Virus record (IMG/VR): IMGVR_UViG_3300000116_000135
Coordinates: 204-29,165 of that record
Direction: 5' to 3' (one strand)
Origin: a virus
DNA: 28,962 nucleotides
The notes under the pieces: model-generated
Told to the model about the DNA's origin: nothing
Seen by the model: only the letters and a program-made list of their open reading frames with translations
The model's database searches: none
Translations under genes and position numbers: made by a program
Part shown: piece after piece, positions 1-28,962 of the stretch
Position numbering within the stretch: the stretch's first letter is position 1
Layout of the letters: the number at the start of each line of letters is the position of its first letter

Positions 1-957
1 TCAACGCAAAGCATCACTGGTGTTGGATTTCAGCCGGATTGGGTTTGGCTAAAGTCAAGAACTACTGGTTATGACCACACCGTTTATGACGTTGTCAGAG
101 GTGCAACTTATAAACTACCACCAAACGATACTTATCCAGAAAGTGCAGACGTAGATACGCTAACTAGCTTTGATAGCGATGGTTTTTCTGTTGGTGATGA
201 TGTTAAAGTAAACGCTGACAGCGGGGCTATGGTAAGTTGGAATTGGAAAGCTGGCGGCTCTGCGTCTAGCAACACTGATGGCAGCATCACGTCAAGCGTG
301 TCTGCGAATGTTGACGCAGGGTTCAGTATTGTTAGTTGGACTGGTACAGGTGCTAACGCTACCGTTGGACACGGCCTAGCTAGTGCGCCTCAACTAATTA
401 TAGCAAAAAACAGGGACAGTACTACTGAATGGCCTGTTTTAGAAACACTCGTCAATGGTGGAACTCATTATCTTAGATTAAATGAAAATTATGCTTCAAC
501 AACTACATCAATAATTTGGAACGATACTAATCCAACAGATAGTGTTTTTTCAATAGGCACTTATGAGTATATAAATGAGAATACAAAAGATATAATTGCC
601 TACTGTTTCCACAGCGTCGAAGGCTACTCAAAGGTCGGCAGATACACCGGAAATGGCAGCACAGATGGCACAGTTGTCTTCACCGGATTCAGGCCAGCTT
701 GGGTTCTGATTAAATGCACTAACGCAGCAGAAAGTTGGAACATTTTTGATACTGCTCGTGACCCTTCAAACCTAACAACGCAAAACCTAAACCCAAATGT
801 CCCTAACGGAGAAAGCGATGCGAGTAGCGGCAACAGGGCAATTGATATTTTATCAAATGGTTTTAAGTGTAGGGGCAGCAACAGTGCCATCAATAATGGC
901 ACCTACATCTACCTCGCTTTCGCTGAAAACCCATTCAAATACGCTAACGCAAGATAA
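1..957 (+). CDS. Tail fibre protein, C-terminal part (5' end outside window)
   Basis: The frame is open from base 1 with no start codon, so this is the last 318 codons of a longer gene. The first ATG at 229 lies inside the repeat structure and is not taken as the start. The protein is a beta-rich, Gly/Ser/Thr/Asn-rich adhesin-like chain. At least three related modules are visible. One begins near residue 7 (GFQPDWVWLK), one near 108 (APQLIIAKNR), and one near 215 (YTGNGSTDGT, then GFRPAWVLIK); the last ends GTYIYLAFAENPFKYANAR. This module is familiar from marine phage tail fibres and is probably involved in host recognition. Base composition is uneven: the flanks look GC-richer, with many C- and G-ending codons, than bases 400-600 and the genes downstream, which suggests domain shuffling. 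The function as a fibre is inferred from the repeats and from position before other tail genes. Confidence 0.75.
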   Translation, partial: STQSITGVGFQPDWVWLKSRTTGYDHTVYDVVRGATYKLPPNDTYPESADVDTLTSFDSDGFSVGDDVKVNADSGAMVSWNWKAGGSASSNTDGSITSSVSANVDAGFSIVSWTGTGANATVGHGLASAPQLIIAKNRDSTTEWPVLETLVNGGTHYLRLNENYASTTTSIIWNDTNPTDSVFSIGTYEYINENTKDIIAYCFHSVEGYSKVGRYTGNGSTDGTVVFTGFRPAWVLIKCTNAAESWNIFDTARDPSNLTTQNLNPNVPNGESDASSGNRAIDILSNGFKCRGSNSAINNGTYIYLAFAENPFKYANAR

Positions 958-975
958 TTTTAGGAGAATATAAAA

Positions 976-1539
976 ATGCCTTGGAAATATAATAACAGAG
1001 TTATCAGAGCAGGTAGGGCTTGGTCAGATGACGATGGTATACAACATCCTTCTAACTGGATGATTTGGGATGATGCTGAAAAGGTAAGTCGTGGTTTGGT
1101 ATGGGAAGATGACCCTGTACCAGTAGACCATAGGTTTTATTGGGATACAGATATTCCTAAAAATTTAGAAGATATAATACAAATTAATCCAGAAACATCC
1201 GTAACTATAACAGATGATTTAGGTAATCCAGTATATTCTTTTGGTTTAAAAACACAATATAAAAAACAAACTAATGAAACTGCTAACTCTTTATTAAGTC
1301 CTAATGACTGGATGATTATTGCTAATGCAGAACGTAGTCGTATTGTTCCTACAAGTGTAACTAATTATCGTGCAGCAGTTGTATCTTGTTGTAGTGTTAT
1401 TAAAACAAATATTACTGCTTGTACTTCTATTAGTGAGTTTATTACTTTGTTTGAATCACCTACTTCAGGTACAGGTACTGATATTGTTGTTGAAGGACCT
1501 CCACCTATCAATGCATGGCCTGATAGAAGAGAATTTTAA
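976..1539 (+). CDS. Tail-fibre-associated protein, tail assembly chaperone-like
   Basis: This 187-residue protein starts at an ATG with AGGAG at 962-966 upstream, just after the fibre gene. The N-terminal part (1-60) is rich in Trp and Asp and repeats short motifs such as SNWMIWDD. The C-terminal half (about 110-187) has NDWMIIANAERSRI followed by TNYRAAVVSCC and ends INAWPDRREF. This pattern (a TDW-type motif, then a YR motif, then a terminal WP) resembles the phage tail assembly chaperone family often found next to tail-fibre genes. It may help fold or attach the fibre. The family call rests on motif resemblance only. It is followed directly by the next start codon (TAA then ATG), so the two are probably translated together. 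Confidence 0.5.
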   Translation: MPWKYNNRVIRAGRAWSDDDGIQHPSNWMIWDDAEKVSRGLVWEDDPVPVDHRFYWDTDIPKNLEDIIQINPETSVTITDDLGNPVYSFGLKTQYKKQTNETANSLLSPNDWMIIANAERSRIVPTSVTNYRAAVVSCCSVIKTNITACTSISEFITLFESPTSGTGTDIVVEGPPPINAWPDRREF

Positions 1540-1770
1540 ATGGAAATGACAAGTCTTATTGATATGCTTCTTATGTTTATTGCCGCTGGTTTTGGTTGGT
1601 GGGCTAATAATACTACTAAAGAAACGAAACGTCTTGAAATTCTTCTTAATAAAACAAGAGAAGAATATGCAACTCGTGGAGAACTTAAAGAAGAAATGGG
1701 TAGGGTTATGGAAGCTTTACATAGAGTTGAAGATAAGTTAGACCGTATATTGTCTGATTCAAGAAAATAG
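1540..1770 (+). CDS. Small membrane-anchored coiled-coil protein
   Basis: A 76-residue protein with one hydrophobic segment near the N-terminus (about residues 5-22, LIDMLLMFIAAGFGWW). It is followed by a long charged helix with heptad character (about 28-73, ending VEDKLDRILSDSRK). The layout is one membrane anchor plus a coiled coil. Similar small proteins near tail-fibre or lysis genes are common in phages and are sometimes called holin-like or haemolysin XhlA-like, although XhlA has its membrane segment at the other end. The ATG abuts the stop of the previous gene. The function is unknown; a role in lysis or at the membrane during infection is possible. A promoter for the next gene lies over its last codons. 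Confidence 0.65.
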   Translation: MEMTSLIDMLLMFIAAGFGWWANNTTKETKRLEILLNKTREEYATRGELKEEMGRVMEALHRVEDKLDRILSDSRK

Positions 1771-1778
1771 TATATAAT
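1750..1778 (+). promoter_or_regulatory. Sigma70-type promoter before structural genes
   Basis: The -35 is TTGTCT (1750-1755, 4 of 6 matches), then a 17-base spacer, then a perfect -10 TATAAT (1773-1778). Transcription would begin near 1785, about 26 bases before the ATG at 1811. The -35 lies in the last codons of the preceding gene and the -10 in the 40-base gap, one of the few gaps on this strand. It would drive the genes from 1811 onward. Predicted from sequence only. Confidence 0.5.
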
Positions 1779-1810
1779 AAGCACAACAGTTTAAAGATAG
1801 GAAATAAGAT

Positions 1811-2869
1811 ATGCCTTCAACTTATACCAGTAGAATCCGACTAGAGCAACAGGCAGATGGAGAAAATCCAAATTCTTGGGGTGATATTCTAAATCAAAAC
1901 GTCATTGACATGGTTGATGATGCCGTTGGTGCATATGTAACCATTGGTTCTACAGGTGTGCAAATTGTAAATGATACTACTTTAACAACTAATAATGGTG
2001 CAGCAGACCAGTCTCGTTCAGCTTCTTTAGAAATTCAAGGTATTATTGTTAGTGCCTCTGCAGCTAATATTGTTCTTCCTGCAGTTTCAAAAACATATGT
2101 TGTTCATAATAAAGTAGTACAGTCTTCTGCAACTGGTACGCTTCGTATTATAAATACAGGCGCAACAGCAACAGGTTATACTGTACCTACATCAACAACA
2201 GGCACAAGTACATTTGTCATTACAACAGATGGTGTAAATGTTTATGGTATTGATGGTGCGGGCATAGGTCTTCCTACTGGTGGCGCAAGTACTCGTTTAG
2301 TTCTTACAAGTATTGGTGAGATTGAAACAACAACTGTAAATCCTGTTACTTCTGTAACTGCAACAGGTAATCTTATATTTATTGCAAACACAACTGTAGT
2401 AGACCCGACTTTATTAGCTTTATCAACTACAGATATTCGTTATGTTAATTCAAGCATTGGATATGCCAATACAATTGGTTCAGATAATACGTTTACTGGT
2501 CAGGTAGCTATTGATGGTGGATATTCTTATTCACCTATTGTAACTATTGCAGTTTCAGATACAAGTCTTATTGCTGTAGATTTTAATACTGGTAATAACT
2601 TTATTGTAAGCGTGGCTGCAGACAGTACATTAAGACAACCAGATAATATTAATGTTGGTCAGCAAGGTCTTATTTATTTTGCATTAACAAGTTCCTCACA
2701 TACATTATCTTTTGCAAGTGATTTTAAATTTAGTGGAGGTACAGCCCCTACAAATACTGCAACAACCGCTGTTGATGTAATGGCATATAGTATTCGTAAT
2801 GTTTCTGTTACTGCAAGTGTAACAAGTGCATTTATTGATTGTGCATACATAACAAATATGACAAGGTAA
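1811..2869 (+). CDS. Fibre-like structural protein
   Basis: A 352-residue protein rich in Thr, Ser, Val and Asn. It opens with YTSRIRLEQQADGENPNSWG (residues 4-23), an N-terminal signature I know from marine phage tail or fibre proteins. The rest is predicted beta structure with no recognisable enzyme motif. The ATG has a weak ribosome-binding site (GATAGGAAATAAG) and lies about 26 bases downstream of a predicted promoter start. Its T- and A-ending codon use matches the downstream structural genes and differs from the fibre gene at 1-957. It is probably a virion component, either a second fibre or an adaptor to the tail. Its exact place in the particle cannot be read from sequence. Confidence 0.6.
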   Translation: MPSTYTSRIRLEQQADGENPNSWGDILNQNVIDMVDDAVGAYVTIGSTGVQIVNDTTLTTNNGAADQSRSASLEIQGIIVSASAANIVLPAVSKTYVVHNKVVQSSATGTLRIINTGATATGYTVPTSTTGTSTFVITTDGVNVYGIDGAGIGLPTGGASTRLVLTSIGEIETTTVNPVTSVTATGNLIFIANTTVVDPTLLALSTTDIRYVNSSIGYANTIGSDNTFTGQVAIDGGYSYSPIVTIAVSDTSLIAVDFNTGNNFIVSVAADSTLRQPDNINVGQQGLIYFALTSSSHTLSFASDFKFSGGTAPTNTATTAVDVMAYSIRNVSVTASVTSAFIDCAYITNMTR

Positions 2870-2872
2870 GAT

Positions 2873-4708
2873 ATGGCTTCGACTGATGGGAAGCTTTCAA
2901 CTCTTAAATTTATTCCGGGATTTCATAGAGAATCTACGCAATATGCAGAAGAGGGAAAGTGGTTTGATGGAAACAGAGTTCGCTTTCGTGAAGGAAAGCC
3001 AGAAAATTTACGTGGTTACAATAAAGCAGTAGCAACCCCATATTTTGGTATTGCACGTGACCTTCTTGTTTGGTCTGATAATGATACTATTAAGTTTATG
3101 TCTATAGGTACTGAAAAGTATTTATATGCAATTGAATCAAGTGAACTTTATGACATAACACCTTTTGTTTCTGCTATTGCTTTAACAAATGTTTTTAATA
3201 CTACTTTAAATTCCCCTTTAGTAAGTATAAGTATAACAAACCATGCTGTATCTGTCAATGATAGAATTTTTATTTCTTCCGCTACGTCTATTGGTAATAG
3301 TGGTATTCTTCTTAGTGGAGAATATTCTGTTGTAGGTGTAAGTGGTATTAATAATTTTACTATTTCTGCTACAACTTCTGCAGCAGCTACCTATACAGAT
3401 GGTGGTACAGCGGATTTAGAATTTATTTTACCTAATGAAAATACTGTACCTATTCAGGGTACTGGTTATGGTGCGGCTAGATACCTAGCAGGTGTGTCTA
3501 CTACTGGTGCAAGAGCATGGAACCGTCCTGCAGCAACAGGTGCTATTACATTTCAAAATTCTCAATGGACATTAGATAACTGGGGTGAAGATATGTTGGC
3601 CTGTCGTAGAGGCGGTAAGATATTTTACTTTGATGCAGATGCTTCGACAACTCCTACACGTGCAGTAGTAGTATCAACAGCACCTTCAGTTAATAATTAT
3701 ATTCGTGTGTCTCCTAATGATAGACACGTAATTGCATATGGCTCTAATGAGTTTGGTACAGGTACTTATAATCCAATGCTTGTACGTTGGTCAGACCAAG
3801 AAGATTATACTGATTGGACACCATCTATTTCATCTACATCAGGTGAAGTAATTCTTACAGGTGGTACAGAAATACGTGGGGCTATTCGTTCTCGTAATGG
3901 TATATATATTTGGACTGATAATGCACTGTACACTCAATCTTTTGTAGGTCCTCCATTTATTTTTAACTTTCAACAGGTAGGAACTAATTGTGGTTTGATT
4001 GCACCACACGCTGCAGTAGATGTAGATGGTATTGCATATTGGATGGGTGAAAATAATTTCTATGCTTTTGATGGTAGAGTAAGAAACTTACAATGTACTG
4101 TACGTAGATATCTTTATGATAGCTTTAATATGGTAAATAAAGATAAAGTATTTGCAGGTGTAAACTCAGAGTTTAATGAGATTGTTTGGTTCTATCCCTC
4201 TCAAGGTGAAGTTGAACCTAATTCATATATTGTTTATAATACAAAAGAAAATCACTGGACATTTGGTAGTTCATTCTATAGCACATTAGCAGACCATAGT
4301 GTTTATGATAATACTATTGCAACAGGTAAGGTGTCTGCAACTGATGATAACTATATTTGGAATAATGAACCACAGAATGTTTATACAGGTAATGGTAAAA
4401 TATTACCTTCTTATTTAGAATCAGGTGAGTTTGATATTGAAGATGGTAACAATATATTATTTATTGATAGGATTATTCCTGACTATACTATTACAAACAG
4501 TGGTGAAGTACAACTAACATTGTCTTTCCAAGAATATCCTAATGGACCTGCAATAACTAAAGGACCTTATACAGTACAACAATCAACAAAGAAGATTGAT
4601 TTGCGTGGTAGAGGAAGACAGGCAAAGATTATTGTGTCAGCTAGTTCAAATAGTTCTTGGCGTTGGGGTTCGGTACGTGCTAACATTCAACCGGATGGTA
4701 TGCGTTAA
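2873..4708 (+). CDS. Tail/head-completion protein (P22 gp10-like stabilisation family?)
   Basis: A 611-residue protein. The N-terminus (about residues 12-50) carries IPGFHRESTQYAEEGKWF followed by NRVRFREGKPENLRGY. This 'N-x-V-R-F-R-x-G-x-P' pattern is typical of the phage DNA-stabilisation or tail-hub proteins of podoviruses. An inserted beta domain (about 105-190) contains GEYSVVGVSGINNFTI. The central part (about 230-420) has propeller-like repeats with many Trp/Asp and 'DNALYTQSF' type strands; the end is a beta sandwich. It lies three bases after the previous stop and overlaps the next start by one base (TAATG), so it belongs to a coupled structural operon. I infer a role in closing the portal or forming the tail nozzle. 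The family assignment is moderate. Confidence 0.5.
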   Translation: MASTDGKLSTLKFIPGFHRESTQYAEEGKWFDGNRVRFREGKPENLRGYNKAVATPYFGIARDLLVWSDNDTIKFMSIGTEKYLYAIESSELYDITPFVSAIALTNVFNTTLNSPLVSISITNHAVSVNDRIFISSATSIGNSGILLSGEYSVVGVSGINNFTISATTSAAATYTDGGTADLEFILPNENTVPIQGTGYGAARYLAGVSTTGARAWNRPAATGAITFQNSQWTLDNWGEDMLACRRGGKIFYFDADASTTPTRAVVVSTAPSVNNYIRVSPNDRHVIAYGSNEFGTGTYNPMLVRWSDQEDYTDWTPSISSTSGEVILTGGTEIRGAIRSRNGIYIWTDNALYTQSFVGPPFIFNFQQVGTNCGLIAPHAAVDVDGIAYWMGENNFYAFDGRVRNLQCTVRRYLYDSFNMVNKDKVFAGVNSEFNEIVWFYPSQGEVEPNSYIVYNTKENHWTFGSSFYSTLADHSVYDNTIATGKVSATDDNYIWNNEPQNVYTGNGKILPSYLESGEFDIEDGNNILFIDRIIPDYTITNSGEVQLTLSFQEYPNGPAITKGPYTVQQSTKKIDLRGRGRQAKIIVSASSNSSWRWGSVRANIQPDGMR

Positions 4709-4980
4709 TGGCTAATTATCCTAGACTGCCTAATTATAGCTTTACTACCACTATGACACCTGAACAAGTGTATCGTGAGATTAGACAATATTCAGATTCA
4801 CTTTCATTTGAATTAGATATTAGAGATAAACAAGTTGAAAGTACACCTACATTTAATGTACGTACAGTAACAACGGTTACAAATATAGGAAGACCACAGA
4901 ATGGTGACGTAGCTTTTGCTAGTAACTCTAGCAAGTTTAAAGGATATGTAGAAGGAACAGGATGGGTGGATTTTAACTAA
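4708..4980 (+). CDS. Small structural-operon protein, unknown
   Basis: A 90-residue protein that starts at a TAATG junction with the previous gene and ends at another. An N-terminal helix-forming stretch (about 18-45, PEQVYREIRQYSDSLSFELD) is followed by a short beta region ending FKGYVEGTGWVDFN (about 77-90). That ending resembles the small C-terminal beta motif of phage proteins displayed on particles or fibres. I do not recognise the family. Its position between the gp10-like gene and the internal-virion genes suggests a minor virion or assembly protein. Confidence 0.6.
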   Translation: MANYPRLPNYSFTTTMTPEQVYREIRQYSDSLSFELDIRDKQVESTPTFNVRTVTTVTNIGRPQNGDVAFASNSSKFKGYVEGTGWVDFN

Positions 4981-5195
4981 TGGATAGTGCAAAGTATTTT
5001 GATATGCTAAATAATGGTACATACATTACTAATATTAATAATGGTGTTGTACAAACAGATGATTATTTTGGAACAAAAACAACTCAGGGTATGGCATTAA
5101 ACCTTGGTTCGTTGTATAATAAGAGTAGTAATTTTCAAGCAGATATGACTAAAGCGCAGTCAAACTATATGTCTCCTAACAAGGTAAATACATAA
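4980..5195 (+). CDS. Small unknown protein in structural operon
   Basis: A 71-residue, Asn/Thr/Tyr-rich protein with no membrane segment and no motif I recognise. It is supported as a gene by its exact fit between neighbours: its ATG shares a base with the upstream TAA and its own TAA shares a base with the next ATG. Codon use (T- and A-ending) matches the flanking structural genes. It is probably a minor virion or assembly factor, with no specific function assigned. Confidence 0.5.
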   Translation: MDSAKYFDMLNNGTYITNINNGVVQTDDYFGTKTTQGMALNLGSLYNKSSNFQADMTKAQSNYMSPNKVNT

Positions 5196-5944
5196 TGGCT
5201 TACTATACTAATAGACAAGCACCTCAATCAGGGCTTGCTAATCTTCTTGCACTCCGTGGTCGTCAGGGCGATACTGAGTTAGTTCATATGTCTAAACCAG
5301 AAATTAATATGCTACGTAGTATGGGTGAGATTACTATTAATCCTGCTACAGGACTACCAGAAGCATTTAATCTTGAAGAAGCACTATCAGGTATTGCTGC
5401 TATTGCTAATAAAGAAATGTCTGGTAGAGAAGCTATGCAGCAGCTTATGAACTTTGGACGTAATAAGATTGCTGAATATAATGAACCACCTGTAGAACAG
5501 CCTACAATGCCTGTACAGCCGCCTATGGTTCCACAAGCTATGTCATTACCTCAACAGCCTCAACAGCCACCTATGCCCCCTCAAATGGCTGCTGAAGCAA
5601 TGCAGGGTTTACCAGCTATGTTATCGGGTGGTCGTGAGGTATCAGGCGGTGGTAGACCTTTTGAAGGAATGATTGATGTAAATAATAATGGTGGGGATGG
5701 TATGTCAGATGACATAGGATTTAAAGTAGAAGGTGACCCTGTAATTAAGAATGCACTTCTTAGCCGCGATGAATATGTAATACCTGCAGACGTAGTATCA
5801 GAACTTGGTAACGGTTCTTCTGATTCAGGCGCAGAAAAACTAGATGGATTCTTAGACGATGTGCGTATGTCAGCTAATGGAACAACAAAACAAATGAATC
5901 AAATAGATGGGGATAAAATGATTAAGGAGTTAAACAATGGCTAG
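5195..5944 (+). CDS. Podovirus internal/tail-associated protein
   Basis: A 249-residue protein with two blocks known from many podovirus structural genes. The N-terminal block (about 24-60) has GRQGDTELVHMSKPEINML, then GEITINPATGLPEAF. The C-terminal block (about 165-230) has DEYVIPADVVSELGNGSSDSG followed by KLDGFLDDVR. Between them lies a Pro/Gln/Met-rich linker (about 102-140) encoded by short CCTCAACAG-like repeats near 5548-5590, likely flexible. Its molecular role is unknown; homologous regions occur in proteins packaged in or attached to the virion. It overlaps the next gene by eight bases, so the pair is probably translationally coupled. Confidence 0.6.
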   Translation: MAYYTNRQAPQSGLANLLALRGRQGDTELVHMSKPEINMLRSMGEITINPATGLPEAFNLEEALSGIAAIANKEMSGREAMQQLMNFGRNKIAEYNEPPVEQPTMPVQPPMVPQAMSLPQQPQQPPMPPQMAAEAMQGLPAMLSGGREVSGGGRPFEGMIDVNNNGGDGMSDDIGFKVEGDPVIKNALLSRDEYVIPADVVSELGNGSSDSGAEKLDGFLDDVRMSANGTTKQMNQIDGDKMIKELNNG

Positions 5945-7646
5945 TACACCTTTATATACTGTACCAACAGATTATAAATCTGGTCTTTCAGATGTTCTAG
6001 CAGAATCTAAGAATATTTATGAGGCTAAAAAAGCACAGGGTTATATGACATACCCCGGCGCACAAATTGCTGGGTTCTCTCCTGAAGAACAAGCTGCAAT
6101 GACAGGTATTGCAGGTATGGTAGGTCAAGGGCAACAATACTTTGCACCTGCTGCTGGGCTATATGCTGGACAAGCACAGCAGTTTACTCCCCAGACTGCT
6201 CAACAGTATATGTCTCCTTACCAACAAGCTGTAGTAGATGTAGAAAAGCGTGAAGCAATCCGTCAATCACAACGTCCTATGCAAGACATTGGTAGTGCTG
6301 CTGTAACTGCAGGAGGCTTTGGTGGTTCTCGTCAAGCTATTCTTGAAGCAGAAGCAGGTCGTAATCTTCAAACACAACTTGGTAATATTCAAACTAAGGG
6401 ACAGCAAGCAGCATTTGAGAATGCACAGAAAGCTTTTGAAGCACAGAAGAAACGCGAACAAACAGCAGCTACAGGACTAGCAGGACTTGGAGTTACTGCT
6501 CCTCGTCAGCAGCTTACTGAACTTACTGCACTGTCTGGTATTGGTGAAGCACAACGTGGTATGACACAGCAAGGACTTGACCTTGCTTATCAAAACTTCC
6601 AACAGCAACAACAATTACCATATGACTTGCTTGGTCAATATCAAGCAACTCTTTATGGATATCCATATCAGTCTACTCAGCAGTATCAACCAAAGGCTCA
6701 AGCTTCTTCTGCACAAAATCTTGCAGGTATTCTTGGTGCAGGTGCTAAGATATTTGGAGGCGGTGGCTTTGGTTTTAATACTGGTGGTCGTGTAGCTTTC
6801 CAATCTAAGGGTGGATTGTCAGGTGCAATCCAAACTTTGTCTAATGGTATGATGGTAGGTAGTGGTGAAGACGTAACACCTGCGGGACAGGCAGAGGCTA
6901 AGAAAGACTATCTTAAAAATCTTTTAGAAGCTATGACAGGACAGTCACAGGCTACAAAAAAATATGGTGAAATGTCCACAGAAGTTATGGCTGAACAACA
7001 AAAACTAGCAGAAGAAAGACAGAAGAAACTAGAAGCTGCTTCTTCTCCTATGAATTATATTGGTGATTTGTTAATTGGTTATGCAGCAGCAGACCCTGAA
7101 ACAGGTCTTGGCGTACAGCTTGCGGGTGCAGCTACATATGCAGAGGAACAAAAACAAACTATACAAGATGAAATAACTAAAGTTCAATCAGAACTTTTAG
7201 AAGGAAGGCTTTCTCAAGCAGAAGCAGAAGTAAAACTTGGACAGCTTGGTGTTAAATCAGCCGCAGATTTGTATGATATTATGGGTCCGGCAGAAGCTGA
7301 GTTTCAACCTGAATCAGAGTTATTGAAAAAAATTGAAGCTTACTATTCACAAGGTTCTTTAGGTTTAACAGAAACAAAACAACAAATTCAATCTATCTTA
7401 GCTTCAGCTAAAGCAAGACTTCGTCAAGAAGTATTAGAAAATCCCAGTAAATATAAAGATAAATCTGCTGCTCAAGAAGTTAGAATTGCAGAAATTATAG
7501 ATGAAGAAGTTAAAAAATTATTAAATGCTAATAAAAAACCTGATTCTACAAAAGACCAGTCTAGTGTATCAGGAGCAATACAAAGTGGTTCTCAAGATAT
7601 AGATGATATTATAGCTAACGCAACACCATCTACTCAAGACGGTTAA
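5937..7646 (+). CDS. Internal virion/tail-associated protein
   Basis: A 569-residue protein. The N-terminal region (about 38-160) has YPGAQIAGFSPEEQAAMTGI, YMSPYQQAVVDV and SAAVTAGGFGGSRQ. This recurring set of short motifs is found in large podovirus proteins near the ejection proteins. Residues about 165-250 are Gln/Ala-rich helix. A Gly-rich hinge (about 262-285) leads to a mostly helical, charged C-terminal half with likely coiled coils (about 330-365 and 400-440). No catalytic motif is visible. Likely a virion protein ejected with DNA or lining the tail channel. The start at 5937 overlaps the previous gene by eight bases and is preceded by AAGGAG within that gene. Confidence 0.6.
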   Translation: MASTPLYTVPTDYKSGLSDVLAESKNIYEAKKAQGYMTYPGAQIAGFSPEEQAAMTGIAGMVGQGQQYFAPAAGLYAGQAQQFTPQTAQQYMSPYQQAVVDVEKREAIRQSQRPMQDIGSAAVTAGGFGGSRQAILEAEAGRNLQTQLGNIQTKGQQAAFENAQKAFEAQKKREQTAATGLAGLGVTAPRQQLTELTALSGIGEAQRGMTQQGLDLAYQNFQQQQQLPYDLLGQYQATLYGYPYQSTQQYQPKAQASSAQNLAGILGAGAKIFGGGGFGFNTGGRVAFQSKGGLSGAIQTLSNGMMVGSGEDVTPAGQAEAKKDYLKNLLEAMTGQSQATKKYGEMSTEVMAEQQKLAEERQKKLEAASSPMNYIGDLLIGYAAADPETGLGVQLAGAATYAEEQKQTIQDEITKVQSELLEGRLSQAEAEVKLGQLGVKSAADLYDIMGPAEAEFQPESELLKKIEAYYSQGSLGLTETKQQIQSILASAKARLRQEVLENPSKYKDKSAAQEVRIAEIIDEEVKKLLNANKKPDSTKDQSSVSGAIQSGSQDIDDIIANATPSTQDG

Positions 7647-7651
7647 TTAAA

Positions 7652-10600
7652 ATGACACTATCTTTTCAGTCTGACACATTTAGAACGGCTCGTAAATCTT
7701 TAGATGATATTGCATCTGAGAAAGGTACGGTTACGTCTGATGATATAATGAATGTTGTTAAACAATCAGGAGTTACATTAAAAGAATTTCAAGATGCTAA
7801 TAAAGATTTTAAATCTTTTAAGGGAAGATTTGAAACTGAAGAAGAAGCTTTAAAGTTTTTAGAACCTAGTGCTGCAGAACAATCATATTTTTTACCAGTA
7901 TCTCGTGCAGTTATTGAGGCTGGAGAAGGTGTAGCTAATTTAGCTGATACCGCTTTACGTTCAACTTTAAACAAAGAAACATATAAAGGTTTAAAAAAAT
8001 CTATTGAGGAAGCTAGTGATTATATTCCTGATAATGTTAAAAAAGCTTTAGATGCTACCTTTGACCCTTATCATGGTGAAGGTATTATAGGTGATATTAA
8101 TAGAGGTGCGGGAGAATTAGGTTCTTATTTTATTGGTGGTTATGGCGCAGCTAAACTTGGAAACAAACTTTTAACAAGCAATGCAGCAGCCCCTGCTGTT
8201 AGTAGACTTATGGGTAAGCTAGGAAGTAAATCTAAAACTGCTGTTAAAGGTGGAGCTTATGGTTTAGCTGGAGCAATAGGAACAACTGTTGTGGAAAATC
8301 CAAAACAAAATTCTGTTGATGCTATATATGCTTTGTTTGATGACGATGCAAAAAATAAATTAATTGAATATCAAAACAACCCAACAGACCCAGAACTTTC
8401 AGATTACTTTAATGCTTTGTTAAAAAATATTGCTTTTGAAGTTCCATTAGGTGCAAGTTTTTTTGGTGGTCCTACACTACTAACAGCTTTAGCAAAAAAA
8501 CATAGTGCAAGAATAGGTACTAGAATAAATAATGTAAGTACTAGGCTTGGTAAAATTACAGCACCTATTGGAAAAACTAAAGTAGGTAGAAAAGCAAAAC
8601 AATATTTTACATCTCGTATGGGTACAGATGATGCTACATTAGAAAGACTAATTAAAAGAGATGCTGCTTCTAAATCAGCCTTCTTTAAAGCTAATGGTTA
8701 TGCATCTGATTTAGAAACTTCTATTCAAAAAAATTTAAAACAACAGTTAAATAATAATCCTAACTATGCTGAAGAAGTAATTGATAAGGCTATGAAGGGT
8801 GATGCCGATGCTATGTCAAGACTTGCTTCAGATTCTGTAGAAACAGCAAACATTGTTAAAGGTATGAGACAGTCTATTGATAAACTTTCTAATAGACTTT
8901 CTAAAACACAAGGCATTAGTTCTAACTTATCTGCAACAATTGATAAAAATTTAGGAACTTATATGATACGTTCATATGAGTTTTTTGACAATCCTGAATA
9001 TAAAAAATTAATTCAGGAGCGTTTAAAGAAAAGACTTGTTAATCCTGCTGCGGTAGATGCAGAAGATACTGTGTTAAAAAATGCTGCAGAGTTTATTGCA
9101 AATAAAATGAACGTGCCTAGTACTGACCCTATTGTTCAAGATTCGTTAGAAAAAATAATTGGATTAGGAGCAGATGGTAAAAATGGATTTGCTGATTTCC
9201 TTGAACAAATTTCTAATAAACAATATATGTCTACTTCTGGAAAACCTTTGTTTAAAAGAAAAGAAATTCCTGTAGAAATGAGGGAGTTGTTTGGAGAAGT
9301 AAAAGACCCTTCTAAAAATTTTATTAAAACTTATGAAAAACTTTCTGTTCTTAATGCAGAGAATAAATTTTTAGAAGAAATGGCTGTGTCCTTAGAGTCT
9401 AAGTTTCAACAAAGAGTTAGAGATATACAGAAAGCCAATCCTACTTTTACTCCACAACGTGTAAATCAAATGGCAAAAGATACAATGGTAGATGTATCAA
9501 ATTCTCGTGACGATGTTTTAAAAGCTTTGGTAGGACAAAAACCTTTATCAAATAAAGCAATTAAAAATCCTTTACAAGGAGTTTACGCAGATGAAGAATA
9601 CGCTAAAGTATTAAGAAATGGTTTAGATATAGACATAGGAAACAATATGGTTTCTAAACTATTGAATGGTGCTGCTGCAGCTAAAGGTGTTTCTCAAAAA
9701 ATTAAGACTGTTTATAATCCAGCTACTCATGTTAAAAACGTAGTTGGAAACGTAGCTATGTTAGGTGCAAATGGTATGCTGCCTAAAGGTATGTCTGTAT
9801 CTAAAGCATTAGAAAGTTCTGCATCAGAACTTCTGGGTAAAAGTAATTCTAAACTGGGACAACAGCTTGCGGAATATTCTGACTTAGGTATTACAAATTC
9901 TAATATTGGATTAGGAGAAATAAGAAAAAACCTTTCTACCATTTCTAAAGATGTAGATGGATGGTTAAATAAAAGAGTTGCTGGCAAAGCAGTGGGTAAA
10001 ATAGACGATAAACTTACACAAATGTATCAAGCAGAAGATGACTTTTTTAAAATTGTTCACTTTGAACAAACACTTGATTATTTAAAAAAGGCTTATCCTG
10101 AAATAGCAGAACAAAATCTTAAACGAATGGCTGCTCAAAGAACTAGAGATATGATGCCTAACTATGGATTAGTTCCCAAAGCAATAAAAGCTTTACGTTA
10201 TTCTCCTGTTGGAGACTTTGTTGCTTTTCCTGCTGAGATGATAAGAACATCTAAAAATCTTGCAAAATATACAATACAAGATTTAGCTTCTGGAAATAAA
10301 GTTTTAGGAACTCAAGCAGCCAAAAGATTAGGAGGCATGACTGCTGTAGGTATGGCTCCTAGTGTTGCTGCTTTTTCTTCAAGATTAGTAAATGATATTG
10401 ATGGGGAACAGGCTGATGCTATAGATATGACTGGACCGTCATATGAAATAAACTCTGATAAAATTTATTTAAGTGGTGTAAATAAAGATAAGAACGGTCA
10501 TTTAGGAGTGGACTATGTCAACATAGGTGCGTATGACCCCTATATGTATTTAAAATCTTTTGCTAAAAATACACATGATTTGATTTTATCTGGTACTGGT

Positions 10601-11344
10601 ATGGACCCAGAAGCAACCTCGTTTGAATTTAATAAAACTGCGGTTGCTTTAGCAGACCAAACACTGTCTCCTTTTTTAGGAACTTCTATGTTGACAGATG
10701 CTTTTTTAGATTCACTGGGTGGTAAGACTGCAAGTGAAGCTACAGTTTCTCGTAAACTAGATAGCATTGGTGATACTATTCTTGATATAGGTGACCCTTT
10801 TATTTTAAAGTTTTTAGAAAAAAGAAAACAATATGAAACAAGTGGAAAGACAGACTACTATTCTTCTATTCCTGAAAGTGCAACAGAGTGGCCCGCCATC
10901 TTTGGTTTTAAAAAACAAAGAGCAGATTTTACTGCAGGTGCTAGATTTAATTTTAATCCTGCCTTTAATAAAATTACTAAAGCAAAGAATTTAATGAATG
11001 ATTCTTTAACTAAACCTAACGTAACAAGCCCTGAAGAAATATTTAAAGATTATAAAGATGTTCAAAGTGTAAGACTTGAGGGTTTTAGAGATATAAAAAG
11101 TATGGTAGAATTATATAGTGAATTAGGTATGGATGAAGCAGATATTATTAATGCTATATCTTTAGATGAAACATTACCACATATTAATAAAGATAGGGTA
11201 GGATTGTTAGAAGCTGCATCTAATAATATGTTTATACCTTATATGCCAAAAGAAACACCAGCTTTATTCAAAAATAAAACGCCAGTTCCTTGGAACGCAA
11301 TGATAGATTTATATGGCAAATTAGAAGGAAGAGAGATAGACTAA
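7652..11344 (+). CDS. Very large internal virion (ejection-type) protein
   Basis: At 1230 residues this is the largest gene in the window. It is mostly helical and Lys/Asp/Ser-rich, with several weakly hydrophobic Gly/Ala segments (about 148-165, 195-215 and 895-925) that could insert into or cross a membrane. Around residue 688 it has NPATHVKNVVGNVAMLGANG, a motif I associate with large phage internal proteins and polyvalent proteins. No lytic transglycosylase motif was found. By size and position, last among the big structural genes in the place of T7 gp15/gp16, it is likely part of the ejected channel. The DNA is more AT-rich than its neighbours. Its TAA shares a base with the next ATG. 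Confidence 0.6.
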   Translation: MTLSFQSDTFRTARKSLDDIASEKGTVTSDDIMNVVKQSGVTLKEFQDANKDFKSFKGRFETEEEALKFLEPSAAEQSYFLPVSRAVIEAGEGVANLADTALRSTLNKETYKGLKKSIEEASDYIPDNVKKALDATFDPYHGEGIIGDINRGAGELGSYFIGGYGAAKLGNKLLTSNAAAPAVSRLMGKLGSKSKTAVKGGAYGLAGAIGTTVVENPKQNSVDAIYALFDDDAKNKLIEYQNNPTDPELSDYFNALLKNIAFEVPLGASFFGGPTLLTALAKKHSARIGTRINNVSTRLGKITAPIGKTKVGRKAKQYFTSRMGTDDATLERLIKRDAASKSAFFKANGYASDLETSIQKNLKQQLNNNPNYAEEVIDKAMKGDADAMSRLASDSVETANIVKGMRQSIDKLSNRLSKTQGISSNLSATIDKNLGTYMIRSYEFFDNPEYKKLIQERLKKRLVNPAAVDAEDTVLKNAAEFIANKMNVPSTDPIVQDSLEKIIGLGADGKNGFADFLEQISNKQYMSTSGKPLFKRKEIPVEMRELFGEVKDPSKNFIKTYEKLSVLNAENKFLEEMAVSLESKFQQRVRDIQKANPTFTPQRVNQMAKDTMVDVSNSRDDVLKALVGQKPLSNKAIKNPLQGVYADEEYAKVLRNGLDIDIGNNMVSKLLNGAAAAKGVSQKIKTVYNPATHVKNVVGNVAMLGANGMLPKGMSVSKALESSASELLGKSNSKLGQQLAEYSDLGITNSNIGLGEIRKNLSTISKDVDGWLNKRVAGKAVGKIDDKLTQMYQAEDDFFKIVHFEQTLDYLKKAYPEIAEQNLKRMAAQRTRDMMPNYGLVPKAIKALRYSPVGDFVAFPAEMIRTSKNLAKYTIQDLASGNKVLGTQAAKRLGGMTAVGMAPSVAAFSSRLVNDIDGEQADAIDMTGPSYEINSDKIYLSGVNKDKNGHLGVDYVNIGAYDPYMYLKSFAKNTHDLILSGTGMDPEATSFEFNKTAVALADQTLSPFLGTSMLTDAFLDSLGGKTASEATVSRKLDSIGDTILDIGDPFILKFLEKRKQYETSGKTDYYSSIPESATEWPAIFGFKKQRADFTAGARFNFNPAFNKITKAKNLMNDSLTKPNVTSPEEIFKDYKDVQSVRLEGFRDIKSMVELYSELGMDEADIINAISLDETLPHINKDRVGLLEAASNNMFIPYMPKETPALFKNKTPVPWNAMIDLYGKLEGREID

Positions 11345-12411
11345 TGGCTAAGAAGAAACAAGACACCAAAGGACTAGCAGGTATTGTTAATAAAGTACCT
11401 CGTGAGATTGACATCAATGGTCAGCTTCATATGCTTGCATGGATTACACCTAAAGAAGGTAGGACATTGAAGGACCTTGGTGGTGCTGGTAAATCCGGAC
11501 CTATGGGTATCCCTGCTTACTATGAAACAGACGATATGGAAACAGGCGCGGGCGAATTTAGTATGGGGCCTGATGACAACACCAGTAGTTCTTCTTCTAG
11601 TTCATCTACCAGTTCTGCAGGTGATACAAATACATCTGATGCAGAAACAGATGACCCAGATACACGTGGTGACGTAAGTGGTAGCTATCGTGGAGGTGTA
11701 GGAACAGGATTTGGTAGTTATGCAGGTGGTGCTTATGAAGGACAGTTTGATAAAGGTCCTGTTTCATATGGAGATAAAAGCTATGCGTTCCAAGATAAAG
11801 GAAGAGATAGAATGTATGGTGGTGCTACCAAAGCACAGCTAGAAGAATTAGCCAGCCGCGATACAATGCTTTCTAATAAAATTCAAGAGCAGATAAAAGC
11901 TGGTAATGTTTATGACTATATAATAGACCCTAAGACAGGGAACATTGGTGGTGTAACTCATAAACAAAGTGGTTTCCTTGGTAGTCTAGGTAATAAACTT
12001 ACAGGGCTTCTTGGTTTAGAAGGTCTTGTTTTAGGTGATAGAGTTTATACAGGCCCTTCAGACTTAGACCCTTTCAGTGATGGTGGTGGTCGTGATGGTG
12101 GTGATGATTCACAAAAAGAAAGTGCTATTAAATCAGTAATAGAAGAAATAAAACCAATTGTTACATCTACTGATGCTTACTATGGTAGAGGTGTAGGTAC
12201 TGGAACACTTGACATGACTGACCCTGCAAACATCGCTAAGTATCTTCTTCAGGTAGGTGGTCAAGGTGTAGGTGGTGCAACACCTAGTCCTATTGGTGCA
12301 ACCTATGACACTATTAAAAAGACGTATACAATGCCGGATGGTACTGTTATTGATGCAGTAACTGGACGTAAGAAAAAACTATCAGGACTTGAAATCTTTC
12401 AAGCAACTTAA
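11344..12411 (+). CDS. Structural-operon protein with Ser-rich linker
   Basis: A 355-residue protein. An upstream in-frame ATG at 11290 exists, but the ATG at 11344 shares a base with the preceding stop and gives the natural N-terminus MAKKKQDTKG, so it is chosen. Residues about 15-55 read VPREIDINGQLHMLAWITPKEG, then GGAGKSGPMGIPAY, a block found in marine phage virion-associated proteins. A Ser/Thr run (about 79-95) and an Asp/Thr-rich stretch follow, then Gly/Tyr-rich repeats (about 105-145). A second Gly/Asp-rich stretch lies near 240-255. The low-complexity linkers suggest an extended protein. I infer a minor virion or assembly protein; the activity is unknown. Confidence 0.6.
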   Translation: MAKKKQDTKGLAGIVNKVPREIDINGQLHMLAWITPKEGRTLKDLGGAGKSGPMGIPAYYETDDMETGAGEFSMGPDDNTSSSSSSSSTSSAGDTNTSDAETDDPDTRGDVSGSYRGGVGTGFGSYAGGAYEGQFDKGPVSYGDKSYAFQDKGRDRMYGGATKAQLEELASRDTMLSNKIQEQIKAGNVYDYIIDPKTGNIGGVTHKQSGFLGSLGNKLTGLLGLEGLVLGDRVYTGPSDLDPFSDGGGRDGGDDSQKESAIKSVIEEIKPIVTSTDAYYGRGVGTGTLDMTDPANIAKYLLQVGGQGVGGATPSPIGATYDTIKKTYTMPDGTVIDAVTGRKKKLSGLEIFQAT

Positions 12412-12413
12412 TC

Positions 12414-12641
12414 ATGCAAGAGATTCCAGATAAAACTACATACCAAAAGAACAGAAGGTATATGGCGTGGTTAGCATTAGGTATGATGTTAATCACAACA
12501 ATAGCGGTGTTAATTGTACCGGACCGCTTTGAAAAGGCAGAGGCCATACTTATGATGATGTATGGTTCTCTGTCTGCTCTCGTGGCTGCATACTTTGGTT
12601 TCTCTCAGTCCTCTTCTGTAACGACAGGGATTAGAAAATGA
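12414..12641 (+). CDS. Two-helix membrane protein, holin candidate
   Basis: A 75-residue protein with two hydrophobic segments: about 19-36 (WLALGMMLITTIAVLIV) and about 45-65 (ILMMMYGSLSALVAAYFGF), joined by a short charged loop (PDRFEKAE). Both ends are short and polar, and the C-terminus has a basic end (GIRK). Size, topology and position two genes before the endolysin fit a class II type holin that permeabilises the inner membrane to release the endolysin. The ATG lies just after the previous stop, and its own stop overlaps the next start (ATGA). The role is inferred from topology and context. Confidence 0.6.
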   Translation: MQEIPDKTTYQKNRRYMAWLALGMMLITTIAVLIVPDRFEKAEAILMMMYGSLSALVAAYFGFSQSSSVTTGIRK

Positions 12642-12745
12642 AAAGTCCTTGCAAGGGAATATGTGTACTGGACAAAGATAAAGTTAAATGTATTGGGTGT
12701 GATAGAACCATTGACCAGATAATTAATTGGGGTAAGTCTAAATGA
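12638..12745 (+). CDS. DUF1289-like Cys-rich mini-protein
   Basis: This is a 35-residue reading frame tied to both neighbours by ATGA overlaps (12638-12641 and 12742-12745). The sequence begins MKSPCKGICVLD and continues with KCIGCDRTIDQI and W. The PCxxxC motif, then CxGCxRT, an acidic/Ile helix and a Trp match the DUF1289 family of small proteobacterial proteins. Cysteines are at 5, 9, 18 and 21, a likely metal site (zinc or iron-sulphur). The function of the family is unknown. Its exact fit between a holin candidate and the endolysin supports it as a real gene, possibly tied to lysis timing. Confidence 0.7.
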   Translation: MKSPCKGICVLDKDKVKCIGCDRTIDQIINWGKSK

Positions 12746-13227
12746 AATACAATGCTTCACATTTTTTAGATAAACTTGTAGAATTTGAGGGTCTCGTCCT
12801 TACTGTATACAAAGATACTCTAGGCATAGACACCATAGGTATAGGTCGTAATCTAAAAGACCGTGGTATTAGCAAAGAAGAATTAGAATACCTTGATATA
12901 CCTAATATGGATGTTGTCTATGAATATGGTATTACAGAAGCAGATGCACGTTACCTAGCACTGAATGACATTGCCATTGTAGAGAATGAACTGTGTCGTG
13001 TTCATCCATGTGTAGAAGACTTGGACAGTGTACGTCAGTTAATCCTAATGGACATGGCATTTAATATGGGTGTACCTAGACTGTGTAAATTTATTAAGAT
13101 GTGGAATGCTATCCATGAAGGAAACTTTGAAGCTGCATCTAGGGAGATGTTAGATTCTAGATGGGCTAGACAAGTAGGTGGAAGAGCAAGAAAACTTTCA
13201 GACGCTATGGCAAGAGGAGAGTTTTAA
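12742..13227 (+). CDS. Endolysin, T4-type lysozyme (GH24)
   Basis: A 161-residue muramidase that cuts the beta-1,4 bond between N-acetylmuramic acid and N-acetylglucosamine of the host wall at the end of infection. The catalytic triad of the T4 lysozyme family is visible with the correct spacing: E16 (EFEG), D25 (YKDT) and T31 (DTIGIG), the same 9- and 6-residue gaps as E11, D20 and T26 in T4. The C-terminal lobe has MDMAFNMG (about 103-110) and SRWARQVGGRARKLSDAM (about 138-155). Length is normal for the family. No signal peptide or signal-anchor is seen, so release should depend on a holin. It is coupled by overlap to the DUF1289-like gene. Confidence 0.92.
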   Translation: MKYNASHFLDKLVEFEGLVLTVYKDTLGIDTIGIGRNLKDRGISKEELEYLDIPNMDVVYEYGITEADARYLALNDIAIVENELCRVHPCVEDLDSVRQLILMDMAFNMGVPRLCKFIKMWNAIHEGNFEAASREMLDSRWARQVGGRARKLSDAMARGEF

Positions 13228-13265
13228 TATGTTTGAACAAGTATTAAAAATAACAGGAGAAGCTT

Positions 13266-13652
13266 ATGTTAAACCTTCTAATAGGACCCATTGCGGAATT
13301 AGCAGGTACTTGGTTGAAAGGTTCTGTCGAAACATCAAAGGCAAAAACAGACGCAAAGGTAGCCCACGCCAAAGCTGAAGCTATTGTCATGCAGAAGAAG
13401 GCCACAGGTGAAATAGACTGGGACTTAAAGATGGCTGATGCTTCTGCATCCAGTTGGAAAGATGAATGGCTTACGTTAATTTTCTCAGCACCATTGATAC
13501 TTAGTTTCTGTGGGGATTGGGGCAGGACAATTGTAGCAGAGGGCTTTACAGCACTGTCTACTATGCCGGAGTGGTATCAGTATACACTAGGCGTCATTGT
13601 CGCTGCCAGCTTCGGCGTCCGTAGTGCTAGTAAATTCTTCGGTAAGAAGTAA
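13266..13652 (+). CDS. Three-helix holin-like protein (GTA holin family)
   Basis: A 128-residue membrane protein. The N-terminus (2-18, LNLLIGPIAELAGTWLKG) is hydrophobic or amphipathic. A charged helix (20-50) follows, then SSWKDEWLTLIFSAPLILSF (about 59-78) and a last membrane segment YQYTLGVIVAASFGVRS (about 103-119). This order, and the 'SWKDEWLTL...PLIL' block, match the 'holin of 3TMs' family first described in gene transfer agents of alphaproteobacteria. The ATG at 13266 has AGGAG seven bases upstream. With the gene at 12414 it gives two holin-like proteins in one cassette; they may be holin and antiholin. Its 3' end overlaps the opposite-strand small terminase gene by 66 bases. Confidence 0.65.
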   Translation: MLNLLIGPIAELAGTWLKGSVETSKAKTDAKVAHAKAEAIVMQKKATGEIDWDLKMADASASSWKDEWLTLIFSAPLILSFCGDWGRTIVAEGFTALSTMPEWYQYTLGVIVAASFGVRSASKFFGKK

Positions 13653-14108
13653 TTGTACTTCTTCTTCCTCTTGATATTCCTCTATATCTTCTTCAAACTT
13701 TTCGGGAAACGCTTCAGCAAGTAGTTCAAATACTTTCTCAAACCCTATCACCTGCATTGTATTTATAATCTCTGCTTCCAGAGTTTCAGATGTAGCATCC
13801 CCCTCATCTGAATTGTTACCCCGGACACGGCTCAGTAACTCAAGGGCTTTTAAAGCTACTGCTCCGTGTCCAGCGTTCCTAGCAGTTTCATACTGCTTCT
13901 CAATCTCTGAGATAACATCTACATCTGTGCTAATCTCATTGGTGAGTTCTTGGATTCTTTCTTGAATCCGTTCATCTTGTAGTAATCTGTACCCTTGATT
14001 GTGTGCAGATGCCTCGCTATATCCTGCTGCCACTGCAGCCCTCGTAGCATTACGGTGCAGGATATATGCTTGGCAGAACTTCTCTTGCTTTTCTTTAAGC
14101 TGCAACAT
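13587..14108 (-). CDS. terS: Terminase small subunit
   Basis: A 173-residue protein. The N-terminus LKEKQEKFCQAYILHRNATR followed by AAVAAGYS (about 4-32) is the helix-turn-helix signature of the Terminase_2 small-subunit family, which recognises the packaging site on phage DNA. A helical oligomerisation region follows (about 40-95). The C-terminal tail (about 135-173) is strikingly acidic, with runs of Glu/Asp, and may contact the large subunit or the portal. It starts at an ATG inside the 3' end of the tri-domain gene (14-base overlap). Unusually, it sits at the end of the minus-strand metabolic operon rather than beside a large subunit, and its 3' end runs 66 bases into the opposite-strand holin gene. 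Confidence 0.85.
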   Translation of the reverse strand: MLQLKEKQEKFCQAYILHRNATRAAVAAGYSEASAHNQGYRLLQDERIQERIQELTNEISTDVDVISEIEKQYETARNAGHGAVALKALELLSRVRGNNSDEGDATSETLEAEIINTMQVIGFEKVFELLAEAFPEKFEEDIEEYQEEEEVQLLLTEEFTSTTDAEAGSDNDA

Positions 14109-16410
14109 TCATTAACTCTTGGTAATACTTTTCTTGTCCACGCTTAGATTGTTTCCATACTGCTGCAGCTAATGTATCTTCTCCATAGAAGCAGATACCC
14201 ATATCCATTTGAACATCATCAAATAGTTTTTCACAGTCCTGTGCCATAGCCAGTAGTTCTCCTGTAGTCCAGAACTTAGTACCGCCTGTTTCTACTTGCA
14301 TATACTTAGGCCGGGTTTGTTCTGTATCTGTAGTTTCTTTTTTCATTTTTTCTGTTACTTTTCCAACAGAACAATCAAAGCCAAACAGTTCAAAGTTTCT
14401 AAAGCCTAATGTATGTGCAATTGCAATAGTACGCATAGCTGCACAAGTACCACCAGTGATGAGGGTAGACCCTTCTTCAATGCCTGTTGACTTATCTACT
14501 ACAATCTTATCTTTAATAGATAAATCACGCAAGGCATCTGAGTATGCTTGCCAACCTTTTATATTAGCACCCTTCTTAATAAGATACTTAGTAACTGAAG
14601 GGTCAGTCATAGAAGCAATAAGAAAGATAGTTTCTTTATCCACTTTCTTAAATAAATCTTTACGTTTAACACCATGTGTACTCACACCTTCGATAGGTCT
14701 AGGGTCTAAGATGACACAGGCAAAAGGTTGGATACCAGCTTCAATAAGTTTAGGATAGCTGTGCTTAACACAAAATACCTTGCTGTTAGTATTTTTAATA
14801 CGTTCTTTAAGAAGTTTAAAGTCTGTGGTGTTTCCTCCCGAAACAACAATGGCTGTCTCTGCATTAATTTTAGATGTCTTAATCCAGTCAAACTCTTTAA
14901 TAAGTTTTTTATTCTCCAACACATTATTAATAATCTCTTCCTTTGGTCTTGAATCTTTTGGTGTAACAACAATAGGTACACGTGTAAGTTCCTCTGGAAG
15001 TTTCTCCAAGTCTTTCTTCATAGAGACAAAGCATAGATGTGTTACACCACCGTCTTTTACTCCATCTGTAGATGGTAGTACAATCTTAGCAAAGGCTACT
15101 ATTTCTTTTATTAATACATTTACACCATCATTCTCAGGCATACGTCCTTGTTCATCCTTGGTAAAGTAATCATCGAATACAATGGCAGGAATGTGACGTA
15201 GGTTTTCAAAGTCTGACTTAACTGTTTCATATGAATGACCACCATCAATGTAAGCAAAGTCTGCCTCATTTATATCACTAGCTAGTGGTAATGTTTTCTT
15301 TGTGTCCCCCTTATGTAGTTCAAAGGTAAATGATTTACCTGACTTATGCATAACCTGTTGGAACTCAGACAACCTAAACTCTACAGCCTCTAACATATTA
15401 TGAGGCTTTGAGTTCAATTCAATGTGGTCTAGTTCTTCTGTAGCTTCTTCAAACAAATCAAAGCCAATGTAATGTACCTTATCTGTATGTTTAAATGCAG
15501 CCAAAGACATTTCAATTGCTCGTCCACCGTTCCAAGTACCTGTCTCAACAATAGTACTAGGCTTGTAGTGTTCTACAATCTTAGCCAACTGCTTGTAACG
15601 CTTTGGACCTGTAACATCAGGGGTTACTTTTGTCTTACTAAGTTCTTTCTTACGCTGTCCTTTGAAATGTTCAAAGTATTCAGACAAAGGAGACTGAGCA
15701 AATGCTGCTAGTCCTTTTACATTAGGAGAAAGGTTGTGTACCTCCATACCATGTGCTTTGTAGATATTAAGTAGGCGTTCAAAGATAAATCCATCATGCC
15801 ACTCACGATAAGCAACTACTTCACCAATAGTGTAAGCACCTCTAAGGTCAGCAAGGAGACTGCAAGTATTATGAACGCCCAAGTTAAAGCCCATGAAACT
15901 TGTTTCGCTATAGTCTGCATCTGTTCTTCCTAAGTGTACTAAGTCTGATGCATCTGGCAACCAGCTTTCTAATTGTTTAACATCAAGTCGTTTGGTTGCA
16001 ACGGTATCTGCGTCTAACCAAATCATCCAGTTATTTTCAGGTGGTTCTATACCTGCGGTAATATACTTATCATCTACATCCATCATTTCAAATGCAAGGT
16101 CAGTCATTGCATATACTTTATGACACCACTTGATTGCATCAAGCCGCCAATTGTACGCCATCTTACCGCCTTCAGTACCATCATGGAACTTCATACGCTC
16201 ACGGTATTCAAGCATCTCTGTTACATCGTTTAGATTCCTATAGCTAATAGTATCGCAAGTAGGGGGAGATAAATCCTCAAGAACGAAATCGTGATAATAC
16301 GCAATGAGTTTAAAATGTTCTGGGTTCCACTTCTCTTTAATACTTTCAAGCATATGCTTCGCATAACTGTGATAACCTTCCTCACTGAATGATGTTACAA
16401 ATGTATACAT
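14095..16410 (-). CDS. Tri-domain glycosyltransferase - methyltransferase - DUF115-like fusion
   Basis: A 771-residue protein. The ATG at 16410 shares a base with the upstream TAA; a longer in-frame start at 16467 is rejected because it lies inside the previous gene. Domain 1 (about 1-255) looks like a nucleotide-sugar glycosyltransferase, with a DxD metal/sugar motif (WLDADTV, D133 and D135) and FMGFNLGVHN (172-181). Domain 2 (about 265-465) looks like a class I methyltransferase: VETGTWNGGRA (288-298, SAM loop), FAYIDGGHSYETVKSDF (385-401) and FDDYF (412-416). Domain 3 (about 515-740) resembles DUF115/MptE/Maf proteins: AIVVSGGNT (520-528), GIQPFACVILDPRP (559-572) and TLGFRNFELFGFDCS (667-681). 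DUF115-type proteins include glycosyltransferases that modify flagellins. I infer a multi-step glycan-modifying enzyme; the substrate is unknown. Confidence 0.75.
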   Translation of the reverse strand: MYTFVTSFSEEGYHSYAKHMLESIKEKWNPEHFKLIAYYHDFVLEDLSPPTCDTISYRNLNDVTEMLEYRERMKFHDGTEGGKMAYNWRLDAIKWCHKVYAMTDLAFEMMDVDDKYITAGIEPPENNWMIWLDADTVATKRLDVKQLESWLPDASDLVHLGRTDADYSETSFMGFNLGVHNTCSLLADLRGAYTIGEVVAYREWHDGFIFERLLNIYKAHGMEVHNLSPNVKGLAAFAQSPLSEYFEHFKGQRKKELSKTKVTPDVTGPKRYKQLAKIVEHYKPSTIVETGTWNGGRAIEMSLAAFKHTDKVHYIGFDLFEEATEELDHIELNSKPHNMLEAVEFRLSEFQQVMHKSGKSFTFELHKGDTKKTLPLASDINEADFAYIDGGHSYETVKSDFENLRHIPAIVFDDYFTKDEQGRMPENDGVNVLIKEIVAFAKIVLPSTDGVKDGGVTHLCFVSMKKDLEKLPEELTRVPIVVTPKDSRPKEEIINNVLENKKLIKEFDWIKTSKINAETAIVVSGGNTTDFKLLKERIKNTNSKVFCVKHSYPKLIEAGIQPFACVILDPRPIEGVSTHGVKRKDLFKKVDKETIFLIASMTDPSVTKYLIKKGANIKGWQAYSDALRDLSIKDKIVVDKSTGIEEGSTLITGGTCAAMRTIAIAHTLGFRNFELFGFDCSVGKVTEKMKKETTDTEQTRPKYMQVETGGTKFWTTGELLAMAQDCEKLFDDVQMDMGICFYGEDTLAAAVWKQSKRGQEKYYQELMNVAA

Positions 16411-17186
16411 TAAAAAACCTCTCTTAAAATCTTGTCCATATAAATGGTACTGTGTAATGCTTGCCACTCACCAGCATAGCTGGCATCTGATGTTCGCTTT
16501 GGTTCCCAATCACTAAACCAAGGACCACCTGTTGTAAAGTGTACGTTCTTAGGTTTAATAATATCAGATGACCAACCATCCAACCAGTTCCATTCTTCGT
16601 TTATCCCACCAATGTCTTCATCCTTCAACCATTCAAAGCCGTGAAGCCATCTACCAGTTTTTACATTCACATCATCCACTGTTAGATTAAGGTTAGCAGG
16701 ATGTGAACAATTCCAAAGGACAAAACTAGACCAGTTCTTACGATTGTATTGTTGTTGTACCTGTCCATCCATCTTCACCTGTGCTGTTGGGTTGTAATTA
16801 TGTTTGACACATTGGATTGCGTACTCTTCGTTTCGTGTGTATTCTTCAAAGAACTCTTCGATGTCGGTACGCAAGAACATATCCGAATCCATAAATAAAG
16901 CCCAGCCATCGTACTGATTAAGGGCAGGTATGAGAAAACGTGTAAAAGTAAAGTCAGTACTGAAAGGTCTTCCATCGAACTCGTCTATCTTTACCCGCTT
17001 GTCATGCTGGACATCAATCCTAGCACTGCGGCGATACAAACCTGCTCTACGTAAGCCTGATTGTACAAGAGGAATGATGTCATATTTTGTGTTGTACTTA
17101 ATAATTGATTGACGTAATACTTCATATGCCTCTTCCTCTCTTTGGTCAAAGCCAATATATATTACTGGTCGCTTTGTTGTGAACAT
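16410..17186 (-). CDS. Glycosyltransferase, GT8-like fold
   Basis: A 258-residue protein that opens VIYIGFDQREEEAYEVLRQS (8-27), the N-terminal block of a glycosyltransferase family often seen in marine phages. A DxD motif (FMDSDMF, D100 and D102) would bind a divalent metal and the nucleotide sugar. FSTDFTFTRFLIP (75-87) and HFTTGGPW near residue 217 are further family-like blocks, the His probably completing the metal site. No signal peptide or membrane segment is seen, so it should act in the cytoplasm. Its ribosome-binding site AGGAG lies inside a long hairpin (17193-17238). It is coupled by TAATG to the tri-domain gene downstream, so the two probably act on the same substrate. Confidence 0.75.
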   Translation of the reverse strand: MFTTKRPVIYIGFDQREEEAYEVLRQSIIKYNTKYDIIPLVQSGLRRAGLYRRSARIDVQHDKRVKIDEFDGRPFSTDFTFTRFLIPALNQYDGWALFMDSDMFLRTDIEEFFEEYTRNEEYAIQCVKHNYNPTAQVKMDGQVQQQYNRKNWSSFVLWNCSHPANLNLTVDDVNVKTGRWLHGFEWLKDEDIGGINEEWNWLDGWSSDIIKPKNVHFTTGGPWFSDWEPKRTSDASYAGEWQALHSTIYMDKILREVF

Positions 17187-17192
17187 AAAAAA

Positions 17193-17238
17193 CTCCTGAT
17201 AATTAATTCAGACTATATTTTAAATCAATTATCAGGAG
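17193..17238 (-). promoter_or_regulatory. Ribosome-site-masking hairpin before glycosyltransferase genes
   Basis: On the minus strand CTCCTGATAATT (17238-17227) pairs perfectly with AATTATCAGGAG (17204-17193). In RNA the stem extends inward by six more pairs, two of them G-U, giving an 18-bp stem and a 10-base loop. The G-U pairs work only in minus-strand RNA. The 3' arm contains the AGGAG ribosome-binding site of the glycosyltransferase, six bases before ATG, and those six bases are all T. Read-through RNA from the reductase would hide the site, and the stem plus T6 could also act as an intrinsic terminator. Confidence 0.7.
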
Positions 17239-17245
17239 AAGTCAA
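17217..17245 (-). promoter_or_regulatory. Sigma70-type promoter inside the hairpin region
   Basis: On the minus strand, -35 TTGACT (17245-17240, 5 of 6) is followed by a 17-base spacer and -10 TAAAAT (17222-17217, 5 of 6). Initiation would fall near 17208-17210, in the loop or early 3' side of the hairpin, so transcripts from this promoter lack the arm that masks AGGAG. It would drive the two glycosyltransferase-type genes and probably the small terminase. Confidence 0.6.
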
Positions 17246-17253
17246 GTGTTTTT

Positions 17254-19221
17254 TTATGCTGCTGCTATGTCTACAATCTCACACACCCCTGCGGTACAAG
17301 CTAACTCTCTACCGCCTGATGTTGTGTCTTCTTTCTCAAAGTCTTGTAGCTTATTCCAATCAACATTCTTAGGCATCTTCTTAACCCACTCTTTGTAGGT
17401 GTCAGCATCAATGTCCTGATAGGGTGCTTGCTGGTATGTATGTTCGCTGAATGGTAAGAAGCTGATGCCACTCACCTCATCGAAATGTTTATACACCCAA
17501 GCACCTACATCTAGCCATTCCGATTCCTTCACTGAAATTGTTACGCTAGGCTTATGTTCGCACCAATGTCGTTGATATGTAAGCCACAACTCTAGCTGCT
17601 CAATGGCTGTCATACCTGTACGTGTTATTGCATTAGCAGGTGACTTCATAGGGAAGCTGAATACTGTTGTGCTGTCAGGCTTCGTTACATCAGGTTCTGA
17701 AGGAATACCTTGAGACATGAGGAACTGTGTTAGTGGGTCTTTGTTATCACCACGTACAGTACGAATGTAGTATGGGTTATGCCGTGCATGAATACCACTG
17801 GCTGCATCAGTAAGCTGAGACACAGTACCACTAGGCTTCACACAAGTAACAGCTACAGACTGTTGGATACCCAACTGCTTAGACATATCCTTGTTAGATT
17901 CAACAGATATAGAACGTAATAATTCAAGTATAGTTTCTAACTTACCACCTGCATTTGCAGTCAGTTCATTGTCCATAATACCTGTAAGTGAGACACCAAG
18001 TAGACGCTCTTCCTCTGTGTTCTTCTTCCAGATATTACGAATGTATTTAAAGTTAGTCAGTGTAGCTTGGAATGTACCAAGGATTGTAGCAAGGCGTACC
18101 TTTTCTTTTAGTGTTTCTGTTGTGTCATTCTCACGCACTACTACCTCTGACAAATTACAGAACTGGTATGGGCGTAAAATAATCTCACTGCAAGGGTTAC
18201 AACCGTAGTCATACTCCAATGGAAGTTTAGTCAGTGGGTGCTTCAATCCTGTATAAATATCGCGTCTACCATTCTTAGCTGCTTGTTTCTTAGCAGCCTC
18301 ACGATTAAAGATACCACGTTCACCTGACTTGCTTTCATATAGAGATGTCCACTCACGCATGAATGTACCCATCTCAGGTTTATATTTGTAGGCAACAGAG
18401 TTATTAGCTAAAGCACGTTGTCCTTCGTTTTCCCACCACTTACCTGACTTAGCATGAGCCATCTGGTCATCATTAAGATTAGACAGGCTGATAAGGGCTG
18501 AACGTCTTACACCACCTACAACTACAACCTCACCTATCTTACACATGATATCGTGGCATTCGATTGGGTAGAGCCTACGTCCTGCAGCACCCTTGAATTT
18601 CTCAATACAAAAGTCAAATAATTCAATAAGTGGTTGTGGTCCAGAGGCTCTACCACCAAAGGTCTTTAGCCTTGCACCTGCAGGGCGTACTTCGCTGACA
18701 TCGAATTTAGGAATTTGTCCAGTGTAAAGCATAGCAATCAATTCCTTCAATGACTTAGCCCATCCGGGGCGGCTGTCACCTACCTTGATTATTGTTTCTG
18801 TATTATGGAATGATTCATTAATAAAAGGAAGACACTCGACTGCACTTCGCTCAACAGAAAATCCAACACCTGTTCCACACATCAAGATGTACATTGTCTC
18901 ATCGAATGCACGTGGGTTATCAACTGGTACATAAGAACAGTTGTATCCACCCACATGGCAACGGTCAAGGGCTGGTCCACTGGTCATCAATGCCCTCATA
19001 GAAGGCATGATGTTTAGGGAAAGCACAGCTTCCTCAAGCTGCTTACGCAGCCCCTCGTCAAGAGAATAGCTATGCTTTTTCTTCAGATGGTCAGACATAT
19101 AATCAAAGTATCTGCCAACTGTTTCTGTCCAAGTCTCACGCCGTTGCTCGTCTTCTTTCCAACGTGCATAGCGGGACAAGGCAATAAAATTCTGGTAATC
19201 TGTAGGTAAAAAATTGTTCAT
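17254..19221 (-). CDS. nrdJ: Class II (B12-dependent) ribonucleotide reductase, monomeric
   Basis: A 655-residue enzyme that converts ribonucleotides to deoxyribonucleotides using adenosylcobalamin, feeding phage DNA synthesis. The key residues of the monomeric Lactobacillus-type enzyme are present: the thiyl-radical Cys C344 and its partner E346 in NPCSEIIL, the redox pair C95 (GYNCSY) and C355 (FCNLSEV), and a C-terminal shuttle pair C642/C647 (CTAGVC) with the usual spacing of five. GGVRRSALISLSNL (236-249) is another family block. The ATG at 19221 is chosen because AAAGGG lies just upstream; longer starts at 19236 and 19269 have no ribosome-binding site. No radical-generating small subunit is needed, and none is present. 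It depends on host cobalamin. Confidence 0.92.
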   Translation of the reverse strand: MNNFLPTDYQNFIALSRYARWKEDEQRRETWTETVGRYFDYMSDHLKKKHSYSLDEGLRKQLEEAVLSLNIMPSMRALMTSGPALDRCHVGGYNCSYVPVDNPRAFDETMYILMCGTGVGFSVERSAVECLPFINESFHNTETIIKVGDSRPGWAKSLKELIAMLYTGQIPKFDVSEVRPAGARLKTFGGRASGPQPLIELFDFCIEKFKGAAGRRLYPIECHDIMCKIGEVVVVGGVRRSALISLSNLNDDQMAHAKSGKWWENEGQRALANNSVAYKYKPEMGTFMREWTSLYESKSGERGIFNREAAKKQAAKNGRRDIYTGLKHPLTKLPLEYDYGCNPCSEIILRPYQFCNLSEVVVRENDTTETLKEKVRLATILGTFQATLTNFKYIRNIWKKNTEEERLLGVSLTGIMDNELTANAGGKLETILELLRSISVESNKDMSKQLGIQQSVAVTCVKPSGTVSQLTDAASGIHARHNPYYIRTVRGDNKDPLTQFLMSQGIPSEPDVTKPDSTTVFSFPMKSPANAITRTGMTAIEQLELWLTYQRHWCEHKPSVTISVKESEWLDVGAWVYKHFDEVSGISFLPFSEHTYQQAPYQDIDADTYKEWVKKMPKNVDWNKLQDFEKEDTTSGGRELACTAGVCEIVDIAAA

Positions 19222-19224
19222 AAA

Positions 19225-19286
19225 TAGCCCTTTCATTTTCAAGCGAACAAGAGAATAAGTGTAACACAAATGGGCTACAAGTACAA
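19225..19286 (-). promoter_or_regulatory. Possible promoter and ribosome-site hairpin before reductase
   Basis: The 69-base gap before the reductase holds two weak overlapping promoter matches on the minus strand: TTGTAC (19286-19281), 17 bases, TACACT (19263-19258); and TTGTAG (19280-19275), 17 bases, TATTCT (19257-19252). TAGCCC (19277-19272) can pair with GGGCTA (19230-19225), and three more A-T pairs form after a one-base bulge. The 3' arm is the AAAGGG ribosome-binding site. The layout repeats that of the glycosyltransferase gap, but every element is weaker. Confidence 0.3.
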
Positions 19287-19290
19287 TATT

Positions 19291-19620
19291 CTAGTGTCCT
19301 AAAACTGCATTAATTCTTTTGCGAACATACTCAACCTCACCTGACTTTAATACCTTGAAGGCAAAGTCACGCATATACTCAGGCTCTACACCTGCATAGT
19401 CGCACACTGTTTTGAAATCTTCTGCTGTCACACCTACTGAAGCAAAGAACCAAGCGATTGCCCTGTCTCTTTCAAGCACGGCTGTATCAGGTTCACCACT
19501 ATAAGAAGGCTTTGTTGCGTCAAGTAATGCTTGTAGTATTACTGTTAAGAACAAAGCCTTCTCAGGTGTCTTGGGTACATTGAGTTCAATATCAATCGGT
19601 TGTATTTCTTCTTTTAACAT
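19291..19620 (-). CDS. Small helical protein of unknown function
   Basis: A 109-residue protein. The ATG at 19620 gives MLKEEIQPIDIELNVPKTPE; an earlier in-frame start at 19695 would run deep into the endonuclease gene and is rejected. AGGAG lies 13 bases upstream, and the start is 29 bases inside the endonuclease gene. The protein is mostly helical. A C-terminal block, AWFFASVGVTAEDFKTVCDY then AGVEPEYMRDFA (about 53-85), matches a motif of the type 'W-x-F ... F-x-x-V-C-D-x-A-G-x-x-P' seen in many small phage proteins of unknown role. Its place between endonuclease I and the reductase suggests a DNA-metabolism link, but no function can be assigned. Confidence 0.65.
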   Translation of the reverse strand: MLKEEIQPIDIELNVPKTPEKALFLTVILQALLDATKPSYSGEPDTAVLERDRAIAWFFASVGVTAEDFKTVCDYAGVEPEYMRDFAFKVLKSGEVEYVRKRINAVLGH

Positions 19621-20023
19621 TCGCTCTAAACCACTCCTTTGGTATGCCTTCGCCGCCTTTGCAGTAAAGGAAATTATATTTCTCACACCAATCACCGTAT
19701 GTCATCTTGCCACCCTTGTATAGTTTTCTGGTGGGGTTATCAAAGACAAAACGAATATCTACTTCTGGATGTTGGTCACGAATGAACAGGTGTTTCTTCC
19801 TGTCCTCTAGCATGAAGCGTCCTTTAACTTCTAAGATAATCCCATTGGGAAGAATGAAGTCGGGAATATATTTCTTATCCTCTCTCCACTCATAGGGGAT
19901 GCTGTCTGATTCATACTGAAACTCAATGTTATTTTTAATAAGAACAAGTGATGTATTATATTCTGAGTTTGAACGATAGTTGTGTTCATACTTGTTCCTC
20001 TTACCCTTTCTTTTATAGGCCAT
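19592..20023 (-). CDS. Endonuclease I (T7 gp3-like Holliday junction resolvase)
   Basis: A 143-residue nuclease. It matches T7 endonuclease I along its length: YRSNSE (16-21), YIPDFILPNG (52-61), EVKG (65-68) and DRKKHLFIRDQHPE (about 73-86). The PD-(D/E)XK catalytic set is present as E21, D55, E65 and K67, closely equivalent to E20, D55, E65 and K67 in T7. In T7 the dimer cuts four-way and branched DNA, resolving recombination intermediates before packaging and helping degrade host DNA. Length is close to T7 gp3 (149). The N-terminus is very basic (MAYKRKGKRNK). It overlaps the exonuclease gene upstream by 11 bases and the small helical gene downstream. Confidence 0.9.
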   Translation of the reverse strand: MAYKRKGKRNKYEHNYRSNSEYNTSLVLIKNNIEFQYESDSIPYEWREDKKYIPDFILPNGIILEVKGRFMLEDRKKHLFIRDQHPEVDIRFVFDNPTRKLYKGGKMTYGDWCEKYNFLYCKGGEGIPKEWFRANVKRRNTTD

Positions 20024-20876
20024 TAGTTACCTCTGGTACATCAGGAATTTTTGCAACAGTTGTTAGCTGCTTAATTCCATTTGCATATTTGAATGAACGA
20101 ATACCCACACCACCATTGGCATCCTTCCAACACTCTTCTTTGAAAGGACAGAAGACACAACCAATTGCCAGCTTACGATTACCTGACTTACCATCAGGCT
20201 CATCTGCATAACAACGGTCAGGTGGTGTATCTTTAGTTAAGACTTCCTTAACTTTATTGATACGTCCTGATGCACTAATCATGTGTACTGATTCAATGTC
20301 CATCAATGCTAGTTCACCTGATGATTTATCTACTGCAAAGAATGCAGCCTTATCATCACCAGATGCTTCAGCATATCCAGAGATTTGTGCAATGTATCCA
20401 AAAGGGTCATCTGAATGCAGAGTACCTTCCTTAAACTTCTTAAAAGCATAAGGTGATGCTGATTTAATATCAGTAAGGACACCATCAATACGACAATCCT
20501 TATGACCTTTAACACCATTAATCTCCACCTCACCTTGTTCATCTGTCACCTTGTGACCAGACACTTCGATAAGAAGGATAAGCAAAGCCTCAAGGATATC
20601 TCCAAACATAAACTTTAGTTTAGTCTGTCCATCAATTGGACGCGGCTCTGCATCGCTTTTAAGTTCATACCATAGCTGTCTATCAGGCTTACCAATCTGA
20701 GACATACGTAGGTTAGAACCTTTCTGTCGTTTTCCTTCAGACATTTGTTTTGCCATAGAATGCCATAAGGCTTTACTAAACTTTTCTAGGCTTCTTTTGT
20801 TCTTCATATTATACATATCAGAACCGTCTTCCAACGTCTTGTATATGTCCTCTATGAGTGTATCTATTTTAGCCAT
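20013..20876 (-). CDS. Cas4/RecB-like PD-(D/E)XK exonuclease with Cys cluster
   Basis: A 287-residue nuclease. The core runs FGDILE (91-96), CRIDGVLTDIKSAS (128-141, giving D131, D136 and K138) and YIAQISGYAEA, the Q/Y motif (near 166-176). A C-terminal cysteine set, C222 plus C240, C243 and C249 (CxxCxxxxxC), matches the iron-sulphur cluster spacing of Cas4 and AddB. In the N-terminal block RMSQIGKPDRQLWY (57-70) the cysteine that many family members have before the Arg is replaced by D65, so C222 may supply the fourth ligand. It lies where T7 has its gp6 exonuclease and probably degrades host DNA or processes ends for recombination. The ATG at 20876 has AAAGGA upstream. No CRISPR genes are nearby. 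Confidence 0.75.
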   Translation of the reverse strand: MAKIDTLIEDIYKTLEDGSDMYNMKNKRSLEKFSKALWHSMAKQMSEGKRQKGSNLRMSQIGKPDRQLWYELKSDAEPRPIDGQTKLKFMFGDILEALLILLIEVSGHKVTDEQGEVEINGVKGHKDCRIDGVLTDIKSASPYAFKKFKEGTLHSDDPFGYIAQISGYAEASGDDKAAFFAVDKSSGELALMDIESVHMISASGRINKVKEVLTKDTPPDRCYADEPDGKSGNRKLAIGCVFCPFKEECWKDANGGVGIRSFKYANGIKQLTTVAKIPDVPEVTNGL

Positions 20877-20889
20877 TTGTTTATCCTTT

Positions 20890-21108
20890 CTATGGGTGGT
20901 ATGTACTTTTAATTAATTTATCTAAATACCATTTAGCTTTTTCTAAATCTTCTACTCCATTCTTATAACGATAACGCCAAAGGTATTTTATAATGTTACC
21001 TTGTAAATAGTATTCAAAGTATTCACCTGTTGCTGCTTCAATAGCATCAATACATTCTACACCTGTATGATTGTAATGAGGTGGACTATTAACCATATCA
21101 TCTTCCAT
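20890..21108 (-). CDS. DUF3310 protein
   Basis: A 72-residue protein with the DUF3310 signature: VNSPPHYNHTGVECIDAIEA (6-25), NIIKYLWRYRYKNG (38-51) and a final helix with DLEKAKWYLDKLI (54-66). The family is widespread in phages, usually beside replication or nucleotide genes. It is often labelled a nucleotide kinase, but the activity is not established as far as I know. The ATG has AAAGGAG six bases upstream and follows a 96-base spacer with a stable hairpin, so it may be controlled apart from SSB. Confidence 0.8.
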   Translation of the reverse strand: MEDDMVNSPPHYNHTGVECIDAIEAATGEYFEYYLQGNIIKYLWRYRYKNGVEDLEKAKWYLDKLIKSTYHP

Positions 21109-21135
21109 ATCAATCTCCTTTCTTGTTAGTAGTAT

Positions 21136-21164
21136 GTTGGAGTACCCACCCTACTCTATCCAAC
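21136..21164 (-). other. Hairpin in DUF3310 leader
   Basis: In the 96-base gap between SSB and DUF3310 the minus strand reads GTTG, GATA (bulge), GAGTA, a seven-base G-rich loop GGGTGGG, TACTC, CAAC. This is nine base pairs with a four-base bulge. No T-run follows, so it is not a standard terminator. It lies about 28 bases before the DUF3310 ATG and could be an RNA-stability, processing or regulatory structure. No coding frame of useful length was found in the gap. Confidence 0.45.
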
Positions 21165-21204
21165 TCACGGTCATATGTTAATGTACCGCACCCTTGTAGG
21201 CTAT

Positions 21205-21684
21205 TTAACCTGTTGCTGAACTTGAGAAGTTAATCTCTTCATCCATGAATGAATCACCTGAAGAACTATACCCATTAGGAATAACATCAAAGTCTTCGTC
21301 ATTACCGAAAGGAATCAGGTTCACAACCTGTACTGCTTGTAGGTCAGCACCAACTCCTGCTTTACCTGCATACTCCCAATCAAATGGCTTAAAAAGAACC
21401 TTAACATCTGAGCCATTACCTACAAGTGTATTACCCATAGGATTTTTATGTGCATCCTTTAGTGCAGGTTGTTCATTCTTTGAACCATCCTTACGAAATA
21501 CTTTCCGCTTGATAGTTACAAAGTCACCACGCTCATCTGCCTTGTTCTTGATACTCAAACCAAGACCTTGAATGGTTGCTTTACTAGCCTCATCGAATGA
21601 TACGTCAAGTGACCACACCGGCTCAAAGGTATCATTAGGTGTAGAGATAGATGTCCAATATGCTTTTCCTGAAATAATAGCCAT
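21205..21684 (-). CDS. Single-stranded DNA-binding protein (T7 gp2.5-like)
   Basis: A 159-residue protein of the gp2.5-like OB-fold type found in T7-like and marine phages. GKAYWTSISTPNDTFEPVWS (6-25) is followed by VSFDEASKATIQGLGLSIK, then FVTIKRKVFRKDG (about 55-67), DAHKNPMGNTLVGNGSDVKV and LQAVQVVNLIPFG (about 115-127). The C-terminal part is acidic (GDSFMDEEINF), as expected for the tail that contacts polymerase and helicase in T7. It ends with a short SSSATG extension. It would coat single-stranded DNA at the replication fork. The ATG has AAAAGGAG nine bases upstream, and it has its own promoter candidate just inside the end of the nuclease gene. Confidence 0.8.
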   Translation of the reverse strand: MAIISGKAYWTSISTPNDTFEPVWSLDVSFDEASKATIQGLGLSIKNKADERGDFVTIKRKVFRKDGSKNEQPALKDAHKNPMGNTLVGNGSDVKVLFKPFDWEYAGKAGVGADLQAVQVVNLIPFGNDEDFDVIPNGYSSSGDSFMDEEINFSSSATG

Positions 21685-21741
21685 TTTAAATTACTCCTTT
21701 TCTGTTGTTGTTATGGGGTCAAAGCCCCTACTGATTTGTGT

Positions 21742-21770
21742 ATTCTGCCACACCTACTCAGAGGTGTCAA
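21742..21770 (-). promoter_or_regulatory. Sigma70-type promoter before SSB with internal inverted repeat
   Basis: On the minus strand a perfect -35 TTGACA (21770-21765) is followed by a 17-base spacer and -10 CAGAAT (21747-21742, 4 of 6), preceded by an extended TGG. The -35 lies over the last codons of the nuclease gene. An inverted repeat, ACACCT (21750-21755) and AGGTGT (21762-21767) with six bases between, sits in the spacer and overlaps the -35, a possible operator. A short GGGG/CCCC hairpin follows in the leader (21728-21715). Confidence 0.55.
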
Positions 21771-22197
21771 CATCTTTTTTCTGTTTAAATGCTTTTATTA
21801 CATCTGATGAAAACAATTTCTGCAAGTTAAGAAGGTACATCTTAGATGCATAGTTATCTCCACCATTTACAGACCGCTTATAATCCAAGTTGTCTATGAT
21901 ACGCTTCAGACTCTTTGTCTCAAAGACAAGAGTGCAGAATGTTTCGTCACCTATACATAGGTTGTGAAACCAGTAGTCTGATTCGGTAGCATCAATGCCT
22001 GAAGGTTTACCATAACTCTGGTACTCAATCGCAATGTTGCCTGTCTTCTGCCAGACATCACGCTCAGATTTTACTTCAATCTTTTTATCCTGAAGCATAT
22101 CCGCTACCATTTGTTCACGAACCTGACCATACTCTAAGTCAATATCAAACTTCTTACGGTCAGCCTTTGAGGGTTCCAGTTTTTTCATGTCATTCAT
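21754..22197 (-). CDS. PD-(D/E)XK-like nuclease, phage type
   Basis: A 147-residue protein. The ATG at 22197 is preferred because AAAGGAG lies just upstream; an in-frame start at 22230 would run into the polymerase gene. The key region (about 40-80) reads KKIEVKSERD, then TGNIAIEYQSYGKPSGID and TESDYWFHNL. The E-V-K-S pair with a preceding acidic strand and the conserved GKPSGI block recur in small phage proteins that look like PD-(D/E)XK endonucleases or resolvases. I infer a nuclease acting on replicating or host DNA. The polymerase gene ends 15 bases upstream, so this is part of the replication block. The activity is unproven. Confidence 0.6.
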   Translation of the reverse strand: MNDMKKLEPSKADRKKFDIDLEYGQVREQMVADMLQDKKIEVKSERDVWQKTGNIAIEYQSYGKPSGIDATESDYWFHNLCIGDETFCTLVFETKSLKRIIDNLDYKRSVNGGDNYASKMYLLNLQKLFSSDVIKAFKQKKDVDTSE

Positions 22198-22211
22198 TTT
22201 GGTTCTCCTTT

Positions 22212-23858
22212 CTAGTGAGTTTCTGCCCAATTGTTGCCTATCTTAAACTCACTGTCAAGTGGGCATAAGACGTTTAGTTCTTTCTCAACACGCTTCATTG
22301 CTCGTTGAGTTAATAACCCAAACCTTTCAGCTTGGTCAGCTTGAACTTCAAACTGGTACTCATCGTGAATACTAGCGACAAGACGGTAGTTAAAGTCCTG
22401 TCGTACAGCTAATGTTATTTGGCGTAACCATTCCTTACAAATGATTGCACCTGCACCCTGTAATAAAAGATTAGCTGCAGCGTGTTGCTGCCTAACCTTT
22501 AACAGTCTGCCATCAAGTCCTCGTATATAACCACTTAATGCTGCCTTGTCAATCTTATCACGCAAAGATTTTAAGGCTGGCATATTGGACATAAACTTGG
22601 ACATAATGTTCTTGCCTTCTGTAGCACCACCACCTACGATACTGCCAATCTTAGCTGGACCTGCACCATAAATTAATGCATATATGAATGTCTTCGCCGA
22701 ATCTCTCGTAGGTAATCCTGCAGCATTCTGATTAGCAGTATGAATGTCACCACCTACCACCTCTCTAGTAAACTTGTCATCACCCATGTAGTGGGCAAGA
22801 CATCTTAGTTCTAAAGAACTAGCATCACATCCTAGTAATTTATATTTATCATTACTAGTAATCCATACGGCACGACACTCATTACCATAAGGTGAATAGA
22901 CTGCAGGTATCTGAGCCATATTCGGTGAGTTGTGTGCCATTCTTCCACTGATAGCCTTCAAGGTCATAACTCTGCCATGAACCTTACCATCATCCTGTAC
23001 CACATCAAGCCAAGACTTAACTTGTGATACACGCTTTTGTAATAGAAGGTAGTGTGCAATCTTCTGGGCTTCTGGAATGTCCACATACTTTAGAGTTCCC
23101 TCATCCACGATGGGGTGTCCTGTTGGTGTGAAGTTATTAGGCTTCCAGCCTTTGTCCATTAGACGCTTACCTATCTGCTGCCTAGATGAAAGGTTAAAGT
23201 TCTCAACCTTATCCGCTAAACGCTTGCCTGTTTTCTCAGACCAACGCTCATGTATAATTGGTGGGAATATTTCCTGCATCTCACTTTCAATTATTGAAGC
23301 TTCATCTGCTAACCTAGCAACCAAACAGGATGCTTCTGGTATGTTAAGAGTGAAACCATTACGTTCTTGTACATCAACGATTGCTCTCACCTCATGTTCT
23401 AACTTAATAGATTTCTTAGAATACTTTTTAAGTTGAGGTACTAAGTGTTTATATAACTTAGTAGTTAGTTTAACATCGTTGATGCAATACTTTAACATCT
23501 CTTCATTGAAGTGAGTGAAGTCATTGTAGTCTGTCTTACCAAACCCAAGTCGTTCACCCCATGCACCAAGAGAATGTCCACCATCTAGTGATGGGTCAAG
23601 AAGTTGCGATAAGATTAGCGTGTCTCTAACCTTCCTTAAAGGAATGTTGCTGCCTGTAAGTCTGTTCAAGACAGGCGCATCAAAGGATACCCCATTGTGC
23701 ATCACAAATATATCTACTGTGTCTGCCCAAGAAGGGAACTCTTTGATGCTCTCACCATGCCACTCCTTGACATTGCCTGTGTCCAAATCCTCTGCAGCAA
23801 TACAATGTATTACTGTAGCATCAATGGCATCAGTTTCAATGTCTAGTGTTACTCGCAT
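22212..23858 (-). CDS. DNA polymerase, family A (T7 gp5-like) with 3'-5' exonuclease
   Basis: A 548-residue replicative polymerase. Proofreading domain: D6 and E8 (LDIETD), D60 (HNGVSFDAP), Y124 and D128 (YCINDV). Polymerase domain: motif A D345 (LGCDASSLE), motif B R385, K389, Y393 and Y397 (RDSAKTFIYALIYGAG), motif C HDE 498-500. The C-terminus is IGNNWAETH, like T7. Y393 aligns with T7 Y526 (E. coli Pol I F762). It is about 150 residues shorter than T7 gp5. Where T7 has its thioredoxin-binding loop, this protein has only about 25 residues (198-222), so that clamp is absent. It shares a TAATG junction with the primase-helicase. Confidence 0.95.
   Translation of the reverse strand: MRVTLDIETDAIDATVIHCIAAEDLDTGNVKEWHGESIKEFPSWADTVDIFVMHNGVSFDAPVLNRLTGSNIPLRKVRDTLILSQLLDPSLDGGHSLGAWGERLGFGKTDYNDFTHFNEEMLKYCINDVKLTTKLYKHLVPQLKKYSKKSIKLEHEVRAIVDVQERNGFTLNIPEASCLVARLADEASIIESEMQEIFPPIIHERWSEKTGKRLADKVENFNLSSRQQIGKRLMDKGWKPNNFTPTGHPIVDEGTLKYVDIPEAQKIAHYLLLQKRVSQVKSWLDVVQDDGKVHGRVMTLKAISGRMAHNSPNMAQIPAVYSPYGNECRAVWITSNDKYKLLGCDASSLELRCLAHYMGDDKFTREVVGGDIHTANQNAAGLPTRDSAKTFIYALIYGAGPAKIGSIVGGGATEGKNIMSKFMSNMPALKSLRDKIDKAALSGYIRGLDGRLLKVRQQHAAANLLLQGAGAIICKEWLRQITLAVRQDFNYRLVASIHDEYQFEVQADQAERFGLLTQRAMKRVEKELNVLCPLDSEFKIGNNWAETH
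22230..22258 (-). promoter_or_regulatory. Sigma70-type promoter before nuclease gene
   Basis: On the minus strand a perfect -35 TTGACA (22258-22253) is followed by a 17-base spacer and -10 AACAAT (22235-22230, 4 of 6). Initiation near 22223 would give a short leader containing AAAGGAG before the ATG at 22197. It lies in the last codons of the polymerase gene and would drive the nuclease and perhaps SSB. Confidence 0.4.
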
Positions 23859-25519
23859 TATAGAAAGTCCTCCATGTCTGTGTCATCTGTATTCTCAAAG
23901 GGGTTGTCGATTTCTGACATCCTACCACTATCCTTATCGTAAAGCAAGTAGGTTGCTACACCTGTCTCACCTGCATAACGGTTCTTTAGAACCCTGACTG
24001 TGGTAGTGTTAGCTTTGACAGGGTCACTGTCTTGCTGGTTACGTTCCAATGCAATCACTGCATCACTGATTTGTGCAATGCTATGTGAGCCACGTAGATG
24101 GTTAAGAGAAATCTCTTTACCTTCTTCCTGCCCCTTGTCACCTGATGCCCTACGCAAGTGGGACACAAGTAACATAGCACACTGTGTTTCTTCTACCAAG
24201 CTACGCAGCTTAGTCATAAGCTGGTCAATGTTACGGCGTTCATCCTGACCCTCTAAGCCTGAGACAAGGATAGATAGGTGGTCAATCAATATGAACTTAC
24301 AGTCAAGAGCCTTGACCATGTAACGTACACGGCTGAGTATCTCATCTGTTGTCATTGAACCAAAGTGGTCAAAGGCAAAGAACCTACGAGTGCCAATGGT
24401 CTTGTCCTCAATAGCTTTGAGTTGCTCCAAGGTGTAGTTCTTTCGTACCTCATCAATATAGATACGGTCATTAGCTTCAACAGACATCAGGTGGAATGCA
24501 GTCTGTGTAATGTTTTCCTCTAGGGAAAAGACACCCACATTGTGTTGTGTCTGTGTGAGTAGGTGGTGCATAAGTTCACGCATCATACTACTCTTACCAG
24601 CACCAGTACCCGCTGTCAGTGTGACAAGTTCTCCAGTACGCATACCGAATAGCTTATCATTCAATCCTTGGTAAGGATATAGCACAGTCTCTTTGTTGTT
24701 CTCTGCATACATACGCTCTGTAATATCTGCAAGGTTGAAGATACCAGCAGGTGTATACTGTCTTGCACCCCACCACTGTCGTGTGAACTCTTCACGCTTA
24801 TTCTGCTTGAGGTATTCATTGGCATCCTTTAAGGATAAGTCCATAATCTTACAGCGGTTTGGTTCAAACAACTGAGCCACTGCATTAGCAGCCTTAGTGC
24901 CATGTTCGTCATTATCAAAACACAATACGATTGTCTCAAACTTGTTAAGGTAATCATACTGAGCCTTGACATCTTTCAATGCAGACTGTGCGCCGTTCTT
25001 GATAGACACTGAAGGCCACTTGGAACCCATTAGTTCGTATGCAGCCATTGCATCTAACTCACCTTCACATACAGTAATAAATTTACCTGACTGTTGGAAA
25101 TATTTCTGTCCAAACAAGGTAGCTGCAGGTAATGCACCCTCAGACATGAAGGCTTTAGTTGCTACTTGACGTATCTTGTTGGCGGTATGAGAACCATTTA
25201 TGTCGTGATAAGGATAAATGTGCTTTGCATTAGCACCTGTCATATCCTTAACAACCTTAACACCATAGAAGTTACAAGTGTCCTTGCTGATGCTGCGTTC
25301 TGGTAGGCTATCAATAACCCCATCAGTGAAGCGGTTCTGGTATACGCCTTGGATTGGTGCTGGTTGTGTATTCATGTGTGCATCTCCTTCCTTCTTTGTG
25401 TATGTGTTACAGACGAAACAATACTTGTGACCGTCATCATATAGGACATTACCATCGGATGATGCACAGGTGGGACATTCGCCACGGCTAATCTGTTTAG
25501 CAGATTCGTGTTGCTGCAT
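23858..25519 (-). CDS. Primase-helicase (T7 gp4-like)
   Basis: A 553-residue fork protein that makes RNA primers and unwinds DNA. It has an N-terminal zinc ribbon with C15, C18, C34 and C37, and a Toprim primase core with E152 and D156 (CEGELD) and D202/D204 (CFDNDEHG). The RecA-like helicase has Walker A at 304-311 (GTGAGKSS), Walker B FILIDHLSIL (near 415), and further helicase blocks including RGSHSIAQISDAVIALERN. The acidic tail DDTDMEDFL resembles the T7 gp4 tail that contacts the polymerase. Length is close to T7 gp4 (566). It starts at an ATG with AAAGGA upstream, behind a good promoter, and shares a TAATG junction with the polymerase gene. Confidence 0.95.
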   Translation of the reverse strand: MQQHESAKQISRGECPTCASSDGNVLYDDGHKYCFVCNTYTKKEGDAHMNTQPAPIQGVYQNRFTDGVIDSLPERSISKDTCNFYGVKVVKDMTGANAKHIYPYHDINGSHTANKIRQVATKAFMSEGALPAATLFGQKYFQQSGKFITVCEGELDAMAAYELMGSKWPSVSIKNGAQSALKDVKAQYDYLNKFETIVLCFDNDEHGTKAANAVAQLFEPNRCKIMDLSLKDANEYLKQNKREEFTRQWWGARQYTPAGIFNLADITERMYAENNKETVLYPYQGLNDKLFGMRTGELVTLTAGTGAGKSSMMRELMHHLLTQTQHNVGVFSLEENITQTAFHLMSVEANDRIYIDEVRKNYTLEQLKAIEDKTIGTRRFFAFDHFGSMTTDEILSRVRYMVKALDCKFILIDHLSILVSGLEGQDERRNIDQLMTKLRSLVEETQCAMLLVSHLRRASGDKGQEEGKEISLNHLRGSHSIAQISDAVIALERNQQDSDPVKANTTTVRVLKNRYAGETGVATYLLYDKDSGRMSEIDNPFENTDDTDMEDFL

Positions 25520-25532
25520 AGTCTTTTCCTTT

Positions 25533-25760
25533 CTAATTTATATTACGACAGTAGTATATAGCTAGTGGTTCTTTACTGTCAAGTATGTGAAGCATACGCT
25601 TTGCTTTTAATGTGGTCAAACCAATAGCCTTTGCAAGCATTGCCCTTTCTTCTATCCAACGCTCACACTCTTGAGCAGTTTCTACAGTGTCAACAACTTT
25701 CTTGCCACTGTTAGTCTTGTATACAATCTCAATCACCTTGTGTCTCCACTTCCAAAACAT
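25533..25760 (-). CDS. Small unknown protein
   Basis: A 75-residue protein with a short beta start (KVIEIVYKTNSGKKVVDTVE, about 8-27), a helix rich in Glu/Arg/Ala (about 29-45), and a hydrophobic-polar end. No family is recognised. The ATG lies 32 bases inside the upstream gene. The promoter for the primase-helicase is embedded in its last codons, so it is probably the last gene of the early small-gene transcript. Base composition is less AT-rich than the gene upstream. Confidence 0.55.
   Translation of the reverse strand: MFWKWRHKVIEIVYKTNSGKKVVDTVETAQECERWIEERAMLAKAIGLTTLKAKRMLHILDSKEPLAIYYCRNIN
25553..25582 (-). promoter_or_regulatory. Sigma70-type promoter before primase-helicase
   Basis: On the minus strand a perfect -35 TTGACA (25582-25577) is followed by an 18-base spacer and -10 TATACT (25558-25553, 5 of 6). 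Initiation would be near 25546, about 26 bases before the ATG at 25519. It sits at the boundary between the small-gene cluster and the replication block. Confidence 0.6.
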
Positions 25761-26139
25761 ATTTTTTTACGAACTCATCTATTGAAACTTTCTTTGTCTT
25801 GTTCTTCCATTTCAGACCAGCGTTAACATACTGAACCTTAATCCATTTATCATTCAAAAGACTATAATAAACTTTATTATTAATGTTTATTATACCCTGT
25901 CTATAATCTTTTATAGATAATTTATAAGGTAGCTTCAGAAAATCTATTATCTTTTCAACTCTCCAACAATTTTTAGTATAAGCTGAAGCATCTATTCTAC
26001 CTTCTGCCTGTTCATGGCCTTCATTTAGTTCAGAAAACAATTCTGATATCAGTTCTAAAAGAGGTATGTCATTTTTACTATACTTTCTAGCTTTATAATA
26101 CTTTGCTGAAGCACTTCCTTTTACAATTGGTTCAGTCAT
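25729..26139 (-). CDS. Unknown protein in AT-rich island
   Basis: A 136-residue basic protein, Lys/Tyr/Ile/Asn-rich. N-terminal SASAKYYKARKYSKNDIPLL (9-28), a helix, then YTKNCWRVEKIIDFLKLPYK (about 54-73) and a beta/Lys-rich end (KWKNKTKKVSIDEFVKKYV). I recognise no family; the basic, mixed fold could bind nucleic acid. The ATG overlaps the MazG stop (ATGA) and has AGGAG upstream, so it is a real gene of the cluster. The DNA is clearly more AT-rich than the MazG and primase genes beside it and carries two inverted repeats, suggesting recent acquisition or an overlapping cis element. Confidence 0.6.
   Translation of the reverse strand: MTEPIVKGSASAKYYKARKYSKNDIPLLELISELFSELNEGHEQAEGRIDASAYTKNCWRVEKIIDFLKLPYKLSIKDYRQGIININNKVYYSLLNDKWIKVQYVNAGLKWKNKTKKVSIDEFVKKYVLEVETQGD
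25863..25916. repeat. Two adjacent AT-rich inverted repeats
   Basis: TATAATAAAC (25863-25872) and GTTTATTATA (25885-25894) are a perfect 10-base inverted repeat with a 12-base loop. CTATAA (25901-25906) and TTATAG (25911-25916) form a second, with a four-base loop. Both lie in the most AT-rich stretch near the primase-helicase. They could mark an easily melted site such as a replication origin, or may simply be coding sequence. Confidence 0.4.
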
Positions 26140-26465
26140 CTTGTGTCTCCTTGTCCTTGTAGCTTGCCTCTACGCTGCCTGTCAGCAAGCTTGTGTAGGT
26201 TACCCCTAGCAACGTCCTCTAAGTCCACTCTCAACTCCTTACATAGGGCTGCAATGTACCATAGCACATCACCCACTTCATCAGCAATCTCTGCCCTCTT
26301 AGCATCGTAGGTATCAGGGTCAATTCCATCACGAATTAACTTCTTAACTTTGTTAGCCACCTCACCTGCTTCACCTGCCAATCCAAGGGCAGGGTATGTA
26401 AGTGAGTGTTCCTCTGGATATATGGCAGTCTTTGATGCCATTTTTTGATACTCATTTAATTCCAT
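26136..26465 (-). CDS. mazG: MazG-like nucleotide pyrophosphohydrolase
   Basis: A 109-residue protein of the short phage MazG type. The four metal-binding acidic residues are in place: E32 and E35 (LAGEAGEV) and E63 and D66 (DEVGDVLWY), followed by a helix with NLHKLADRQRRG (about 89-100). The family hydrolyses nucleoside triphosphates to monophosphates; in phages it may clear unwanted nucleotides or lower the alarmone ppGpp, and neither role is settled. The ATG at 26465 (MELNEYQK) is chosen over an upstream TTG at 26492 because AGGAG lies 10 bases before it. It overlaps both neighbours. Confidence 0.85.
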   Translation of the reverse strand: MELNEYQKMASKTAIYPEEHSLTYPALGLAGEAGEVANKVKKLIRDGIDPDTYDAKRAEIADEVGDVLWYIAALCKELRVDLEDVARGNLHKLADRQRRGKLQGQGDTR

Positions 26466-26677
26466 TCTACTAACTCTCCTTTCGTTATCCAACGCTTTGC
26501 TATTACTCTTGCTGCTTGAAGCAGTTCGGTGTGGTGTTTACCTACAATCTTACCACCTGATGCAAAGATTATCTCATATGTATATCTGAACATACTCATA
26601 TTGATGTCCGAAATAGATATTGTAACTTCCCTATCACCATCATCACTCTGATATTCTTCTATCAGTTCAGGTGTCAT
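26456..26677 (-). CDS. Small unknown protein
   Basis: A 73-residue protein with an acidic N-terminus (LIEEYQSDDGDREV, 5-18), beta strands around residues 19-45, and a C-terminal helix with LLQAARVIAKRWI. It looks like a small alpha/beta fold of a kind common in phage early regions; no family is recognised. The ATG has GGAGG six bases upstream and overlaps the preceding gene by 11 bases, and its stop overlaps MazG, which supports it as a real gene. Confidence 0.6.
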   Translation of the reverse strand: MTPELIEEYQSDDGDREVTISISDINMSMFRYTYEIIFASGGKIVGKHHTELLQAARVIAKRWITKGELVEWN

Positions 26678-26852
26678 CTCTATCCTCCGATGATGCTAGA
26701 GTATACGCAAAGTCTTCACTCTCAGAATATATTTCATCTGACTCTTCAGTCGCAATCTTCTTTGCTTCCTTGGATGTATACCCCTCATCTAAATACTGAT
26801 GGTATAGTTCTTTAAACAGACGCTTCTTATCTTTCTCCCATAGGTTAGACAT
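26667..26852 (-). CDS. Small acidic helical protein, unknown
   Basis: A 61-residue protein rich in Lys, Glu, Asp and Ser. The first half (1-35) is a basic/amphipathic helix (KKRLFKELYHQYLDEGYTS) and the second half is strongly acidic (TEESDEIYSESEDFAY). No known domain. A ribosome-binding site (AAAGGGG) precedes the ATG, and its stop overlaps the next gene. Its size and place in the early cluster fit a host-directed factor, with no specific evidence. Confidence 0.5.
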   Translation of the reverse strand: MSNLWEKDKKRLFKELYHQYLDEGYTSKEAKKIATEESDEIYSESEDFAYTLASSEDRDDT

Positions 26853-26866
26853 ACTGAAACCCCTTT

Positions 26867-27082
26867 CTATATGTAGACAGGTTCATTATCATACACTTCG
26901 CCAAAGTCTTCCCACTCTTGTTCCCAAGAGGGCTGACCATCAAAGTGATTGTGATACTCATTTAAAAATTCATTTATCTCGCTAATGTCCAACTCACTAG
27001 AAGGGCAATCAGCACAATCTTCAACAAGAGATAACTCAACATCTGTAACCTCCGAATGGTCTGTGTAATTAAACTTTTTCAT
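26867..27082 (-). CDS. Very acidic small protein, possible DNA mimic
   Basis: A 71-residue protein with 20 Asp/Glu against two Lys and no Arg, a net charge near -18. Acidic residues are spread along its length, with aromatic residues between them (EYHNHFDGQPSWEQEWEDFG, about 43-62). Two Cys lie at 23 and 26 (DCADCP). Such charge density is seen in DNA-mimic proteins such as T7 Ocr, which blocks restriction enzymes, but there is no sequence match to Ocr. The function is unknown. The ATG lies inside the 3' end of the preceding gene. Confidence 0.55.
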   Translation of the reverse strand: MKKFNYTDHSEVTDVELSLVEDCADCPSSELDISEINEFLNEYHNHFDGQPSWEQEWEDFGEVYDNEPVYI

Positions 27083-27371
27083 CTGTGTCCTCCTTCAATA
27101 CATAGTCAGCATACCACATACTATGCCCATCACTATCTTTTTGTGGTGAAAGATTAACAATATCTTTCAATAATATCATAGCCTTTTCCATATTGTCCAA
27201 GTGTCTGAGTTCTAGGGTGCGGCAATCATCTGCATATTGCAATGCATCCTTTATGTTATTGTAAACGCTAAGAAGTTCACGGCGTTGCTCAAGTGTGATT
27301 GTGGTTTGTTTAATAGTCATATCATATAACTCCTTTGCTTTCTGTTTCATATATTCTTCATGTCTAAGCAT
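27069..27371 (-). CDS. Helical small protein, unknown
   Basis: A 100-residue protein, almost entirely helical: KQKAKELYDMTIKQ (9-22), LEQRRELLSVYNNIKDALQY (27-46) and a third helix with HLDNMEKAMILLKDIVNL. It ends in a short acidic tail. It may form a small bundle or coiled coil. The ATG at 27371 overlaps the upstream stop by eight bases with AGAGG about 10 bases before it; a second ATG at 27350 is a possible start. No family is recognised. Confidence 0.55.
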   Translation of the reverse strand: MLRHEEYMKQKAKELYDMTIKQTTITLEQRRELLSVYNNIKDALQYADDCRTLELRHLDNMEKAMILLKDIVNLSPQKDSDGHSMWYADYVLKEDTDEKV

Positions 27372-27588
27372 TTTTAATATACCTCTTAGGTTTTGTCAAG
27401 GGATATGTACCCATTTGTTTATCCATCATATCAATTATTTCATCGTATGATTCCTCAACGGTAAACCCACCGTTGTTGTTCATACCATTTTGAATGGTGG
27501 TTTTCTTACTGTCCTGATATACAGACCATACATCTCCAACAAGAAATAGTTTGCCACCATGTTTGCTAGTCAGTTCAAGCTTTATCAT
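27364..27588 (-). CDS. FlbD-like small protein
   Basis: A 74-residue protein. The ATG at 27588 has AAGGAG eight bases upstream; an earlier start at 27627 falls inside the previous gene and is rejected. The pattern MIKLELTSKHGGKLFL, then VWSVYQDSKKTTI and GGFTVEESYDEIIDMM, has the strand-turn-strand-helix order of FlbD-type proteins. These small proteins are common in phages, and relatives occur with flagellar genes. Its job in phage is unknown. The family call is by pattern only. Confidence 0.45.
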   Translation of the reverse strand: MIKLELTSKHGGKLFLVGDVWSVYQDSKKTTIQNGMNNNGGFTVEESYDEIIDMMDKQMGTYPLTKPKRYIKNA

Positions 27589-27769
27589 CTTGTTTCTCCT
27601 TCTCAATTTCTTCCCACATTTCAACAAGTTCGCAGGTGTTAAACTCCCCGCCTGTTAGAGACTTCCACTCTTTCATGGCTTCCATCTCTGCAACCTCAAC
27701 GCTTGGTGCATCTACTGCTATGTGTCTCACAACAGTACCCATCACCATACAATGGTATGTACTACTCAT
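27575..27769 (-). CDS. Small unknown protein
   Basis: A 64-residue protein: a short beta region (YHCMVMGTVVRHIAVDAPSV, 5-24), a helix (VEVAEMEAMKEWKSL) and an acidic C-terminal helix (EMWEEIEKEKQDDK). The beta-then-helix layout, a strand with HIAVDA before an acidic helix, resembles small phage proteins of the DpnD/PcfM-like type, but the match is loose. It overlaps the genes on both sides by a few bases, which supports it as coding. Confidence 0.5.
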   Translation of the reverse strand: MSSTYHCMVMGTVVRHIAVDAPSVEVAEMEAMKEWKSLTGGEFNTCELVEMWEEIEKEKQDDKA

Positions 27770-27987
27770 AACTTATCTCCTATGATTATACCTAGTACCC
27801 AGTTCTCAGCGCAGTCTGCTGCATACTGTTCACTGTGTCCTGTTATGTTACGTTCTTCTATGATGGCTGCGTCTTGTATCATTACCACAGTGTAAGAACC
27901 ATCAGGTTCCTTAAACACTGAGGCTTTACGATAAGAGGTATCGCCTCTTGTGCAGTCATCATCACTGTAAAATTCGTGAATCATCAT
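27766..27987 (-). CDS. Small unknown protein
   Basis: A 73-residue acidic protein with beta strands around KASVFKEPDGSYTVVMIQDA (about 22-41), followed by HSEQYAADCAENWVLGI (a helix, about 51-67). The strand-turn-strand-helix form is typical of small phage early proteins; no family is recognised. The start codon doublet ATGATG at 27987/27984 has GGAG seven bases upstream. The gene overlaps both neighbours. Confidence 0.5.
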   Translation of the reverse strand: MMIHEFYSDDDCTRGDTSYRKASVFKEPDGSYTVVMIQDAAIIEERNITGHSEQYAADCAENWVLGIIIGDKL

Positions 27988-28240
27988 CTTCAGTCTCCAT
28001 CATTACCTTTGCATAAGAACGGTCAGTAATTGGAAGCCAATCACCATACTCACATACAAACCATTCAGGTTGACAATCATCCCTGATTGTTACTGCATAC
28101 AATGCAAGTTGATTTACTTCCTCAAGAAAGAAAGCTCTTTCTACTGCTTGTTTATTGGTTGACTTACTACCAATCGTATCGTCATCAAGTGTACAACTTG
28201 TTAGATAGTCATAGTTTGCGTTGAAAAAATCTACTCTCAT
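27962..28240 (-). CDS. Small unknown acidic protein
   Basis: A 92-residue protein, MRVDFFNANYDYLTSCTLDD at the start, then a helix with AVERAFFLEEVNQLALYAVT, and an acidic tail (METEDDDSRILQ). The ATG at 28240 shares bases with the upstream TGA (ATGA), with AAAGG nine bases before it; a TTG two codons upstream is rejected. It may be a small alpha/beta protein. No family or function is recognised. Confidence 0.5.
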   Translation of the reverse strand: MRVDFFNANYDYLTSCTLDDDTIGSKSTNKQAVERAFFLEEVNQLALYAVTIRDDCQPEWFVCEYGDWLPITDRSYAKVMMETEDDDSRILQ

Positions 28241-28434
28241 TGCCAAAAACCTTTCTGCTCTAGGGCTTCACGAAACTTATCAATTAACTCATAGGTTGAT
28301 TCAGCCATGCGTATGTTACCATTTGCTCTTTGCTTGTCATACTCAGCCCAAAGACCTACAGTTGCCATTGAAATATCACTACAAGACACAAGCATCTTAG
28401 CTTGCTGGTCATACTCTTTAACTTTAGTTCTCAT
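28237..28434 (-). CDS. Small helical protein, unknown
   Basis: A 65-residue protein that is mostly helical (KVKEYDQQAKMLVSCSDISM, then VGLWAEYDKQRANGN and TYELIDKFREALEQKG). It looks like a small helical hairpin. The ATG has AAAGGAG seven bases upstream. A predicted promoter at 28478-28506 lies just before it, so it may be the first gene of a transcript running into the cluster. No family is recognised. Confidence 0.5.
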   Translation of the reverse strand: MRTKVKEYDQQAKMLVSCSDISMATVGLWAEYDKQRANGNIRMAESTYELIDKFREALEQKGFWQ

Positions 28435-28597
28435 ACCTAATCTCCTTTACATCTTCAATCTGTGACATTGTTAACTCAGTATATGACGGTGTGGCATCAC
28501 CGTCAATTACTAAGTCAGATGCTTCTTCAATACTTTCAGCCTCAATTATATATATACTTTGATATATATCAAGTACTTCTATTTCAAACTTTTTCAT
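28424..28597 (-). CDS. DpnD/PcfM-like small protein
   Basis: A 57-residue acidic protein beginning MKKFEIEVLDIYQSIYIIEA, then SIEEASDLV (a helix). The pattern MKxFxxEVxxxxxxxxxxEAxSxEEA is that of DpnD/PcfM-like small proteins common in phages and mobile elements, with no known activity. The ATG at 28597 (MKKF) is preferred; an earlier in-frame start at 28627 lies within the preceding gene. A promoter with an internal palindrome is embedded in its second half. Confidence 0.5.
   Translation of the reverse strand: MKKFEIEVLDIYQSIYIIEAESIEEASDLVIDGDATPSYTELTMSQIEDVKEIRYEN
28478..28506 (-). promoter_or_regulatory. Promoter with operator-like palindrome for early small genes
   Basis: On the minus strand, -35 TTGACG (28506-28501, 5 of 6), a 17-base spacer, then -10 TATACT (28483-28478, 5 of 6). 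A perfect eight-base inverted repeat, TGACGGTG (28484-28491) and CACCGTCA (28498-28505) with six bases between, fills the spacer and covers most of the -35. A protein bound there would block RNA polymerase. It lies inside the 57-residue gene and about 36 bases of leader would precede the ATG at 28434. Confidence 0.55.
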
Positions 28598-28868
28598 ATT
28601 GTTTCCATTCATCTGTTGCTTCAACAAGGTGTGCTAAGTCTTTGACTTCACTAGCATATACATCTCCCATCTCCCAACTGTCGTTGGTCATAGGGGATTT
28701 CACTGCACAAAACCATCGTGCATATTGGTTGGTATCTTCTTTATCACGGCCTTGCCATGCCTTCAACACCTTCCATTCAAAGTACATCCCATTCAGTGGG
28801 TTGTCCACACGATAGGTTGCATATGCATTGTCAACTTTTACTGTCTTCCCAAACAAATTCTTAGCCAT
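28584..28868 (-). CDS. Conserved small marine-phage protein, unknown function
   Basis: A 94-residue protein. MAKNLFGKTVKVDNAYATYR (1-20) is followed by FEWKVLKAWQG (about 30-40), NQYARWFCAVKSPMTNDSWE and GDVYASEVK. I recognise this pattern (GK-x-x-x-VDN-x-YA ... WKVLK ... YARWF-x-A) from many marine phages, where it has no assigned function. Rich in Trp/Tyr, probably a beta fold. The ATG at 28868 has AGGAG eight bases upstream; a longer start at 28943 is rejected because it lacks one and runs through the neighbouring frame. Confidence 0.65.
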   Translation of the reverse strand: MAKNLFGKTVKVDNAYATYRVDNPLNGMYFEWKVLKAWQGRDKEDTNQYARWFCAVKSPMTNDSWEMGDVYASEVKDLAHLVEATDEWKQYEKV

Positions 28869-28881
28869 ATCAAATCTCCTA

Positions 28882-28962
28882 TTAATCACAAGACGAAAGG
28901 CGAGAGAATGTAATCTCTGCCCCACCGCCATCAAGTTCAACAATCTTTTCTACCTTGGTCAT
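28882..28962 (-). CDS. Possible small gene or C-terminal end of a gene, cut by window edge
   Basis: A frame reads in from the window edge on the minus strand for 26 codons: TKVEKIVELDGGGAEITFSR, then LSSCD and TAA (28882). The last three bases of the window form an in-frame ATG, but the true start may lie beyond the edge. The stop is 13 bases before the next gene, as expected in this packed cluster. No function can be inferred. Confidence 0.35.
   Translation of the reverse strand: MTKVEKIVELDGGGAEITFSRLSSCD

Follow-up and report, generated by a model that had tools for sequence, protein, structure and literature searches.

On the minus strand of the viral DNA analysed here (the window, 28,962 nucleotides in full), one gene encodes a 771-aa fusion protein (14095–16410) in which a GT-A glycosyltransferase, an O-methyltransferase and an MptE/Maf-like transferase are predicted to follow one another. 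Together with the GT8-like glycosyltransferase encoded by the adjoining gene, this protein probably builds a methyl-capped sugar chain, the site of which is most likely the virus particle or the host surface. The basis for this two-gene module is sequence, conservation of fold and motifs, linkage of the parts by operon and by fusion, and purifying selection. The three-domain architecture is already present in database entries; a published description was not found in the literature searched.

Reality of the open reading frame

The uninterrupted 771-codon frame claimed in an earlier sequence-only reading of this DNA stands, with the refinement that it runs on the minus strand (16410→14095); across the same interval the plus strand has stops throughout. 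The start is the ATG at 16410, and M1 is invariant across relatives. The motifs quoted in that reading are likewise all in place: D133/D135 (within WLDADT), ETGTWNGG (289–296) and IDGGHSYE (388–395), followed in domain 3 by GGNT (525–528), DPRP (569–572) and GFDCS (677–681). With dN/dS values of 0.10, 0.18 and 0.13 for domains 1, 2 and 3, the fusion protein is under purifying selection. Because 35 full-length relatives can be aligned and dN/dS is low, a chance fusion, a frameshift and an assembly artefact are ruled out.

Predicted domain structure

Domain 1 (GTN; residues about 1–258, 15637–16410, minus strand) has no Pfam family, as a search with residues 1–255 matched none, the GT8 profile included. 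In VIA the whole-protein model was swamped by the methyltransferase domain, and domain 1 was therefore refolded alone. The resulting AF2 model (pLDDT 88.4, pTM 0.87) led to GT6/GT8 enzymes in Foldseek and to VIA Z scores of 13.7 for GlyE and 13.6 for domain 1 of PBCV-1 A64R (2p6w), and on this model domain 1 is predicted to be a GT-A fold. Both aspartates of the DxD metal motif, D133-A-D135 (16006–16014, minus strand), are invariant in 177/177 distinct relatives, as are H248 and G251 of a His-x-Lys-Gly motif, the K250 of which is kept in 176/177. Relatives of this domain exist as stand-alone proteins in Mosig-like phages. PDB sequence-profile searches with each of the three domains as query gave nothing usable; weak matches to a CBS domain, AbiGII and Tako8 were dismissed as chance.

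Domain 2 (residues 264–475; 14986–15621, minus strand), assigned by PF13578 and fold, is predicted to be a sugar O-methyltransferase of the TylF/SpnH type. Pfam Methyltransf_24 (PF13578) matches residues 288–407 with 41.8 bits against a cut-off of 26.3, and TylF (PF05711) stays below its cut-off (18.2 vs 23 bits). VIA Z scores of 14.5–15.3 were obtained to MycF, CalS11 and SpnH. In the metal/SAM-site motif D389-G-G-H392 (15235–15246, minus strand) the aspartate is present in 112/113 and the histidine in 110/113 sequences, the exceptions being L007–L009 and L271, and the metal ligands D413-D414 (15169–15174, minus strand) are present in 111/113 and 110/113. In the sublineage L007–L009 the methyltransferase segment alone has been exchanged, almost exactly at the domain borders.

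Domain 3 (residues 480–771; 14098–14973, minus strand) was assigned to the MptE-like family PF01973 (formerly DUF115) by profile and fold. The Pfam match covers residues 493–682 with 51.3 bits against a cut-off of 34.6, and the family is above cut-off in 8/8 related records. D569-P-R571 (14698–14706, minus strand) is conserved in 90/90 sequences, as is D679 of the GFDCS motif (677–681; 14368–14382, minus strand). The top Foldseek match, Maf 5mu5, spans residues 251–755 at an rmsd of 13.5 from a model with a pTM of 0.41, and NCBIfam PseD (NF050051) is matched at E 4.5e-8, yet with 32.2 bits against a curated cut-off of 670. A scan with a divergent C-domain query returned close family members only. 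On the whole-protein model, VIA places residues 482–743 on M. jannaschii HPPK 8sd5 (Z 15.3, rmsd 3.3, 198 aligned residues), so that the predicted fold is of the HPPK type; this fold fits domain 3 as cleanly as Maf does. Profile, fold and motif conservation thus bear out all three assignments of the sequence-only reading, domain 1 without a Pfam family, and the fold matches are to sugar-nucleotide- and SAM-dependent enzymes, so the folds give no sign that either pocket is missing.

Two other readings of these domains need to be weighed. Domain 3 might work as the diphosphokinase of archaeal MptE (HPPK) does and supply an activated precursor instead of transferring a sugar, as the VIA match and the MptE name of its Pfam family would suggest. 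However, in each context inspected the surroundings were a glycan cassette or a phage head/replication block and no pterin gene was seen, a GT29 sialyltransferase-like gene substitutes for domain 3 in phages with a GT-MT fusion, and domain 3 resembles PseD; we consider a kinase role very improbable. Slightly less remote, although still improbable, is a methyltransferase whose substrate is a protein or small molecule and whose fusion serves co-expression only. The metal ligands are missing from just two lineages, in which the other domains are retained, and COMT/TrmR folds match domain 2 with scores as high as those of the sugar methyltransferases. Against this, the fusion to glycosyltransferases has arisen repeatedly and independently, in both orders, and the highest sequence identity among the structure matches (23–24%) is to SpnH, a rhamnosyl-4'-O-methyltransferase.

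Gene neighbourhood and recurrence of the parts

The partner gene (16410–17186, minus strand) encodes the 258-aa GT8-like glycosyltransferase (phrog_28018, 3e-52; PF01501 weak, 0.0052), and its last base doubles as the first of the fusion gene, a 1-base overlap. GT8-like homologues occur in Mosig, cyanophage and Caulobacter phages. Downstream, the gene for the terminase small subunit, TerS (13587–14108, minus strand; phrog_51, 6e-22), overlaps the last bases of the fusion gene and stands beside it in 79/80 relatives (best 80 of 301). The upstream neighbour, ribonucleotide reductase (RNR; 17254–19269, minus strand), recognized by synteny and from its inspected translation, lies outside the glycan module. 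The order RNR–GT8-like–fusion–TerS is found in all of the best 80 loci that have a sufficiently long contig, which upholds the earlier description of a two-gene glycan unit placed between nucleotide metabolism and packaging.

Phage glycosyltransferases are usually recorded singly, as accessory LPS- or DNA-modification genes. In the present case these parts are joined to one another in all fusion combinations and belong to the core of a lineage that a public virus collection records at over 300 places. Relatives of the fusion protein are encoded by at least 301 IMG/VR stretches, and the best 80 of these 301 matches are full length with 64–82% identity. Both Pfam calls (Methyltransf_24 and MptE-like) are made in 35/35 aligned relatives, and the three-domain join is present in every relative examined of this uncultured aquatic phage lineage. 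One related phage contig falls within a Sneathiella bin. Phages as a group have the GT8-like, GT-A, methyltransferase and MptE-like parts both as single genes and joined pairwise in every combination: GT-MT in 14 ORFs, MT-C in 5 and GT-C in 3, beside 143 with GT-MT-C. Separate genes are seen in L218 and L239, and adjacent GT and MT genes in L192–L194; in the GT-MT phages a GT29 sialyltransferase-like gene fills the place of domain 3. On alphaproteobacterial chromosomes there are MT–GT fusions of reversed order. Scanning bacterial genomes gave no match with the close-family alignment and five with a broader one. For domains 2 and 3, tblastn gave no usable relative among 50,697 phage records. 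In L218, and in 16 distinct contigs that also carry TPR-protein genes, the major capsid gene directly precedes the cassette; L227 has it between TerL and portal, and a matching TerL or portal was seen in L238, L226 and L281. By these sequence comparisons the parts are a recurring and widespread cassette, and the fusion protein is a compressed form of it, not peculiar to this phage. The coupling of sugar transfer with methylation, proposed from the sequence alone, is strongly supported by the independent fusions in other combinations and orders.

Comparison with known systems

The closest functional parallel of the proposed two-gene module is A064R of the chlorovirus PBCV-1, a 638-aa protein consisting of two Rha-transferases and a methyltransferase that serves the capsid glycan (PMC9614988). 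A064R and the fusion protein are both virus-encoded, soluble three-domain proteins with a GT-A domain, a second glycosyltransferase and a methyltransferase, and domain 1 of A064R ranks with the best structural matches found for domain 1 here. However, A064R belongs to a virus of eukaryotic algae, its order is GT-GT-MT rather than GT-MT-MptE/Maf-like, and its second transferase comes from another family; its activity and capsid target are demonstrated, whereas those of the phage protein are predictions. Domain 3 shares PF01973 and the conserved GG, DPR and GFD motifs with the Maf/PseD flagellin nonulosonic-acid transferases (5mu5 is from Magnetospirillum), but scores under the curated PseD cut-off and is fused to a glycosyltransferase and a methyltransferase, without flagellin. 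Similarly, domain 2 has the fold, metal triad and SAM loop of the TylF-type enzymes SpnH, MycF and CalS11 of macrolide and enediyne pathways, but misses the TylF Pfam cut-off and sits between two transferase domains.

In Pelagibacter phage Mosig EXVC030M, the cluster Mosig_00183–00191 has a domain 1 homologue (26%) adjacent to a homologue of the GT8-like protein (40%), with a methyltransferase next to them. In contrast to the fusion, these are separate genes, the methyltransferase is FkbM instead of TylF-type, there is an extra sulfotransferase, and an MptE-like domain was not found. Apparently the same three-domain protein is A0A6J7X5Q0 (BFVD, 714 aa), from an uncultured Caudovirales phage, which is 33% identical over the full length; it is annotated only as "Methyltransferase domain containing protein", with no functional description. 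Nothing relevant came from literature searches on phage proteins of the DUF115 or MptE-like kind, and those on phage virion glycosylation did not describe the GT-MT-MptE-like architecture, so the domain order exists as a database entry without a published account that we found.

Proposed function and acceptor of the glycan

As the best explanation, to which we give an even chance, we propose a cytoplasmic two-gene module, made up of the fusion protein and its GT8-like partner, that builds a short methyl-capped glycan, with a phage structural protein as the most likely carrier. Assembly of a glycan with methylation is highly probable; a virion protein as acceptor falls a little short of even. 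The donors would be SAM and host sugar nucleotides, the latter because no NDP-sugar epimerase was detected across eight related phage records, a weak absence as these are incomplete or linear. The GT8-like protein and domain 1 would add sugars, domain 2 would O-methylate one of them, and domain 3, being Maf/sialyltransferase-like, would transfer a further sugar or link the glycan to its acceptor, presumably in this order. The parallel with the product of A064R points to a structural protein as carrier, and the position of the cassette in relatives, directly downstream of the major capsid gene or flanked by TerL and portal, favours virion proteins over the host envelope. Counter to a virion target, the unit in this window sits between replication/nucleotide genes and TerS rather than next to the capsid gene; the glycosyltransferase pair of Mosig-like myophages is distant from head genes; and the product of the alphaproteobacterial chromosomal fusions cannot be a virion.

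The main competitor is modification of a glycan of the host surface, be it LPS core/O-chain or exopolysaccharide, at the cytoplasmic side of the membrane, which would hide the infected cell from competing phages or keep progeny from being caught on debris. We regard it as a serious possibility, somewhat less likely than the virion. GT8 enzymes commonly serve LPS synthesis, the Mosig GT-A/GT8 pair adjoins FkbM methyltransferases and a sulfotransferase, alphaproteobacterial chromosomes carry GT-MT fusions, and the exchange of the methyltransferase segment inside one gene, together with two inactivations, is as expected of a variable surface antigen. However, no membrane partner or flippase was noticed and no epimerase found in the lineage, and the cassette lies within the head/packaging block of several unrelated phage groups. 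TPR-type glycosyltransferases, moreover, are associated with protein glycosylation. The same holds for Maf/PseD relatives (PMC11339370). In favour of the host surface, modification of the O-chain through phage GT8 genes was inferred by authors working on SAR11 myophages (PMC7029224). Phage DNA as the acceptor, the transferases glycosylating and methylating a modified base, is the most unlikely of the readings, even though genes for nucleotide metabolism and terminase lie nearby. A precedent exists in T4-like phages, which glycosylate their DNA. However, the thymidylate synthase/hydroxymethylase family is absent from the same eight incomplete or linear records, with a positive control search; in relatives the cassette comes after an MCP or TerL gene and includes TPR/GT29 proteins; and the fold of domain 2 is that of a sugar O-methyltransferase. 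A Tet/JBP search gave no match and its control was equally silent, so it is uninformative.

More broadly, and tentatively, tailed phages may have a recombining cassette of modular build (GT8-like, GT-A, TylF-type methyltransferase, Maf/sialyltransferase-like and sometimes a glycosyltransferase-type TPR protein) with which they attach a methyl-capped glycan to head or tail proteins of their own; the fusion protein would be its most compressed form and an independently arisen bacteriophage counterpart of A064R. If the product is indeed on virions, methylated glycans would coat some common aquatic phages and alter recognition, persistence and adsorption, and an algal giant virus and phages would have arrived at the same multi-domain solution. 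If it is on the host, the two genes would form a compact surface-conversion system.

Fusion gene and domain folds

The fusion gene runs on the minus strand from an ATG at 16410 to a stop at 14095 and encodes 771 residues in a single open frame; the uninterrupted 771-codon frame read at 14095–16410 from the sequence alone is thus present, with its strand now given as minus. The start in a mechanical ORF list is the GTG at position 16467; alignments with relatives begin at the ATG at 16410, and M1 is invariant. Upstream, the GT8-like glycosyltransferase gene (16410–17186, minus strand) shares one base with the fusion gene, and the gene for the terminase small subunit (TerS; 13587–14108, minus strand) overlaps its end. 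These overlaps suggest translational coupling of the three genes. The source virus record, of 29,165 bases, is apparently a fragment. Its nearest cultured phages by DNA polymerase are the Pelagibacter phages HTVC103P, HTVC104P and HTVC115P (46–47%), and the compared 50 kb of HTVC104P contain no relatives of the GT8-like, fusion, ribonucleotide reductase (RNR) or TerS genes. A 1230-aa frame at 7652–11344 lies within the structural block, and its counterpart in the related locus L087 matches the virion structural protein family phrog_22602.

Pfam identifies Methyltransf_24 and MptE-like (PF01973, formerly DUF115) domains, each over its curated cut-off, confirming the methyltransferase and DUF115/Maf-like assignments of the sequence-only reading; it gives no match within the first 255 residues. 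The glycosyltransferase proposed for that N-terminal region is borne out by a model of domain 1 alone (56 sequences, down to 22–30% identity; pLDDT 88.4, pTM 0.87), in which the predicted fold is GT-A. Foldseek matches to domain 1 include GT6 α-1,3-galactosyltransferases and the GT8 xylosyltransferase XXYLT1, and structure comparison with VIA lists GlyE (Z 13.7), domain 1 of chlorovirus PBCV-1 A64R (2p6w, Z 13.6), BoGT6a, LARGE1, glycogenin and WbbM, all tied within 1 Z. The full-length AlphaFold2 model, from 35 sequences (pLDDT 74.5, pTM 0.41), is usable for individual domains and unreliable for their arrangement and packing. Its domain 2 matches SpnH, MycF, CalS11, COMT and TrmR (Z 14–16), and its domain 3 matches Methanocaldococcus jannaschii MptE/HPPK (8sd5; Z 15.3, rmsd 3.3, 198 residues). 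The top Foldseek match of the full-length model is the Maf transferase 5mu5.

Conservation and domain exchange

The best 80 of 301 IMG/VR matches to the fusion protein are 64–82% identical and either full length or cut by contig ends alone, and every sufficiently long locus among them keeps the order RNR–GT8–fusion–TerS–holin. Median dN/dS is 0.10, 0.18 and 0.13 in the glycosyltransferase (GT), methyltransferase (MT) and MptE/Maf-like (C) domains, respectively. Across all architectures, D133, D135, D206, H248 and G251 are invariant in 177 distinct GT domains, E289, G291 and D318 in 113 MT domains, and G526, D569-P-R571, G653-G654 and D679 in 90 C domains. Among the 113 MT domains, the metal residues are missing from two lineages only: L007–L009 (DGGN, NN) and L271 (5111–7393; GGGN, FDH), a second, independent loss in an otherwise intact three-domain protein. 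At L050 (6001–8211), ~27 residues of the C domain, including the DPRP motif, are deleted in frame, through either natural variation or misassembly.

In L007 (6001–8304), L008 and L009, a diverged MT segment (residues ~235–480) is flanked by GT and C domains 97–99% identical in protein sequence to those of L003. Nucleotide identity between L007 and L003 is 92–100%, drops to 64–84% only at residues ~235–480 and then returns to 93–100%, and dS is 0.19, 1.22 and 0.13 in GT, MT and C. The MT segment was therefore swapped almost exactly at the domain borders, most simply by recombination.

A cassette with shuffled fusions

Widened searches (best 80 kept per search), with all ORFs scored by local profiles and overlapping loci of one contig counted more than once, gave 143 GT–MT–C, 14 GT–MT, 5 MT–C and 3 GT–C fusions. 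The triple fusions form one clade (support 0.99 in the MT tree and 0.92 in the C-domain tree), with the other fusions outside it. Phages L218 and L239 carry the parts as separate genes, L192–L194 have GT and MT as neighboring genes, and nearly all of these architectures come with the GT8-like gene. Near the stand-alone GT domain of T4-like Mosig relatives, a GT8-like homolog occurs in 76 of 80 loci and an FkbM methyltransferase match in 42. Within bacterial genomes we found two phage contigs, L280 and L281, from Sneathiella and Myxococcales bins; L280 has the same synteny as the window. Three alphaproteobacterial chromosome contigs were also found, with a GT–MT fusion in L282 and reversed MT–GT fusions, apparently outside prophages, in L283 (1396–2892, Rhodospirillaceae MAG) and L284 (5992–7485, MarineAlpha3). 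That fusions arose repeatedly and in different orders strongly supports a single pathway for sugar transfer and methylation.

The cassette lies between RNR and TerS in the window lineage, near nrdA/nrdB in Mosig and between the terminase large subunit (TerL) and portal in L227, with the last arrangement recurring, whole or in part, in L238, L226 and, by inspection, L281. Sixteen distinct contigs have the order major capsid protein–TPR protein–(GT29 sialyltransferase-like)–GT(–)MT–GT8-like, and in most of them connector or virion structural genes come next; the TPR protein may, by resemblance, be a transferase. L218 is ordered major capsid–two MptE-like genes–GT8–GT–MT–tail gene. Small GT29-like proteins with a GHGPS motif occur in the phage cassettes of L195 (2604–3281), L205–L206, L214–L217, L219–L223, L228 and L234. 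In one capsid-linked phage (L193, 4534–5472) the cassette includes a radical SAM/SPASM protein, and by eye a similar protein is present in L281 (3994–4935), of the TerL–portal type. The L238 cassette has its own GDP-mannose 4,6-dehydratase and cytidylyltransferase-like genes (9086–10075 and 7157–7603), which suggests a deoxyhexose donor.

Proposed function and acceptor

The domain families are known individually, but nowhere in the literature searched did we find the three-domain protein, the cassette or its fusions described, and tblastn gave no usable relative of domains 2 and 3 among 50,697 phage records. The fusion protein is probably a virus-encoded glycan-building enzyme. The established parallel for its mechanism is PBCV-1 A064R, a three-domain protein that is soluble and expressed early, has the order GT–GT–methyltransferase and assembles the methylated terminus of the capsid glycan (PMC9614988); the fusion protein is ordered GT–MT–C. 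In the likeliest scheme, sugars taken from host nucleotide sugars would be added by the GT8-like protein and domain 1, one of these sugars would receive a methyl cap from domain 2, and domain 3 would form a sialyltransferase/Maf-type linkage. For domain 3, sugar transfer is favored over a diphosphokinase role because a GT29-like gene takes the place of the C domain in GT–MT phages.

Because no epimerase was found in the lineage's possibly incomplete records, a host supply of the sugars is expected. These records likewise yielded no member of the thymidylate synthase/hydroxymethylase family, which makes DNA an unlikely acceptor. Modification of the host O-chain is the established alternative; GT8 genes of SAR11 myophages have been assigned this role by inference (PMC7029224). 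The adjacency of the cassette to head genes in several phage groups, together with the Maf relationship, tilts the balance only slightly toward virion proteins as the acceptor.

Among relatives of the lineage, a C5-cytosine DNA methyltransferase is absent from some and present in others (G005:C1:25277-26107, G007 and G008). A full-length relative of the fusion protein at 33% (A0A6J7X5Q0, BFVD) is annotated as a methyltransferase only, and phrog_2675, labelled 'DNA methyltransferase', matches through its own positions 299–461 the sugar-type Methyltransf_24 domain of the fusion protein, so that its label is possibly a misannotation.

Follow-up and report, generated by a model that had tools for sequence, protein, structure and literature searches.

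The question raised by this locus is which RNA expresses the glycosyltransferase gene that follows the ribonucleotide reductase (RNR) gene: RNA that reads through from RNR, or RNA that begins in the 67-base gap between the two genes. According to the original prediction, the gap contains a promoter built into a hairpin that hides the ribosome site, and the downstream genes are silent on read-through RNA and expressed only from the local promoter.

Genomic context

The window, by which we mean the whole stretch of DNA analyzed, comprises 28,962 nt of IMGVR_UViG_3300000116_000135 (positions 204-29,165; the virus record has 29,165 bases). Its RNR shares 73.8% DNA identity with the RNR of Puniceispirillum phage HMO-2011, and the nearest DNA polymerases to its own belong to the pelagiphages HTVC103P, HTVC104P and HTVC115P (46-47% identity). 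Virion-type genes occupy the plus strand as far as position 13652, and replication genes lie on the minus strand together with RNR and the genes for the glycosyltransferase, a methyltransferase/MptE-like protein and the terminase small subunit (TerS). The genes at issue are as follows:

17254..19269, minus strand: B12-dependent RNR, the upstream gene (phrog_367, E 2e-191; Pfam RNR domains)
16410..17186, minus strand: GT-A-fold glycosyltransferase (GT8-like), operon gene 1 (phrog_28018; model; PDB matches)
14095..16467, minus strand: Methyltransf_24 plus MptE-like/Maf (PseD-like) protein, operon gene 2 (domain matches)
13587..14108, minus strand: TerS, operon gene 3 (Pfam Terminase_2, 1.8e-17; phrog_51; synteny in relatives)

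The product of operon gene 1 is confidently modelled with a GT-A fold that resembles those of GT8 enzymes; its predicted structure has a pLDDT of 84 and matches WbbM, GlyE, LgtC and glycogenin in the PDB. The D-x-D motif is invariant, and phage homologues are annotated as glycosyltransferases. The product of operon gene 2, which probably functions in sugar transfer or modification, combines a Methyltransf_24 domain with an MptE-like one that weakly matches the flagellin modification protein PseD. The name "glycan genes", used originally, is right for gene 1 and likely for gene 2, but it omits TerS, the last gene, which overlaps the end of gene 2. The glycosyltransferase-methyltransferase-TerS order is kept in nearly all relatives with contigs reaching that far. 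TerS also overlaps a 128-aa gene on the plus strand (13266-13652) tail to tail by 66 bases (13587-13652), and an overlap of ~66 bases was found again in many relatives.

A predicted promoter in the gap and its conservation

Read along the minus strand, the gap consists of an A-tract, TTGACT, 17 nt, TAAAAT, a leader with AGGAG, T6 and then the ATG, and the RNR stop codon TAA (17256-17254) precedes the A-tract. Its features, all on the minus strand, are listed below:

17247..17255, minus strand: A-rich tract 5' of the -35 hexamer (sequence; putative function)
17240..17245, minus strand: -35 hexamer TTGACT (sequence, consensus match, relatives)
17217..17222, minus strand: -10 hexamer TAAAAT, TAGAAT in relative L003 (17-nt spacing from the -35)
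17208..17210, minus strand: predicted start of transcription (from promoter geometry, 6-8 nt beyond the -10)
17221..17238, minus strand: 5' arm of the hairpin, the masking one, which lies largely in the promoter spacer (folding)
17211..17220, minus strand: hairpin loop, 10 nt (folding)
17193..17210, minus strand: 3' arm of the hairpin, holding the Shine-Dalgarno (SD) sequence AGGAG at 17197-17193 (sequence, folding)
17187..17192, minus strand: T6 tract between the hairpin and the ATG at 17186 (sequence; terminator score)

The proposed promoter, TTGACT-17-TAAAAT, is indeed present at 17245-17217 and agrees with the consensus at 10 of 12 positions. On its own such a match is commonplace over kilobases, where 13 matches of at least 9/12 were found and 18.8 were expected, and rare within the gap, where the expectation for a match of this kind in 70 nt is 0.03. 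Another promoter-like match, at 17183, lies inside the glycosyltransferase gene and was regarded as chance.

We then scanned the region between RNR and the glycosyltransferase gene in 34 representative relatives, which are mutually related and not independent. A match to TTGACA/TATAAT of at least 10/12 with a spacing of exactly 17 was present in all 34, and many matched at 12/12. In total 37 matches were observed in the representatives, compared with about 4.6 expected from dinucleotide shuffles. The promoter lies 29-68 nt ahead of the glycosyltransferase ATG in 22 representatives, 258-284 nt before it and ahead of one small gene in nine, and further off in three. Its spacers and leaders differ widely from lineage to lineage, and the window promoter accordingly has the marks of a sigma70-type promoter, with -35 and -10 hexamers 16-18 nt apart that are conserved amid variable flanks. 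From these comparisons, the conserved feature of the locus is the predicted dedicated operon promoter, not the hairpin. Since an A-tract precedes the promoter in most relatives, even where there is no masking hairpin, the one in the window looks like a part of the promoter (UP-like); it is also predicted to be able to pair with U6-AUG in the long RNA defined below.

Other sources added little. A DNA search with the junction of the RNR end and the promoter returned mostly unrelated contigs, together with relatives L202, L260, L210 and L183. The HMO-2011 isolate, in which other genes follow RNR, is not informative for this locus, and the literature that we found on this phage group mentions no promoter of it.

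Several leaders among the relatives have features of their own. In L159, L161, L183 and L210 the leader opens with a 10-12-bp hairpin at, or at most 3 nt from, the predicted +1, and these hairpins therefore support the rule by which the start site was placed. In L161 the element lies ~230-165 nt before the glycosyltransferase start (3995), with a hairpin such as GGUAGCUGGCUG...CAGCUACC. The large loop of the leader hairpin is pyrimidine-rich, and in three of these four relatives it contains an anti-SD-like CCUCCUUUCCUCUCUC. It looks like a conserved 5' leader element preceding a small conserved gene. In L005 (2155-2184), L052 and L131, the promoter match is only 29-35 nt before the glycosyltransferase ATG. 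RNA from such a promoter, if real, would be leaderless, with its first base at or within the start codon, and an AAGGAG within the promoter spacer would be usable by read-through RNA only, the reverse of the logic in the window.

A hairpin that would mask the ribosome site

Folding bears out the inverted repeat noticed earlier, with AGGAG in its 3' arm. Positions 17238-17193 form an 18-bp hairpin with four G-C and two G-U pairs and a 10-nt loop. Its arms, CTCCTGATAATTGATTTA with TGAATTAATTATCAGGAG, give 12 Watson-Crick pairs from the base, followed by six pairs that include the two G-U; the uninterrupted 12-bp core holds the four G-C pairs. The stem is the longest perfect one in the window when both strands are scanned and G-U is allowed. 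The RNA of the gap has a minimum free energy of -30.9 kcal/mol, compared with -13.5 +/- 2.95 for shuffles (z -5.9, 0/200). The -10 hexamer reaches from the upper end of the 5' arm into the loop, and the predicted start at ~17210-17208 coincides with the beginning of the 3' arm, which agrees with the proposal that transcription begins past the masking arm. No Rfam covariance model matched at its gathering score anywhere in the window.

Masking was expressed as the opening energy, the cost of unpairing positions -14 to +3 around the AUG. We compared a long RNA, with its 5' end 60 nt above the predicted start, with a short RNA that begins at the predicted start. Opening costs 21.7 kcal/mol in the long RNA, with the 5' arm, and 3.6 kcal/mol in the short one, without it (about 0.5-4 near the predicted start). 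When the upstream 60 nt were shuffled, the opening energy was 7.1 +/- 2.3 (window z 6.4, 0/300). The glycosyltransferase start ranks first in masking strength among 39 gene starts in the window, and only 1 of 3846 background positions was as strongly masked. The runner-up, at 14.4 kcal/mol, is the plus-strand gene start at window position 229.

The effect depends sharply on the position of the 5' end. Opening costs 13-23 kcal/mol when the 5' end lies at or upstream of 17236 (13.1 at 17236), and 0.5-5.5 kcal/mol when it lies at or downstream of 17232 (3.2 at 17232). The mask therefore hinges on CTCCTG at 17238-17233, which sits between the -35 and the -10 and cannot occur in RNA begun at this promoter. 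In the long RNA the unpaired probability of the AUG and the SD is 0.00-0.01. For the SD, the value of 0.01 compares with a shuffle mean of 0.23, and 16 of 200 shuffles were equally low, which is not significant by this measure. The exceptional aspect of the masking is thus its energy, or strength, and not the probability of SD pairing.

Masking in relatives

A DNA search for the exact sequence of the hairpin returned only the near-identical L003, L004 and L021, which are one virus (0-1 mismatches). Their stem is unchanged, and a single change in the loop, A to G, lengthens the predicted stem. Around the ATG (-180 to +240) they diverge from the window by ~1-2%, and identity over the wider region is 87%. 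We rejected this conservation as evidence of selection, given a single virus and an almost identical local block, and for the same reason the comparison for compensatory changes that was proposed originally is uninformative in these nearest relatives. In L004 the ~1-2% divergent block covers window positions 17191-17430 within a region averaging 13% divergence, which suggests a mosaic or recently exchanged segment at the RNR end and glycosyltransferase start.

A second lineage, the clade of L106, L108 and L158, has a similar design. It shares 82% identity with the window in RNR and about 71% in the glycosyltransferase gene, which abuts RNR, and its promoter, TTGACA-17-TATAAT, is in the same place. 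A hairpin (AUAUAAUAUACCUUU/GAAGGUGUGUUAUGU) that is unrelated in sequence to that of the window hides the SD and AUG, and its 5' arm consists of the -10 region and the first few transcribed bases. Opening costs 15.6 versus 5.3 (z 4.5 in L106/L158; 1/300 in L106), and L108 gave z 3.0 (5/300); both fractions are uncorrected, and the clade is a single positive in tests of about a dozen lineages. The L106 and L108 stems differ by two substitutions, both of which preserve pairing (C-G to U-G and U-G to U-A).

Strong masking was found only in these two lineages, in both of which the glycosyltransferase gene abuts RNR. In the glycosyltransferase tree the two masked clades are placed apart within one supported group of 12, and the mask therefore either arose twice or arose once and was then lost and rebuilt. 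Weak masking (z 2.3-2.9) was seen in L111/L113/L114, L148 and L140. Masking is absent (z -0.9 to +1.1) from the majority of relatives that share the promoter, among them L119, L122, L124/L125, L128 and L142-L145; nor is there a mask in L210, where the promoter abuts RNR and precedes a small gene. Because most relatives that have the promoter do without it, masking is dispensable in the group, and we rejected it as a general rule for this gene family. The proposed silencing of read-through RNA is supported by the computed masking in this phage but not as a rule for its relatives.

Possible terminator property of the hairpin

The suggestion that T6 might also terminate read-through agrees with the structure, in which U6 directly follows the 18-bp stem. 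We scored it with the d'Aubenton Carafa terminator score, d = 18.16 nT + 96.59 Y - 116.87. On the minus strand the score is +12.9 in the window and +24.2 in L003; on the plus strand it is -81 and two mismatches break the fold, and a plus-strand terminator or hairpin was ruled out. A simple terminator scan with a loop limit of 8 nt misses this hairpin and its 10-nt loop. It had also been argued that the two G-U pairs, which would be mismatches in plus-strand RNA, indicate function in this transcript. The pairs are real, but the argument is weak alone, as both would fall on this strand by chance in 25% of cases; the strand preference is better supported by T6, because of the difference in d between the strands. 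It is plausible, based on this score, that the hairpin serves both as a translation lock and as an intrinsic terminator for RNR transcription.

The hairpin might then be merely the intrinsic terminator of the RNR operon, with a 3' arm that doubles as a ribosome site and masking as a non-regulatory by-product. The positive d-scores, found only in the sense of RNR transcription, would fit this explanation, as would the distant relative L013. There, the stretch from an Hsp20-like gene to the homologous glycosyltransferase gene (~3920-3983) contains a GGTTAGC...GCTAACC hairpin, then C and T6 and, just downstream, the SD (GGAG); the hairpin is terminator-like but its d-score is -8.9. Against a terminator alone, no U tract follows the hairpins of L106, L108 and L158 (d -45 to -53), which do hide the SD and AUG, so that masking there needs no terminator, and at least in L106 and L108 the predicted hairpin is a lock only. 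In addition, the length and A/T-richness of the stem in the window and the 10-nt size of its loop are not typical of strong terminators, and most other RNR-glycosyltransferase junctions hold intervening genes. We consider this explanation rather unlikely.

Proposed function

Taken together, we think it fairly likely that the gap is an insulated operon boundary, at which a local promoter drives the operon and read-through RNA is either stopped or untranslatable. This reading draws on the elements and their geometry, the length dependence of masking, the recurrence of the promoter and the second similar lineage, all of which were computed. From the sequence, we infer that the promoter is active and where it starts transcription, that masking and termination occur in vivo, and what purpose the arrangement has. 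A strong sigma70-type promoter just after RNR would drive the glycosyltransferase-methyltransferase/Maf-TerS operon, and its spacer would have been co-opted to pair with the ribosome site. Read-through RNA from the RNR operon, with both arms present, would fold into the 18-bp hairpin and either terminate in U6 or continue with AGGAG and AUG hidden. RNA begun at ~17210 would have no 5' arm and would be translatable. Expression would then follow the local promoter and would not depend on the replication operon upstream. The masking would be redundant if termination is efficient.

A temporal switch resembling that of T4 gene e was also considered, in which early read-through RNA would be silent and the local promoter would act late to supply virion-modifying and packaging proteins. 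The operon does end in the packaging gene TerS, and the geometry is like that of gene e, whose late RNA is missing the inhibitory structure's 5' half (PMC3014915). However, the promoters are near-consensus sigma70 promoters (up to 12/12 in relatives) that host polymerase should use at once, a non-systematic look identified no phage sigma factor or promoter switch, and the mask is missing from most relatives with the same operon. Late timing is not supported, because a promoter of the sigma70 type may work as soon as the phage enters, and we regard such a switch as improbable. That the pairing is a functionless accident of an A/T-rich promoter beside an A/T-rich leader would fit the many unmasked relatives and the lack of informative covariation in the window's clade, but it is very improbable given the two energy z-scores (6.4 and -5.9), the first rank among 39 gene starts, the 12-bp Watson-Crick core with its four G-C pairs and the similar arrangement in a second lineage.

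A more speculative reading, which we consider rather unlikely, is that the 67 bases are three elements in one: a terminator for the upstream operon, a translation lock against any read-through and the promoter of the next operon. On this reading, two or more separate origins of such a lock would have occurred in this abundant marine phage group, always on the promoter that all its members retain, once intervening genes had been lost and the operon abutted RNR.

Comparison with known systems

Intrinsic terminators (stem plus U tract) are placed before the promoter of the next operon at phage operon boundaries. The gap differs from such ordinary boundaries in that terminator, promoter and ribosome site share the same 67 bases. 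A literature search for a phage terminator that overlaps both a promoter and an SD gave nothing relevant. In IS10 and IS50, the extra 5' arm of outside transcripts folds over the transposase ribosome site, while RNA from the inner sigma70 promoter is translatable; the purpose of this read-through protection is insulation, not timing. The gap would likewise serve insulation, but it is a phage operon boundary rather than a transposon end and has no terminal-repeat function.

The comparison made originally was with T4. In T4, ribosome-site hairpins of genes e, soc, 49 and I-TevI are inhibitory, and a late promoter lies in the region of the 5' arm (PMC3014915). Long upstream RNA hides the SD and AUG, and late-promoter RNA, which does not carry the 5' strand, gets translated (PMC3014915). 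The likeness holds for the length-dependent geometry of masking: the window promoter lies within the 5'-arm region of the hairpin, the SD and AUG are predicted to be paired in the long RNA, and the predicted promoter RNA does not contain the 5' arm. It does not extend to the promoter, which in gene e is a late (gp55) promoter, TATAAATA, and in the window is TTGACT-17-TAAAAT, of the sigma70 type. The window hairpin differs also in scoring as a terminator, and the phage that has it is a small marine one, related to HMO-2011 and the pelagiphages, in which it precedes a glycosyltransferase/methyltransferase/TerS operon. If our reading is correct, the logic of gene e would extend to a small marine phage that apparently relies on a host-type promoter, and it would serve insulation instead of timing. 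More broadly, the near-universal predicted promoter provides a transcription landmark for this uncultured marine phage group, separating the replication and RNR genes from the glycosyltransferase-methyltransferase-TerS operon.
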